DNA of 64,000 bases, taken from the NCBI RefSeq assembly GCF_039536245.1, contig NZ_BAAAYN010000036.1, positions 1 through 64,000 on the forward strand, written 5' to 3'. This stretch comes from Cryptosporangium minutisporangium. Its GTDB lineage: Bacteria; Actinomycetota; Actinomycetes; Mycobacteriales; Cryptosporangiaceae. Below, in pieces: positions 1-64,000 of this stretch. Below the pieces are notes generated by a model. It was not told the origin of the DNA and did no database searches. It saw only the letters and a program-made list of their open reading frames with translations. Within the stretch, counting starts at the first letter, position 1; each line of letters begins with the position of its first letter. Both the position numbers and the translations under genes were made by a program.

Positions 1-110
1 GGGCGCGGGCGCGGGCGCGGGCGGCGGGCGGCGGTGCGGCGGGCACGGACGCGGGCGGCAGCGGCGGGGCGGCGGCGCAGCGCGCGGGGCGGCGAGGCGG
101 GAGCGACACG
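1..110. repeat. G+C-only low-complexity tract at window edge
   Basis: The first 30 bases are runs of a GGCGCG-type hexamer, followed by about 80 bases that are almost entirely G and C. No convincing reading frame is visible. It could be an intergenic slippage-prone tract or the end of something lying to the left of the window. Confidence 0.5.
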
Positions 111-159
111 CCGGGGGCGCGAATCGTCCACCGTGGTATTCGCCTGTCACAGTAAGACC

Positions 160-1620
160 GTGTCCCCCGGCCGTTCCCCCTCAGCCGACCGGGCCTCCTC
201 GGCCGGCCGGGCCGTCCCGGGCGGTGGAGTCTCGCCTGCCCGGGTAGCCCTGCCCGCGGCGGCGGTCACCACGGCCGGATGGGCTGCGCTGGTCGTCGTG
301 GGGCCGATGGCCGGTATCGCGCTGATGGTGTGGGTGGCCGAGAACCGTTCCGGTGCGCCCGCTGGCGACGCGCTGCGGCTCGCCACCGACGGCTGGCTGC
401 TCGCCCACGGCGTCCAGCTGCAGACCGCGACCGGGCCGGTCGGGTTGGTGCCGCTGGTGCTCAGTGCGCTGGTGGTGCGTCAGCTCTACCGTGCCGGCCG
501 GAACAGCGCGCTCGCCACCGGAGCGGAGTCCGGGCTGGGCGTGGCGCGCGTGGCGATCGCGGTGGGGATCGCGTACGGCTTCCTGGGCACGGTCGCGGCG
601 CTGGTGGGCTCCACCGCCGCGGTGCGGGCCGACCCCGCGTCCGCCGGGATGACGACTGGGCTCGTCGCGATGTTCTGTGCGGGCTGGGGCGCCGCCCGGA
701 CGGCCGGTCTCGGAGCGGTGGTGGCGTTCCGGCTTCCGTACGTCGTCCGCCGCGGTCTCACGGCCGGCGCAGTGGCCGCCGCGGCCGTGCTCACCGCCGG
801 AGTGCTCGCCGCCGGCGCCCAGATCGTCGTGACGCAGGAAGAGTTCCGCAGCGTCTTCGGATCGCTCCAGGGCGGCGTCGTCGGCGGAGTGGCGATCGTG
901 GCGCTCTGCATCCTCTACGCGCCGACCGCCGCGGTCTGGGCCACCGCGTACCTGATCGGGCCGGGCTTCGCCGTCGGGACCGGCACGGCGGTGGACGCCA
1001 GCACCGTGCAGCTGGCACCGCTGCCGTCCTTCCCGCTGCTCGCCGCCGTGCCGACCGGTCCGGCGTCGGCGATGGTGAGCCTGGTGCTGGCCGCTCCCCT
1101 CATCGCCGGCCTGCTGGCCGGTGTGGTGACCGCGCGGCCGGACGGCGCCGCGGACGATTCCGATCCGCCGGAGCTGCCGCGGTGGCGGATCGCGCTCGGT
1201 GGTGCGCTGATCGCCGGGCCGGTGGCCGGAGTGCTGGTGGGTTTCGCGGCGGCGGCGTCGAGCGGGCCCCTCGGACGCGGGCGGCTGGCCGAGCTGGGTC
1301 CGTCGCCGTGGCACGTCGGGATCGTGCTCGCGGTCGAGGTGGCCGTGGCGGCGTTGGTCGGGGCCACGGTGGCGCGAACGGCGGCGTCCTGGGCGGCGTG
1401 GTCGGCCGGCCGCCGCTGGTCGCCGGCGGGCGACGCGTCGCCGTCCTGGACCGACCGCCTCCCGCCGGTCCTGCGCCGTCTCGGCCACTCGCTGTTCGCC
1501 GGCCCGGCCGCGGAACCGCGGCCCGCCGAGCGAGTGGCCGCGCCTCGCCCGGCCGCCGACCCGCCCGACGACGTCGCGGCGACGACCCAGCCGCCCCGCC
1601 GACGTGCCGGCGAGCGCTGA
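160..1620 (+). CDS. DUF6350 family multi-pass membrane protein
   Basis: About 486 residues if begun at the GTG at 160. The protein is a chain of long hydrophobic segments (roughly ten or more membrane spans) followed by a Pro/Arg-rich cytoplasmic tail of about 50 residues. I recognise it as the actinobacterial DUF6350 family, usually found just upstream of purN as here; some members are auto-named cell-division protein PerM. The molecular function is unknown. I chose GTG 160 because an earlier ATG at 34 would translate the low-complexity G+C tract into an Arg/Gly-rich leader with no family look; no good Shine-Dalgarno sequence precedes 160, so the start is uncertain. Confidence 0.75.
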   Translation: MSPGRSPSADRASSAGRAVPGGGVSPARVALPAAAVTTAGWAALVVVGPMAGIALMVWVAENRSGAPAGDALRLATDGWLLAHGVQLQTATGPVGLVPLVLSALVVRQLYRAGRNSALATGAESGLGVARVAIAVGIAYGFLGTVAALVGSTAAVRADPASAGMTTGLVAMFCAGWGAARTAGLGAVVAFRLPYVVRRGLTAGAVAAAAVLTAGVLAAGAQIVVTQEEFRSVFGSLQGGVVGGVAIVALCILYAPTAAVWATAYLIGPGFAVGTGTAVDASTVQLAPLPSFPLLAAVPTGPASAMVSLVLAAPLIAGLLAGVVTARPDGAADDSDPPELPRWRIALGGALIAGPVAGVLVGFAAAASSGPLGRGRLAELGPSPWHVGIVLAVEVAVAALVGATVARTAASWAAWSAGRRWSPAGDASPSWTDRLPPVLRRLGHSLFAGPAAEPRPAERVAAPRPAADPPDDVAATTQPPRRRAGER

Positions 1621-1644
1621 TCCGCACGCGCTTCCGCTGAATCA

Positions 1645-1687
1645 CGCCGAATCCGCCTTCACGAGCGTCGTGGAGGCGGCTTCGGCG
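1645..1687 (+). terminator. Hairpin terminator after DUF6350 gene
   Basis: Two 20-base arms (1645-1664 and 1668-1687) pair at 18 positions, and the other two can be G-U; the loop is only 3 bases. It lies 25 bases after the stop codon. There is no U-run, which is common for actinobacterial terminators. Confidence 0.65.
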
Positions 1688-1807
1688 TAAATCCGTGCGT
1701 CGCGGGTAGGCGGCGACGACTGGGCGGGGTGCGGGGCGCGGGCGCGGGACGGGTTAGGCTCACCGACGTCGTCGGAGCAGGCCGGGAGGCCGGAGGTAGG
1801 GAGCGTC

Positions 1808-2413
1808 GTGACCGCCCGAGTCGTGGTCCTCGTGTCGGGGTCAGGCACCACGCTGCAGGCGTTGTTGGACGCCGCCACCGATCCCGCGTACGGCGCGAGC
1901 GTCGTGGCCGTCGGCGCTGACCGGCACGGCATCGAAGGACTCACCCGCGCGGAGAAGGTCGGTGTGCCGACCTTCGTCCATCAGGTCGACGACTACCCAG
2001 CCCGCGCCGACTGGGACGCCGCGCTCACCGAAGCCGTCGCGGCCCACGATCCGCACCTCGTGGTCTCGGCCGGGTTCATGAAGCTCGTCGGCCCCGCCTT
2101 CCTCGAGCGCTTCGGCGGCTGCATGGTCAACAGTCACCCGGCGCTGCTGCCGTCCTTCCCAGGCATGCACGGCCCGCGGGACGCCCTGGAGTACGGCGTC
2201 AAGGTCACCGGCTGCACGTTGTTCTTCGTCGATGCCGGCGTGGATACCGGGCCGATCATCGACCAGCGAGTCGTTCCCGTACTGCCCACGGACGACGTCG
2301 CGCAGCTGCACGAACGCATCAAGGTCGCGGAGCGCGAAATGCTCGTCGACTCGATCGGCCGGCTGGCCCGGGAGGGCTGGACCGTCACTGGAAGGAAGGT
2401 CTCGATCCCATGA
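1808..2413 (+). CDS. purN: Phosphoribosylglycinamide formyltransferase PurN
   Basis: Transfers a formyl group from 10-formyl-tetrahydrofolate to GAR, the third step of de novo purine synthesis. The 201-residue length is typical. Visible motifs are the phosphate loop GSGTTLQ near residue 10, the catalytic Asn108 and His110 in [12 protein letters not shown], and the Asp-containing segment [10 protein letters not shown] near 145. The GTG start at 1808 has a GGAGG 11 bases upstream. It overlaps purH by four bases (ATGA), so the two steps using the same folate cofactor are translationally coupled; folD, which makes that cofactor, lies 4 kb downstream. Confidence 0.97.
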
Positions 2414-3990
2414 CGCAGGCGTCCGCAGAGCAGTACGACCGGAGGCCGATCCGTCGCGCGTTGATCAGCGTGTACGACAAGACGGGGATCGAGGAGCTGG
2501 CCGTCGGGCTCGCCGAAGCCGGCGTCGAGATCGTCTCCACCGGCTCCACCGCGGGGCGCATCGCGGCCGCGGGCGTCAGCGTCACCCAGGTCGCCGAGGT
2601 CACGGGGTTCCCCGAGACGCTCGACGGCCGGGTGAAGACCCTGCACCCGCACATCCACGCGGGCCTCCTCGCCGACCTGCGCAACCCGGCGCACGTCCAG
2701 CAGCTGGACGAGCTGAACATCGCGCCGTTCGACCTGGTGATCTCGAACCTCTACCCGTTCCGCGAGACCGTCGCCTCGGGCGCCGGCCACGACGAGGTCG
2801 TCGAGCAGATCGACATCGGCGGGCCGTCGATGGTGCGGGCGGCCGCGAAGAACCACGCGAACGTCGCGATCGTCGTCGAGCCGGCGGCGTACCCGCTGGT
2901 GCTGGAGGCGGCGAAGAGCGGCGGGTTCGACCTGGCGACCCGTCGGCAGCTGGCCGCGCGGGCGTTCGCCCACACCGCCGCCTACGACGTCGCGGTGGCC
3001 GGCTGGACCGCGCGCGAGCTGGTCGAGGAAACCGGCGACTACCGCTGGCCGGCGTTCGCGGGCATCGCGCTGGAGCGCGCCGAGGTGCTCCGGTACGGCG
3101 AGAACCCGCACCAGGCCGCCGCGCTCTACGTCGACCACGACGCGGTGCCGGGCATCGCGCAGGCGGAGCAGCTGCACGGCAAGCCGATGTCGTACAACAA
3201 CTACGTGGACGCCGACGCGGCGTACCGGGCGGCGTACGACTTCACCGAGCCGACGGTGGCGATCATCAAGCACGCCAACCCGTGCGGGATCGCGTCCGCG
3301 GAGGAGGTCGCCGAGGCGCACCGCAAGGCCCACGCCTGTGACCCGGTGAGCGCGTTCGGCGGCGTCATCGCAGTGAACCGTCCGGTCAGCGTGGAGATGG
3401 CCCAGCAGGTCGCGGAGATCTTCACCGAGGTCGTGGTGGCGCCTTCCTATGCGGACGGTGCGGTCGAGATTCTCTCGAAGAAGCCCTCGATCCGGCTACT
3501 GACCGCCCCCGAGCGGGCGCGTGGTGGCGTCGAGTTCCGGCAGGTCTCCGGCGGCGGGCTGGTGCAGACCGTCGACGCGGTGGACGCCCCGGGCGACGAG
3601 CTGGCCGGCTGGAAGCTCGTCAGCGGCGAGCCCGCCGACGCGGCGACCCTCGCCGATCTGCAGTTCGCCTGGCGGGCGGTGCGGGCGGTGAAGAGCAACG
3701 CGATCCTGCTCGCGGCCGACCGCGCCACGGTGGGCGTCGGCATGGGCCAGGTGAACCGGGTCGACTCGGCGCGGCTCGCGGTGTCGCGCGCCGGTGACCG
3801 GGCCGCCGGGTCGGTGGCTGCGTCGGACGCGTTCTTCCCGTTCCCTGACGGACTCGAGGTGCTCGCCGAGGCCGGGATCAAGGCCATCGTCGAGCCGGGT
3901 GGCAGCGTCCGCGACGACGAGGTGATCGCCGCAGCCCAGAAGGCGGGCGTGGCCTTGTACTTCACCCAGACCCGCCACTTTTACCACTGA
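2410..3990 (+). CDS. purH: Bifunctional AICAR transformylase/IMP cyclohydrolase
   Basis: Catalyses the last two steps of IMP synthesis. The N-terminal MGS-like cyclohydrolase domain (about 1-150, with STGSTAG and [10 protein letters not shown]) is followed by the AICAR formyltransferase domain, which shows YGENPHQAA near 235 and the catalytic Lys287-His288 in IKHANPCG. At 526 residues it is full length. The start overlaps the purN stop (ATGA), and GGAAGG sits just upstream inside purN. A long hairpin follows 60 bases after the stop. Confidence 0.97.
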
Positions 3991-4053
3991 GGGCGGCACG
4001 CCTAGAACGACACTGCCCTGGCCCAGCCGCGCGCGGGCGTCTGCAGGGGAGAT

Positions 4054-4112
4054 TTTCGGGAAGACCACCTCATCCGGCGCCGGGAGAGGTGGTCTTCCCG
4101 AAAGACCACCTC
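4054..4112 (+). terminator. Two-state hairpin region between purH and moxR
   Basis: Bases 4054-4071 pair with 4086-4103 in an 18-base-pair stem (16 central pairs perfect). A third copy of the left-arm sequence, AAGACCACCTC, follows at 4102-4112 and is perfectly complementary to 4086-4096 with a 5-base loop. The right arm can therefore pair with either copy, giving mutually exclusive hairpins. It probably ends purH transcription, but the layout also resembles an attenuator ahead of the MoxR gene at 4231. Confidence 0.6.
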
Positions 4113-4230
4113 AGAAGCCACCTCGCGTGACGCGTTTCGGGAAAGCGTCCCCCGGACGGTATGGCGGGCGTCATAGCTTGGCTTTCGCGCACTGACACAA
4201 CGGACGTGCGGCGTCAGCAATAGTGGGCGG

Positions 4231-5100
4231 ATGGGGTTCTTCACATCGGTCGCCGATGTCACCGACCGGCTCGCGGCAGTGGGCTACCTCGCGTCCAAGG
4301 CCGTCGCGACGACGGTCTTCCTCGCCGACCGCTTGGAGAAGCCGCTCCTGGTCGAGGGTCCGGCGGGCGTCGGTAAGACCGAGCTCTCCAAGGCCGTCGC
4401 CGCTGCCGCCGGCGCACGCCTGGTCCGCTTGCAGTGCTACGAGGGCGTGGACGAGTCGCGCGCGCTCTACGAGTGGAACCACGCCAAGCAGCTGCTGCGC
4501 ATCACCGCGGGGCGGGACGAGAACTGGGAAGAGACCAAGGCGGACGTCTTCAGCGAGGAGTTCCTGCTCCCGCGCCCGCTGCTGACCGCGATCCAGGGGG
4601 ACGAGCCGACCGTCCTGCTCGTCGACGAGACCGACAAGGCCGACGTCGAGATCGAAGGCCTGCTGCTGGAGGTGCTCGGCGACTTCCAGATCACCGTGCC
4701 CGAGCTCGGCACGATCGTCGCGACCCGCTCGCCGTTCGTCGTCCTCACTTCGAACGCCACCCGTGAGCTGTCCGAGGCGCTGCGGCGCCGTTGCCTGTTT
4801 CTCCACATCGACTTCCCCGACGCCGAGCTGGAAGAGCGGATCGTCCGGCTCAAGGTGCCCGGTCTCGACGAGGCCCTGGCGACGAGCGTCGTCCGGGTGG
4901 TCACGGCGCTGCGCTCGATGGAGCTGCGCAAGGCACCCTCGGTCGCCGAGACCATCGACTGGGCCCGGACGCTGCTCGCGCTCGGCGCCGAAACGCTGGA
5001 CGAGCAGATCGTCGGTGACAGCCTCGGCGTCCTGCTCAAGCACCAGGCGGACGTCACCCACGCGACCAAGCGACTGCGCCTGGACACGGTGCTGCGATGA
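4231..5100 (+). CDS. MoxR-type AAA+ ATPase
   Basis: A 289-residue AAA+ ATPase of the MoxR/CoxD kind. The Walker A motif is GPAGVGKT at residues 43-50, Walker B is LLVDETDKAD near 130, and a sensor-1 Asn lies in VVLTSNATREL. These ATPases act as chaperones that assemble metal centres or complexes together with a von Willebrand factor A partner, which is exactly the gene 10 bases downstream. The substrate complex is not identifiable here; no CO dehydrogenase or methanol dehydrogenase genes are in the window. The ATG at 4231 is preferred over an out-of-frame GTG just upstream. Confidence 0.9.
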   Translation: MGFFTSVADVTDRLAAVGYLASKAVATTVFLADRLEKPLLVEGPAGVGKTELSKAVAAAAGARLVRLQCYEGVDESRALYEWNHAKQLLRITAGRDENWEETKADVFSEEFLLPRPLLTAIQGDEPTVLLVDETDKADVEIEGLLLEVLGDFQITVPELGTIVATRSPFVVLTSNATRELSEALRRRCLFLHIDFPDAELEERIVRLKVPGLDEALATSVVRVVTALRSMELRKAPSVAETIDWARTLLALGAETLDEQIVGDSLGVLLKHQADVTHATKRLRLDTVLR

Positions 5101-5110
5101 AGGAGTTGCG

Positions 5111-6469
5111 GTGACCGTCCCGGGCCGGCTGGTCGAGTTCGTGCAAGCGTTGCGCGAGCACGGCCTGCAGATCGGGCCGGGCGAGACGATCGACGCGGCC
5201 GGTGCGGTCTCGGTGCTCGGCTTCTCCGACCGTGAGCAGCTCCGGCACGGCCTGGCCGCCACGTTGCTGCGGCGTTCCGGCCACGAAGCGGTGTTCGACG
5301 CGATCTTCGACCTCTACTTCCCGCTGGCCACCGGCGCGCCGGAGGTCACTCGCTCGGAGACACCGGACGTCGAGGAGCTCCGCGCCCAGCTCGCGGACGC
5401 GCTGGCCGGTGGTGACGATGCGTTGCTCGCCCAGTTGGCGGCCGCCGCGGTCGCGCTGCTGGGTGCGTACGGCCAGGTGGGGGAGGGCAGCTCACCGGGC
5501 TCCGGCGGGTGGTCCGCGCACCAGGCGTTGGAGCGGCTCCGGCCCCAGACGCTGATCGCCGCGGTGGCCGAACGGATGGCGTCCGGAGAGTTCACCGACC
5601 GGCTCGCCCGGGACGAGGCCCGCAGCCGGGTCGCCGAGTTCGAGGATCGGGTCGCCGCCGAGGCCCGGCGCCGGGTCGCCGAGCTGCGCGGCCGCGACCG
5701 GATCGCCCGCTACTCGATCCCCAAGGCCGCCGACCAGCGCGACTTCATCACCGCCAACCGCGACCAGCTCGCCGCGCTGCGCCGGACGGTGAAGCCGCTG
5801 TCGCGACGCCTGGCCACCCGGCTCGCCGCCCGCCGACGGCACGCCCGCCGGGGTGCGCTGGACCTGCGCCGGACGTTCCGCCGCTCGCTCTCCACCGGTG
5901 GCGTCGCGATGCGTCCGGCGTTCCGGAAGCCGCGGCCCGGCCGCCCCGAGATCGTGCTGCTGTGCGACGTCTCGGGATCGGTCGCGGGCTTCGCCCAATT
6001 CACGCTGATGCTCGTCGAGGCGCTGCACGACCAGTTCAGCCGGGTCCGTGCGTTCGCGTTCGTGGACGCCACCGCCGAGGTGACCGAACTTGTCGCCGAC
6101 AACGACGCCGATCCGGCGCGGCTGGTGGAGCGCATCCTGTCCGAGTCGGGCGTCGTCCGCTGGGACGGGCACAGCAACTACGGCCGGGCGCTGCGGGACT
6201 TCGTCACCGACTCGCTGGACGCGGTCGGCCCGCGGACGTCGGTCCTGGTCCTCGGCGACGCGCGGACGAACGGCGGCGATCCGAACCTTCCGGCGCTGCG
6301 GCAGATCGTCGACCGGGCCCGGCGGACGTACTGGCTGAACCCCGAGCCGCGCGCCTCCTGGGGTAGCGGCGACTCGGCGACCGAGGCGTACCGGACGCTC
6401 GTCGACATGTACGAGTGCCGCAACGCCGAGCAGCTCACCGGAGTTATCGCGCGACTTCTTCCGGTTTGA
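5111..6469 (+). CDS. VWA domain (CoxE-like) protein
   Basis: A 452-residue CoxE-family protein, partner of the preceding MoxR ATPase. The C-terminal von Willebrand factor A domain has an intact metal-ion-dependent adhesion site, DVSGS at residues 286-290, preceded by IVLLC. The N-terminal half is an Arg-rich helical region typical of CoxE/YehP-like proteins. The GTG start at 5111 has AAGGAG seven bases upstream, directly after the moxR stop. The stop codon TGA at 6467 is also the first three bases of a dispersed palindromic repeat. Confidence 0.9.
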   Translation: MTVPGRLVEFVQALREHGLQIGPGETIDAAGAVSVLGFSDREQLRHGLAATLLRRSGHEAVFDAIFDLYFPLATGAPEVTRSETPDVEELRAQLADALAGGDDALLAQLAAAAVALLGAYGQVGEGSSPGSGGWSAHQALERLRPQTLIAAVAERMASGEFTDRLARDEARSRVAEFEDRVAAEARRRVAELRGRDRIARYSIPKAADQRDFITANRDQLAALRRTVKPLSRRLATRLAARRRHARRGALDLRRTFRRSLSTGGVAMRPAFRKPRPGRPEIVLLCDVSGSVAGFAQFTLMLVEALHDQFSRVRAFAFVDATAEVTELVADNDADPARLVERILSESGVVRWDGHSNYGRALRDFVTDSLDAVGPRTSVLVLGDARTNGGDPNLPALRQIVDRARRTYWLNPEPRASWGSGDSATEAYRTLVDMYECRNAEQLTGVIARLLPV

Positions 6470-6580
6470 GCGGCCCGCTCAGGACGCCGCTGACAGGCGA
6501 GCGCGAGGCCTTGAGACCACCGCAAGGTCGAGGCGGCCTCGTGCTCGACTGCCAGCGACGCCCTGAACGGGCTCCAGGTC
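6467..6580 (+). repeat. Dispersed palindromic repeat family A, copy 1
   Basis: Arms 6474-6510 and 6535-6571 are 37 bases each and complementary at 31 positions, with a 24-base loop containing TTGAGAC. The element starts at the stop codon of the VWA gene (TGAGCGGCCCGC) and ends with GGGCTCCAGGTC. Other copies lie at 13077, 21310, 40711, 49071 and (fragment) 58727. This is the only copy between genes in the same orientation. Confidence 0.85.
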
Positions 6581-6614
6581 GGAAGGAAAACTTCAGATCG
6601 GGTTAGATGGAGCT

Positions 6615-7466
6615 GTGACGGCGACTCTCCTCGACGGTAAGGCGACCGCGGCCCTGGTACGGGCCGAAATCCGCGACCGGGTGGCCGCGCTGCGCAAGCG
6701 AGGCGTGGCACCGGGCCTGGGCACGGTACTGGTGGGCGACGACCCGGGCTCCCGGGCGTACGTCGCGGGCAAGCACCGGGACTGCGCCGAGGTCGGCATC
6801 GAGAGCATTCGGGTCGACCTTCCCGCCGACGCCACCCAGCAGGACGTCGAAGGCGCGGTCGCGCGGCTCAACGCCGACCCGGCGTGCACCGGGTACATCG
6901 TCCAGCTGCCGCTTCCCAAGGGCCTCGACGCCAACCGCGTGCTCGAGCTGATGGATCCTGACAAGGACGCGGACGGCCTGCACCCGACGAACCTGGGTCG
7001 GCTGGTTCTGGGCGTGCCGGCGCCGCTGCCGTGCACCCCGCGCGGGATCGTGGAGCTGCTGCGTCGCTACGGCGTGAAGCTGGACGGCGCCGAGGTCGTG
7101 GTCGTCGGTCGTGGCCTGACCGTGGGGCGCCCCCTGGGGCTGCTGCTGACCCGTCGCACCGAGAACTCGACCGTGACGTTGTGCCACACCGGCACCCGCA
7201 ACCTGGCCGAGCACACCCGCGCAGCGGACATCGTCGTGGTGGCCACCGGGCACGCTCACATGCTGACGCCCGACATGATCAAGCCGGGCGCCGCGGTGCT
7301 CGACGTCGGTATCACCCGTACCGAAGCGGGGCTGGCCGGTGACGTCGACCCGGCGGTGCGCGAGGTCGCGGGATTCCTCGCCCCGATGCCCGGCGGCGTC
7401 GGTCCGATGACGCGGGCCATGCTGCTGGCGAACGTTGTCGAGACCGCAGAGCGATTTGCGGAATGA
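6615..7466 (+). CDS. folD: Methylenetetrahydrofolate dehydrogenase/cyclohydrolase
   Basis: Bifunctional NADP-dependent enzyme interconverting 5,10-methylene-, methenyl- and 10-formyl-tetrahydrofolate; it supplies the formyl donor used by PurN and PurH. At 283 residues it is full length. Visible signatures are the catalytic Tyr/Lys segment in [22 protein letters not shown] followed by DKDADGLHP, and the dinucleotide-binding [11 protein letters not shown] near 165. The GTG at 6615 is the first usable start; the ATG at 6607 reads to a stop in three codons. It stands alone between repeat copy A1 and a hairpin. Confidence 0.96.
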
Positions 7467-7507
7467 CGCGCCAGCATTGCTCGTAGTTAGCTTCTGACTA
7501 CTCTTTG

Positions 7508-7542
7508 CACGGGCCTGTCCGGATCTTCTGGGCGGGCCCGTG
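7508..7542 (+). terminator. Hairpin after folD
   Basis: CACGGGCC at 7508-7515 pairs with GGCCCGTG at 7535-7542 across a 19-base loop, 40 bases after the folD stop. There is no U-run. Confidence 0.5.
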
Positions 7543-8350
7543 GTGTGTATTGGGTAATCTCCTGGAATCGCCACCCAGGCTTCACTCGCAATGAGTAACG
7601 GCCCGCGTACTCATTGCAGATAATGCTGAAGCTCCCGGGAAGATCGTGGCCCGCGTTACGTGTCCTCGCCTTTTTCTGCGTGTCATTTTTCTGACACTCT
7701 AAGCGGCGGTCGTTTCGTCGCAAGGTTGACAACGCTCACGCAGCCTATGGGGGAGACTCTTCCTGAGAAGTTTTACAGAATACCCATAGTCGGACATATG
7801 CGTCCTCGGACGAATCGGACTTAAGTTATTACTAGGGCTATCGTTGCGGCTTCAACTGAATTCCGCCAATCGACTAAACGGACTTCAAGTAACTTTCCAG
7901 GAATACATGTATGGGTTGGTCGGGGATTGACAAAGCGACATGAAGTTTTGACCGCACCTTCACATGAGAGTGCACATGTTGCCTATGATCGGTCCTTCGG
8001 GAGGCCGCTTTGCGGATCGTGAAGCGGCTACCGAGTCAAGTAGAGCAAGTTGGACATAAAGGTAGATGCGTGCAATGCAGGGAGATTTTCGGATGGGCGG
8101 CATGGAGGGGACCTGCCGAGTCACGGTGCGTGAATAACGCCGTGGTCGTACATCCGAGATCCACTGCCCGCCCGGGCCTGCCGACCGGTACCCACCGGTC
8201 GGCGCCGGGGCATGCCGAGCCGACGGAGCCGTCGGTGATCGGCGCACGACCGGTTGCCTCACCGCAGGTAGCCCACGTGTCGACCCGCCAAATTTCTGAT
8301 GTCCGTGTCAGTCAGGGGCGTTACGTCGTCCCTGTCGGAGGAGGGCTGCA
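7543..8350 (+). other. Structured, lower-G+C non-coding island before cslA
   Basis: About 800 bases with no convincing gene and visibly less G+C than the flanks (about half by eye over 7540-8050). It contains several clean inverted repeats: 7561-7579 (CCTGG arms), 7588-7617 (GCAATGAGTA, 10-base loop, TACTCATTGC) and 7680-7697 (GTGTCA/TGACAC around TTTTTC). Further on are the two hairpins at 8180 and 8220. A TTGACA lies at 7927 and a TATGAT at 7984, but they are not spaced as a pair. A 114-codon frame from TTG 8010 ends by overlapping the cslA start (ATGA); it has one CxxC but no other coding character. This is probably the promoter and long leader of cslA-glxA, possibly with a small RNA. Confidence 0.5.
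8180..8235 (+). promoter_or_regulatory. Two tight hairpins in the cslA leader
   Basis: GCCGACCGGT (8180-8189) and ACCGGTCGGC (8194-8203) form a perfect 10-base-pair stem with an ACCC loop. Then CCGACGG (8220-8226) and CCGTCGG (8229-8235) form a perfect 7-base-pair stem with a two-base gap. They lie 115-170 bases upstream of the cslA start and could be operator sites or leader RNA structure. Confidence 0.45.
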
Positions 8351-11008
8351 ATGACCGCGCCGAACCGGGCTGTGACGAGCGATGACGACTCGTCACAGTC
8401 CTCCAGCTCGGCAGTAGGCCGGGTGCGCGTCCCCTCGGCGCGCCCGGCTGCCGATACCGACGGATCGACGGACCGTCCCGACGAGCGGGCCGACGACGGC
8501 GGTGCCCGGCAGCCCGAGGCTGCCGGTCGAGCTTCGGTGAGCGGAACCGCGTCGGTGAGCGGCTCCGCCTCGGTAAGTGGTTCGGCGTCCGTGAGTGGCT
8601 CTGCTTCGGTGAGCGGCTCGGCGTCCGTGGGTGGTCCGTCCGGCCGGGCGAGCGTTCCGGTGCCCGCGCCGGATGCGTACGACGGTCGGGGCCGCGCGTC
8701 GGTCCCGGTGCCGCCGCCGGTCGACGACCGCGGACCGCAGGGACGCGCGATGGTTCCGCCGCCGGCGGAGCCGCAGGACCGTCAGCCGTCCGGGCGTGCC
8801 CGGATCCCGGTTGCCCGACCCGAGCCCGACGCCGACCAGGGCTACTTAGCTGGCGGCGGTCACGAGAACGCCGGCCACGCGGCTCCCGGTTACGACCGGG
8901 CGCCCGGTTACGACCAGCCGGCCGCCTACGGCGCGGCCCGGCCTCCGCAGCCCCCGCCGCCTCCGCAGCCCGAGCAGCCCGCGTACCGGCATGAGCCGGA
9001 CGCCCGCGGCGGCCACGGCTACGAGGACAGCGGCGAGTACATCCGCCCGATCTTCATCGACGCTCCGCCGATGCCGGCGCCGAGCCACGAAGAGACCACG
9101 CTCCTCGACATCGTCCAGGAGCCGTTCGGCCCGGCCCCGCGCATGGTCGCGATCGGCCGCGCGACGGTTCCGGTCTTCTCCCGCCCGGACGCGCGCGAGG
9201 AGATCCCCGAGACCGGCCTGGACGCCGCGTTCGAACTGGACAAGACCGGCCAGTTCGGCATCGAGCGCCTCCACGGCCCCCGCGAGACCTACGACTACGA
9301 GGGCTACAGCACGCTGGCCGGCCCGCTGCAGGCCGCGCCGCAGGGCGAGTACAAGGTCCAGCTCCGCCGGCTGTTCCGCCGGCGGCCGTTCCGGACCGCG
9401 ATCGTCACGCTGCTGGCGCTCACCGTCGAGGTGACCTTCTTCGCGTGGCTGCTGATCGCCGGCGAGATCCCGACCGTCAAGGGTCACCAGGGGCTCTACG
9501 CCGCCACGATCGTCGTCGTCGCGGCGACGGCGCTGGTGGAGTTCTTCCGCCTGATCAACGTCCTGACGCTCTGCATGATGACGCTGGGGGTCCGGGATCC
9601 GATCCCGGTCGTTCCGCAGCGCGGTATGCGGGTCGCGTTCCTGACCACGATCGTGCCCGGCCGCGAGCCGGTCGACGTGGTGCGGCGCACGCTGATGGCG
9701 GCGAAGCGCATCCGTCACGACGGTCCGTTCGACGTCTGGTTGCTCGACGAGGGTGACGACGACGAGGTCAAGCGGATGTGCGCCGAGCTCGGCGTCCGCC
9801 ACTTCACCCGACGTCACGTGCCGCAGTGGAACACCAAGCACGGCCCGCACAAGGCACGAACCAAGCACGGCAACTACAACGCGTGGATCATCAGCCACGC
9901 GCGTGAGTACGACGTGTTCGTCTCGGTCGACCCCGACCACGCGCCGCTGCCGAACTACTGCGAGCGGATGCTCGGCTACTTCCGCGACCCGAACGTCGGC
10001 TTCGTGATCGGCCCGCAGGTCTACGGCAACTACGACAACTTCGTCACGCGATGGGCCGAGTCGCAGCAGTACCTGTTCCACTCGGTGCTGCAGCGGGCCG
10101 GCAACCGGCTCGGCGTCCCCATGCTGGTCGGGACCAACAACGCGGTCCGGATCGACGCCCTGCTGTCGATCCGTGGCCTGCAGGACTCGATCACCGAGGA
10201 CATGGCGACGAGCATCGTCGCCCACACCACGAAGAACCCGGCGACCGGCAAGAAGTGGCGCTCGGTCTACACGCCGGACGTCCTCGCTGTCGGCGAGGGC
10301 CCGGCCTCCTGGACCGACTTCTTCACGCAGCAGCACCGCTGGTCGCGCGGTACCGACGAGGTGCTCATCCGGTCGTTCTGGCGTCGCGGCTGGAGCCTCG
10401 GCCCGCGCCGGATGCTGCACTACATGCTCTTGATGTCCTTCTACCCCCTGACCGCGGTCGCCTGGCTGCTCGGTGCGGCCACCTGCGCGCTGTCGATCCT
10501 CCTGGGGACGAAGGGCGTGCAGGTTCCGCTCCAGGTCTGGCTGATGCTCTATGTGGACGCCGCCGTGCTCCAAGTCGGCCTGTACCTGTGGAACCGCAGG
10601 CACAACGTCAGCCCACACGAGAGCGCAGGCTCCTCCGGCGCGGTCGGTATGCTGATGTCGACGATGTCCGCACCGATCTACGTCTCGTCGTTCGTCGGTG
10701 CTCTGCTCGGCCGGAAGAGCGGCTTCGTCGTGACGCCGAAGGGCGACTCGGCCAGCCCCGACCGACTCCGGACGTTCAGCCTGCACATCGCCTGGGCCGT
10801 GTTCTTCGCGGGTCTGGTGATCGCAGCCGTCCCGCTCGGGCACGCCTTCGGCCCGCTCTGGGTCTGGCCGGTGCTGAACTGCTTCGTCTGTCTGCTGCCC
10901 GTGATCATCTGGCGCTACGAGGTCCCGCTACGCCGTCGTCAGGCGCGTAAGGCCGCTGCCGCCTATCCGCAGTCCGCACGCAACACTCACCTGGAGACCG
11001 CAGCATGA
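8351..11008 (+). CDS. cslA: CslA-type cellulose-synthase-like glycosyltransferase
   Basis: An 885-residue membrane glycosyltransferase of family GT2, matching the CslA proteins that make a beta-glucan at hyphal tips in Streptomyces. The first 300 residues are disordered, Pro-rich and include about five SGSASV repeats (from 8529). Two membrane spans follow (about 345-415), then the GT2 domain with DEG 466-468, DPD 527-529, TED 615-617 and QQHRW 660-664, so the full cellulose-synthase catalytic set is present. C-terminal membrane spans follow. I see no PilZ domain, so direct c-di-GMP control is not apparent. It overlaps glxA by four bases. Confidence 0.92.
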   Translation: MTAPNRAVTSDDDSSQSSSSAVGRVRVPSARPAADTDGSTDRPDERADDGGARQPEAAGRASVSGTASVSGSASVSGSASVSGSASVSGSASVGGPSGRASVPVPAPDAYDGRGRASVPVPPPVDDRGPQGRAMVPPPAEPQDRQPSGRARIPVARPEPDADQGYLAGGGHENAGHAAPGYDRAPGYDQPAAYGAARPPQPPPPPQPEQPAYRHEPDARGGHGYEDSGEYIRPIFIDAPPMPAPSHEETTLLDIVQEPFGPAPRMVAIGRATVPVFSRPDAREEIPETGLDAAFELDKTGQFGIERLHGPRETYDYEGYSTLAGPLQAAPQGEYKVQLRRLFRRRPFRTAIVTLLALTVEVTFFAWLLIAGEIPTVKGHQGLYAATIVVVAATALVEFFRLINVLTLCMMTLGVRDPIPVVPQRGMRVAFLTTIVPGREPVDVVRRTLMAAKRIRHDGPFDVWLLDEGDDDEVKRMCAELGVRHFTRRHVPQWNTKHGPHKARTKHGNYNAWIISHAREYDVFVSVDPDHAPLPNYCERMLGYFRDPNVGFVIGPQVYGNYDNFVTRWAESQQYLFHSVLQRAGNRLGVPMLVGTNNAVRIDALLSIRGLQDSITEDMATSIVAHTTKNPATGKKWRSVYTPDVLAVGEGPASWTDFFTQQHRWSRGTDEVLIRSFWRRGWSLGPRRMLHYMLLMSFYPLTAVAWLLGAATCALSILLGTKGVQVPLQVWLMLYVDAAVLQVGLYLWNRRHNVSPHESAGSSGAVGMLMSTMSAPIYVSSFVGALLGRKSGFVVTPKGDSASPDRLRTFSLHIAWAVFFAGLVIAAVPLGHAFGPLWVWPVLNCFVCLLPVIIWRYEVPLRRRQARKAAAAYPQSARNTHLETAA

Positions 11009-12948
11009 GTCCCCGGAAGAAGCCGTCGATCGGCCGCCGGTTCGTCACCCTGGTGACGACCCTCGGTGTGATCGCGATCCTCGCAATCGTCAACCGGCCG
11101 ATGGTCGCCTTCGGCCAGGAGCAGTACCACCAGTTCCAGATCAACCGGGCTTCGTACAAGTCCGAGTACGGCCACTGGGACATGCTCCCGGTTCCGGCCG
11201 ATTACAAGGTAAACGCGATCCACGCGGCGCTGCTCCCGACCGGCAAGGTCCTGATCATCGCGGGCTCCGGGAACAAGGAGAAGGAGTTCAAGGCCGGCAA
11301 GTTCAAGACCCTGATCTGGGACCCGGCCACGAACCACTTCAAGCTGATCATGACGCCGACCGACATCTTCTGCGCCGGTCACAGCTTCCTGACCAACGGC
11401 AACCTGCTGGTCGCCGGCGGTACCAAGAAGTACGAGGTGCTCGAGGACAAGATCAAGAAGGCCGCCGGCGTCCTGAAGATCAAGCAGGAGTCGCCGGAAG
11501 GCGATATCACCGAGTTCGACAAGGGCACGATCGTCACCTCGGCGACCGGGGTGAAGTTCAAGCTCACGTCGGATGCCAAGGTGCCCGCGGCGACGAAGAA
11601 GACCGACCCCCTCACGGGCAAGGTCGCCATCACGCCGGGTGAGACCGAGGTCTGGATCGAGGCGGTCGAGCCCGGCAAGGACTCGATCATCCCCAAGTCG
11701 ATGAACTTCACCCTGCCCGGCCTGACCGGCGACGACGTGAAGAACGTGTACGGCGTCACCGAGAAGGTGACGATGGAGAAGCAGGAGTACACCGGCGCCG
11801 AGTACTCGTACGAGTTCAACCCGTTCACCGAGAAGTACGAGCGGGTCGGCAACCTCAACGAGCCGCGGTGGTACCCGACACTGATCCCGACCGCGGACAA
11901 CAAGGTGCTCGCGCTCTCGGGTTTGGACCAGTTCGGCCGGATCGACACCGGCAAGACCGAGGTCTACAACGAGGAAACCCGGAAGTGGGAGTTCCAGCCC
12001 AAGCTGAACCGCTACTTCCCGACCTACCCCTCGGTGTTCCTGATGGAGAACGAGAAGCTGTTCTACTCGGGCTCCAACGCCGGCTACGGCTCGGCGACCG
12101 AGGGCCGGACGCCGGGCATCTGGGACCTCAAGACCAACAAGTTCCAGGAAGTCACCGGGCTGCGTCAGCCTGAGCTGAACGAGACCAGCTCCTCGGTGCT
12201 GCTCGCGCCGGCGCAGGAGCAGAAGGTCATGTTCCTCGGTGGCGGTGGCGTCGGCGAGAGCGAGATCTCGACCGCGCGGACCGACATCATCGACCTGGAC
12301 GAGTCGGCGACCCCGACCTGGAAGCCCGGGCCGGACCTGCCGAACCCGGCTCGCTACCTGAGCACGGTGCTGCTGCCGGACGACACGCTGTTCACGTCGC
12401 ACGGTTCGAGCGGCTACCGGGGCAAGGGCAACAGCGACCTGCTGACCGCGCAGATCTACCACCCGGACACGAACAAGTTCGCCACGGCCGCCGACCCGAC
12501 CGTGGGCCGGAACTACCACGCCGAGGCGCTGCTGCTCCCGGACGGCCGGGTCATCACGCTCGGCAGCGACCCGCTGTACGACAAGACCGACAAGAACCCC
12601 GGTACGTTCGAGCAGCGCATCGAGATCTACTCGCCGCCGTACCTCTACCACGGCAAGCGGCCAACGATCAGCGACGGCCCGAAGTCGGTGCAGCGGGGCG
12701 GTAGCTACAAGTTCACGACGCCGGACGCCGCGGAGATCAAGAACGCCCGGCTGATGCGGCCCAGCACGGTCACGCACAGCACGGACGTCGAGCAGCGCTC
12801 GATCGCCCTGGACGTGACCCAGGCCCCCGACGGGGTCGGCGTGACGATCCCGAAGGCGCGCGGTCTCGTGCCGTCGGGCTGGTACATGCTGTTCGTCACG
12901 AACGCTGACGGAACGCCGTCGGTAGCGAAGTGGGTGCAGGTGCAGTGA
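11005..12948 (+). CDS. glxA: GlxA-like copper radical (galactose oxidase-like) protein
   Basis: A 647-residue protein with one N-terminal membrane anchor (about 12-30) and a beta-propeller of the galactose oxidase/kelch type. Copper-site residues align with fungal galactose oxidase: the thioether cysteine Cys123 in FCAGH, axial Tyr504 and His505 in RNYHAE, and His591 in VTHSTD. A Trp289 in RWYPT could be the stacking residue known in GlxA. I cannot fix which tyrosine is cross-linked to Cys123. In Streptomyces GlxA works with CslA to make the tip glycan. Start overlaps cslA (ATGA). Confidence 0.92.
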   Translation: MSPRKKPSIGRRFVTLVTTLGVIAILAIVNRPMVAFGQEQYHQFQINRASYKSEYGHWDMLPVPADYKVNAIHAALLPTGKVLIIAGSGNKEKEFKAGKFKTLIWDPATNHFKLIMTPTDIFCAGHSFLTNGNLLVAGGTKKYEVLEDKIKKAAGVLKIKQESPEGDITEFDKGTIVTSATGVKFKLTSDAKVPAATKKTDPLTGKVAITPGETEVWIEAVEPGKDSIIPKSMNFTLPGLTGDDVKNVYGVTEKVTMEKQEYTGAEYSYEFNPFTEKYERVGNLNEPRWYPTLIPTADNKVLALSGLDQFGRIDTGKTEVYNEETRKWEFQPKLNRYFPTYPSVFLMENEKLFYSGSNAGYGSATEGRTPGIWDLKTNKFQEVTGLRQPELNETSSSVLLAPAQEQKVMFLGGGGVGESEISTARTDIIDLDESATPTWKPGPDLPNPARYLSTVLLPDDTLFTSHGSSGYRGKGNSDLLTAQIYHPDTNKFATAADPTVGRNYHAEALLLPDGRVITLGSDPLYDKTDKNPGTFEQRIEIYSPPYLYHGKRPTISDGPKSVQRGGSYKFTTPDAAEIKNARLMRPSTVTHSTDVEQRSIALDVTQAPDGVGVTIPKARGLVPSGWYMLFVTNADGTPSVAKWVQVQ

Positions 12949-13016
12949 ACCCTTTCGACCGGCGCTAGCTGAGGGCGCCTGACCTCGGCGAACGCCGGAG
13001 GTTGAAAACGGTTCAC
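12945..13016 (+). repeat. Dispersed palindromic repeat family B, copy 1
   Basis: A palindrome beginning GTGAACC and ending GGTTCAC, with inner arms TTTCGACCGGCG and CGCCGGAGGTTGAAA. The glxA stop TGA (12946-12948) is inside its left end. A second copy sits at 31635-31702. Confidence 0.7.
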
Positions 13017-13036
13017 TTAGCCGCACGTCACGAAGA

Positions 13037-13074
13037 GGGCGGGCCACCCGGAGGGGGTGGCCCGCCCCCTTTTG
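13037..13074 (+). terminator. Strong intrinsic terminator after glxA
   Basis: GGGCGGGCCACCC (13037-13049) pairs perfectly with 13055-13067 around a 5-base loop, followed by CCTTTTGTG. This is the clearest rho-independent terminator in the window and closes the cslA-glxA operon. Confidence 0.9.
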
Positions 13075-13076
13075 TG

Positions 13077-13192
13077 GGCGGCCCGCCCAGGACGACGCTG
13101 ACAGGCGAGCGCGCCTCCCTTGAGACACCAAAGCCAAGGTCGCGGCGTCGGCGCGCTCGACTGCCAGCGCCGCCCTGGACGGGCTCCAGGTC
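13077..13192 (+). repeat. Dispersed palindromic repeat family A, copy 2
   Basis: Same orientation as copy 1: GGCGGCCCGCCC at the left, CCTTGAGACAC in the loop, GGGCTCCAGGTC at the right end. Arms CCCGCCCAGG and CCTGGACGGG show paired changes relative to copy 1. It lies between the convergent glxA and GH6 genes. Confidence 0.85.
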
Positions 13193-13308
13193 AGAACGGT
13201 GCGTGGCTAGCGCTGGGGGAGCGATGCACGTTTCGAACCCCTATAGCGGATGCAGATGTGCAACGCCCCGCGCGGATGGAGGGGCCCAACTGCTCCGTCC
13301 GGGAAAGC

Positions 13309-13344
13309 AGCGAGCCCCTGGCCTCGATCGGCCAGGGGCTCGCT
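13309..13344 (-). terminator. Hairpin terminator of the GH6 gene
   Basis: Perfect 15-base-pair stem (13309-13323 with 13330-13344) and 6-base loop, 15 bases past the GH6 stop codon. Symmetric, so it may act in both directions. Confidence 0.75.
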
Positions 13345-13358
13345 AAGTGCCCTGAGAG

Positions 13359-14468
13359 CTACGTGGATGCCTTCGCCAGCGACAGCGCGTACTCGGGCCA
13401 CCACTGGCCGGCCGCCGGCTCTCCGTCGCGGCAGGCGCCGTCCGAGTCGCCGGGCTGCTTGACCCAGAGGAACGCGTCGACCTTCGGGATGCCGGTGTCG
13501 CTGGTCGGCGGCGTGCCCAGCGCCCGCCCCGGCGGGTTGCACCACTTCTGGTCGTCGGTCGTCTCGGTGTACGGGCCGTTGCCGTTCCGGCTGGTGTCGA
13601 TCACGAAGTGCTCGCCCTCGAGCGCGTCGGACAGCTGGTTCCCGTAGTCGACGCTCGCGTCCGTCGTCTCGAAGTTCGAGACGTTCAGCGCAAAACCGTC
13701 TGCCTGGTTCACTCCGACCTGCTTGAGCGCGGCCACCATCCGGTCCAGGTCCTTGATCCAGGACGCGTTTCCGGCATCGACGTACACCCGGACCTCGGGG
13801 TTCTTCTTGAGCGTCGTGAGCGCGTACGTGAGCAGCCCGAGCCGCTCCTTGATCTGCCCCTCGTCGGTGATGCATCCGTCGAGCGTGTGCGCGATCGCGT
13901 CCGGCTCCAGCACGATGACCGCGTCGTGCCCGGTGAGCCCGGTGGAGATCTCGTCGATGTAGGTCTTGTAGGACGCGGCGTCGGCCGCACCGCCGGAGGA
14001 GTACTGCCCGCAGTCGCGGTCCGGCACGAAGTACACCGTCATCACCGCGGTCTGGCCGGCCTTGTCCGCCTCCGCGGCCAGTGCGGTGACCCGTTCGGTC
14101 GTTTGGCCGTCGTCGGACGCCAGCCACTCGGCGATCGGCCGGGACGCGATCTTGTTGAGCTGCTCGGCGTCCGCGGTGTTGCCGGCGTTCTTCAGCTGGC
14201 GGTAGTTCTGCGCGGCCGGGTTCTGCGGATTGACGTAGAACGTCTTCCCGGAGAGCGGATTGTCGGGGTCGATGCTCACGCTGGGCTTCGGCTTCGCCGT
14301 GTTGTTGCCATCGGATTCGCCACCGGAGGTGAGCGCGATCGTCAAACCACAGGCCACCAGAGCCACGACGACGGCGAGGCCGACGATCATCGGGGTGCTG
14401 ACCCGTTGGGGACGCCGATGTCGAGGTGCCACCTTCTCTGCCACTTCGAGGTTCCCGCCCTGTTCCAT
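13359..14468 (-). CDS. Membrane-anchored GH6 endoglucanase (CslZ-like)
   Basis: A 369-residue protein with an N-terminal cytoplasmic stub, one membrane span (about 27-48) and an extracytoplasmic glycoside hydrolase family 6 domain. GH6 signatures are YFVPDRDCGQYSSGG near 146, the acid catalyst Asp190 in VLEPDAIA, VYVDAGNASW, DTSRNG, and VKQPGDSDG near the C-terminus. GH6 enzymes cut beta-1,4-glucans. In Streptomyces a GH6 gene (cslZ) adjoins cslA-glxA, so this one probably trims or releases the CslA glucan. Here it is convergent rather than co-directional, and no lytic polysaccharide monooxygenase gene is nearby. A GGAGG lies only a few bases before the ATG, so a GTG eight codons in is an alternative start. 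Confidence 0.9.
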   Translation of the reverse strand: MEQGGNLEVAEKVAPRHRRPQRVSTPMIVGLAVVVALVACGLTIALTSGGESDGNNTAKPKPSVSIDPDNPLSGKTFYVNPQNPAAQNYRQLKNAGNTADAEQLNKIASRPIAEWLASDDGQTTERVTALAAEADKAGQTAVMTVYFVPDRDCGQYSSGGAADAASYKTYIDEISTGLTGHDAVIVLEPDAIAHTLDGCITDEGQIKERLGLLTYALTTLKKNPEVRVYVDAGNASWIKDLDRMVAALKQVGVNQADGFALNVSNFETTDASVDYGNQLSDALEGEHFVIDTSRNGNGPYTETTDDQKWCNPPGRALGTPPTSDTGIPKVDAFLWVKQPGDSDGACRDGEPAAGQWWPEYALSLAKAST

Positions 14469-14684
14469 ATCCTCCGCCTGAACCTACACGGCCGGTGCCA
14501 GTCGCCCTGTGCGCCGGTTGTACGGCCCGAACCCGTGGTCGATCCGGCTATCGGCATCGTGCGCTACGCCCGGTCACCGGTCAGTCGGATTCCGGTCGCG
14601 CGCCCGGCGACGTCCGCCACATCGACAACGGCTACCCGTTCCTGCACGTCCCGGAAGCACACAAAAGTTCAGATGTGTTGCCGA

Positions 14685-17416
<2,732 letters not shown>

Positions 17417-17448
17417 GGGACACCGCTCGCGCGGGATGGGGGCGGGGT

Positions 17449-18609
17449 ATGGCCGATCGGTTCGTCGCCTTCCCCTGGGTGCCGCCGTGGATCGTCGGGC
17501 CGGTCCGCCGTGCCCGCAGCCGCTCCCGCGTCTTCGACACGATGATCCGGGCCGCGGTCCGGTTCGACGAGGTCAACGCGGCCCGCCTGGCGGCGGCGAT
17601 CTCCTACTACGCGTTCCTCGCGGTGTTCCCGCTCGGCCTGCTCTCGTTCTCGGTGCTGGGGCACCTGCTCTCCGACGACGCCGTGCTGACGATGCGCGTC
17701 GAGTCGTTCTTGCGGCAGAACATCCCCGGCCTACCGGTGACCGCGATCGCCGACGCCCGCAACACCGCCGGAGTGATCGGCGTGGTGGGTTTCCTCTACG
17801 CCGGCCTGCGCTGGGTGGACGCCGTGCGGAGCTCGGTGCGCGCGATCTGGCGGCGTAACGAGATGCCTAACAACATCGTCTACCGGACGCTGATCGACCT
17901 GGTCGGGCTGCTCCTGCTCGGCGCCGCGTTGCTGCTCTCGGTCGGGTTGACGATCGTGCTCTCCAGCGGGGCCAACTGGCTGCTCGGCGCGGCCGGGCAG
18001 GAGGGCGAGGTTCTCGGTGACACGACGCTGAGCGTGCTCGCGTTCGTCGCCGGGATGGTCGTGAACGTCGTCGCGTTCGTCGGCTTCCTGGCCGGGCTGC
18101 CCCGGCTGCGGATGTCGGCCCGCCGAGTGTTGGGCCCGGCATTGCTGGGCGCGGCCGGGCTGGAGGTGCTCAAGACCGTTGGGCGCCTCTACATCGACAT
18201 GACCGAGTCCAACCCGGCCTACACGGTCGTGGCCGGCACCGTCGGTCTGCTCGTCTTCCTGTACCTCTTCGACCAGCTGCTGCTCTACTGCGCGGCGTTG
18301 ACCGCGACGGCCCAGCGCGGCGGCGCGGTGATCGACCGCGGTGCCGGTGGTGTCCCGTGTCCGCCCGACTGCCCGCCTGAGGGAGCAGAAGTCAGCGCGG
18401 ACCGTCCGGCTGGCGTGGACGGTTCGGGCGCGAACTCGACCCGCCGTACCGATGTGGTGGACGACCGGCCGGCCGCGGACGAGGACCGGACGGACCCCGA
18501 TCCGGCTCGCGCCGTGGTGGCCGCGGAGGGGTCCCGGGACCGACCGGATGCGGCAGTCGCGCCGACCGACGTCGGCGCGCGGACCGGGCCCGCACCTGCC
18601 GAGCCCTGA
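17449..18609 (+). CDS. YihY/virulence factor BrkB family membrane protein
   Basis: A 386-residue inner-membrane protein with about six spans (residues 45-285) and the family pattern AISYYAFLAVFPL. Function is unknown; the old ribonuclease BN naming is wrong for this family. After residue 290 it has a hydrophilic Asp/Ala/Pro tail of about 90 residues, most of whose coding DNA lies antisense to the end of the next gene. ATG 17449 follows GGCGGGG and lies 32 bases after the previous stop. Confidence 0.88.
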   Translation: MADRFVAFPWVPPWIVGPVRRARSRSRVFDTMIRAAVRFDEVNAARLAAAISYYAFLAVFPLGLLSFSVLGHLLSDDAVLTMRVESFLRQNIPGLPVTAIADARNTAGVIGVVGFLYAGLRWVDAVRSSVRAIWRRNEMPNNIVYRTLIDLVGLLLLGAALLLSVGLTIVLSSGANWLLGAAGQEGEVLGDTTLSVLAFVAGMVVNVVAFVGFLAGLPRLRMSARRVLGPALLGAAGLEVLKTVGRLYIDMTESNPAYTVVAGTVGLLVFLYLFDQLLLYCAALTATAQRGGAVIDRGAGGVPCPPDCPPEGAEVSADRPAGVDGSGANSTRRTDVVDDRPAADEDRTDPDPARAVVAAEGSRDRPDAAVAPTDVGARTGPAPAEP

Positions 18610-19825
18610 GCAGCCCGACGCCCACCACCAGCAGGCTCACCCCGACGACGCCGGCCCCGACGAAGTAGGCAGACGGGCCCTCCTCGGTACCGGCCGGAGG
18701 GACGGCGTCCGCGCGGGCGGCGTCGGGGTTGCGGGTGCGTTCGGCGGCCGGCGCGTCGTTGGCGCCGTTGACCAGCCGCCCCACCGGCTCGGCCGCGGCC
18801 GGGAGCGCGAACCCCCAGTCGAGCAGACCCGCGGCCTGTTTCCACAGCGGCTCCGGCCGGTGCTCCCCGTCGAGCATCGTGACGACCAGCCGCCGCCCGT
18901 TCCGGGTGGCCGCACCGACGAAGGTGTGCCGGGCCTGGTCGGTGAAGCCGGTCTTCCCGCCGATCGCCCCCGGGTAGTTGTAGAGCAGCTTGTTGTCGTT
19001 CTGGATCTGGAACCCGGCGTACTTCCGCGGCGGCTGGACGTTCGGCTGCTGCGGGGGGATCTGCGCGGACTTCGTCGCGGTGTACTTGCGGAAGTCGGCG
19101 CGGGCGAAGTCGGCCCGCGCGATCAGCGCCAGGTCGTAGGCGCTGGTCCACTGGCCGGGGCCGTCGAGCCCGGACGGCGTCACCGCATGGGTGTCGTTCG
19201 CGCCGAGCTTCGCCGCGGTCGCGTTCATCGCCGCGAGCCCGCCCTTGACGCCGGAGTCGCCGCCGATCAACCGGGCCAGCACGTTCGCCGCGTCGTTGCC
19301 GGAGACCAGCATGAGCCCGAGCAGGACCGTCTCGAGCCGGTACCGGCCGCCCTCCACCAGGCCGACCGCGGAGCTGCCCGACTCGAACGCGAGGTCGCCC
19401 GCGGTGACCGTGACGACCTGGTCGGGTTTCACCCGCGGCAGCGCGGTGAGGGCGGTGAGCAGCTTCAGCGTGCTCGCCGGAGCGTGCAGCGCGTGCGGGG
19501 CGCACGCAGCCAGCACCTCGCCGCTGTCCAGGTCGGCGAGTACCCAGGCATGGGCGTTGAGGCTCTTCGGCAGCGCTGCGGGCGAGTTCCCCGGCAGCAC
19601 CAGCCCGTCGCTGCCCATCCGCTCTCCGCCCACCGGGTCCTCGGTGTCCTCGGTGGTGGGCGGCGTCGGCCGCGGGGGTGCAGTCACCGGCGGCGACGCC
19701 TTGGCGATCGGGCACCGTGGGTCGTCGGCGGCCGTGGCGGTGCCGGCCGCGGGGCCGGTCACCGTCAGGCCGCTGACGGCGCACACCAGGGTGAGCACTG
19801 CTGCAGCGAGTCGAACCGGTCTCAC
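18392..19825 (-). CDS. D-alanyl-D-alanine carboxypeptidase (PBP5-type)
   Basis: A 477-residue class S11 peptidase that removes the terminal D-Ala of peptidoglycan stem peptides outside the membrane. It has a signal peptide (1-33), then SxxK as STLK 118-121, SxN as SGN 175-177 and KTG 291-293. A C-terminal membrane span (near 385-405) is followed by an Arg/Pro-rich cytoplasmic tail. That tail is encoded opposite the YihY tail over 218 bases. GTG start at 19825. The neighbouring YihY and SCO4848-type genes reproduce the Streptomyces order. Confidence 0.93.
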   Translation of the reverse strand: MRPVRLAAAVLTLVCAVSGLTVTGPAAGTATAADDPRCPIAKASPPVTAPPRPTPPTTEDTEDPVGGERMGSDGLVLPGNSPAALPKSLNAHAWVLADLDSGEVLAACAPHALHAPASTLKLLTALTALPRVKPDQVVTVTAGDLAFESGSSAVGLVEGGRYRLETVLLGLMLVSGNDAANVLARLIGGDSGVKGGLAAMNATAAKLGANDTHAVTPSGLDGPGQWTSAYDLALIARADFARADFRKYTATKSAQIPPQQPNVQPPRKYAGFQIQNDNKLLYNYPGAIGGKTGFTDQARHTFVGAATRNGRRLVVTMLDGEHRPEPLWKQAAGLLDWGFALPAAAEPVGRLVNGANDAPAAERTRNPDAARADAVPPAGTEEGPSAYFVGAGVVGVSLLVVGVGLLRARQVRARSARRRRSARLPHPVGPGTPPRPPRREPDRGPSGPRPRPAGRPPHRYGGSSSRPNRPRQPDGPR

Positions 19826-19897
19826 TGGGCGAACGCTACCCGGATCCGGGCGCGTCGCCGGGTAGTTGTGCGCGCGTCGTGGATGAGCGAGCGCCGC

Positions 19898-20860
19898 TCA
19901 GACCGTCGGCGGCGGGGTCGTCTTGGTGGCTTCCAGGAGCGCGTCGAGTTTCTGCTCGATCGCGTTCATCCGCTGATCGACGTATTCCTTCAGCTCCGCG
20001 ACCTGGTTGGAGTGGTCGTGCCTCATGACCGATCCGCGGTAAGCGTTCCCGTCGCCGCCCCGCACCGTGTCGTCGATGGCGTCGAGCTGGGTGCGGGCGC
20101 GCTCGCTGTTGGCCTTGATCCGCGCCCACTCGGCCTGCGGCACCTGGGCCATGTCTTCTCCTCCGTTGGTGCGGTGGTTCTGCCAGTCACGCAGAATCGA
20201 CGAACTGTAGGTCTCGTAGCCGGCCAGTCCGGATAGGTGCAGGTGGTGATCGGCCGACGAGTAGCGTCCGCGGAACGAGTCCCGGCGCGTGTACTGGTGG
20301 CCGTTGATGTTCAGGTAGTAGACCCAGCGGTAGTTGCCGGCCCGGAGACGCGGGATCAGCCAGCGCTCCAGCCCGGTCATGTTCGGGGCCTGCAGGTCGA
20401 TCGCGTAGACCTTGCCGAACCGGCACCGTCGGCCGGCGTACCCCTCCGAGCACCAGGGCGTGTGGCCGCCCGAGCCGCGTAAGTGGGCGGCGTTGCCGAT
20501 CACGCCGAGGCAGCGGTAGCCCAGGCGCCGCATCGCCATCGCGGCGTCGTACTCGTCGGCGACGCCCTCGATCGGCGTCCAGCGGACGCGGGCGCCGGTG
20601 GACGGTCTGATCACCGAGCCGCCGTCGCGGATCGCGAACGTCGTCACGGCGTTCGCGGCGGCTCCGGCGCCGCCTGCGCCCTCGGGTGGGATTGGTTCGT
20701 CCGGATCGAGGGCTTCAAGGGGCCAGGACGGTGCGGTGACCGCCGCCTCCAGAGTCACCGGAACCGTCGGCATGACCTCGGCTAACGCGGCCAGCTCAGC
20801 GTCGGTGTGGGTTTCCTCGGGGGCGGGCGGCACGACAACACCCGGCAGTGGCTCGGACAC
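19898..20860 (-). CDS. M15-like peptidase-fold protein with helical C-terminus
   Basis: About 320 residues from the GTG at 20860, which has an ideal GGAGG seven bases upstream; an ATG at 20941 would lengthen it but lacks a ribosome site. After a Pro/Glu-rich leader, the middle (about 90-225) carries SGGHTPW, VYAIDLQ and SADHHLHLSG, a His...Asp...His-x-His arrangement like the zinc site of M15 peptidases. No signal peptide is evident. The last 84 residues are a helical, coiled-coil-like segment with its own strong internal ribosome site. I do not recognise a named family; peptidase activity is only a suggestion. Confidence 0.5.
   Translation of the reverse strand: MSEPLPGVVVPPAPEETHTDAELAALAEVMPTVPVTLEAAVTAPSWPLEALDPDEPIPPEGAGGAGAAANAVTTFAIRDGGSVIRPSTGARVRWTPIEGVADEYDAAMAMRRLGYRCLGVIGNAAHLRGSGGHTPWCSEGYAGRRCRFGKVYAIDLQAPNMTGLERWLIPRLRAGNYRWVYYLNINGHQYTRRDSFRGRYSSADHHLHLSGLAGYETYSSSILRDWQNHRTNGGEDMAQVPQAEWARIKANSERARTQLDAIDDTVRGGDGNAYRGSVMRHDHSNQVAELKEYVDQRMNAIEQKLDALLEATKTTPPPTV
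20150..20164 (-). promoter_or_regulatory. Near-ideal internal ribosome binding site
   Basis: Reading on the minus strand, GGAGGAG (20164-20158), five bases, then an in-frame ATG (20152). Translation from here would give an 84-residue product equal to the C-terminal helical segment of the M15-like gene. It is as good as any ribosome site in the window. Confidence 0.6.
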
Positions 20861-21035
20861 GTTGTGCGCCTCCGGGTCGCTTCGGGTACCCCCGGACCGG
20901 TACCTCGTGCAGCCGCGGGGCAAACCCAGAGTAGCGATCATGCGGGCGTTCTCACGAGTCCTGGGTGTATGCGCAGGAACGCTCTGGGAGGCGGGGCGGC
21001 GGGAGGGGCACGTGGTGAACGGTCATACTGGATCC

Positions 21036-21257
21036 GTGGTGCTCTCTCGTCGCTGGTCAGCGTTCCTGCTCGTCGCGGGGGCCTGGAACTGGCTGATCTG
21101 GCCGCGGTTCGCGAAGGCGATCTGGGACGACCCACGCGCCTGGGACGACGGCTCCCCGACGTCGTTTCTCACCGTCCACGCTGTACTCATTGTGACGGCA
21201 CTCACGATCGGCACGGTCACAGCGCTGCTCGGCCTCAAGGGCCTCCGCGCACGATGA
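21036..21257 (+). CDS. SCO4848-type small membrane protein
   Basis: A 73-residue protein with two membrane spans separated by a hydrophilic loop ending GSPTSFLTVH. It matches the SCO4848 family found beside the DD-carboxypeptidase gene in Streptomyces; function unknown. I prefer GTG 21036: a CATACT box at 21024-21029 is placed for transcription to begin at this codon (leaderless), and the length fits the family. A GTG at 21015 with GGGAGGGG upstream would add seven residues. Confidence 0.75.
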   Translation: MVLSRRWSAFLLVAGAWNWLIWPRFAKAIWDDPRAWDDGSPTSFLTVHAVLIVTALTIGTVTALLGLKGLRAR

Positions 21258-21280
21258 AGCCCCGCCGGAGGCGGGGCTTC
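21256..21280 (+). terminator. Hairpin starting inside the stop codon
   Basis: GAAGCCCCGC (21256-21265) and GCGGGGCTTC (21271-21280), perfect 10-base-pair stem with a 5-base loop. The stem begins within the TGA of the small membrane protein gene. Confidence 0.75.
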
Positions 21281-21309
21281 TGAGGCCGCGCAGCGGCCGT
21301 AGTTCTTGT

Positions 21310-21425
21310 TCTGACTGTGCCCGCCCAGGACGAGGCTGGCAGTCGAGCGCGAGGCCGTCGCGACCTGATGTGTGTCTCAAGGCCTCCCGCTCGCCTGTCA
21401 GGCTCGCACGTCAGCGGGCCGCTCA
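21310..21425 (-). repeat. Dispersed palindromic repeat family A, copy 3
   Basis: Reverse orientation. It ends at 21425 as GCGGGCCGCTCA, whose last three bases are the sdhB stop codon (TGA on the minus strand). It contains GTGTCTCAAGGCCTC in the loop region and GACGAGGCTGGCAGTCGAGCGCGAGG in one arm. It lies between convergent genes. Confidence 0.85.
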
Positions 21426-22210
21426 CACCCTGCGGAAGAGGAGGGCTCGCTTGACTTCCTGGATCGCCTTGGTGACCTCGATGCCTCGGGGGCAGGCGTC
21501 GGTGCAGTTGAACGTCGTCCGGCAGCGCCAGACACCCTCGGCGTCGTTGAGGATCTCCAGCCGCTCCTCCGACCCCTCGTCACGCGAGTCGAAGATGAAC
21601 CGGTGCGCGTTCACGATCGCGGCCGGACCGAAGTACTGGCCGTCGTTCCAGAACACCGGGCACGAGCTGGTGCACGCCGCGCAGAGGATGCACTTGGTCG
21701 TGTCGTCGAACCGGGCCCGGTCCTCCGCCGACTGCAGCCGCTCCTTGGTGGGCTCGTTGCCGTAGGCGATGAGGAACGGCTTCACCGCGCGGTACGCGGC
21801 GAAGAACGGCTCCATGTCGACGATCAGGTCCTTCAGGACCGGCAGGCCCTTGATCGGCTCGATCGTGACCACTTCGCCGTCCTTGGTCAGCAGGTCCTTG
21901 AGGAGGACCTTGCACGCCAACCGGTTGACGCCGTTGATGCGCATGGCGTCCGAGCCGCAGATGCCGTGCGCGCACGACCGGCGGTACGTCAGGGTGCCGT
22001 CCAGGTAGCCCTTGACGTGACCGAGCGAGTTGAGCAGCCGGTCGCCGGGCGTGACCGGGACCTCGTACGTCTCCCAGTGCGGCTCGGCGTCCGTCTCCGG
22101 GTTGTACCGCCGGATCTTCAGGTTGACGGTGCGGATGACCGTCCCGGAGGTCGTCTTCTCGACGAGTTCCTCGTCGGTCGGGTCCTTCGTGATCTCCATG
22201 GTGGCGGCCA

Positions 22211-22211
<1 letters not shown>
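21423..22211 (-). CDS. sdhB: Succinate dehydrogenase iron-sulfur subunit
   Basis: A 262-residue electron-transfer subunit of complex II. It shows the 2Fe-2S ligands in CAHGICGSDA followed by a later Cys, and the 4Fe-4S/3Fe-4S ligands in CILCAACTSSCP and NCTDACPRGIEV. The ATG overlaps the sdhA stop by one base (TGATG). Last gene of sdhCDAB; its stop codon is the end of repeat copy A3. Confidence 0.96.
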
Positions 22212-23953
<1,742 letters not shown>

Positions 23954-23967
23954 CTCGGTCTCCCTGG

Positions 23968-24384
23968 TCAGCTGATGTTCGGGTCGAAGGTGAAGATGAC
24001 CAGCGTGCCGAGCGCGATGATCAGCGTCGTCGTGGTGTAGAGCAGCATCTTCAGCCAGAACCGAGTGCCGTCCCGCTCTGCGTAGTCGTTGATGATCACC
24101 CGCAGCCCGTTGGTGCCGTGCAGCTGCGCGAGCCAGAGCAGTGCCAGGTCGAACACCTGCCAGAACGGGCTGGCGTACTTGCCGGCGACGAACGCGAAGC
24201 TGATCCGCTGGACGCCACCGTCGATGAACGCGTTGACGAACAGGTGGGTGAAGACCAGGCCGACGAGCAGTAGGCCGGAGAGGCGCATGAACACCCAGGC
24301 GTACATCTCGAAGTTCGTGCGGTTGGTCGCGCGCTGACGCCGCGGGGAGCGGGGCGCCTCGATCTGCAATCCGGTGGTTGCCAT
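23968..24384 (-). CDS. sdhD: Succinate dehydrogenase membrane anchor subunit
   Basis: A 138-residue protein with three membrane spans. Histidines in FTHLFVN and LHGTNGLR are placed to ligate heme b. It begins three bases after the sdhC stop. Its N-terminal 20 residues are basic and cytoplasmic. Confidence 0.93.
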   Translation of the reverse strand: MATTGLQIEAPRSPRRQRATNRTNFEMYAWVFMRLSGLLLVGLVFTHLFVNAFIDGGVQRISFAFVAGKYASPFWQVFDLALLWLAQLHGTNGLRVIINDYAERDGTRFWLKMLLYTTTTLIIALGTLVIFTFDPNIS

Positions 24385-24387
24385 CGC

Positions 24388-24798
24388 TCAGCTCCCGAAC
24401 ACTTCGAGGAACGCGTGCTTGAGCAGGTAGTACGAGCTCGGGACCATCAAGGCGACCCAGAGCACGACGATCACCCGCAGCATCACGGCCTGGTATTTGG
24501 TGCCCTTCGACCAGAAGTCGACCAGCACGATCCGGATCCCGTTCAGAGCGTGGAACGCGATCGCGGCCGTCAGGCCGAGCTCCATCAGGCTCATGATCGG
24601 GTGCTTGTACGACGCGATCACGTCGTTGTAAGCGTCTGGCGACACCCGGATCAACGCGGTGTCGAGAACGTGGACGAAGAGGAAGAAGAAGATCAGGACG
24701 CCGGTGACCCGGTGGGCCACCCACGACCACATCCCCTCACGACCCCGGTAGAGCGTGCCCGCCGGAAGACGACGGGCGGTGGGTGCGGCGCTGGGCAT
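24388..24798 (-). CDS. sdhC: Succinate dehydrogenase cytochrome b subunit
   Basis: A 136-residue three-span membrane protein, first gene of the operon. It has the family segment MWSWVAHRVTGV and a candidate heme histidine in FVHVLD. ATG 24798 has GGAGG about ten bases upstream; a longer frame from 24888 would add a Cys/His-containing leader unlike the family. Confidence 0.93.
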   Translation of the reverse strand: MPSAAPTARRLPAGTLYRGREGMWSWVAHRVTGVLIFFFLFVHVLDTALIRVSPDAYNDVIASYKHPIMSLMELGLTAAIAFHALNGIRIVLVDFWSKGTKYQAVMLRVIVVLWVALMVPSSYYLLKHAFLEVFGS

Positions 24799-25527
24799 CC
24801 GACACACGCCTCCGTGGTGAAAGGTGGAGACCGGAAGCAGCGTGCTGACTGCCCCCGGGCAGGCACGGCTGTGGCAACAATCAGACACACCCGCGTCTTC
24901 GAATGCTATTCCCAGGATCCGGACACCCCTATATGGGTGTGAGGTGTCAGACCAGGTGAGTGGCGACTCTCACAGGGCAGCACGAGGTCGTCCGAGCCCT
25001 GCGGAGCGGGGGATCGGACCGACGGGAACTCGAGCGGTCGTCTGGCGGCTCGGCGTGGCGTCTCCAGCGTCGGACGGTACGGCCTTTCACGATAAAGCAT
25101 TGGAGAAAGGCCAAACGGGCGCGCTTACACCGTTGCCAACAAATGCAACGAGAGTTCAGCAACATTTGCCGTTAACCAGCCGTGCGCCAACGGGACGAAA
25201 TGCAGCTAGATGTCTAGATCGAGCGCGCGACTCCGCTTGCCCGGCGCACGAGACGCCGACGCAACATCAGTTTCATCTGTCGGTTACGACACGCCCGTTA
25301 GTGTCCCCTCGACGCCGACCGGGCCAGCAAGCGATGGGGCTCAGCCGGTCGGACCGGTGAGTCTCCGCTCCGATCCGGTTTAGTCACGGTCCGGTGACGA
25401 CTGCCTGCTCCGCTTCAATCCACGTCTACCTGCGCCTACGCTCCCTCTGTTCTGCACTGACCGCGCCGCACGATGGTCGCGGCGGACGCACGCAGACCGG
25501 GGCTGTGCCCAGGGGAAGGAGACTGTC
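24799..25527. other. Divergent control region between sdhC and bmp genes
   Basis: A 729-base gap between divergent operons. The part at 24900-24945 holds the ACACCC palindrome listed separately. The part at 25081-25175 is lower in G+C and has GGCCTTTC/GAAAGGCC (25081-25088, 25105-25112), CGTTGC/GCAACG (25131-25136, 25145-25150) and CAAATG/CATTTG. That is about 285 bases upstream of sdhC and 350 bases upstream of the BMP gene, rather far for simple operators, so a small RNA or long leader is possible. I see no protein gene. Confidence 0.5.
24923..24940. promoter_or_regulatory. Palindrome upstream of sdhCDAB
   Basis: ACACCC, CTATAT, GGGTGT: a perfect 6-base inverted repeat around an AT centre, 125 bases before the sdhC start. 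It could be an operator overlapping a TATAT-type -10 element. No regulator is identified. Confidence 0.4.
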
Positions 25528-26577
25528 TTGCGCTACCCGCGTGGGATGAAATTCGCGGCGGTGGCCGCGGTCTTGGCGATGGCGCTCACGGCCTGTGGGG
25601 GGAGTGACGACGACTCCGCGAGCACGGATTCGACGTCCGGCTCCGACCAGACGCTGAAGATCGGCCTCGCCTACGACATCGGCGGGCGGGGCGACAAGTC
25701 CTTCAACGACGCCGCCGCAGCCGGTTTCGACAAGGCGGCCGAGGAGTTCAAGCTCGAGAACAAGGAGCTTGCCGCCAAGGCCGACGAGGTCGACGCCGAC
25801 AAGGAGGCGCGGCTCAAGGAGCTCGCCGACGCCGGTTACAACACGATCGTCGCGGTCGGCTTCGCGTACGCGAACGCCCTGAAGACCGTCGCGCCGGACT
25901 ACCCGGACGTGAAGTTCCAGATCATCGACGACAGCAGCGTCACCGCCGAGAACGTGTCCTCCTACACGTTCAAGGAGAACGAGAGCGCCTACCTCGTCGG
26001 CGCGCTCGCGGCGCTGAGCAGCAAGACCGGCACCATCGGCTTCGTCGGTGGCGTGAACAACCCGCTGATCCAGAAGTTCCAGGCGGGCTTCGAGGCCGGC
26101 GCCAAGGCTGCCAAGCCGAGCATCAAGGTGCTGCCGGTCTACATCTCGCAGCCGCCGGACTTCAGCGGCTTCGCCGCCCCCGACAAGGGCAAGGTCGCTG
26201 CCACCGGTCTCTACGAGCGGGGCGCGGACGTCGTCTACGCCGCGGCCGGGCTGTCGAACAACGGTGTCTTCGAGGCCGCTGCGGCGACCAAGAAGTGGGC
26301 GATCGGTACCGACTCCGACCAGTTCCTGAGCGCCGCGCCCGCGGTGAAGCCGTACATCATCGGGTCCGCGCTCAAGGGCGTCGACACCGCGGTTTACGAC
26401 TTCATCAAGTCGGTCGAGAACGACTCGTTCAAGGCCGGCAACACCGAGCTGGGCCTCAAGGAGGACGGCGTCGGTTACGTCATCAACAACGAGCAGTTCA
26501 AGCAGTTCGCGACGCAGATCGACAAGTTCAAGGCGGACATCGTCGCCGGCACGATCAAGGTGCCGACGACCGTCTGA
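25528..26577 (+). CDS. BMP family nucleoside-binding lipoprotein
   Basis: A 349-residue substrate-binding lipoprotein of the Bmp/PnrA (Med) family, which binds purine or other nucleosides for ABC import. The signal peptide ends in the lipobox LTAC at about residue 22. The TTG start at 25528 has AAGGAGA six bases upstream; the in-frame ATG at 25546 is too far from it. It is separated from the transporter genes by a 17-base-pair hairpin, which would let the binding protein be made in excess. Cytidine deaminase and thymidine phosphorylase downstream support a nucleoside substrate. Confidence 0.93.
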   Translation: MRYPRGMKFAAVAAVLAMALTACGGSDDDSASTDSTSGSDQTLKIGLAYDIGGRGDKSFNDAAAAGFDKAAEEFKLENKELAAKADEVDADKEARLKELADAGYNTIVAVGFAYANALKTVAPDYPDVKFQIIDDSSVTAENVSSYTFKENESAYLVGALAALSSKTGTIGFVGGVNNPLIQKFQAGFEAGAKAAKPSIKVLPVYISQPPDFSGFAAPDKGKVAATGLYERGADVVYAAAGLSNNGVFEAAAATKKWAIGTDSDQFLSAAPAVKPYIIGSALKGVDTAVYDFIKSVENDSFKAGNTELGLKEDGVGYVINNEQFKQFATQIDKFKADIVAGTIKVPTTV

Positions 26578-26583
26578 GTAATG

Positions 26584-26621
26584 CCGGCCGGCCCCCGCTC
26601 CGGTGAGCGGGGGCCGGCCGG
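26584..26621 (+). terminator. 17-bp perfect hairpin between binding protein and ABC genes
   Basis: Bases 26584-26600 and 26605-26621 are exact reverse complements around a CGGT loop, seven bases after the BMP stop. No U-run follows; likely a partial terminator or mRNA-stabilising hairpin. Confidence 0.8.
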
Positions 26622-26784
26622 ACCATTTCCGCCCCCCGCTGCCGGCGACGCAGCCGTCGGGGCCACCTGCACCCGGCCGCTCGGCGGCCACAGCGACAGG
26701 CTGTAGTTTTCGCACGCGCCCGACCGGCGCCGCCCGCACAACCCCCGGTGACCACCACGCACCGCCCGAGGAGAGGAGACGGCC

Positions 26785-28365
26785 ATCTCCGAGACGACCG
26801 GCCCCGCCGGCCCGACCACCGGCGACGGCCCTGCCGATCGCACGGCTGCCGCCGGCCCTCCCGCCGTCGAACTGCGTGGCATCACCAAACGCTTCCCCGG
26901 CGTCGTCGCCAACTCGGACGTCAACCTCTCGGCCGACCGCGGCGAGGTGCACGCGATCGTCGGCGAGAACGGCGCAGGCAAGTCGACGCTGATGAAAACG
27001 CTCTACGGCTTGCACAAGCCGGACGAGGGCGAGATCCGGATCGACGGAGAGCCGATTTCGTTCTCCTCGCCGTCCGACGCGATCAAGGCCGGCGTCGGCA
27101 TGGTCCACCAGCACTTCATGCTCGCCGACAACCTCACCGTGCTCGAGAACATCGTGCTCGGCAGCGAGCCGACGCGGTTCGGGTTCCTCGACCGTCGCCG
27201 CGCCCGCGCGAAGGTCAGGGAGATCGCGTCCGCTTACCACCTGGACGTGGACCCGGACGCGCTGGTCGAGGAGCTCGGTGTCGGTGACCGGCAGCGGGTG
27301 GAGATCCTCAAGGTGCTCTACCGGGGCGCCCGGATCCTGATCCTGGACGAGCCGACCGCGGTGCTGGTCCCGCAGGAGGTCGACGAGCTGTTCGGCAACC
27401 TCCGCGAGCTCAAGGCCGAGGGCCTCACGGTGCTGTTCATCTCGCACAAGCTGGACGAGGTGCGCGCGGTCGCCGACCGGATCACGGTGATCCGCCGCGG
27501 CACCACGGTGCGCACCGTCGAGCCGAACGAGGTCACCGCCCGCGACCTGGCCCAGCTGATGGTCGGCAGCGAGCTGCCCGAGCCGGAGCTGCGTGGTTCC
27601 ACGGTCACCGACCGGGCCGTGCTGAGCGTCGAACAGCTGACCGTGCTGGCGGCGAACGGCCGCCCGGTGGTCGACGGCGTCGACCTCACCCTGCACGCCG
27701 GTGAGGTCGTCGGGCTGGCCGGCGTCGAGGGCAACGGGCAAGCCGAGCTGGTCGAGGCGATCATGGGCATGCGGCCGTCCACCGGGATCGTGCGGCTGGC
27801 CGACAAGGACATCAGCGACTGGGGCACCCGGGAGCGCCGCGAGGCGGGCATCGGGTACATCCCGGAGGACCGGCACCGCCACGGCCTGCTGCTGGACGCG
27901 CCGCTCTGGGAGAACCGCATCCTCGGTCACCAGACCCAGGCGCCGAACGTCCGAGGAGCGTTCGTCAACCGCAAGGGCGCGCGGGAAGACACCGAGCGCA
28001 TCGTCCGCGAGTACGACGTCCGGACGCCCAGCGTCGACGTCTCCGCGTCCTCGCTCTCCGGCGGTAACCAGCAGAAGCTGATCATCGGCCGGGAGATGAG
28101 CCACGAGCCGGCCGCGCTGATCGCCGCCCACCCCACCCGCGGCGTCGACGTGGGTGCCCAGGCCGCGATCTGGGACGAACTCCGGCGGGCCCGCGCGGCC
28201 GGCCTCGCGACCCTGCTGATCTCCGCCGACCTCGACGAACTGATCGGGATGTCCGACACCCTCTACGTGATCCTGCGTGGCCGCATCGTGGCCCAGGTCG
28301 ATCCCCACAGCGTCACCACCGAGGAGCTCGGTGCCGCGATGACCGGAGCGGGAGAAGCAGCGTGA
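26785..28365 (+). CDS. Nucleoside ABC transporter ATPase (tandem domains)
   Basis: Two fused ABC ATPase domains as in sugar/nucleoside importers. The first has Walker A GENGAGKST (60-68), a divergent signature LGVGDRQRVEI and LILDEPTAVL. The second has a degenerate Walker A GVEGNGQAEL, a good LSGGNQQKL signature and AAHPTRGVD, as usual for the family. No ATG, GTG or TTG exists between the in-frame stop at 26749 and GTG 26947, and starting at 26947 would delete the first strands including ELRGITKRFPG. GGAGAGGAG at 26770-26778 points to an ATC at 26785 as initiator. The stop overlaps the permease gene (GTGA). Confidence 0.88.
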   Translation: MSETTGPAGPTTGDGPADRTAAAGPPAVELRGITKRFPGVVANSDVNLSADRGEVHAIVGENGAGKSTLMKTLYGLHKPDEGEIRIDGEPISFSSPSDAIKAGVGMVHQHFMLADNLTVLENIVLGSEPTRFGFLDRRRARAKVREIASAYHLDVDPDALVEELGVGDRQRVEILKVLYRGARILILDEPTAVLVPQEVDELFGNLRELKAEGLTVLFISHKLDEVRAVADRITVIRRGTTVRTVEPNEVTARDLAQLMVGSELPEPELRGSTVTDRAVLSVEQLTVLAANGRPVVDGVDLTLHAGEVVGLAGVEGNGQAELVEAIMGMRPSTGIVRLADKDISDWGTRERREAGIGYIPEDRHRHGLLLDAPLWENRILGHQTQAPNVRGAFVNRKGAREDTERIVREYDVRTPSVDVSASSLSGGNQQKLIIGREMSHEPAALIAAHPTRGVDVGAQAAIWDELRRARAAGLATLLISADLDELIGMSDTLYVILRGRIVAQVDPHSVTTEELGAAMTGAGEAA

Positions 28366-29705
28366 GCCCCAAACTCCGCCTGCGCCGCATCGGGCTGATG
28401 CTGGCCGCGCCGGTCCTCGCGCTGGTTATGGCGTCCCTGCTGGTCACCGTGCTGCTCCTGGCGCTGGGCAAGGAGCCGGGCGTCGTCCTGGACGCGATGG
28501 TCCAGTCCGGCAAGCGGCCCGGCAACATCGTCGACATCGTCAACCGGGCCACGTTCCTCTACATCGCGGCGCTCGCGGTCGCGATCGGGTTCCGGATGAA
28601 CCTGTTCAACATCGGCGTGGACGGCCAGTACCGCCTCGCCGCGTTCCTCGCCGCCGCGGTCGGTGGAGCGATCGTGCTGCCCGGCCCGCTGCACATCCTG
28701 GTGGTCCTGATCGTCGCGATGGCGGTCGGTGCGGCCTGGGCCGGAATCGCCGCGATCCTCAAGGTCACCCGGGGCGTCAGCGAGGTCCTCTCCACGATCA
28801 TGCTCAACGCGATCGCCACCGCGGTGATCGCGTACCTGCTGCGGGACGGCATCCTCGGCGTGCTCTCCGGCAGCGGCAACGAGGTCGGCACGAAGCCGAT
28901 CCCGGAGTCGGGCTGGTTCCCGTCGCTCGACCCGATCGCGCGCCCGATCATCGAGGCGCTCAGCAGCTCCGGGCTGCTCGACTCGGACACCGTGCAGAAC
29001 CCGAAGCTGCCGGCGTCCAAGGAGGTCTACGGCTTCCTGGTCGTCGCAATCATCCTCGGCATCCTCTACGCGGTCCTGGTCGACCGCACCCGGTTCGGGT
29101 TCGACCTGCGCGCCACCGGCTCGTCGCCGACCGCCGCGGTGGCCAGCGGTGTGAGCGTCAAGCGGATGGTGCTCACCAGCATGCTGCTTTCCGGCGCGGT
29201 CGCCGGCCTGATCGGTATGCCGGAGTTGCTCGAGGGACGCGGCCACAACTTCTCGCTGAACTTCCCCAGCGGCATCGGCTTCACCGGGATCGCGGTCGCG
29301 CTGCTCGGCCGGAACAACCCGATCGGGATGGCGCTGGCCGCGCTGCTCTGGGGCTGGGTCGACGTGACCACGCGGTCGCTGGCGATTCTCGACCCGCCGA
29401 ACGACACCTCGGACAAGGTCGCGTCGATCGTCCAGGCGTTGATCGTGTTCTGCGTCGTCATCGCGTACGTCGTCGTGAACCGGTGGGCGAAGGCTGCGGA
29501 GGCACGGCAGGTGGCGCAGGAGCTGGCCTCCGGCCACGACCTCTCCACCGAGGAGCCGGTGCCCGCCGCGGTCGGTTCCGCCGCGTCGAAGACCGATGCG
29601 GACGCGTCGCCGCCCGCCACCGCAGGCGGCTCTCCGGAGCCGGGGGAATCGCCGGGCGCGAAGCGCTCGGACGATGAGGGCACCGAGCGGGAGGGGGGAC
29701 GATGA
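28362..29705 (+). CDS. Nucleoside ABC transporter permease 1
   Basis: A 447-residue permease of the BPD_transp_2 family (NupB/YufP-like) with about nine to ten spans and the conserved GFRMNLFNIGVDGQ motif facing the ATPase. The C-terminal 70 residues are a hydrophilic Ala/Glu/Pro tail of no known role. Overlaps both neighbours by four bases. Confidence 0.92.
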   Translation: MSPKLRLRRIGLMLAAPVLALVMASLLVTVLLLALGKEPGVVLDAMVQSGKRPGNIVDIVNRATFLYIAALAVAIGFRMNLFNIGVDGQYRLAAFLAAAVGGAIVLPGPLHILVVLIVAMAVGAAWAGIAAILKVTRGVSEVLSTIMLNAIATAVIAYLLRDGILGVLSGSGNEVGTKPIPESGWFPSLDPIARPIIEALSSSGLLDSDTVQNPKLPASKEVYGFLVVAIILGILYAVLVDRTRFGFDLRATGSSPTAAVASGVSVKRMVLTSMLLSGAVAGLIGMPELLEGRGHNFSLNFPSGIGFTGIAVALLGRNNPIGMALAALLWGWVDVTTRSLAILDPPNDTSDKVASIVQALIVFCVVIAYVVVNRWAKAAEARQVAQELASGHDLSTEEPVPAAVGSAASKTDADASPPATAGGSPEPGESPGAKRSDDEGTEREGGR

Positions 29706-31165
29706 GCCTCATCGATACGGGGACCGCACCGGCACCCGCCGGCCCGGCCCAGCCCGCGCGCATGAGCCGGGCCCGCATCTACTACATCGTGATCGCGGTC
29801 ATCTTCGCGTTCTTCATCGTCCGTGCCCTGCTCGGTGCCGACGACCTCACCTCGGCCGGTGCGATCCGGGCGGCGCTGCAGCTCGCGGTGCCGATCGGCC
29901 TCGCGGGTCTGGGCGGTGTCTGGACCGAGCGCGCCGGCGTCACGAACATCGGCCTCGAGGGCATGCTCATCGTCGGCACGCTCTTCGGGGCCTGGGCCGG
30001 CTACCAGTGGGGGCCGTGGAGCGGCGTCGTCGTCGGCCTCTTCGCCGGCGCGGTCGTGGGTGCGCTGCACGCGATCGCCACGGTCGTTTTCGCGGTCGAC
30101 CAGATCGTCTCCGGCGTCGCGATCAACATCCTCGCGGTCGGCGTCGGTGGCGTGCTCGGCAAGGTGTTCTTCGAGGGCAAGGAGGCTGCCAGCGAGCGGC
30201 AGTCGCCGCCGATCCCGGACATGGGTACCTGGTCGATCCCGGGGATCGACGGTCCGCTCGGTGACCTGGAAGCCAAGCACTGGGTGGTGCTCTCCGACCT
30301 CGCTGGCATCCTGCGCGGCATTTTTGTCGGGCTGTCGCCGCTGACCGTGCTCGCGATCGCGCTGGTGCCGCTGAGCTGGCTGATTCTCTGGCGGACCGGG
30401 TTCGGTCTGCGGCTGCGCTCCTGCGGTGAGAACCCGGTCGCGGCGGAGACGCTCGGCGTCAACGTCTACCGGACGAAGTTCCTGGCGGTCGTCATCTCGG
30501 GTGCGTTCGCGGGCCTCGGTGGCGTCTACCTGGTGACGGTCTCCAGCGGCACGTACCTGGAGGGCCAAGTCGGCGGGCGTGGCTTCATCGGCCTCGCCGC
30601 GATGATCTTCGGTAACTGGACACCGCTGGGCACGGCCGCCGGTGCGCTGCTGTTCGGCTACACCGACGCGCTGCGCTTGCGGTCGGACGACTCGTCGGTG
30701 CCCGCGCTGCTGGCGTTCGCGGCGGTCGCGCTGATCTTCCTGGCGCTCCGGCAGATGTGGCGGATCTACCGGACCGACGGTCCGAGCGCTCTGCTCCGTC
30801 GCCTGAGCCCGAGCGCGGTCTGGCTGGTTGCGGTCGGCGTCTTCGCCGGCTTCGTCGCGCTGGGCGTCTCGGCGGCCGACGGGTGGGGCACCACCGGCAT
30901 CGTCACGCTGGGGATCCTGATCGCCGCCGGGTTGGGTTACGTCGGTGTCCGACTGGGTCGACGCACCGAGGCGGGCCCGTTGACGCTGTACCTGCCGACC
31001 GCGGTGGTGCTCGGCGTGCTCACGTTGACCGGGTTCGAAGTGCCCAACCAGTTCGTCGGGGTCACACCCAACATCGTGACGCTGCTTGTGCTGGCGTTCG
31101 CGACCCAACGCCTCCGAATGCCCGCGGCCGACGGCCTTCCGTACCGAAGAGGTGAGGGCTCGTGA
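29702..31165 (+). CDS. Nucleoside ABC transporter permease 2
   Basis: A 487-residue permease (NupC/YufQ-like) carrying the family motif ERAGVTNIGLEGML near 75 and about ten or more spans. It has extra membrane spans at the C-terminus (residues 365-465) beyond the usual 300-residue core. ATGA overlap with permease 1 and GTGA overlap with cdd. Confidence 0.92.
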   Translation: MSLIDTGTAPAPAGPAQPARMSRARIYYIVIAVIFAFFIVRALLGADDLTSAGAIRAALQLAVPIGLAGLGGVWTERAGVTNIGLEGMLIVGTLFGAWAGYQWGPWSGVVVGLFAGAVVGALHAIATVVFAVDQIVSGVAINILAVGVGGVLGKVFFEGKEAASERQSPPIPDMGTWSIPGIDGPLGDLEAKHWVVLSDLAGILRGIFVGLSPLTVLAIALVPLSWLILWRTGFGLRLRSCGENPVAAETLGVNVYRTKFLAVVISGAFAGLGGVYLVTVSSGTYLEGQVGGRGFIGLAAMIFGNWTPLGTAAGALLFGYTDALRLRSDDSSVPALLAFAAVALIFLALRQMWRIYRTDGPSALLRRLSPSAVWLVAVGVFAGFVALGVSAADGWGTTGIVTLGILIAAGLGYVGVRLGRRTEAGPLTLYLPTAVVLGVLTLTGFEVPNQFVGVTPNIVTLLVLAFATQRLRMPAADGLPYRRGEGS

Positions 31166-31554
31166 CGATCGACTGGGACGCGTTGCGGAGTGCGGCTACG
31201 GCGGCGATGGAGAAGGCGTACGCGCCGTACTCCAAGTTTCCCGTCGGCGTCGCCGGGCTGGTCGACGACGGGCGGATCGTGGTCGGCTGCAACGTCGAGA
31301 ACGCGTCGTACGGCCTGGGGCTGTGCGCCGAGTGCGGCATGGTGTCGGCGCTGGCGGCCTCCGGCGGAGGCCGCCTGGTCGCGGTCGCGTGCGTCGACCG
31401 GTCCGGGAATCGGCTGATGCCGTGCGGCCGCTGCCGCCAGCTGCTCTGGGAGCACGGCGGGCCGGACTGCCTGCTCGACACGGTGTCGGGAGTCCGCCCC
31501 ATGCGGGAGGTGCTTCCCGACGCGTTCGGCCCGGACGACTTGCTGACCCGGTGA
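31162..31554 (+). CDS. cdd: Cytidine deaminase
   Basis: A 130-residue tetrameric-type cytidine deaminase producing uridine and deoxyuridine. Zinc ligands are Cys55, Cys88 and Cys91 (CAEC and PCGRC), with Glu57 as proton shuttle. It is translationally coupled to the nucleoside permeases, which supports a pyrimidine nucleoside substrate for the transporter. Confidence 0.96.
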   Translation: MTIDWDALRSAATAAMEKAYAPYSKFPVGVAGLVDDGRIVVGCNVENASYGLGLCAECGMVSALAASGGGRLVAVACVDRSGNRLMPCGRCRQLLWEHGGPDCLLDTVSGVRPMREVLPDAFGPDDLLTR

Positions 31555-31634
31555 ACGCCGTGCATGCGTGGCGCGACGCTGCTGGGCTGAATTCGGGCGG
31601 CCGCTCCCGCGTACGATCGTGGGCCGGGTGACTG

Positions 31635-31702
31635 CAGCCTTTTCGACCGGCGCCTGCTGAGGTCGGGGACCTTCGAGAGGGCCGGAGGTTGAGAAGGTTC
31701 AC
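31635..31702 (+). repeat. Dispersed palindromic repeat family B, copy 2
   Basis: Matches the 12945 copy: CCTTTTCGACCGGCGCCTGCTGAGG at the left and GCCGGAGGTTGAGAAGGTTCAC at the right. It fills most of the 163-base gap between cdd and deoA, just upstream of the deoA start, so it may act as hairpin or attenuator there. Confidence 0.65.
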
Positions 31703-31717
31703 GGAGCGGAGGCAGGC

Positions 31718-33001
<1,284 letters not shown>

Positions 33002-33041
33002 CCGTGCTGCGTCACCCCGGCCGCCCCAGAAGGGGGTGACG

Positions 33042-33881
33042 ATGGCGAACGACCCCGACCCCGACCTCGGTACGGTCGCCGTGCCCGACGTCGACACCGC
33101 GACGCCGGCCGTGGCCGCACCGCTGGCGCAGGGGACGCAGTCCGGCCGGGCCGCGCCCAAGCGGCGCGCTGGTGCCGAGCCCGACCCCGAGCCGGAGGGT
33201 CAGACGACCCCGGCTCCGGATCCGGTGATGATCCGCGCCGCGACGCTCGCCGACCTCGCGGACCTCGGCTTTCCGCCGCCGCCGGACGGTTATCCGCTGG
33301 TCTGGGAGCCCGGGGACGCGGTGGCGCTGCGGCCGACCGCGGAGATCCTGGCGCGCTGCGCGGTGCTCAACGCGGTGCTGGCCGGCGTGTTCGGTGCTCC
33401 GCCGGAACTGACCTGCGGCTGGCTCGAACGCAACGACCTGGTCGACGCGGTCACCGCGCCCGAGTGGGAGTTCCTGTCCGAGCGCAAGGGCTCGGGTGAC
33501 CTCTACGGGCTGCACGTCGAGGCGCTGTGGGCGTTCGCCTGGGTGCTCGGGGTCGGTGAGGACCTCGATCCGGGCCGGTACTGCGGCGAGGGCCTGGCGG
33601 CCTGGCTGCCCGATATCGGCGCCGGTGAGTCGTTCGGTGCGTGGCAGGGGCGGGCCGGCGTTCGTCCCCGTCCGGCCGCCGAGGTCGCCGCGCTGCTCGA
33701 TCTGCATTACTGCCTCGACTGGGGGCACGTGCAGGCGTTGATGAACGACGAGCCTCCGCCTGGGGTGACGCTACCGTACGTGATCGGCCAGAGACGCTGG
33801 GCATTGGAATGGGCAGTCACCTTCCGCGGTCCGTACCATCCCGCGCCGCCGCGCTGGGACGAGGTTGATCTGGCAAGTTGA
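33042..33881 (+). CDS. DUF4272 domain protein
   Basis: A 279-residue soluble protein with a disordered Pro/Ala-rich first 60 residues and a DUF4272 domain after it, recognised from EILARCAVLNAVL, WLERNDLVD and HVEALWAFAWVLG. Function unknown. ATG 33042 follows AAGGGGGTGAC, 40 bases after deoA. Confidence 0.7.
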   Translation: MANDPDPDLGTVAVPDVDTATPAVAAPLAQGTQSGRAAPKRRAGAEPDPEPEGQTTPAPDPVMIRAATLADLADLGFPPPPDGYPLVWEPGDAVALRPTAEILARCAVLNAVLAGVFGAPPELTCGWLERNDLVDAVTAPEWEFLSERKGSGDLYGLHVEALWAFAWVLGVGEDLDPGRYCGEGLAAWLPDIGAGESFGAWQGRAGVRPRPAAEVAALLDLHYCLDWGHVQALMNDEPPPGVTLPYVIGQRRWALEWAVTFRGPYHPAPPRWDEVDLAS

Positions 33882-33899
33882 AAAGCCTCCGCAGGTAGA

Positions 33900-33923
33900 C
33901 CTTGCCTCTCTAGAGTGGCAAGG
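33900..33923 (+). terminator. Small hairpin after the DUF4272 gene
   Basis: CCTTGCC and GGCAAGG (33900-33906 and 33917-33923) around a palindromic TCTCTAGAGT centre, 18 bases after the stop. Confidence 0.45.
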
Positions 33924-33978
33924 CGGCGCGGTGCTCCCGGGACTTTCGCGCCAGAAGTTAACCGGAGGGATGCGAACA

Positions 33979-35136
33979 GTGACGGGGACCAGCCGTCCGG
34001 CCGATCCACCGACGGGACGAGCGCATCGCGCGTTCCTCCCCCTCCTCGCGATTGCCGGGCTGCTCCTGGCCGCGTGCGGGCAGGGAACCGCAGGCGGAGA
34101 GGACCGGAGCACCGCCGGGCCGACCGGCGAAGACACGTTGAGCTCCAGCCTCGTCGCGTATCACGGCGTTCCGATCGGTGGCCGGTTCATCGACGCCGAC
34201 CGGGGCGCGCTGGTGCGCACCCGGTGCACCGCCGAGAGCTGCGGCTACCAGCTGCTCCAGACCTCCGACGGCGGTCAGACCTGGTCCGCGTCGACCGTGC
34301 CCGGTGCCCCGGTGACCAGCGCGCCGCTCGACGACGCGCACGCCGTCGTCCTACCCGGCGGCCAAGTGGTCACCGAGATCCAGGTGGCGGCCGATCGTCC
34401 GGCCCGGCACACCACGGACGGCGGCAAGACGTGGCCGGCGCAGAGCGCGGCACCGGTGGGCGCGACCGCCGAGGTGCCGAACGACGGCACGCTGGTCGGC
34501 TGGTGCGCCCAGAGCGTCGACTGCACCGAGCCGTTCCTCCGGGTGATCAAGGTGAACGGGACGTCGTCCTCGTTCGGGCCGCCGCCGGCCGAACTCGCCG
34601 AGACGGTCAGCGCCACCCGCGACGCCGAGGGCTCGATCTGGGTGCAGGGACGGGACGGCGTCGGGCGGGTACTGCTCGCGGTCAGTCGCTCCAACGGCGA
34701 GAACTGGACGGTCAACCGGGTGCCGGCGCCCGCGGCGGCGACGGTGGAGATCGCCGCGGTCGGCGAAGCGGCGTGGGTGCTCTCGGCGACCGCGCCGGAG
34801 AGCGGCACCGGGGACACCGGTGAGACGACCACGGGCCGCAAGATGCGCCAGTCGCTGCTCTACAGCGCGAACTCCGGGGCGGCGTTCGACAGCGTGAAGC
34901 TCGCCGAGGAGTACCGGGTCAACGCCGACAGCGGCATCGGGATCACCGAGTCCGGTGACGCGGTGATCTCGTCCGACGGTCGGGTCGCGGTGGTGTCCCC
35001 CGACGGTCAGGTCACCCCGGTCAAGGACGTCCAGGGCGCCGTCTACGACCTCGGTGCCCAGATCCTCGTCTACGGCCCCGGTGGCAGCTGGGTCTCCTCC
35101 GACGCGGTCACTTGGAAGCCGCTCCCCAAGGGTTAG
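33979..35136 (+). CDS. Secreted lipoprotein with BNR-like repeats
   Basis: About 385 residues. A signal peptide ends in LLLAAC (lipobox) near residue 40, then a beta-rich domain follows with repeated SxDGGxTW units (for example TSDGGQTWS and TTDGGKTWP), typical of BNR/sortilin-like propellers. Function unknown. GTG 33979 is chosen because GGAGG at 33964 is ten bases before it and only one base before the alternative ATG at 33970. Confidence 0.7.
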   Translation: MTGTSRPADPPTGRAHRAFLPLLAIAGLLLAACGQGTAGGEDRSTAGPTGEDTLSSSLVAYHGVPIGGRFIDADRGALVRTRCTAESCGYQLLQTSDGGQTWSASTVPGAPVTSAPLDDAHAVVLPGGQVVTEIQVAADRPARHTTDGGKTWPAQSAAPVGATAEVPNDGTLVGWCAQSVDCTEPFLRVIKVNGTSSSFGPPPAELAETVSATRDAEGSIWVQGRDGVGRVLLAVSRSNGENWTVNRVPAPAAATVEIAAVGEAAWVLSATAPESGTGDTGETTTGRKMRQSLLYSANSGAAFDSVKLAEEYRVNADSGIGITESGDAVISSDGRVAVVSPDGQVTPVKDVQGAVYDLGAQILVYGPGGSWVSSDAVTWKPLPKG

Positions 35137-35144
35137 GGCGGCCG

Positions 35145-35861
35145 CTAGCTCCAGGGCGGGAGTTCGGGGAGGTCGCCCGAGATGGTGAGCGCGGGAGCGG
35201 CGAGCCCGACGCGGCCGACCAGCCAGGCCAGGATCGCGGCGTCCGGACCGTCGAGCGTCGCGACGACGTCCCCCGTACCGAAGCGGCTCGGCCCCACCTG
35301 CACCGCCGCGTTCGACGGCAACCGGCCGGGCAGCTTCGCCAGCTCGTGCGGCAGGTGGCAGGCCACGAACTCCTCCGGCCACGACTCGATCGTGTAGACG
35401 TCCATCCCCAGGTCGATGTGGTGGATCTCGACCTCGCGCCAGCGCGACCAGGCGCACCGGGACGCCGGGTACGCGCCGGTCGGGAACTGGACCTGACGGC
35501 CCCACGTCGGTGCGGTCATCCGCGCGAACGCGTGCACCACCTGGATGTTCGCTGAGTAGACCTCGTCCGCCAGATCGTTCGCGCTGCTCTGCGCGCCGAG
35601 CTCGATCTCCGCCTCGCGCACGGTGGGTCCGCCCGGGTAGGCGGCGACCGGCCGTTGGGTGAGCACCCCGTCGATCAGCCGCACCATCGCTTCGCCGCCG
35701 CGCGCGACGTGCGCGACCACGTGTCCGCGGGTCCAGCCAGGGAGGACGGAGGGTTCACGGATCTCCGCGTCGGTGAGGGTGGCGAGTGTGGCGGCGAATC
35801 TCTCCTGCGCCAGCGGGACGTTCGCAACGGCGGCGGGGAGGTCGTACGTCGACGTTGTCAC
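35145..35861 (-). CDS. Mycothiol-dependent maleylpyruvate isomerase-like protein
   Basis: About 238 residues, DinB/MDMPI fold. The N-terminal LPGWTRGHVVAHVAR and the later REVEIHHIDLG carry the histidines that bind metal in this family. Members use mycothiol, the actinobacterial thiol, but the substrate is rarely known. GTG 35861 has an AGGAT at usable distance; ATG 35870 would add three residues. The stop lies nine bases from the convergent lipoprotein stop. Confidence 0.8.
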   Translation of the reverse strand: MTTSTYDLPAAVANVPLAQERFAATLATLTDAEIREPSVLPGWTRGHVVAHVARGGEAMVRLIDGVLTQRPVAAYPGGPTVREAEIELGAQSSANDLADEVYSANIQVVHAFARMTAPTWGRQVQFPTGAYPASRCAWSRWREVEIHHIDLGMDVYTIESWPEEFVACHLPHELAKLPGRLPSNAAVQVGPSRFGTGDVVATLDGPDAAILAWLVGRVGLAAPALTISGDLPELPPWS

Positions 35862-36026
35862 CCGGCACATCCTGCCCTGACCGACACACTCGGTGCAGGA
35901 CCGTTTTACCGATTCTCGCCGAACGGTCGAGCTTGCGCGTCGACTGACGGGTATCCGCCCCCAGACGGGGCACTGAAATGCCGCCGTTCGCGGGTATTGG
36001 CGGCTCCGGTCGGGGGTGTCGGCGCG

Positions 36027-38279
36027 TCAGTCTCGTGCAGCCGCACCACTGAGGACAGCAGGCTCCGGAGTGGACTCCGCGGCCACCGGGGGTGTGGACG
36101 GCGCCTCCCGCAGACCGAACCGGTCGTAGACCTTCCGCAGCGGACGCGGCGCCCACCAGTTCGCCCGGCCGAGCAGCGTCATCGTGGCCGGAACCAGCAG
36201 GCAGCGGACGATCGTCGCGTCGATCAGCACCGCGACCACCAGGCCGACGCCGATCTGCTCGACCGTGCCGATGTCACCGAGGACGAAGCAGGAGAACACG
36301 ATCACCATCGCGATGGCGGCCGAGGTGATGATCTTGCCGGTCCGCTGCAGCCCGGACCGCACCGCCGCGTCGTTCGACTTCCCGGAGTCGTACTCCTCCT
36401 TGACCCGGGCCAGCAGGAACGTCTCGTAGTCCATCGACAGGCCGAACGCGAACACGAAGATCACGATCAGGACGCCGGGGTCGAGGCCGGGGTTGACCAG
36501 CAGGTCCAGCGGGCCGGCGCCCCAGCCCCACTGGAAGGCGGCGACCATCGCGCCGAACGTCGCGCCCATCGACACCAGGTTCATCAGCAGCGCCTTGATG
36601 GGCACGACCACCGAGCCGGTCATCAGGAACAGCAGCACGAACATCGCCAGCGCGATGACACCCGCGGCGAGCGGAAGGTCTCGCTTGTAGAGCTCCAGCT
36701 CGTCGGCGAAGTACGCGGACTGGCCGGTCACCCACGACTCGCCACCGTCCGGACGGTCGGCCCGTAGGCGCTCCACCAGCTCACGGGCGGCCGGCCCGCT
36801 GGCGTCCCCGCGAGTGTCGATCGACACCACGGACGTGCCGGGACGCAGCTGCTCGGCTTCCCCGATCCGGCGGACCTCCGGGTCGTCGGCGAAGCCGGCG
36901 GCCCACTGGTCGAGCGCGGCGGCGTCCACCCGAGCCACCACCGAGAGCGACGGCGCCTCCTGGCGGCCGAAGCGGCTGTCCAGCGTGTCGAGCACCCGGC
37001 GGGACTCGATCGACGTCGGGATCTCGCCGAGCCCCGGCGAGCTGATCTTCGTCGAGAACACCGGGATCGCGGCCAGGAGCAGCACGGCCAGCGAGCCCAC
37101 CAGGACGATCAGCGGACGGCGCTGGACACCCCTGGCGACCGCGGCGAACACACCGCGCTCGGGCTTGACGTGCCGGGCCTTGCGGAACCGGCTGGTACCG
37201 GCCGGGGTGATCCGGCGGCCGATCAGGCGGAGCATCGCCGGCACCAGCGTCACCGCGGTGAGCATCGTGACCAGCGCGATCGAGATGCCGGCCGCGCCGA
37301 TCGCCTGCATGAACGGCATCTGGACGACGACCAGGCCGGCGAACGCCGCCATCACGGTCATCGCGGAGAACGCGACCGTTCGACCGGCCGTGCCACCGGC
37401 GCGGTGGATCGCCTCTTCGCGCAGTGCCAGCGGCAGGATCGGCTTGCCGACCCGCACCTTCTTGGCGTTCAGGTCGGGGCCGGCAGCGGCGACCAGCGCG
37501 GCCAGTTCCTCGCGGTACCGGGAGACCACCAGCAGGCCGTAGTCGATCGAGAGACCGAGCCCGAGCAGCGTGACGACGGTGACCGTGTCACTGCCCAAAC
37601 CGACGAACTTCGAGAAGCCCCAGAGCGTCAGCATCGCGGTGGCCACCGAGGCGATCGCGCCGATGATCGGCAGCCCGGCGGCGATGAACCCGCCGAACAC
37701 CACGATCATGAACAGCAGCGTCAGCGGCAGCGAGATGAGTTCCGCGGTGGTCAGATCGCTCTCCACCGCCTCGTTGATCTCGCGGCCGAGCAGCTGGTCG
37801 CCGCCGAGCTCGAGCTTCGCGCCCGACAGGCCGTCGTCGATCCGGTCGAGCCGCTTGCTCACCGCCTCGACCGAGCTGTCCTCGACCTCTTCGTCGAGGT
37901 CCTTCTCGTAGTGGACGACGACCAGCAGCGCGCGCTTGTCCTGGGAGATCAGCGTCGGGCCGGCGGAGTACGGGGTGTCGACCCGGGTCACTCCCTGCTC
38001 ACCGCGGACGTCCGCGGCGGCCTGCTCGACCGCGGCCTTCGTCGCGGCCGCGTTCGGGTCGACCCGGTCGATGACCGCGATGACCGAACCGCCCTCGGTC
38101 TCCGCTTCCTCGAGGACGTCGCCCCCGGTCACCGACTCGAACTTGACGTCGTTGCGGTCCTGGTCGAGGGACTCGAAGACCGGCCCGCTCGCGAAGACAC
38201 CGCCCACGATCGCGAAAACCCAGACGGCCACAACTAGTAAGCGATGCCGGAAACAGAATCGACTCAACCGACCGAACAT
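36027..38279 (-). CDS. MMPL/RND family transporter
   Basis: A 750-residue exporter with 12 membrane spans in two halves, each with a large extracytoplasmic loop. Both halves carry the Asp-Tyr proton-relay pair (LGLSIDYGL near 245 and FGLSMDYET near 620). Relatives export lipids or siderophores in mycobacteria, or drugs elsewhere; no cargo gene is adjacent. ATG 38279 has GGAGGGG six bases upstream. Confidence 0.92.
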   Translation of the reverse strand: MFGRLSRFCFRHRLLVVAVWVFAIVGGVFASGPVFESLDQDRNDVKFESVTGGDVLEEAETEGGSVIAVIDRVDPNAAATKAAVEQAAADVRGEQGVTRVDTPYSAGPTLISQDKRALLVVVHYEKDLDEEVEDSSVEAVSKRLDRIDDGLSGAKLELGGDQLLGREINEAVESDLTTAELISLPLTLLFMIVVFGGFIAAGLPIIGAIASVATAMLTLWGFSKFVGLGSDTVTVVTLLGLGLSIDYGLLVVSRYREELAALVAAAGPDLNAKKVRVGKPILPLALREEAIHRAGGTAGRTVAFSAMTVMAAFAGLVVVQMPFMQAIGAAGISIALVTMLTAVTLVPAMLRLIGRRITPAGTSRFRKARHVKPERGVFAAVARGVQRRPLIVLVGSLAVLLLAAIPVFSTKISSPGLGEIPTSIESRRVLDTLDSRFGRQEAPSLSVVARVDAAALDQWAAGFADDPEVRRIGEAEQLRPGTSVVSIDTRGDASGPAARELVERLRADRPDGGESWVTGQSAYFADELELYKRDLPLAAGVIALAMFVLLFLMTGSVVVPIKALLMNLVSMGATFGAMVAAFQWGWGAGPLDLLVNPGLDPGVLIVIFVFAFGLSMDYETFLLARVKEEYDSGKSNDAAVRSGLQRTGKIITSAAIAMVIVFSCFVLGDIGTVEQIGVGLVVAVLIDATIVRCLLVPATMTLLGRANWWAPRPLRKVYDRFGLREAPSTPPVAAESTPEPAVLSGAAARD

Positions 38280-38581
38280 CCGTCTACCCCTCCGTGCCCC
38301 GCACCCCCGCCGGGCGCGTCGGGGCTAACCCTCTCGGAGCAGCCCTGTTGCGGGCATCAGGTAGCCACCCTGATTCGACCCCGGGCTCCAGGGGTCTCGG
38401 GCCTAGGGGCGACCCCCTAATACGGAGGTATCGATACCGAAGTATGAGTGCGGCGAGCGACCGGCTCGGTGTGACGGCCGGATGAACGGGCACGGCCCGT
38501 TCCGCAACGAACGCGCAACGACATCGTGCCTGCTCACCGCGCGTGAGGTCTGGATGCCGGGCTGGGATAGCCTCTGCGAGC
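38280..38581. other. Divergent promoter region, MMPL and add
   Basis: 302 bases between divergent starts. The only structured feature I see is the GGTATCGATACC palindrome in the middle, preceded by TAATAC at 38419. No protein gene is visible. Confidence 0.5.
38427..38438. promoter_or_regulatory. 12-bp perfect palindrome, likely operator
   Basis: GGTATCGATACC, flanked by ATAC on the left and GTAT on the right, sits about 145 bases from the starts of both the MMPL and add genes. MMPL exporters are often controlled by TetR or MerR proteins; no regulator gene is adjacent here. Confidence 0.5.
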
Positions 38582-39709
38582 ATGAGTGATCCGTTGGCCT
38601 ACTCCGACATCGTTCGGGCTCCCAAGGTGCTGCTGCACGACCACCTCGACGGAGGGCTCCGGCCGCGGACCGTCGTCGAGTTGGCTGGCGAGACCGGGTA
38701 CCGCGACCTCCCCACCACCGACGTCGACGAGCTCGGGGAGTGGTTCCGGGTGCAGGCCGACTCCGGTTCGCTGGTCCGGTATCTGGAGACGTTCAGCCAC
38801 ACCGTCGGCGTCATGCAGACCAAGGACGCGTTGAGCCGCGTCGCCGCCGAGTGCGCGTACGACCTGGCGCTCGACGGTGTGGTCTACGCCGAGGTGCGGT
38901 TCGCGCCCGAGCTGCACATCGAGCAAGGCTTGACGCTCACCGAGGTCGTCGACTCGGTTCTGCACGGTTTCGAGGCCGGTGCCGCGGAGGCCGCCGCTGA
39001 AGGCCACACGATCCGGCTGGGGACGCTGCTCACCGCGATGCGGCACGCGGCACGGTCCCGCGAGATCGCCGAGCTGGCGGTCGCTTACCGGGACGCGGGC
39101 GTCGCCGGCTTCGACATCGCCGGCGCGGAAGCGGGCTTCCCGCCCACCCGTCATCTGGACGCCTTCCAGTACATCAAGCGCGAGAACGGCCACTTCACCA
39201 TCCACGCGGGCGAGGCGTTCGGGCTGCCGAGCATCTGGGAGGCCCTGCAGTGGTGCGGCGCCGACCGGCTGGGCCACGGCGTCCGGATCGTGGACGACAT
39301 CGAAAGCCCCGCGGCCGACGGCGGTTCGCTGCCCGACGTCGACCCCAGGGACGGGGTAGTGCGCCTCGGACGGCTGGCCGCCTACGTCCGGGACAAGCGG
39401 ATACCGCTGGAGATGTGCCCCTCGTCGAACATCCAGACCGGGGCAGCGCCGTCGATCGCCGAGCACCCGATCGGGTTGCTGCGTGACCTGCGCTTCCGGG
39501 TCACGGTGAACACCGACAACCGGCTGATGAGCAACACGTCGATGTCGAAGGAGTTCGCGCTGCTCTCCGAGGCGTTCGGGTACGGCTGGGCCGACCTGCG
39601 CTGGTTCACGGTCAACGCGATGAAGAGCGCGTTCCTGCCCTTCGACGAGCGGCTACGGCTGATCGAGGACGTGATCAAGCCCGGCTACGAAGAACTTGTG
39701 GGTTCGTGA
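38582..39709 (+). CDS. add: Adenosine deaminase
   Basis: A 375-residue amidohydrolase converting (deoxy)adenosine to (deoxy)inosine. Metal ligands are His19 and His21 (HDHLDGG), HAGE and GHGVR follow, and the metal Asp lies in VNTDN. The usual SLNTDDP is replaced here by TVNTDNRLM, a minor family variant. Product inosine is a substrate for the PNP at 58.8 kb. The GTGA overlap couples it to the next gene. Confidence 0.93.
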
Positions 39710-40683
39710 CCGCTAGCGCGGGAGTCGCTCGCCGAACGGGCGTGCGGCTCTGGAACGGAGTTCTCTGGCTGTCGGTGGCGGGCCTCGTGGCCTGGCTGCT
39801 GGTCCGCGGTTTCGGGTTCGACCATCGGACGCCGTTCGCGCAGCTGGTCTCGTTCACGCCGTACGTCGCCGTGTGCTCGCTGGTGCCGTTGGCGGCGGCG
39901 CTGGTCACCCGCGCGTGGCGGATCGCGGTGGTGACCGGGATCGTGGTGGCCGTGTTCGCGGCGTTCGTCGTGCCTCGGGTGGTGCCCCGGGGCGCCCCGG
40001 ACGGCGTCCGGCTGACCGTGATGGCGTTCAACACGAAGATCGGCGCGGGCTCCGTGGAGGAGGTCGCCGCGCTGGTCCGTCGGGAGAAGCCGGACGTGCT
40101 GACCGTCCAGGAGCTCACGCCGGAGTGGGCCGCTCGCTTCGCGGCGTTGGAGCTGTTCCCGTACTCGGCGCTGCGGGCGCTGCCCGGTGCCGCCGGGACC
40201 GGCATCTGGGCGAAGCACCCGCTGACCGACGCGCGGACGGTCGACCCGAAGTCGGGGTTCGACCAGACGTTCGCGGTGCTGCGCCGGCCGGGGAAGCCGC
40301 CGGTGGAGGTGGTGAGCGCGCACCCGCGTCCGCCGACGATCCGGCCGGAGGACTGGGGATCGCCGCGGCGGTGGGTCGGAGATCTCGAGCGACTGCCGGC
40401 GGCGTCGGACTCCGGGCCGGTACGGGTGATGGCCGGCGATTTCAACGCGTCCCTGGACCACTCGCCGTTCCGGGAGCTCGTCGACACCGGGTACGTGAGT
40501 GCCGCGGTCCAGGTCGGGAAGGGACTCGTCCCGACCTGGCCGATGAACGGGAACCATGCGCCGCCGGTGACGATCGACCACGTGCTGGTCGATTCACGCG
40601 GCGGCGCGTCGTCGTTCGATGCGTACACAGTGGCCGGCTCCGACCACCGCGCCATCATCGCCGACCTGGTGATTCCCTCCTAG
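39706..40683 (+). CDS. Membrane-anchored endonuclease/exonuclease/phosphatase protein
   Basis: A 325-residue protein with three N-terminal membrane spans (about 15-95) and an extracytoplasmic EEP domain. Catalytic motifs are FNTKIG, VQELT, SAHPRPP, GDFNAS and the terminal GSDHRAI. Such proteins cleave phosphodiesters (nucleic acid, lipid or glycan-linked); the substrate is unknown. Coupled to add. Confidence 0.85.
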
Positions 40684-40710
40684 GCCCGCGCAGCAGGGCT
40701 TCTTCGCTCT

Positions 40711-40827
40711 GACCTGGAGCCCGTCGAGGACGAGGCTGGCGTCCGATCGTGAGGCCGTCGCGACCTGGTGTGTGTCTCAAGGCCTCGTGATCGGCCGTCG
40801 GGCTCGCCCCCTCGGCGGGCCGCTCAC
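40711..40827 (-). repeat. Dispersed palindromic repeat family A, copy 4
   Basis: Reverse orientation, from GACCTGGAGCCCG to GCGGGCCGCTCA; the last TCA (40824-40826) is the stop codon of pspC. Arms around CGATCGTGAGGCC and GGCCTCGTGATCGG differ from other copies on both sides in a paired way. Between convergent genes. Confidence 0.85.
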
Positions 40828-41021
40828 TCAGAAGGGATCATGGCCCAGGCGATGAGATAGATGAGGAACTGCGGCCCGGGGAGCAGACACGAGAGGACGA
40901 AGAGCAGGCGGACCGTGTTGGCGGACATCCCGTAGCGGCGACCGATCGCGGCGCACACCCCGGCGAGCCACCGGTCGTTCCGCGGACGGGCGAGGCGACG
41001 GCCGTAGGACACCGAAGACAT
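40824..41021 (-). CDS. PspC domain small membrane protein
   Basis: A 65-residue protein consisting only of a PspC domain: RWLAGVCAAIGRRYG followed by a membrane segment (about 38-62). Stand-alone PspC proteins are common in actinobacteria and are linked to envelope stress, but this one has no adjacent PspA. Confidence 0.85.
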   Translation of the reverse strand: MSSVSYGRRLARPRNDRWLAGVCAAIGRRYGMSANTVRLLFVLSCLLPGPQFLIYLIAWAMIPSE

Positions 41022-41412
41022 GGGGGCACCTTCTTCTCACGGGGGCCTTCGTGAGGCCGGTGGATTTCGGCGGGCGGATCACCGCGCCGATATCCACGGT
41101 GCGCCCCGTGCCGCGCCGATACCTCGGCCAGGAGTCGGATTCCCGTGTCCGGGCTAACCCCGGGACGTGCTGGGCCGTTGCTCAGGGCTGCTAGGCCGTG
41201 CCTCAAAGGTTCCGGCCGCCGTGGCCACGGTCCAGGCGGCGGTCCGGCAAGGCGGAGGTTCGTCCGGATGCCGCCGTCGTATCCGGACGAGCCGACAACG
41301 CGGCCGGTCGTCGTCTGGACCGCGGCCACGGCGGGTTGCTGGCCTTTGAGACACGGCCTGGCGCGCAGTGCCGATGGGCTGCCCTGGCGGCGGCCCTGAG
41401 CGTGGCGCTCGG
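41022..41412. other. Gene-free gap holding a long hairpin
   Basis: 391 bases upstream of pspC and downstream of the VOC gene. Most of it (41193-41359) is the hairpin listed next; the remainder is G+C-rich sequence in which I see no gene. Confidence 0.5.
41193..41359. repeat. Long imperfect hairpin element
   Basis: Arms 41193-41234 and 41316-41359 are complementary over about 42 bases with few mismatches, enclosing a second inverted repeat (CGTCCGGAT and ATCCGGACG). The right arm contains GGCCTTTGAGACAC, close to the GCCTTGAGACAC core of repeat family A, so it may be a diverged relative. It could fold into one long stem of about 165 bases. Confidence 0.7.
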
Positions 41413-41769
41413 CTACTGCTCGAAGATGCCGAACACGTTGCCTGCCGGGTCGCGGAAGCGCGCGGTCACCTCCGGAGCGTCCGCTCCGATCGGCTGGATC
41501 ACTTCGCCGCCGTGCTGAACCAGCGCCGCGATCGTCTTCTCGACGTCGTCCACCATGATGTAGATCAGCAGGCCGGGCTCGGACGCCGGCGGCCGCCCGG
41601 TGACCCACACTCCACTGACCTCGCCGACCGTGTCGTCGAACGCGAGCGCGCCGTCACCCCGCCGACGCAGCGCCCATCCGAAGACCCGGCTGTAGAAGTC
41701 GCCTGACTGCCGTACGTCGACGGCCGGAATCTCGAGATAGCAGAGCTTGCCGTTGGCCAATGTGGGCAT
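41413..41769 (-). CDS. VOC family (glyoxalase-like) protein
   Basis: A 118-residue single vicinal-oxygen-chelate domain: CYLEIPAVDV at the first strand, FYSRVFGWAL and the C-terminal FRDPAGNVFGIFEQ with the metal Glu. Substrate unknown. ATG 41769 has GGAG six bases upstream; a longer form from 41826 is not family-like. Confidence 0.85.
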   Translation of the reverse strand: MPTLANGKLCYLEIPAVDVRQSGDFYSRVFGWALRRRGDGALAFDDTVGEVSGVWVTGRPPASEPGLLIYIMVDDVEKTIAALVQHGGEVIQPIGADAPEVTARFRDPAGNVFGIFEQ

Positions 41770-41908
41770 CGCCGCTCCGTAACCGTCGTTTTCGGACCGT
41801 ACGCCGATAAGTGTGCCGTTCCGCACGCTGTATCGGGCGCTGTCGTCCGTGAAGTGCCATGAAATACCGATGTTCTCGGCTGACTCACGTACGCCGCACC
41901 CGTTCGGC

Positions 41909-42910
41909 TCAGGAATCGAGGCGACGCAGGCGTAGCACGGTGCCGGGTGGCGCTTGCGCGGCCAGCCACAGATCGTCGGGATCGACCACGCCGATCACTG
42001 GATATCCGCCGGTGACCGGGTGGTCGGCGAGGAAGAGCACCGGACCGGACGGTGGAATCTGCAACGCACCGGCCACCATGCCCTCGCTCGGCAGCTCGTC
42101 GGAGACCGCGCGGGCCAGCGGCGGCCCGTCCAGCCGGGCACCGACCCGGTCGCTCTGCGGTGTGACGGTCCAGCCGGTGACGTAGAGGGTCTCGACGGCC
42201 TCCGGGGTGAACCAGTCTTCGCGCGGCCCCGGGTGCACCCGCAGCACCGGCTCCGGCGGAATCTCCGGCTCGACGACCTGCCGGGCCGCGAATCCGGCCC
42301 GTACGCCGTCGAGGTCGAGTTCGCCGTCCGAGACCCAGGTGTCCTCGCGCTCGGCGCGGTCCGTGGCCACTGGGCGGCCGGATGCGTCCGGGCCGGCGTC
42401 GTCCGACGGGCGGGCACCGCCTGACCCGAGCGGAAGACGGTCGCCGTCGCGGACACGTGCCGGGCCGAGCCCGGACAGCGTGTCGGTGCTGCGGCTGCCG
42501 AGCACCGGCTCCACCGCGACGCCGCCGGCGACGGCCAGGTACGCGCGAACGCCGGCGCGAGCGGCGTCCACCCGGATTTCGGCACCGGCGGGAACCCCGA
42601 CCGCGGCACCGTGGGGCACCGGAACCCCGTCCACCGACAGCCGGCAGCGCGCCCCGGTGAGCGCGATCACGACGTCCGCATCGGGCACGGCCACGAGACC
42701 GCCGAGGGTCACCTCCAGCGCCGCCGCGGAGGCGGCGTTGCCGACGAGCGCGTTCGCGCGCGTCAGCGCGGGCAGATCGGCGGCGCCGGACCGCGGGACG
42801 CCCACGTGGGCCCAGCCGGGGCGGCCCCGGTCCTGGACGGTCGTGAGCGGGCCCCCGGACCGGATCGTCAGCACGGACCGGATCGTCAGCACGGACCGGA
42901 TCGTCAGCAC
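41909..42910 (-). CDS. pxpC: 5-oxoprolinase subunit C
   Basis: About 333 residues. PxpC (biotin-dependent carboxyltransferase-like, KipA family) works with PxpA and PxpB to open 5-oxoproline to glutamate using ATP. Family segments are GGPLTTVQDRGRPGW near the start, GSRSTDTLSGLG, QSDRVGARLDGPPL and LADHPVTGGYPVIG. The N-terminus is unusual: VLTIRS occurs three times, giving three in-frame GTG starts at 42910, 42892 and 42874, the first overlapping the pxpB stop. Most relatives would begin at the last one. No pxpA (LamB/YcsF) gene is in the window. Confidence 0.9.
   Translation of the reverse strand: MLTIRSVLTIRSVLTIRSGGPLTTVQDRGRPGWAHVGVPRSGAADLPALTRANALVGNAASAAALEVTLGGLVAVPDADVVIALTGARCRLSVDGVPVPHGAAVGVPAGAEIRVDAARAGVRAYLAVAGGVAVEPVLGSRSTDTLSGLGPARVRDGDRLPLGSGGARPSDDAGPDASGRPVATDRAEREDTWVSDGELDLDGVRAGFAARQVVEPEIPPEPVLRVHPGPREDWFTPEAVETLYVTGWTVTPQSDRVGARLDGPPLARAVSDELPSEGMVAGALQIPPSGPVLFLADHPVTGGYPVIGVVDPDDLWLAAQAPPGTVLRLRRLDS
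42857..42910 (-). repeat. 18-bp triplication over the pxpC start
   Basis: Three perfect consecutive copies of an 18-base unit (42857-42874, 42875-42892, 42893-42910). Each includes GTGCTGA on the minus strand, that is a GTG start codon overlapping a TGA in another frame. The upstream-most TGA ends pxpB. Confidence 0.9.
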
Positions 42911-43488
42911 GGGGTGAACCGCACCCGGTCGCCGGGGGAGAGCAGTGCGGGCGGGTCGGCGGCCGCGTCCCAGAGGGTCTGGTCGGTGCGACCGATCAGC
43001 TGCCAGCCGCCGGGGGAGGGGCGCGGGTACACGCCGGTGAAGTCCCCGGCCAGACCCACCGCGCCGACCGGTACCCGAGTCCGCGGCGAGCTGCGGCGCG
43101 GGACGCGCAACGGCTCCGGGAGCCCGGTGAGGTAGCCGAAGCCGGGTGCGAACCCGGTGAACGCGACCGTGTAGACCGCGCCGGTGTGCAGCGCCACGAC
43201 CCCGTCCACGTCGACGCCGGCCAGGGCGGCGACGTCCTCGAGGTCGGGGCCGTCGTACCGGACACAGATGGTCAGCTCCCGGCCGACCTGCTCCGGCGCT
43301 TCGTCCGGACGCCACGCCGCTGCCCACCGGAGATCCGGGGCCTGGCCGGGACTGGTGCGCACCAGCACGGTGCGCGCCCCCGGGACGACGTCCTCGATCC
43401 CGGGCAGCGCACGCCGGACGATCTCCGCCCGCAGCGCCGCCGGGTCGCTGGTCTCGATCAGTTCGGCGTCCCGACCCATCCGGCTCAT
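42904..43488 (-). CDS. pxpB: 5-oxoprolinase subunit B
   Basis: About 194 residues, KipI/PxpB family. The signature FTGFAPGFGYLTGLP is intact, with ELTICVRYDGPDLEDVA before it and RTDQTLWD near the end. ATG 43488 (or 43479) gives the family N-terminus. It overlaps the pxpC start, so PxpB and PxpC are made together. Confidence 0.9.
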   Translation of the reverse strand: MSRMGRDAELIETSDPAALRAEIVRRALPGIEDVVPGARTVLVRTSPGQAPDLRWAAAWRPDEAPEQVGRELTICVRYDGPDLEDVAALAGVDVDGVVALHTGAVYTVAFTGFAPGFGYLTGLPEPLRVPRRSSPRTRVPVGAVGLAGDFTGVYPRPSPGGWQLIGRTDQTLWDAAADPPALLSPGDRVRFTPC

Positions 43489-43504
43489 GCGTGGGTTGTT
43501 CGGC

Positions 43505-44443
43505 TCAGTCGTGCCACTCGACGGACGAGGTGATCCGGCCGATGACGCTCCGCCAGGCGAGCGCGACCTGCTCGGCGCCGATCCTCTTGAGCTTGCGGCG
43601 GCCGAAGAACCCCTTGGCGCGCAGGGCCTCGTCCAGATCGTCGAGCGGACTGCCGGGGGCGAGGACGGCCTCGACCTCGGCGAGTTCCAGCGCGTACGCC
43701 AGGTCGCGGGCGAGCTCACCGGCGCCGATGATCAGGTCGCGCTCCCACACGTCCCGGCCGCCGCGGAGGTTCTCGACCACGAGGTCGAGTTCGTAGCGGT
43801 CCTCGTCGTCCGGGACGACCAGGTCGGGGGTGATCGTCTCGACCAGTTCCGCCCAGCTCTCGCTGTCGGCCAGGTCGTGGACGGCACCGGACTTCACGAA
43901 CGCGACGAGCGACTCCGGCTCGTGGAAGAGGTGGAGCTTGCCTGCGGTGGCGAGGAACACCGCCTCTTCCTCGCCGGCGGCGACCCGGGCTCGGCCGGGC
44001 TCCTCGTCGAGTGGCTCCTCGTCGTCGAGCGCGGTTTCGTCGTCGAGGTCGTCGTCGAGGTCGTCGTCGAGGTTGCTGTCGCGGGTGCGGCGGCGCTCGT
44101 CCTTGTCGTCGTCCTCGTCCTCGGCGGAGTCGCGGGCGGGGCGATCGTCGTCGTCCTCGTCCGTGTCGTCGGCGTCCCCGGCGGCGAGCGCTTCGGCTTC
44201 GAGCTCCTCGTCGATGTCGTCGTCGACCGGCTCCTCTTCGACGACCCGGTACTGCCGGAGCGTCAGACCGACCCCGCCGCGCGGTAGCGCGATCTCGACC
44301 GGGTCGATGCCGAGCGCGGCCCAGTACTCGGCCACACGGGCCGACCGTTCACCCTCCGGCGCGTCGTCCTCGGCGGCCTCGGGTTCGTCGTCGGTCACCG
44401 CGTCCTCACGCGGTTCGACGTCCTCCGGGTGCCTGCCCGCCAC
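43505..44443 (-). CDS. Conserved acidic protein of unknown function
   Basis: About 312 residues from GTG 44443, which has AGGAGGAG just upstream. The N-terminal part has VAEYWAALGIDPVEIALP, then a strongly acidic low-complexity stretch with DLDDDLDDDLDDE-type repeats (roughly 80-140). A conserved C-terminal domain has FLATAGKLHLF, ERDLIIGAGELARDLAYAL and ALRAKGFFGRRKLKRIG. I do not recognise a function. The spacing to pxpB is 16 bases, so they may share a transcript. Confidence 0.7.
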   Translation of the reverse strand: MAGRHPEDVEPREDAVTDDEPEAAEDDAPEGERSARVAEYWAALGIDPVEIALPRGGVGLTLRQYRVVEEEPVDDDIDEELEAEALAAGDADDTDEDDDDRPARDSAEDEDDDKDERRRTRDSNLDDDLDDDLDDETALDDEEPLDEEPGRARVAAGEEEAVFLATAGKLHLFHEPESLVAFVKSGAVHDLADSESWAELVETITPDLVVPDDEDRYELDLVVENLRGGRDVWERDLIIGAGELARDLAYALELAEVEAVLAPGSPLDDLDEALRAKGFFGRRKLKRIGAEQVALAWRSVIGRITSSVEWHD

Positions 44444-44520
44444 GGCTCCTCCTGGGTGCGGCCGATTCGTCCGCACCTACCTTAGGGCCGATGGGCATCC
44501 GGGTGGTGAGCGCCACCCGA

Positions 44521-44612
44521 CGAGGCTTATTCGGGCTCGGTTCGCCCGCTCGCTGTTCAGGGCTCCGATCTGCGAAGACGGGCCGCGGTGGGCCGGACCC
44601 GAATAAGTCTCG
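44521..44612 (-). terminator. Long-loop hairpin ending the 44618 gene
   Basis: CGAGGCTTATTCGGG (44521-44535) pairs with CCCGAATAAGTCTCG (44598-44612), 15 pairs with one G-U, enclosing 62 G+C-rich bases. It begins five bases after the stop of the minus-strand gene. Confidence 0.55.
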
Positions 44613-44617
44613 CTGTT

Positions 44618-45124
44618 TCAGCCGCCGTCGTTGTCGATGTCGAGTTGCGGCTCGTCGTCGTCCCACCACGCGGCGATCGCGGTCGTCTTTCCGGGGCCGG
44701 TGAACTGAATCTGCACCCGCGTCGGGCTCAGCTGTTTGACCTGCGGGGTGTAACCCGTTTCCGGGTACGTATCGATGACTATGACTCGTTCGCTGGTCCA
44801 CTGGATCTTGGCCCAGCCGCCGGTGGTCGACACCGTGCTGAGGTAGTTCAGTTGCCCGTTCTCGTCTTCCCAGGTCTGCGGTGTCGGCGTGGCGGCGTTG
44901 CTGGTCTCGGCCGTCGGTCGGGGAGTAGGACTGCGGGTCTTTCCGGCCGCCGGAGGTGGACCGGTGGATCGCGGCGCGGAATCTTTCAATTCTCGCGCCG
45001 AAGGTGGATTTGACCGATCTGGGACGGCTGCATAAAGGACGAGACGAACACCAAACCACGAAACGGTCACTGCTAAGGCGGTGGTACCAAGCCAAAGCAA
45101 GGTGAGCCGTACCGCACGAGGCAT
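44618..45124 (-). CDS. Membrane-anchored hypothetical protein
   Basis: About 168 residues: one N-terminal membrane span (about 8-32), a Ser/Thr/Pro-rich linker (45-85) and a small C-terminal beta-type domain ending in an acidic DDDEPQLDIDND stretch. Not recognised. ATG 45124 is preferred over 45133 because an AAAGGA lies at usable distance only for the former. It is divergent from the response regulator, with only 35 bases between starts, so the two are probably co-regulated. Confidence 0.6.
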   Translation of the reverse strand: MPRAVRLTLLWLGTTALAVTVSWFGVRLVLYAAVPDRSNPPSARELKDSAPRSTGPPPAAGKTRSPTPRPTAETSNAATPTPQTWEDENGQLNYLSTVSTTGGWAKIQWTSERVIVIDTYPETGYTPQVKQLSPTRVQIQFTGPGKTTAIAAWWDDDEPQLDIDNDGG

Positions 45125-45159
45125 ACCGTCCATCCTTTCATCGGGCTACCGTGCCGGAC

Positions 45160-45846
45160 ATGCCGACCGTGTTGCTCGTCGAGGACGACCCCACGATCCG
45201 TAGCGCCCTTGTACGTTCTCTGTCAAAGGCGGGCCACGTGGTCCGTGCTGTGGGAACCGCGCTGGACGCCCTACGGGAAGTCACTTCAGCGCGTCCCGAC
45301 GTAGTAATCCTCGACCTAGGACTACCCGACTTGGACGGTGCGGACGCATTGCGCATGTTGCGTGGCGTTTGTGATGTTCCAGTTGTGGTGGCGACCGCCC
45401 GTGACAACGAGCGGGAGATCGTCCGTCTGCTGAACTCCGGTGCCGACGACTACCTCGTCAAGCCGTTCTCGTTCGAGCACCTGACCGCGCGGATGACCGC
45501 GGTGCTGCGTCGGAGCAGCCCGGGTGAGGTGCGGCGTGACCCGACGCTTACCGTGGGTGGTCTCCGGATCGACCTGAACCGTCGCGAGGCGGTGCTCGAC
45601 GGCGCGCCGCTCGACCTGGCGCGCCGGGAGTTCGACCTGCTCGCCTACTTGGCGGCCCGGCCGGGCACCGTGGTGAGCCGGCGGGAGCTCGTCGAGGCGG
45701 TGTGGCGCCAGCCGGCGGTCGGCGGTGACCAGACGATCGATGTGCACTTGTCCTGGTTGCGCCGCAAGCTAGGAGAGACCGCGGCTGCCCCGCGGTACCT
45801 CCGGACCGTTCGTGGGGTAGGTGTGAAGCTCGTGGATCCCACATGA
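45160..45846 (+). CDS. OmpR-family response regulator
   Basis: A 228-residue regulator: receiver domain with acidic pocket Asp9-Asp10, phospho-acceptor Asp52 (ILDLGLPDLDG) and Lys101 (YLVKPF), then a winged-helix DNA-binding domain from about 130. ATG 45160 gives the standard MPTVLLVEDD start. A TACCGT box at 45147-45152 suggests a leaderless transcript; GTG 45151 is an alternative start. The partner kinase gene follows after 13 bases. Confidence 0.92.
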   Translation: MPTVLLVEDDPTIRSALVRSLSKAGHVVRAVGTALDALREVTSARPDVVILDLGLPDLDGADALRMLRGVCDVPVVVATARDNEREIVRLLNSGADDYLVKPFSFEHLTARMTAVLRRSSPGEVRRDPTLTVGGLRIDLNRREAVLDGAPLDLARREFDLLAYLAARPGTVVSRRELVEAVWRQPAVGGDQTIDVHLSWLRRKLGETAAAPRYLRTVRGVGVKLVDPT

Positions 45847-45859
45847 GACCGGGCCACCG

Positions 45860-47326
45860 ATGAGGCGGGCCCTCGCGCTGGTCGCGCTGGCGACCACCTC
45901 GATGGTCTCGCTGGCCTTCGTCGTGCCGCTGCTCCTGGTCGTGCATCAGATCGCCCGCGACCGGGCGATCACCGATGCCCAGCGCCAGGCGGACGCGGTG
46001 GTGTCCGTGCTGACCGCGACGACGGTCTCGCAGGACATCGAGAACGCGCTGGTGACGATCCCGGCGTGGAAGCAGGACGGCCTGGCTATCCATCTACCTA
46101 GCCAGAGCGAGCCGATCGGGACCGCGAGGGCCAAGCCTGCCGACATCCGACTCGTCCGGAACAGCGCGGACGAGTCGATCACCGCCGACGTCGACGGTGG
46201 GGTCGTCTATCTGCGGCCGACCACGCTTTCGTCCGGCGACGACACTGCGGTCATCGAGGTGTTCATCCCCTCGGAGGCGCTCAGCCGCGGGGTCACCGGT
46301 GCCTCGGTGGCGCTCATCCTGGTCGCGTTGGGGCTGGTCGTGGGTTCGGTGGTGGTCGCCGACCGGTTGGCAGCGAAAGTCGTCGGTGCGACCCGAAATC
46401 TCGCGGCGGTGGCGCGCGCGTTCGGTGACGGCAACCTGGAGGCCCGGGTCGAGCCGTCCGGTCCACGGGAGCTGTCCGAGGCCGGCGTCTCGTTCAACAC
46501 GATGGCCGATCGGGTCGTCGCCACACTGGACGCCGAGCGCGAACTCGCCGCCGACCTGTCGCATCGCCTCCGAACACCGCTGACGGCCCTCCGGCTGGAC
46601 GCCGAAGCGCTGGACGACGGCGTGGACGCCGCCCGCATCCGGGAGGCCGTCGCAACGCTGGAGCGCGAGGTCGACGTCATCATCCAGACCGCGCGCCGGC
46701 CGCTCTCCGAGCGCGGCCCGGAGTGGTGCGACCTGGCCGAGGTGGTCGCGGACCGGGTCGACTTCTGGGGCGCCCTCGCGGAGGACGAGCACCGCGACTG
46801 CCGGCTGGCCGGCGTCGGGCGGCGGGTGCCGGTCGGGGTGTCCCGTACCGAGCTGGTGTCGATCGTCGACGTGTTGCTGGGCAACGTGTTCCGGCACACC
46901 GCGCCGGGGGTGGCGTTCGCGGTCAGCGTGCTCGTGCTGCGCGGGCCGGTGGCCGCCCTGGTCGTCGAGGACGCCGGAACCGGTATTCGCCACCCACGGA
47001 TGGCCGTGCGGCGGGGGAACAGCGGCGGTGGCTCGACCGGCCTCGGCCTCGACATCGTGCGTCGGGTGGCGGAGGCCGCCGGAGGTTCGATCCGAATCGA
47101 CACGAGCCCGATGGGCGGAGCCCGAATCCGCGTCGACCTGGCGATGCTCGACCCGGCGGTGTTCGGACACGGTCGCGGTGGCGTCATGCCGGACCGAAAA
47201 GACACCGATCGTTCGTGGCCGGATGTGCCTCGTGGGACGGGTGATTATCGGCCATTGCACCGGGCGGTCGGAGCCTTGAGGGCAATGCGGAAGACGCGGG
47301 TTAACTCGCGATCAGAGAGACCTTAA
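45860..47326 (+). CDS. Sensor histidine kinase
   Basis: A 488-residue membrane kinase. Two membrane spans (about 8-30 and 148-172) flank an extracytoplasmic sensor of about 115 residues with no recognisable fold. HAMP and dimerisation regions follow with phospho-acceptor His235 in DLSHRLRTPLT, then the ATPase domain with Asn342, DAGTGI and GSTGLGLDI. About 50 extra residues follow the ATPase domain. Signal unknown; the neighbouring membrane-anchored gene at 44618 may be a target or accessory. Confidence 0.92.
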   Translation: MRRALALVALATTSMVSLAFVVPLLLVVHQIARDRAITDAQRQADAVVSVLTATTVSQDIENALVTIPAWKQDGLAIHLPSQSEPIGTARAKPADIRLVRNSADESITADVDGGVVYLRPTTLSSGDDTAVIEVFIPSEALSRGVTGASVALILVALGLVVGSVVVADRLAAKVVGATRNLAAVARAFGDGNLEARVEPSGPRELSEAGVSFNTMADRVVATLDAERELAADLSHRLRTPLTALRLDAEALDDGVDAARIREAVATLEREVDVIIQTARRPLSERGPEWCDLAEVVADRVDFWGALAEDEHRDCRLAGVGRRVPVGVSRTELVSIVDVLLGNVFRHTAPGVAFAVSVLVLRGPVAALVVEDAGTGIRHPRMAVRRGNSGGGSTGLGLDIVRRVAEAAGGSIRIDTSPMGGARIRVDLAMLDPAVFGHGRGGVMPDRKDTDRSWPDVPRGTGDYRPLHRAVGALRAMRKTRVNSRSERP

Positions 47327-47433
47327 CGAAACCTCAAAGGGCTTCCGACTGGTCAGCAGTGCATCGTAACGTTCAGTTGTCAGACACCCCGCGAACCGAC
47401 GCCGACCCCCCGGGCGCCGGACGCAACCGAAGC

Positions 47434-47486
47434 GCGGTGGGACAGGGCAGGCTTAGATCCCCCCGTCCCACCGCGTAAGGTTTTTC
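47434..47486 (+). terminator. Intrinsic terminator after the kinase gene
   Basis: GCGGTGGGAC (47434-47443) and GTCCCACCGC (47465-47474) form a perfect 10-base-pair stem with a 21-base loop, followed by GTAAGGTTTTTCT. Confidence 0.75.
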
Positions 47487-47519
47487 TGGGGCATTTCCGT
47501 CGCACTATTTCCGCCGGTA

Positions 47520-48197
47520 TTATCGCTGCTCGCGGGGCGACGAGTGGCCAGCGGTTTCCGCGGGCCACGCGCGCAGGGTGAGGACGGCGATCGTTTCGAG
47601 CTCGGAGCGAGTCGCGCCGTCGCGAGCCTGCTGGGACATGCCCTGAATTGCGACGCCGGTGAGGCGCGCCAGGGCCCCGGAATCGGTATCGGTCGGCAAA
47701 ATTCCGGCGTCGACGTCGTCTTGGATTCGGCGCGATATCACGGCGATGTTCGCATTCCGGCGATCCCGGAGCAGCTGCTCGACGTCGGCTGAATCGGGCC
47801 CGCAATTCGTGGCTGCACTGACCACGAGACACCCCGGGGGGTGGTGTGGCGCGGTGTATTCCGCCGCGGCCTCCCACAGCATTCGAGAGACCGCCGCGCG
47901 GGCGGTGTTTTCCTCTTCCAGTGCCCGCGCCGTAAATGCACCGTGCGTCCGGCTGTAAACGTCGACGACTTCGCGAAACAGCGTCTTCTTGTCCCCGAAT
48001 GCCGCATAAAGACTCGGCGCGCCGATGCCCATCCGCTTGGCGAGCGTCGAGATCGGCGTCGCCTCGTAGCCGTGGGCCCAGAACTCCTCGAGTGCGGCCT
48101 GCAGGGCGCGGTCCCGGTCGAACCCGCGTGGTCGCCCCCGCGCGGGTTGGCGGGGGGTGGGGTTCGCGGCGCCCGTGTCCGTCGTCACGGCGCTCAT
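47520..48197 (-). CDS. TetR family repressor
   Basis: A 225-residue TetR protein: helix-turn-helix at about 28-72 (ALEEFWAHGYEATPISTLAKRMG) followed by a helical ligand domain with Cys residues in PPGCLVVSAATNC. Relatives with this C-terminal pattern often control neighbouring oxidoreductases. It is divergent from the SDR gene; two operator-like palindromes fill the gap, so it most likely represses both itself and the SDR. Confidence 0.9.
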   Translation of the reverse strand: MSAVTTDTGAANPTPRQPARGRPRGFDRDRALQAALEEFWAHGYEATPISTLAKRMGIGAPSLYAAFGDKKTLFREVVDVYSRTHGAFTARALEEENTARAAVSRMLWEAAAEYTAPHHPPGCLVVSAATNCGPDSADVEQLLRDRRNANIAVISRRIQDDVDAGILPTDTDSGALARLTGVAIQGMSQQARDGATRSELETIAVLTLRAWPAETAGHSSPREQR

Positions 48198-48217
48198 TCT
48201 ATAGCGCTCGCTAGAGA
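48198..48217. promoter_or_regulatory. TetR operator 1
   Basis: TCTATAGCGCTCGCTAGAGA, an inverted repeat with TAGCG/CGCTA cores, directly adjoining the TetR start codon. Repeated 37 bases away as operator 2. Confidence 0.8.
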
Positions 48218-48234
48218 ATGTCGGCTACGGTAAT

Positions 48235-48254
48235 TCTGTAGCGACCGCTAGAGA
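48235..48254. promoter_or_regulatory. TetR operator 2
   Basis: TCTGTAGCGACCGCTAGAGA, same design as operator 1 with two central changes, 13 bases before the SDR start and overlapping its ribosome-site region (GAAAGGACC). Confidence 0.8.
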
Positions 48255-48267
48255 AAGGACCTCCCAC

Positions 48268-49056
48268 ATGGGTGCGCTCGACGGAAAGACCAGCCTCGTC
48301 ACCGGCGCCAGCCGTGGAATCGGCCGGGCAATCGCCCGTCGTCTCGCCGCCGACGGCTCGCTCGTCGCCGTGCACTACGGGACGAACGCGACAGCCGCCG
48401 ACGAGACGGTCGGCCTGATCCGAGCGGCCGGCGGGGAAGCGTTCCCGCTCGGGGCCGAGCTCGGTGTCCCGGGCGACGTCGAGCGGCTCTGGGACGCGTT
48501 CGACGACGCACTGGCCGCCCGGGGTGTGCCGCTCGGCGTGGACGTCGTCGTCAACAACGCGGCGATCGGATCGTCCGGTCCGCTCACGAAGACCACGGCG
48601 GAGGAGTTCGACCGAGTGTTCGCCGTCAACGTCAAGGCGCCGTTCTTCCTGGTGCAGCAGGCGCTCGACCGGATCCGCGACGGCGGGCGGATCATCAACG
48701 TCTCGTCCGGCGTCACTCGGATCGCATTACCGGAGACGCTGGCTTACTCGATGAGCAAGGGTGCGCTGAACACGTTCAGCTTCACGCTGGCGCACGAACT
48801 GGGCGTCCGGGGTATCACGGTCAACGCGGTGGCGCCCGGGATCGTGGACACGGACGTCAACGCCGATTGGCTCCGAGCCGATCCGGCCGCGCGGGCGCAC
48901 GCGGCGAGCTACTCGGTGTTCGAGCGGGTGGGGGAGCCGGAGGACGTCGCCGAGGTGGTCGCGTTCCTGGCGTCCCCCGCCGCGGGGTGGGTCACCGGCC
49001 AGGTCGTCGACGCCACCGGCGGCTCGCACCTGGGCGCCGCCCCCCTCCGCTCCTGA
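48268..49056 (+). CDS. Short-chain dehydrogenase/reductase
   Basis: A 262-residue classical SDR: cofactor loop TGASRGIG at 12-19, NNAA, catalytic Tyr160 and Lys164 (YSMSK). Cofactor and substrate are not determinable, though HYG after the second strand lacks an acidic NAD-type residue and hints at NADP. Probably de-repressed when the divergent TetR binds its ligand. Confidence 0.9.
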   Translation: MGALDGKTSLVTGASRGIGRAIARRLAADGSLVAVHYGTNATAADETVGLIRAAGGEAFPLGAELGVPGDVERLWDAFDDALAARGVPLGVDVVVNNAAIGSSGPLTKTTAEEFDRVFAVNVKAPFFLVQQALDRIRDGGRIINVSSGVTRIALPETLAYSMSKGALNTFSFTLAHELGVRGITVNAVAPGIVDTDVNADWLRADPAARAHAASYSVFERVGEPEDVAEVVAFLASPAAGWVTGQVVDATGGSHLGAAPLRS

Positions 49057-49070
49057 AGGTGCCTTGCACT

Positions 49071-49186
49071 GACCTGGAGCCCGCCGAGGACGAGGCTGGC
49101 GTCCTCGCGCAAGGCCGCCTCGACCTTTGCGTGGTCTCAAGGCCAAACGCGAGGCCGCCAGGCTCGCCCCTCGGCGGGCCGTGCAC
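49071..49186 (-). repeat. Dispersed palindromic repeat family A, copy 5
   Basis: Reverse orientation, from GACCTGGAGCCCGCC to GGCGGGCCGTGCAC. Its arms are the best paired of the set: CCCGCCGAGG, CGAG, CTGGCG and CCTCGCG all have partners on the other side. Between the convergent SDR and aldehyde dehydrogenase genes; the latter stops with TAG immediately at its end. Confidence 0.85.
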
Positions 49187-50295
49187 TAGACGCCGATCGG
49201 GTGCCAGACCGTCTTAGTCTCGGTGAACGTGGTGAGGCGGCTCAGCGGCGGGTCGGCGGTGAAGTCCTCGGCGGGGTCGGGGCGGCGGACCCGCTTGAGG
49301 TTCCCCGCTGCCTGCGCCTCCCACTCCGCGGCCTGGTCGACGTCGGCGCCGGTCAGGTCGATGCCCCGCACCTCTTCGTGCGATGCCAGCCACGGCCCCA
49401 GCTCGGACACCTGCCCGGTCAGCAAGTTCACCACGCCGCCGGGCAGGTCGGAGGTGGCCAGCACCTCGGTCAGCGTCACCGCGGCCAGCGGGTGCGCGGT
49501 GCTGGCCACCACCACGCAGGTGTTGCCGGTCGCGATCACCGGCGCGACCACGCTCACCAGCCCGAGCAACGGCGCGGACGGCGGCGCCAGCACCCCGACC
49601 ACGCCGGTCGGCTCCGGCGTCGAGAGGTTCAGGTACGGTCCGGCGACCGGGTTCGTCGCGCCCACGACCTGGGCGTACTTGTCCGCCCACCCCGCGTACC
49701 AAACCCACCGGTCGACCGCGGCGTCCACCGCAGCCTCGGCGCGGTCCCGGCCGATGCCTTCCGTGGTCGCCAGCTCGTCGACGAACTGCGCCCGCCGCCC
49801 TTCCAGCATCTCGGCGATCCGGTACAGGATCTGACCGCGGTTGTACGGCGTCCGGGACGCCCAGCCTCCGAACGCCTTGGCCGCCGCGACGACCGCGTCC
49901 CGGACGTCCTTCCGGGAAGCCCGCGCCACGTTCGCCACGAACGCTCCCTCCGCGTCGTTGACCGGGTACGTGCGCCCCGACTCGCTCCGCGGGAACGCGC
50001 CGCCGATGTACAGCTTGTACGTCTTCCGAACGCTCAGCCGCCCGTTGGTGCGCGCCGGCGCCGCGGCGAGCCGACTGGCCATCCCGACCCGCGGTGGGGC
50101 GGTCGGCGACGTCGGCAGCGCGTCCGCCGATACACCGGTCGTCACGATCGTCTCGGTCCGGGAAGCACGCTTCGCCGGTGCGGCCTTCTTCGCGGGCGCT
50201 GCGTTCTTCCCTGACGCGGTGGTGCGCTTCGCGGGTCGCGCGGCACTGGATTTCGCCCGCGGCCGGGCGTCGCCATTGTTGTTCGGCTGGGTCAT
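49186..50295 (-). CDS. Aldehyde dehydrogenase-like protein lacking the catalytic half
   Basis: A 369-residue protein. The first 90 residues are Ala/Lys/Pro-rich (PAKKAAPAKRA repeats, like a basic DNA-binding-type tail). Then comes the N-terminal, NAD-binding part of an aldehyde dehydrogenase (KLYIGGAFPRSESGRTYPV through LPGGVVNLLTG). It ends before the region with ELGGK and the catalytic Cys, so it cannot be an ordinary dehydrogenase. The reading frame looks intact and coupled (ATGA overlap) to the complete enzyme upstream, arguing for a structural or regulatory partner rather than a dead gene. Confidence 0.8.
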   Translation of the reverse strand: MTQPNNNGDARPRAKSSAARPAKRTTASGKNAAPAKKAAPAKRASRTETIVTTGVSADALPTSPTAPPRVGMASRLAAAPARTNGRLSVRKTYKLYIGGAFPRSESGRTYPVNDAEGAFVANVARASRKDVRDAVVAAAKAFGGWASRTPYNRGQILYRIAEMLEGRRAQFVDELATTEGIGRDRAEAAVDAAVDRWVWYAGWADKYAQVVGATNPVAGPYLNLSTPEPTGVVGVLAPPSAPLLGLVSVVAPVIATGNTCVVVASTAHPLAAVTLTEVLATSDLPGGVVNLLTGQVSELGPWLASHEEVRGIDLTGADVDQAAEWEAQAAGNLKRVRRPDPAEDFTADPPLSRLTTFTETKTVWHPIGV

Positions 50296-51713
50296 CGGAC
50301 GTAGGCCTCCAGGCCGTGGCGGCCGCCCTCGCGGCCGTAACCGGACTCCTTGTAGCCGCCGAACGGCGACGCCGGGTCGAACTGGTTGAACGTGTTGGCC
50401 CAGACCACGCCGGCGCGCAGCTTGTCGGCCATCCAGAGGATCCGGGAGCCCTTCTCGGTCCAGATACCAGCGGAGAGCCCGTACGGCGTGTTGTTGGCCT
50501 TCTCGACGGCCTCGGCGGGCGTCCGGAACGTCAGCACGGACAGCACCGGGCCGAAGATCTCCTCGCGGGCGATCCGGTGGGCCTGCGAGACCCCGGTGAA
50601 CACCGTCGGCGCGAACCAGAACCCGCGGTCGGGCAGCTCGCACGGCGGCGACCAGCGCTCGGCCCCCTCCGCCTCGCCGGCCGCGGACAGCTCGCGGATC
50701 CGCTCCAGCTGCGCCGCGGAGTTGACCGCCCCGACGTCGGTGTTCTTGTCCAGCGGGTCACCGACCCGGAGCGTCGCCATCCGCCGCCGAAGCGCGCTCA
50801 GCACCTCGTCGGCCACCGACTCCTGGACCAGCAGCCGAGACCCGGCGCAGCACACGTGCCCCTGGTTGAAGAAGATCCCGTCGACGATGCCCTCGATCGC
50901 CTGGTCGATCGGCGCGTCGTCGAAGACGATGTTCGCGGCCTTGCCGCCGAGCTCGAGCGTGAGCCGCTTGCCGGAGCCCGCGATCGCCCGGGCGATCTCC
51001 CGGCCCACGTCGGTGGAGCCGGTGAAGGCAACCTTGTCGATGCCCGGATGTGCGACCAGCGCCCGCCCGGTCTCTCCCGCCCCGGTCACGATGTTGACGA
51101 CGCCCGGCGGCAGCTCGGCCTGTCGGCAGACCTCCGCGAACAGCAGCGCGGTCAGCGGCGTGGTCTCGGCCGGCTTGAGCACGACGGTGTTGCCGGTGGC
51201 CAGCGCCGGCGCGATCTTCCACGCCAGCATCAGCAGCGGGAAGTTCCAGGGGATGACCTGCCCGGCCACGCCGAGCGGGCGTGGCTCTGGCCCCAGCCCG
51301 GCGTAGGACAGCTTGTCGGCCCAGCCCGCGTAGTAGAAGAAGTGCGCGGCGACCAGCGGCAGGTCGACGTCGCGGGACTCGCGGATCGGCTTGCCGTTGT
51401 CGAGCGACTCCAGCACCGCGAACTCGCGGGCCCGCTCCTGCAGCAGCCGAGCGATCCGGAACAGGTACTTACCCCGCTCCTTGCCGGGCATCGGACCCCA
51501 GACGGTGTCGAACGCCTTCCGGGCGGCGGCCACGGCTCGGTCGACATCGGCGGCACCGGCCTCGGCGACCTCGGCCAGCACCTCCTCGTCCGCCGGGTTC
51601 ACGGTCTTGAAGACGCCGCTGCCGTCGGTGAACTCGCCGTTGATGAACAGCCCGTAGGAGGGGCGCAGGCTGACGACGTCGCGCGATTCGGGGGCGGGTG
51701 CGTACTCGAACAT
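50292..51713 (-). CDS. Aldehyde dehydrogenase
   Basis: A complete 473-residue NAD(P)-dependent aldehyde dehydrogenase. It has VIPWNFPLLMLAWK, GSTDVG, the general base Glu in LELGGKAAN, and catalytic Cys288 in FFNQGHVCCAG. It starts one base before the end of deoC, so it probably oxidises the acetaldehyde made by DeoC. Confidence 0.93.
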   Translation of the reverse strand: MFEYAPAPESRDVVSLRPSYGLFINGEFTDGSGVFKTVNPADEEVLAEVAEAGAADVDRAVAAARKAFDTVWGPMPGKERGKYLFRIARLLQERAREFAVLESLDNGKPIRESRDVDLPLVAAHFFYYAGWADKLSYAGLGPEPRPLGVAGQVIPWNFPLLMLAWKIAPALATGNTVVLKPAETTPLTALLFAEVCRQAELPPGVVNIVTGAGETGRALVAHPGIDKVAFTGSTDVGREIARAIAGSGKRLTLELGGKAANIVFDDAPIDQAIEGIVDGIFFNQGHVCCAGSRLLVQESVADEVLSALRRRMATLRVGDPLDKNTDVGAVNSAAQLERIRELSAAGEAEGAERWSPPCELPDRGFWFAPTVFTGVSQAHRIAREEIFGPVLSVLTFRTPAEAVEKANNTPYGLSAGIWTEKGSRILWMADKLRAGVVWANTFNQFDPASPFGGYKESGYGREGGRHGLEAYVR

Positions 51714-51714
51714 G

Positions 51715-52701
51715 TCAGTCCAGGGTCACGTGGTCGGAGCCGGCGTAGTGGCCGGTGGCGATCTTGCGGCGCTGCAGCAGGACGTCGTTGAGCAGGCTGG
51801 ACGCACCGAACCGGAACCAGTCGGGGTCGAGCCAGTCGGGGCCGGTGATCTCGTTGACCATCACCAGGTACTTGATCGCGTCCTTGGCGGTGCGGATGCC
51901 GCCGGCGGGTTTCATGCCCACCTGGCGGCCGGTGGCGACCCGGAAGTCCCGGCACGCCTCGAGCATCACCAGCGTCACCGGCAGCGTCGCCGCGGGTGAG
52001 ATCTTGCCGGTGGACGTCTTGATGAAGTCGGCCCCGGCGAGCATCGCCAACCAGGACGCCCGGCGGACGTTGTCGTAGGTGACCAGCTCGCCGGTCTCCA
52101 GGATCACCTTGAGGTGGGCGTCGCCGCAGGCCCGCTTCGTCGCGACGATCTCCTCGAACACCTGGCCGTAGCGGCCGGAGAGGAACGCGCCCCGGTCGAT
52201 CACCATGTCGATCTCGTCGGCGCCGGCCGCGACCGCGGCCCGGGTGTCGGCGAGTTTGACCTCGCGCGGTGCCCGGCCGGACGGGAACGCGGTGGCGACG
52301 GCGGCGACGTGGACGCCGGAGCCCTTCAGCGCGTCCACGGCCTCCGGAACCCGGTCGCCGTAGACGCAGACCGCGGCCACCGGTGGGGCGTCGTCGCCCG
52401 GGTGCAGCGCCTTGGCGCAGAGCGCCCGAACCTTGCCGGGCGTATCGGAGCCTTCCAGCGTGGTCAGGTCGATCATCCGGATCGCCAGGTCGAGCGCGTA
52501 GACCTTGGACGACGCCTTGATCGAGCGGGTGCCGAGGCGGGCGGCGCGGGTCTTCGCGCCGACCTCGTCGACGCCGGGAAGGCCGTGCAGGAAGCGGCGG
52601 AGCGCCGCCTCCGAGCGGGTGACGTCGCGGAGCGCATCGGCGTTGTCGACACTGTCGGACGCCCCGGACACGGGAACCTGGGCCGGTGCGGTGACGGACA
52701 T
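51715..52701 (-). CDS. deoC: Deoxyribose-phosphate aldolase
   Basis: A 328-residue class I aldolase splitting 2-deoxyribose-5-phosphate into acetaldehyde and glyceraldehyde-3-phosphate. Schiff-base Lys228 lies in FIKTSTGK; the proton-relay Lys is in GMKPAGGIR. The start at ATG 52701 removes a longer upstream frame of low-complexity sequence. The protein is about 60 residues longer at the N-terminus than the short bacterial form. First gene of the deoC-aldehyde dehydrogenase operon. Confidence 0.95.
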   Translation of the reverse strand: MSVTAPAQVPVSGASDSVDNADALRDVTRSEAALRRFLHGLPGVDEVGAKTRAARLGTRSIKASSKVYALDLAIRMIDLTTLEGSDTPGKVRALCAKALHPGDDAPPVAAVCVYGDRVPEAVDALKGSGVHVAAVATAFPSGRAPREVKLADTRAAVAAGADEIDMVIDRGAFLSGRYGQVFEEIVATKRACGDAHLKVILETGELVTYDNVRRASWLAMLAGADFIKTSTGKISPAATLPVTLVMLEACRDFRVATGRQVGMKPAGGIRTAKDAIKYLVMVNEITGPDWLDPDWFRFGASSLLNDVLLQRRKIATGHYAGSDHVTLD

Positions 52702-52940
52702 GCTGACGATCCTACGCAGCGCGTGACCGGCCCGGTCAGGGCAAGTTCGGCCGGTCGGCGCCCCTTGCTTTGGGCAGAGCCGACCAGCGTGCCGGGTGAC
52801 GGATCGGCCAACGGCCCGGGCCGGAACGTGAAGGGCGGGTGAAGCCTGCGCCGGGGCGGCTCCTGGGCGGTCCTCCGCCCCTACCTTCGGCGATCGAACC
52901 GCCCGGTAACGGCGGCGGGTGTCACGACGAAGGAGACGGC

Positions 52941-54299
52941 ATGGCCGACCGGAGCGATCTTCCGCGGACGCGCGGGGAGCGGCTTCGTATCGCGCACTTC
53001 TCCGACACGTTCCTCCCACGGCGCGACGGCGTCATCACCTCGATCCGGACGCTCGCGGGTGCGCTCGCCGCACGAGGGCACGAGAGCGTGCTGTTCGCGC
53101 CCGGGTACCCCGCCGCGACGCCGGTCGGCTTCCCGGTCGTCGGGCTGCCGTCGATGCCCTGCGGAGTGGCCGATCTCCGGCTGGCGACCTGGCCGCGATC
53201 CCGCTACGTGGAGTGGGTGGCCGACGCCGCACCCGACGTCGTGCACGTCCACACGCCCGGCCCGGCCGGACTGCTCGGCGTGCTGGCCGCGCAGCGACTC
53301 GGCCTGCCGCTGGTGCAGACGTACCACACGGACCTGCACGCCTACCTGGAGGCGTACCGGATCCCCACGACCGCGCTGCGGGTGATGCGGGCTGCCTACG
53401 CGCGTCGGCTCGGCGTCGGCACGTCCTGGCCGCCCCGCCGGGCGCTGCGGATCGTGCGCGGCGCGGCCGGTGCGTGGCGTTCGGAGCGTCGGTCGGCGAC
53501 CCGCTGCCGGTTACTCGACGCGGCCAACACCGCGTTCTTCGGGGACACGGACGTCGTCGTGGTACCGACCGCCGCGGTGCTGCGACGCTCGGCGCTGCCG
53601 GTCGATCCGGCGCGGATCGTCTCGGTGCCGACCGGGGTCGCGCCCCGGGCGGTGGCCGCCGACGCCGGCCCGGCGTTCCGGCAACGGCACCGGATTCCGT
53701 CGGACGCTCCGCTCGTGCTGTTCGTGGGCCGGGTGAACCGTGAGAAGAACGTCGAGGCCTTGCTGGCGGCGGTGGCGGCGGTGGCGAGGTCGGTGCCGGC
53801 CGTGCGGCTCGCGCTGGTCGGTGCGGTGTACGAGCAGCGGTGGCTCGCCGGGCTGCTGCGGACGCACGGCGTCGGGGATCGGGTGGTGGTAACCGGGCAG
53901 CTTCCGGCCGCCTCGGTCGCGGAGGCGTACGCCGCCGCCGACGTGTTCGGGTTCCCGTCCCTCACCGACACCCAGGGGCTGGTGCTGCAGGAGGCCGCGC
54001 TGGCCGGGGTGCCCGTGGTCATGGCGGACTCCGTCCTGCACGCGCACGGACCGCTGGGCGGCGCTGCGGTGTGCGCGCCGGGGGACGGGTTCGCGGCCGG
54101 GCTCACCGCGCTGCTCACCGATCCGGAGTTGGCGTCGCGGACGGCGGCAGCGGGCCGGATGGCGGCGCTGCGCCACACGCCGGAGGCGTACGGCTCCGCG
54201 ATCGAGGCCGTCTACCACCGCGCCCGGGCCTCCCGGCGGGCAGTCGACGTGCCCGGGTCGGCCTCGCGGGCGGGGCTGGTGCTCCGCGCCAGCGCCTGA
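52941..54299 (+). CDS. Family 4 glycosyltransferase
   Basis: A 452-residue GT-B enzyme: RIAHFSDTFLPRRDGV at the N-terminal domain, then the donor-binding half with LFVGRVNREKNVEALL and PSLTDTQGLVLQEAAL. It looks most like GDP-mannose- or UDP-sugar-dependent lipid/mannosyl transferases, but donor and acceptor are unknown. A basic insertion of about 40 residues (near 150-195) interrupts the acceptor domain. ATG 52941 has AAGGAG six bases upstream. Confidence 0.85.
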   Translation: MADRSDLPRTRGERLRIAHFSDTFLPRRDGVITSIRTLAGALAARGHESVLFAPGYPAATPVGFPVVGLPSMPCGVADLRLATWPRSRYVEWVADAAPDVVHVHTPGPAGLLGVLAAQRLGLPLVQTYHTDLHAYLEAYRIPTTALRVMRAAYARRLGVGTSWPPRRALRIVRGAAGAWRSERRSATRCRLLDAANTAFFGDTDVVVVPTAAVLRRSALPVDPARIVSVPTGVAPRAVAADAGPAFRQRHRIPSDAPLVLFVGRVNREKNVEALLAAVAAVARSVPAVRLALVGAVYEQRWLAGLLRTHGVGDRVVVTGQLPAASVAEAYAAADVFGFPSLTDTQGLVLQEAALAGVPVVMADSVLHAHGPLGGAAVCAPGDGFAAGLTALLTDPELASRTAAAGRMAALRHTPEAYGSAIEAVYHRARASRRAVDVPGSASRAGLVLRASA

Positions 54300-54359
54300 A
54301 GCGCGACGCCCGGCGTCGCGGATGTCGTGTGGCCTCGCGGACCGCGGGCGAGGTCGGCG

Positions 54360-54389
54360 TTGGGTTACCGCTGGTGGGCGGGGTACCTT
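54360..54389 (+). promoter_or_regulatory. Candidate leaderless promoter of upp
   Basis: TTGGGT (54360-54365), 18-base spacer, TACCTT (54384-54389), then six bases to the GTG at 54396. The distance fits transcription starting at the initiation codon. Confidence 0.55.
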
Positions 54390-54395
54390 CGCGAC

Positions 54396-55019
54396 GTGCA
54401 GACCCTTGTCGTCGACCACCCGCTCGCCGCCGCTCGCCTCACCACGATGCGCGACGCCCGCACCGAGCCGGCGGTCTTCCGAGCCGCGCTCCGTGAGCTG
54501 ACCCTGATGCTGGTCTACGAGGCCACTCGCGGCATCGAGATCGAGAAGTACCCGATCCACACCCCGGTGGCCCGCACCACCGGCACCCGGCTGGGCAACC
54601 CGCCGCTGCTCGTCCCGGTGCTCCGCGCCGGCCTCGGGATGGCCGAGGCGGCGTTCGGGCTGCTGCCCGAGGCGTCGATGGGCTTCGTCGGGCTGGCGCG
54701 GGACGAGGAGACGTTCCAGCCGCGGGCCTACATGGAGTCGCTGCCGGAGAACCTCACCGGCCGGCCGGTGTTCGTGCTCGACCCGATGCTGGCCACCGGC
54801 GGCTCGCTGCAGCACTGCGTCGGCCTGCTCACCCAGCGGGGCGCCACCGACGTAACGGTGATCTGCGCACTGGCCGCGCCGGAGGGGCTGCGCCGTCTGG
54901 AGGAGGCCCAGCTGCCGATCCGGGTGGTCACGGCCAGCATCGACGAGCGGCTGAACGACTCGGCGTACATCGTCCCGGGCCTCGGCGACGCGGGCGACCG
55001 CCAGTTCGGCTCGGTCTGA
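54396..55019 (+). CDS. upp: Uracil phosphoribosyltransferase
   Basis: A 207-residue enzyme making UMP from uracil and PRPP. The PRPP loop is [14 protein letters not shown] and the C-terminal family segment is [13 protein letters not shown]. Start GTG 54396 has no Shine-Dalgarno but a promoter-like -10 just upstream. It salvages uracil released by the phosphorylase route encoded nearby. Confidence 0.96.
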
Positions 55020-55032
55020 CCCGAGGTGCCCA

Positions 55033-55060
55033 CGGCGCCCGCCGCCTCGGGCGGGCGCCG
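55033..55060 (+). terminator. Hairpin between upp and the mutase gene
   Basis: CGGCGCCCGCC (55033-55043) and GGCGGGCGCCG (55050-55060), perfect 11-base-pair stem with a 6-base loop; serves the convergent upp and mutase genes. Confidence 0.75.
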
Positions 55061-55105
55061 CAGAGGCCCCTTCCCGAAAGTCCGCCCCCAGCGGCGGCGT
55101 CAGGG

Positions 55106-56767
55106 CTAGCGGAGGCCTAGGACGGCGGCCACCTCGGAGCGGAGCGCCGCCAGATGGGAAGCGGCAACGTCCCGTGCGGTGTCCACTCCTGCCGATACCG
55201 GCTCCACGACCTCCAGGTACGCCTTGAGCTTCGGCTCCGTACCGGACGGACGGACGACCACCCGCACCCCCGGCGCGCGCAGCGTCAGCACGTCCGCGGA
55301 CGGCAGCCGGTCGTGCACCTCGGTGACCTCCCGACCGAGCAGCGTCTCGGGGGTGCCGGAACGGATCCGGCCCATCGCGGCCGCGATCTCCCGCAGGTCG
55401 TCGACCCGCACCGACAGCTGCGTCGTCGCGTGCAATCCGAACTCCATCGCGAGCTCGTCGAGCCGGTCGGTCAGCGTCCGTCCGCGGGCCTTCAGCTCGG
55501 CCGCCAGGTCGGCGATCGCGAGCGCCGCACCGATCCCGTCCTTGTCCCGGACGACGTCCGGTGCGACCGCGTACCCCAGCGCCTCCTCGTAGCCGTACGC
55601 CAGGTCGTCGGCGGCGCGGACGATCCACTTGAAGCCGGTCAGCGTCTCGGCCGCCCGCGCGCCCCTGGCCGGCGCCAGGGTTCCGAGTAGCGAGGACGAC
55701 ACGATCGTCGTCGCGAACGTGCCCTTGACGCCGTGCCGCAGCAGCGCGTCCGCCAGCAGGACTCCGACCTCGTCGCCGTGCAGCAGCCGCCATCCCGACG
55801 GCGACGGCACCGCGACCGCGCACCGGTCGGCGTCCGGGTCGTTGGCGATCGCGATGTCGGCGCCCACCGACGCGGCCAGCGCGAGCAGCTCGTCGACCGC
55901 GCCGGGCTCCTCCGGATTGGGGAACGCGACGGTGGGGAACGCCGGATCGGGCTCGGCCTGCGACGGCACGACCGCGGGCGCGGCGAACCCGGCCGCCGCG
56001 AACGCCTGTTCCAGCACCTCCCGGCCGACGCCGTGCAGGGGTGTGTACGCGACCCGGAGCGCCGCGCGTCGGGCGTCCGCGTCGGGGTCGGCGCCCACCA
56101 CGGCCTGCACGGTCGCCGCGATGTACTCCGTCACCAGCCGTTCGTCCACCTGCTGCGCGGCCGTGCCGAGCGGCACCGTTCCGAGCTGTTCGACGGCCCG
56201 GATCCGCTCCTCGATCTCCCGGTCCGCGGGCGGCACGATCTGCGCACCGTCCGACAGGTAGACCTTGTAGCCGTTGTCGCCCGGCGGGTTGTGGCTGGCG
56301 GTGACCATGACGCCGGCCGCGGCGTCCAGTCGGTGGACCGCGTACGCGAGCACCGGCGTCGGCAGTGGCCGCGGCAGCAGGAGGGCCGCCCGGCCCCCGC
56401 CGGTGACCACCGCAGCCGTCTCGGCCGCGAAGGCCGCGCTGCCCCGGCGGGCGTCGTATCCGATCACCACGGCACCGTCGGCGCGGTGGTCGTCCAGATA
56501 GGCGCAGAGACCCGCCGCGGCCGCGCGCACGACCGCACGGTTCATGCCGTTCGGCCCGGCCCGCACCGGGCCGCGTAGGCCCGCGGTGCCGAACGTGAGC
56601 GGACCGGCGAAGCGATCGGCGAGGTCGTCGAGCGTGCCGGGGAATCCGGAGAGCACCGCTTGGAGTTCGGCGCGAGTGACCGGATCGGGATCGTCCGCGA
56701 TCCACAGTTCGGCGCGATGGCGCAGCGCGGCTACCTCGGGGCCCGTCCAGCCGGACGTTTCGGTCAT
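55106..56767 (-). CDS. PGM2-type phosphosugar mutase (possible phosphopentomutase)
   Basis: A 553-residue alpha-D-phosphohexomutase superfamily enzyme. The phosphoserine loop is TASHNPPGDN (Ser158), the metal loop DPDADRCAV, the sugar-binding loop near GYEEALGYAV and the phosphate-binding RPSGTEPKLK. The length fits the PGM2 subgroup, which includes phosphopentomutases, better than ManB (about 450 residues). Placed between upp, deoC and PNP genes, it could convert (deoxy)ribose-1-phosphate to the 5-phosphate; no DeoB-type phosphopentomutase is seen in the window. Confidence 0.88.
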   Translation of the reverse strand: MTETSGWTGPEVAALRHRAELWIADDPDPVTRAELQAVLSGFPGTLDDLADRFAGPLTFGTAGLRGPVRAGPNGMNRAVVRAAAAGLCAYLDDHRADGAVVIGYDARRGSAAFAAETAAVVTGGGRAALLLPRPLPTPVLAYAVHRLDAAAGVMVTASHNPPGDNGYKVYLSDGAQIVPPADREIEERIRAVEQLGTVPLGTAAQQVDERLVTEYIAATVQAVVGADPDADARRAALRVAYTPLHGVGREVLEQAFAAAGFAAPAVVPSQAEPDPAFPTVAFPNPEEPGAVDELLALAASVGADIAIANDPDADRCAVAVPSPSGWRLLHGDEVGVLLADALLRHGVKGTFATTIVSSSLLGTLAPARGARAAETLTGFKWIVRAADDLAYGYEEALGYAVAPDVVRDKDGIGAALAIADLAAELKARGRTLTDRLDELAMEFGLHATTQLSVRVDDLREIAAAMGRIRSGTPETLLGREVTEVHDRLPSADVLTLRAPGVRVVVRPSGTEPKLKAYLEVVEPVSAGVDTARDVAASHLAALRSEVAAVLGLR

Positions 56768-56986
56768 GCGTCCATCGTGCCCACCCCGCTGACCGGCTAC
56801 GCGCCCGGGTCGGCATTCCGGATCTCGTGGTGTCGAGGGGCCGCGAAAGAGACGTTCCGTGATTACGCTGGCCCGGATTGACCCCCACTCAGGGGGCAGG
56901 CAGGAACCGGCCCGTAGCGGGACGGTGGGTGAAGGGATGTAACAGGGCCGGGAGGGAGTCGTACCGTTGCGGCAGGTGGCAGACCA

Positions 56987-58729
56987 GTGACCCCGACTAG
57001 CGCCGGCTCGGCCTTCCGGGCCGCGCGGAACTTCCTCCTCGAAACGGCCACTGACTACGGGCAGGCGATCAATCAGTTCGTCTGGCCCCGTTTCACCGCG
57101 TTCAACTGGGCGCTGGACTGGTTCGACGACATCCTCGCTACCGAACATGCCAACGACCGTGCGCTGTGGATCGTGGACGCCACCGGCGCCGAACGGTGCT
57201 GGACGTTCGCCGAGCTGTCGGCGCGTTCCAGCCAGGCGGCCGGATGGCTGCGCGACCAGGGCGTGCGGCGCGGCGACCGGGTGCTGGTGCAGCTCGGTAA
57301 TCAGGTCGAACTCTGGGAGACGCTGCTCGCGCTGATGAAGCTGGGCGCGATCGCGGTGCCGACGTCGCCGTTGCTGCCGCCGGTCGACGTCGCCGGGCGG
57401 GTGGTCCGCGCCGACGTCGGCCACCTGGTCGTGCGCGCAGACCGGACCGGCGGACTGGGCTCCCTGCCGCCGGGCCTCACCCGGATCGCCGTCGGTCGGC
57501 CGATCGACGGATGGCTGCGCTACGACGACAACCGACACGCGCCCGCGTCGTTCGAGCCGGACGACGCGACGCTCGCCGACGACCCGCTGCTGATCCTGTT
57601 CACGCCGGGCACCACCGGGCGGGCGAAGGCGATCGTGCACACCCACGTCTCGTACCCGGTCGGGCACCTGACCACGATGTACTGGGTCGGCCTCCGCCCG
57701 GGCGACGTCCACCTGAGCGTCTCGTCGCCGGGGTGGACCAAGCACCTCTGCGGGAACGTGTTCACGCCGTGGAACGCGGCCGCCTGCGTCCTGGTGTACG
57801 CGGCGCCACAGCCGTCGCCCGACACGCTGCTGGGCTTGGCGGAGCGGTGCGGGGTCACGACGATGTGCGCTCCGCCGAAAGCCTGGCGGACGCTCGCCGC
57901 GACCGACCTGGTGAGCTGGCGGAAGCGCCTGCCGAAGCTGCGCGAGCTGGTGACGATCAGCGAGCCGGTGAGCCCGGCGGTCGTGCACCGGATCCGCCGT
58001 GCCTGGGGCCTCACCGTGCGCGAAGGCTACGGGCAATCGGAGGCGACCGCCCTGGTGGCGCACACCCCCGAACAGCCGGTCACGCTGGGGGCGCTGGGGC
58101 GGCCGCTCCCGGGTTGCCCGGTGGTGCTGATCGACCCGGTGAGCGGCTACCCGGCTGCGCCGGGCGAGGAAGGCGAGATCTGCCTGGATCTGGCGCGGCG
58201 TCCGGTGGGGCTGATGTCCAGGTATCTCGACGCCGTCGAGCCGATCATCGCGGGTCGCGACACAGTGCCGACCGGGCGGTTCGACCGCGCGCCGGACCGG
58301 CGCTACTACCGCACCGGGGACGTGGCCGTCGCCGACGAACTGGGCTTCCTGCGCTATCTGGGCCGCGTCGAGGACGTGTTCTCCAGCGCCGACCACCGCA
58401 TCTCACCGGTCGAGCTGGAGGGTGTGCTGGTGGAGCACGAAGCGGTGGGGGAGGCGGCGGTCGTGCCGACACCCGACACCACGGAGACGTTGCCGAAGGC
58501 GTACATCGACCTGGCCGCCGGGTACCGACCCGGCCCGGAGACCGCACGGGCGATCCTCCGGTTCGCCCGCTCGCACCTCCCGCCGTACCAGCGCGTCCGG
58601 CGAGTGGAGTTCGGGCCGCTACCGCGCACGGTCTCCGGCAAGGTGCGCCGGACCGAGCTCCGCGAGCGCGAACGCGGCAGCCACCGCCGCCCCCACGAAT
58701 ACCGAGAAGAAGACTTCCCAGACTTGTGA
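56987..58729 (+). CDS. AMP-forming acyl-CoA synthetase
   Basis: A 580-residue member of the acyl/acetyl-CoA synthetase family. The P-loop is LFTPGTTGRAKAIVH (the usual Ser is Pro), followed by GYGQSEATAL, YYRTGDVAV and the adenylation Lys in VSGKVRRTEL. The N-terminal NQFVWPRFTAFNWALDWFD resembles medium-chain (ACSM-type) synthetases. The neighbourhood suggests acetate or a short-chain acid, but this is inference. Its TGA stop is the first triplet of repeat fragment A6. Confidence 0.88.
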   Translation: MTPTSAGSAFRAARNFLLETATDYGQAINQFVWPRFTAFNWALDWFDDILATEHANDRALWIVDATGAERCWTFAELSARSSQAAGWLRDQGVRRGDRVLVQLGNQVELWETLLALMKLGAIAVPTSPLLPPVDVAGRVVRADVGHLVVRADRTGGLGSLPPGLTRIAVGRPIDGWLRYDDNRHAPASFEPDDATLADDPLLILFTPGTTGRAKAIVHTHVSYPVGHLTTMYWVGLRPGDVHLSVSSPGWTKHLCGNVFTPWNAAACVLVYAAPQPSPDTLLGLAERCGVTTMCAPPKAWRTLAATDLVSWRKRLPKLRELVTISEPVSPAVVHRIRRAWGLTVREGYGQSEATALVAHTPEQPVTLGALGRPLPGCPVVLIDPVSGYPAAPGEEGEICLDLARRPVGLMSRYLDAVEPIIAGRDTVPTGRFDRAPDRRYYRTGDVAVADELGFLRYLGRVEDVFSSADHRISPVELEGVLVEHEAVGEAAVVPTPDTTETLPKAYIDLAAGYRPGPETARAILRFARSHLPPYQRVRRVEFGPLPRTVSGKVRRTELRERERGSHRRPHEYREEDFPDL

Positions 58730-58790
58730 GCGGCCCGCTGAGAACACTCGCGCTTGGCGGCGCTCGACGAGCAGGCGGCTCAGGCCTGGC
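58727..58790 (+). repeat. Dispersed palindromic repeat family A, copy 6 (fragment)
   Basis: Only the left end is recognisable: TGAGCGGCCCGCTGAG, then CGCGCTTGGCGGCGCTCGACGAG and an early return arm. It starts at the stop codon of the acyl-CoA synthetase gene and runs into the PNP stop. Shorter and more decayed than the other copies. Confidence 0.6.
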
Positions 58791-59586
58791 GAATTAGTTC
58801 TCCCAGGAGGTTGCCCATTCGGGTGGCGGACGCCTTGCCGGCCTCGATCACCTCGTCGTGCGCGAGCGGCTTGCCGGCCATTCCGGCCGCCAGGTTGGTG
58901 ACCAGCGACAGCCCGAACACCTCGGTGCCCCGCGCACGGGCCGCGATGGCCTCCAGCGCCGTCGACATCCCGACCAGGTCGGCGCCGAGCGTCCGGAGCA
59001 TCCGGATCTCGGCCGGCGTCTCGTAGTGCGGCCCGGGCAGCGCCGCGTACACGCCCTCCTCGAGCGAGGGGTCGATCTCCTTGGCCAGGCGCCGCAGCCG
59101 GGGCGAGTACAGATCGGTGAGGTCGACGAACGTCGCGCCGACGAGCGGCGAGCGGCCGGTGAGGTTGAGGTGGTCGCTGATCAGTACCGGCTGGCCGACC
59201 GACATCCCCTGCCGCAGGCCGCCCGCGGCGTTGGTCAGGATGACCGTCCGGCAGCCCGCGGCGGCGGCGACCCGCACTCCGTGGACGACCGGTTCCACAC
59301 CGCGGCCCTCGTACAGGTGGGTGCGCCCGAGGAACACCAGGACCTGCTTGGTGCCGACGGTCAGCGAGCGGACCGTACCGACGTGGCCCACGGCCGACGG
59401 CGGGGTGAACCCGGTGAGGTGGTCGAGCGGGATCTCGGCGTTCGCCTCACCGATCTGGTCGGCGGCCGGGGCCCAACCCGATCCGAGGACGAGCGCAACG
59501 TCGTACTGGCGTACTCCGGTCGCCTCGCCGAGCGCGGTCGCCGCGGAGGCAGCGAGGAACTCAGGGCTGGAGGGGTCGGTCGTCAT
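58780..59586 (-). CDS. Purine nucleoside phosphorylase
   Basis: A 268-residue trimeric PNP (class II, DeoD/PunA-like of low-molecular-mass type) splitting inosine and guanosine nucleosides. The signature [13 protein letters not shown] is present with LGSGWAP at the phosphate loop and [15 protein letters not shown] 59586 gives the family start. Works after adenosine deaminase and before the sugar mutase. Confidence 0.94.
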
Positions 59587-59649
59587 CGTCACGTCCGAGC
59601 AGGCTACTCGCTTACTGCCTGTGCCTGTCACGCGACCGGCACCTGGCGA

Positions 59650-62556
59650 TTACGGAGCGCCGGTGTCGAACTCGAACGAGGCGGTGATCTCGTCGAAGAG
59701 CGTGACGCGGTCCTTGAAGAGCTTCTCCGGGCTGGTCAGGTACACGCTGTACGCCTTGCCGTCCACCACGGCGACCCGCCAGAGACGGTGCTTCTGGACG
59801 CCGCTCTCGGTGTAGACGAACTCCCACTCCCAGGTCTCCTCGCCGCCGAGCTTCTTGGCGGCCTCTTTCCGGTGGATCGTGTCGAAGGCGCTGATCTGCC
59901 CGTCTTCCAGGCGCTTCTGCTGGTAGTTCTCGGCGCTCTTCAGGTGCTGCTCCGGTGACGAGCCGTTCTCGACCAGCACCCGCAGCTTGTCACCGTCGAT
60001 GCTGTCGTAGTCGACGTAGGTGCTGGCCTCCTTGGCCGTCCAGTCGGCGGGGGCCTTCAGCGTGAAACCCCGCTCCGAGTAGGAGTACGACTTCAGGTCG
60101 ACCCCGCTGCGCGCCGGGGCGGACACCGTCGGCCGCGGGGACGTGGCGTTGTCGTCACCGGACGCGGCCACGCTCACCACGTAGCTGATCAGGCCGATCA
60201 GCAGGACGGCGACCACGATCGCGACGACGATGAGCACGGTCCGGCGTCGGCTCTGCGGGCCGGCCGACCCCGGCGTACCGGACAGGTCGGGCGGCTGCGG
60301 CGACACCATCGTGTGGCCACCGACTCCGGAGGCGCCGAGGTATGCCGAGCGGCGCGGGGAGGACGACGGCGGCGGGGTGGACGGCAGCGGCGCCGTGGAG
60401 TTCCCCGGCTCACCGTAGTTGGGCGCACCACCGTACGGGGTGCCGTACGTCGTGGCTCCGTAGCCGGGCGGCGGCCCTTGAGTTCCCGGTGGTCCCTGCG
60501 GGGGCGGCGTCGGCGTCAGGCCCGGCACGCGGGCGTACCCCGACATCGGGTGCTGTCCAGGCGGCTGCTGACCGGGCGCGTGCTGCCCGTGCTGCCCGCC
60601 TCCGTGCTGCCCGCCTCCGTGCTGCCCGCCTCCGTGCTGCCCGCCTCCGTGCTGCCCGCCTCCGTGCTGCCCGCCTCCGTGCTGCCCGCCTCCGTGCTGC
60701 CCGCCTCCGTGCTGCCCGCCTCCGTGCTGCCCGCCTCCGTGCTGCCCGCCTCCGTGCTGCCCGCCTCCGTGCTGCCCGCCTCCGTGCTGCCCGCCTCCGT
60801 GCTGCCCGCCTCCGTGCTGCCCGCCTCCGTGCTGCCCGCCTCCGTGCTGCCCGCCTCCGTGCTGCCCGCCTCCGTGCTGCCCGCCTCCGTGCTGCCCGCC
60901 TCCGTGCTGCCCGCCTCCGTGCTGCCCGCCTCCGTGCTGCCCGCCTCCGTGCTGCCCGCCTCCGTGCTGCCCGCCTCCGTGCTGCCCGCCTCCGTGCTGC
61001 CCGCCTCCGTGCTGCCCGCCTCCGTGCTGCCCGCCTCCGTGCTGGCCGGGCCCGTGCTGGCCGGGCCCGTGCTGGCCCGGAGGCGGCTGCTGGCCGGGCA
61101 TGGGCTGCGGCCCCGGACCGACGTGCTGACCAGGAACCGAGACGCTGCCGCGCACGGTGGCGCGACCGCCGGCCCGCGCCGGCCCACCGCTGTGCGGCGC
61201 GACACCGGGCTCCGGCTTGTCGGTCGGCCCCGCGTTGCCCATCCCACCGGACGTCGGCCTGGCGTCCGACTGATCGGCGGGCAGCGACGGCACACCGTCC
61301 GTGGTGAAGGGGTTGACGGCCATCGCCGCGGTGCCGTCCGGCGCGCCGCGCTGGCCGGACGCGCCCTCGCCGGGCGAGCCCGGGCCCGAGACCGGCTTCG
61401 CCGGGCCGGAGGAGCCGGGAGGCGGCGGCGGTGCACCCGGCGGTGCGGGCGGCACCGCACGGTTCGCCGGTGTTCCGCTGGGCGGCGGGGGCGGCGGGGG
61501 CGGCGGTGTGCCGGGGGAGGCGCTCGCCGGCGTTCCCTGAGCCGCGCCCGGCGCAGCCGACAGCGGCCCGCCGGGGGTGCCGGGCGGCACGGCGGGGCTG
61601 GGGCTCGGGTCCTCGCGACGGCGCCGCAGGTTCTGCAACCGGTCGGCGGGTCCGGACTGCCGGGGCGCCCGCCCGCCGCCGTCGAGCGACGTGATGCGGC
61701 CGCCGGACAGCACCGTGCGCAACGCGTTCCGCGTCTTGATCGCGTCCCAGCGCTGTTCCGGGTCTTTCTCCAGCAGGCCGAGCAGCACCGGCGCCAGGGG
61801 CCCGGCGAACGCCATCTGGTCGGGGGGCTCGACGACGACCGCGGTCATCGTCGGCAGCGGGTCACCGCGGTCGAACGGCGGACGCCCTTCGACGGCGGTG
61901 TAGAGCGTGGCGCCGAGCGAGAACAGGTCGCTCGGCGGGCCGAACGGACGCCCGCGGGCCCGCTCCGGCGCGATGTACTGCGGTGAGCCGAGCAGCAGCC
62001 CGGTGCTGGTCAGCGGCGACTCGTTGGGGGAGCGCGCGACCCCGAAGTCGGTCAGCGTCACCCGTCCGTCGGTGCCGAGCAGCACGTTGCCCGGCTTGAC
62101 GTCACGGTGCAGCACGCCGACCCGGTGGGCGGCCTCCAAGGCGCCGAGCACGGCCAGCCCGATCTCGGCGACGCGGTCGTAGGGCAGCGGGCCCTCGTCC
62201 CGGAGCGTGTCCGCGAGGCTCGCGGCGTCGAGCAGCTCCATCACGATCCACGGGCGGTCGCCGTCGTTCACGACGTCGTAGACCCGGATCACGGCGGGGT
62301 GGTTCAGAGCCGCGGCGGCGCGCGCCTCGCGGAGCGTCCGCTCGCAGAGGACGGACCGCTCCGGCGCCGGGATACCCGGTGGGAGCAGGACCTCTTTGAC
62401 CGCGACTTCGCGGCGGAGCAGCTCGTCGAAAGCGCGCCAAACCGTCCCCATGCCACCGGACCCCACGGACGATCGCAGGGTGTACCGTCTGCCGACGGTC
62501 CGGCCATCGGGCGCCTTCGCGGCCGAGGTGCCGTCTACCGGGGTGGGTGCGTCCAC
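59650..62556 (-). CDS. Membrane Ser/Thr protein kinase with His-rich repeat
   Basis: A 968-residue PknB-type kinase. Kinase domain 25-280 has VGSGGMGTVW, Lys54, HRDVKPGN (150-157) and DFG (170-172), all intact. A Pro/Gly-rich linker follows, containing about 29 exact GGGQH-type pentapeptides (residues about 508-652). A membrane span lies at about 770-795, and the extracellular domain (800-968) is of unknown fold with no PASTA repeats. The linker is cytoplasmic, so the roughly 30 histidines could bind metal near the kinase domain. GTG/ATG choice: the ATG at 62556 has an AAAGGT upstream. Confidence 0.93.
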   Translation of the reverse strand: MDAPTPVDGTSAAKAPDGRTVGRRYTLRSSVGSGGMGTVWRAFDELLRREVAVKEVLLPPGIPAPERSVLCERTLREARAAAALNHPAVIRVYDVVNDGDRPWIVMELLDAASLADTLRDEGPLPYDRVAEIGLAVLGALEAAHRVGVLHRDVKPGNVLLGTDGRVTLTDFGVARSPNESPLTSTGLLLGSPQYIAPERARGRPFGPPSDLFSLGATLYTAVEGRPPFDRGDPLPTMTAVVVEPPDQMAFAGPLAPVLLGLLEKDPEQRWDAIKTRNALRTVLSGGRITSLDGGGRAPRQSGPADRLQNLRRRREDPSPSPAVPPGTPGGPLSAAPGAAQGTPASASPGTPPPPPPPPPSGTPANRAVPPAPPGAPPPPPGSSGPAKPVSGPGSPGEGASGQRGAPDGTAAMAVNPFTTDGVPSLPADQSDARPTSGGMGNAGPTDKPEPGVAPHSGGPARAGGRATVRGSVSVPGQHVGPGPQPMPGQQPPPGQHGPGQHGPGQHGGGQHGGGQHGGGQHGGGQHGGGQHGGGQHGGGQHGGGQHGGGQHGGGQHGGGQHGGGQHGGGQHGGGQHGGGQHGGGQHGGGQHGGGQHGGGQHGGGQHGGGQHGGGQHGGGQHGGGQHGGGQHGGGQHGGGQHGGGQHGGGQHGGGQHGQHAPGQQPPGQHPMSGYARVPGLTPTPPPQGPPGTQGPPPGYGATTYGTPYGGAPNYGEPGNSTAPLPSTPPPSSSPRRSAYLGASGVGGHTMVSPQPPDLSGTPGSAGPQSRRRTVLIVVAIVVAVLLIGLISYVVSVAASGDDNATSPRPTVSAPARSGVDLKSYSYSERGFTLKAPADWTAKEASTYVDYDSIDGDKLRVLVENGSSPEQHLKSAENYQQKRLEDGQISAFDTIHRKEAAKKLGGEETWEWEFVYTESGVQKHRLWRVAVVDGKAYSVYLTSPEKLFKDRVTLFDEITASFEFDTGAP
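60601..61035 (-). repeat. Tandem repeat: 29 perfect 15-bp units
   Basis: TCCGTGCTGCCCGCC repeated 29 times without a single change, with variant units on both flanks (near-copy at 60586-60600; three variants at 61036-61080). On the coding (minus) strand each unit encodes Gly-Gly-Gly-Gln-His. Because the unit is a multiple of three, all frames stay open across it. Confidence 0.97.
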
Positions 62557-62883
62557 GCTTACCTTTTCTACTCGCCCGTTCTAGCACTCAGGTCCCATCG
62601 TGCCAGCCCGGGCTCGATCATCGTGCCGGACGGGATCGGTCCCCGCCTTCAGGCTCGACTGAGTCCACCGACCTGCTCCGAGAAAGGGTGTCGGACCCGG
62701 CCGCGTCGGGCAAGTGTGCTGTCACATAGACCCCAGTTATTATCGGTACAAAAGCCGCATTCGCGCCGCCCGGAACCGTATTAGTCGGGTGATGAAGCCG
62801 GAAACGACCAGTGGCGCCCCGTTACGTACCGGTCATTTGCGTGAACAAGTCACGCTCAGCTCACCGCTGATTACTCTAAATGA
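62557..62883. other. Divergent promoter region, kinase and GCS2-like gene
   Basis: 327 bases without a gene. TATTAT at 62738 is a possible -10 element. TACTCT at 62872-62877 is placed six bases before the ATG at 62884, fitting a leaderless start for the plus-strand gene; I see no good -35 for it. Confidence 0.45.
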
Positions 62884-64000
62884 ATGCGGATCCCGTTCAA
62901 CCGCTCCGAGGGTGCGAGCCTCGGTATCGAGTGGGAGCTCGAACTCGTCGATCTGGCGAGCGGCGAGCTGACCCCGCTCGCCTCGGAGATCCTCGAACAG
63001 ATCCGTCCGGCCGGGCAGCCGAGCCATCCGCGGGCCAAGCACGAGCTGTTCGAGAACACGATCGAGGTCATCACCGGCGTCTGCCGCACGGTGGAGGAGG
63101 CGATGGAGGACCTGCGTGTCACGGTCGGTGAGGTCTCCGCCGCGGCGGCCGAGCGCGACGCCGGCCTGATCTGCTCCGGGAGCCATCCGTTCAGCGACTG
63201 GGCGCTGCAGAAGGTGAGCCCCGATCCGCGCTACGCCCTACTTCTCGACCGAATGCAGCTCCCGGCCAGGCAGCTGCTCACGTTCGGCGTCCACGTGCAC
63301 GTCGGAGTCCGGGCCGCGGAAAAAGTCATTCCGATCGTCAATGCGTTGACACAGTACGTGCCGCATTTCCTCGCGCTCTCGGCGTCGTCTCCGTTCTGGG
63401 CGGGCGCCGATACGGGCCTGGCCAGCGTCCGAACGAAGATTTTCGAGCAGTTGCCGACGGCGGGTCTGCCGCATCAGCTCGCGAACTGGAAGCAGTTCGA
63501 GGCGTACATGGATCTGCTGATTCGAACCAAGGCGATCAGTTCGATCCGGGAGGTCTGGTGGGACATCCGCCCGCATCCCGATTTCGGCACCGTCGAGGTG
63601 CGAATCTGTGACGGCCTACCGACGTTGGACGAGGTCGGAGCGGTCGGCGCGTTGGCGCAATGCCTGGTCGAGCGGCTCGACCGGGAGTATGACCGGGGAT
63701 ACACTCTTCCGGTGCCGCGCGGCTGGGTCGTTCGAGAGAACAAATGGCGCGCTGCCCGGCACGGTATCGATGCCGAGGTCATTGTTGACGACCGTGGCAC
63801 GGTAGTTCCGGTAGCGGACGCCATAACTGATCTGGTCGAGGACCTCATGCCGACTGCACGGCGACTCGGTTGCTCTGAGCAACTGTCTGGAATAGAGCGC
63901 ATTCTTGCCGCGGGCCCGTCCTATGCCCGCCAGCGCGCCGTGGCCGACGCCCACGAGGGTGATCTGCGCGCGGTGGTGCACAGCCTGCTCGCGGAGGCGC
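62884..64000 (+). CDS. Glutamate-cysteine ligase-like (YbdK/GCS2) protein, 3' end outside window
   Basis: The first 372 residues of a carboxylate-amine ligase of the GCS2/YbdK family. Conserved motifs are LGIEWELELVD at the start, HELFENTIEV, FGVHVHVGV near 140 and WWDIRPHPDFGTVEVRICD near 225. Family members join glutamate to an amine using ATP. Actinobacteria make mycothiol rather than glutathione, so the product is uncertain. ATG 62884 lacks a Shine-Dalgarno but has a leaderless-type -10. The frame is open to the window edge. Confidence 0.88.
   Translation, partial: MRIPFNRSEGASLGIEWELELVDLASGELTPLASEILEQIRPAGQPSHPRAKHELFENTIEVITGVCRTVEEAMEDLRVTVGEVSAAAAERDAGLICSGSHPFSDWALQKVSPDPRYALLLDRMQLPARQLLTFGVHVHVGVRAAEKVIPIVNALTQYVPHFLALSASSPFWAGADTGLASVRTKIFEQLPTAGLPHQLANWKQFEAYMDLLIRTKAISSIREVWWDIRPHPDFGTVEVRICDGLPTLDEVGAVGALAQCLVERLDREYDRGYTLPVPRGWVVRENKWRAARHGIDAEVIVDDRGTVVPVADAITDLVEDLMPTARRLGCSEQLSGIERILAAGPSYARQRAVADAHEGDLRAVVHSLLAEA

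Follow-up and report, generated by a model that had tools for sequence, protein, structure and literature searches.

A Ser/Thr protein kinase gene on the minus strand at positions 59650-62556 of the window (the whole stretch of 64,000 nt from Cryptosporangium minutisporangium that was analysed) contains 30 identical 15-bp units at 60589-61038, and this array is probably a coding minisatellite, located in a spacer of the protein that is under weak constraint. The unit, GGAGGCGGGCAGCAC on the coding strand, is repeated 30 times in the assembled sequence, and the product is (Gly-Gly-Gly-Gln-His)30, corresponding to kinase residues 507-656. A previous reading of the sequence alone had placed 29 units at 60601-61035, which correctly recognised the array and counted one unit too few, as these 435 bp represent 29 units of the same run read out of phase. 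Its remark that no base change occurs among the units applies to 30/30 units in the assembled sequence, with the copy number in the DNA of the organism being a separate matter, and the proposed position of the array, in frame within a Ser/Thr kinase linker, was confirmed, the gene having a Pkinase match with an E-value of 5.5e-43.

The repeat array and the kinase that carries it

The longest exact period-15 run was 458 bp (60587-61044), and TRF reported 32.8 copies with 98% matches and a score of 921. Three imperfect related units (PPGQH, GPGQH and GPGQH, at 61039-61083 on the minus strand) are located N-terminal to the array. A chance origin of the array is excluded, since 500 codon shuffles of the kinase gene gave period-15 runs of at most 27 bp, compared to the 458 bp observed. 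The codon at each of the three Gly positions is invariant across the 30 units, which points to copying of the units at the DNA level; the GGA codon fixed at one of these positions represents only 9% of the other 103 Gly codons of the gene, and the probability of such fixed Gly codons under independent codon choice is near 10^-61. The 30-bp double unit had no exact match elsewhere in its own genome, and was absent from all genome_contigs records, from which records very near the window's genome may have been excluded. Five units folded better than shuffled sequences on the coding strand (z -3.33), with a z of -0.41 for the opposite strand and with quadruplexes being outside the folding model, and such folding of the coding strand might assist slippage. 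Antisense reading frames at 60313-61986 and 60342-61307 on the plus strand, as well as a second minus-strand frame at 60516-61460, run across the array, and their being open is explained by the absence of stop codons from the unit in these frames; they were rejected as genes.

The kinase gene encodes 968 amino acids from a GTG startcodon. The kinase domain (residues 25-271, 61744-62484 on the minus strand, Pfam PF00069) has its motifs intact, with GSGGMGTV at residue 32, VAVKEV at 51, HRDVKPGN at 150, DFGVA at 170 and APE at 196, and the weak Pfam matches to APH, ABC1 and Kdo all overlap this domain, while the PsbP_2 and INV_N matches were below their own cut-offs. The domain is followed by a low-complexity linker rich in Gly, Pro, Gln, His and Ala (residues 272-772, 60241-61743, minus strand), which separates the kinase domain from a single predicted transmembrane helix at approximately residues 773-795 (60172-60240, minus strand). 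This helix was recognised by eye as a hydrophobic stretch rather than by a topology program, and is preceded by the sequence RRR. Based on the position of the kinase domain and this RRR motif, the linker is taken to be cytosolic, and it is presumably disordered. The predicted outer domain (59653-60105, minus strand) has a PsbP fold: it matched Pfam PsbP (PF01789) with an E-value of 3.8e-07 and 30.7 bits, above the cut-off of 23.5, and AlphaFold2 modelled the last 151 residues with a mean pLDDT of 95. The best Foldseek match in the PDB was the cyanobacterial PsbP 2xb3 (E 4.8e-10, TM 0.73), with LpqN of M. tuberculosis (6e5d) at rank 22 (E 1.2e-05). The NCBIfam PknB/PASTA model NF033483 aligned to residues 18-289 only, with 236.3 bits and hence below its cut-off of 450, and there was no PASTA repeat among the matches listed for the outer part, where the domain is PsbP. 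The next gene on the same strand (58780-59631), which we take to be purine nucleoside phosphorylase-like, is separated from the kinase frame by 18 bp, and a relative of this gene is located directly downstream of the kinase in all three congeners compared.

The linker in related species and other arrays in the genome

The kinase was compared between four genomes of the genus, with one genome per species: that of the window (G000) and three congeners (G001, G002 and the single-contig genome G003). The segment bounded by VRGSVSV and ARVPG is 212 aa long in G000, 114 aa in G002, 33 aa in G001 and 31 aa in G003, and contains 36, 16, 0 and 0 His residues, respectively, with 38, 19, 1 and 7 His residues in the whole linker. 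The linker as a whole measures 493 aa in G000, versus 291, 314 and 426 aa in the three congeners. In G002 the segment holds an array that is rich in QH but degenerate (11.8 copies of 15 bp with 81% matches by TRF), while the G003 segment has 1.9 copies of a related unit, and the G001 segment is devoid of a GGGQH-type repeat, with a different short 18-bp array (3.7 copies) elsewhere in its linker. At the species level, G002, G003 and G001 thus have about 12, about 2 and 0 units, compared to the 30 in-frame, tandem and identical units of G000. Identity to each of the three congeners is 98% over the first 280 residues, and identity of the outer domain to that of G000 is 81% for G002, 69% for G003 and 62% for G001. 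Since the segment and its His residues vary while the kinase domain stays 98% identical, these alignments indicate that, of all parts of the kinase, the linker is under by far the weakest constraint and that His content is not a conserved feature, although two of the four species are QH-rich at this site. The idea that a change in copy number alters only the length of the linker agrees with the in-frame unit and with the segment lengths across the species; as one genome was compared per species, the length variation inferred from these sequences is variation between species. In G003, the linker of another kinase (L143:4430-4512) contains GHGNS, a pentapeptide unit that includes a His, in 5.5 copies which are 97% alike.

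An array of this kind is not unique to the kinase at 59650-62556, a possibility that was rejected upon finding further long arrays in the same genome. A second Ser/Thr kinase (C17:633418-633900, L128:2419-2901) has approximately 31 PPISG-type 15-bp units in its linker, with inner variants and an exact 105-bp higher-order pattern extending over 374 bp, and its relative in G003 has approximately 6 of these units, while that in G001 has a few at scattered positions. Among 11 further kinase regions of G000 that were analysed, this was the one with a long array; four had short arrays (3-8 copies, located anywhere within the stretch analysed), and six lacked arrays of at least 3 copies. Similarly, a 936-aa membrane protein (C44:207148-207709, L176:7148-7709) contains approximately 30 copies of an 18-bp unit encoding GGPTGP before a hydrophobic helix, with an exact run of 511 bp, and the corresponding locus has short or degenerate runs in all three congeners. 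Both the PPISG and the GGPTGP loci hence behave like the GGGQH array, and neither of the two units contains His. Long near-perfect arrays of 32-bp and 14-bp units were detected in the same genome at L172:9731-10278 and L234:10047-10551, with total lengths nearly equal to those of the coding arrays. Outside the window, the long arrays of this genome are situated at about 570.0 and 633.4 kb of C17 and at about 129.7 and 207.1 kb of C44. Open frames traverse both, but they are probably non-coding, since the unit lengths are not divisible by three and the 14-bp array starts at the 3′ end of a 597-aa frame. The window itself has an additional short perfect array at 42856-42912 (18 bp, 3.2 copies).

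A survey of exact periodic runs covered 1.264 Mb of G000 and 0.4 Mb each of G002, G003 and G018. Ten runs of at least 100 bp were found in G000 (511, 505, 479, 458, 374, 256, 186, 177, 151 and 101 bp), while runs in the G002, G003 and G018 samples reached no more than 113, 113 and 142 bp, respectively. Nine runs in the G000 sample, and none in the combined 1.2 Mb of the other three, measured 150 bp or more (Fisher P 0.0025 on kilobases). This contrast is somewhat inflated by the non-random G000 sample, which included the window, selected because of its array, as well as contigs with previously identified kinases or arrays. TRF arrays with at least 15 copies showed a similar distribution in the surveyed samples (6 in G000, 1 in G002, 0 in G003 and 0 in G018). 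Arrays of at least 3 copies numbered 72 in the 1.264 Mb of G000, versus 24 (G003), 34 (G002) and 54 (G018) in 0.4 Mb each, which corresponds to densities of 57, 60, 85 and 135 per Mb, respectively. G000 hence stands out in long perfect arrays only, and not in ordinary array density. Loss of NucS, the actinobacterial mismatch-repair nuclease, was rejected as the cause of the long arrays, as NucS is present in G000 as well as in the three congeners.

Assembly, tether length and metal binding as alternatives

The G000 assembly is a draft of 152 contigs, and its four longest exact runs are within 53 bp of each other despite their unlike units: 511 bp (18-bp unit), 505 bp (14-bp unit), 479 bp (32-bp unit) and 458 bp (15-bp unit), with none in the sample being longer. 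For the top four of ten runs, such clustering has a chance probability of 0.010 with an exponential tail and 0.001 with a Pareto tail. In addition, a tandem repeat was present within 30 bp of 9/25 contig ends versus 20/400 interior points (on C6, C17 and C44; P 9e-6). The window starts inside a G+C-rich tandem repeat (1-101) at its contig start, as is common at the contig ends of this assembly. Exact tandem repeats produce cycles in de Bruijn graphs, and the inserts of read pairs usually span 500 bp to 1 kb (PMC4582210). An array that is shorter, longer or slightly varied in the organism could thus form a graph cycle and be output as identical copies up to the length bridged by read pairs, and it is quite possible, if somewhat short of probable, that both the unit count and the perfect identity are for the most part products of assembly, which can coexist with the minisatellite reading. 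Some array must exist, because a graph cycle only forms where a genuine perfect array exceeds the k-mer in length; the clustering is only weakly surprising under a ceiling imposed by the reads (0.12 and 0.044), and such a ceiling alone would explain much of it. The array of the second kinase, furthermore, includes inner variants in its 105-bp higher-order pattern. A perfect array is therefore very likely to exist in the organism, but 30 is not a safe copy number, as arrays of this type seem to be capped at about 0.5 kb in the draft, and since exact runs cluster at 458-511 bp and contig ends are repeat-rich, the number and uniformity of the units may derive partly from assembly. The very recent expansion deduced earlier from the perfect units remains plausible, but loses part of its force for the same reasons, and the perfect identity says less about recency than it seems to. 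Long perfect arrays in draft genomes need a check for an assembly ceiling before a copy number or a very recent expansion is claimed. Conversely, if the copy numbers are real, the lineage may have undergone a burst of long perfect minisatellites at many loci (units of 14-105 bp), repeatedly in the linkers of membrane-signalling proteins, with kinase tether lengths varying quickly between strains. We consider such a burst unlikely, as arrays of at least 3 copies are no denser in G000 (57 per Mb) than in G003, G002 and G018; real copy numbers would, however, make this genome well suited as a natural system for studying variation of tether length in several signalling proteins together.

Two further explanations assign a function to the expanded linker. 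Longer, more flexible linkers may be advantageous to membrane proteins, so that expansions are kept, and three of the five longest arrays sampled, those of the two kinases and of the 936-aa membrane protein, are indeed located in low-complexity linkers before a membrane helix. The remaining two have units of 14 and 32 bp, which are not multiples of three, and the congeners manage with linkers of only 291, 314 and 426 aa, making selection for tether length a rather improbable explanation. Alternatively, the His residue at every fifth position may bind Ni, Zn, Co or Cu, as had been suggested in the sequence-only reading, and alter the shape of the linker or the activity of the kinase. In the strongest version of this proposal, each His with three Gly would bind Cu(II) via imidazole and backbone amides in the manner of the octarepeats of mammalian prion proteins, and the protein does contain the His-Gly-Gly-Gly step 30 times. 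Octarepeats are described as binding Cu(II) with Kd values from 0.12 nM to 7-12 µM, the ligands being either four imidazoles or a single imidazole together with two amide nitrogens and a carbonyl, and, like the array, they are tandem units in which a His precedes glycines within a flexible chain (PMC4101497). The GGGQH unit has five residues and is part of a bacterial kinase, in a predicted cytosolic location, and the similarity is one of resemblance only. His-rich low-complexity regions are also enriched in Ni-binding and cobalamin-synthesis proteins, but those of the latter (n=82) average 53% His, 23% Asp and 9% Glu (PMC6821194), whereas the array has 20% His and no acidic residue. A His-rich segment is present at this site in two of the four species, but the segment is devoid of His in two of the three congeners, which counts against a conserved metal-sensor function, and the His-free PPISG and GGPTGP units have expanded equally elsewhere in the genome. 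In addition, free Cu(II) is scarce in the cytosol, the predicted location of the linker. Metal binding by the GGGQH linker is thus possible on chemical grounds, by analogy, but a metal-dependent role is very improbable given the His counts of 36, 16, 0 and 0 in G000, G002, G001 and G003.

A probable minisatellite in a loose spacer and its known counterparts

The minisatellite reading would combine these observations as follows. The protein is predicted to be a cytosolic kinase, which a long linker of low complexity tethers to a single membrane helix, with a PsbP-fold domain outside. A Gly/Pro-Gln-His seed within the linker may have been multiplied in steps of 15 bp by strand slippage, which we infer, or by unequal recombination, with the linker gaining five flexible residues per step and the reading frame being preserved. 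The linker appears to tolerate widely different lengths and compositions, and for this reason the array is probably nearly neutral, with any effect exerted at most via the length of the tether. The occurrence of QH-rich expansions at the same site in two of the four species argues against a near-neutral spacer, and could be due either to chance from a shared seed or to weak selection for such residues. What the comparison does illustrate is that the length and composition of a kinase linker can shift far while the kinase domain stays 98% identical.

Coding minisatellites, or VNTRs, in low-complexity regions of proteins are a known kind of element, and the GGGQH array resembles them in its in-frame unit, its identical tandem copies and its unlike lengths in related genomes, with the differences that its variation is known at the species level and that its copy number stems from a draft assembly. 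In its architecture of an N-terminal kinase domain, a linker, one membrane helix and an outer domain, the protein is similar to membrane kinases of the PknB (Hanks) type, but it is far below the NF033483 cut-off (236 vs 450 bits) and has an outer domain with a PsbP fold. This domain is akin to PsbP/CyanoP and LpqN-like domains, based on the Pfam PsbP score above cut-off and the matches to 2xb3 and 6e5d, and differs from them in forming the outer part of a kinase. In kind, the array is ordinary, and its size and the presence of similar arrays alongside it make it mildly notable.
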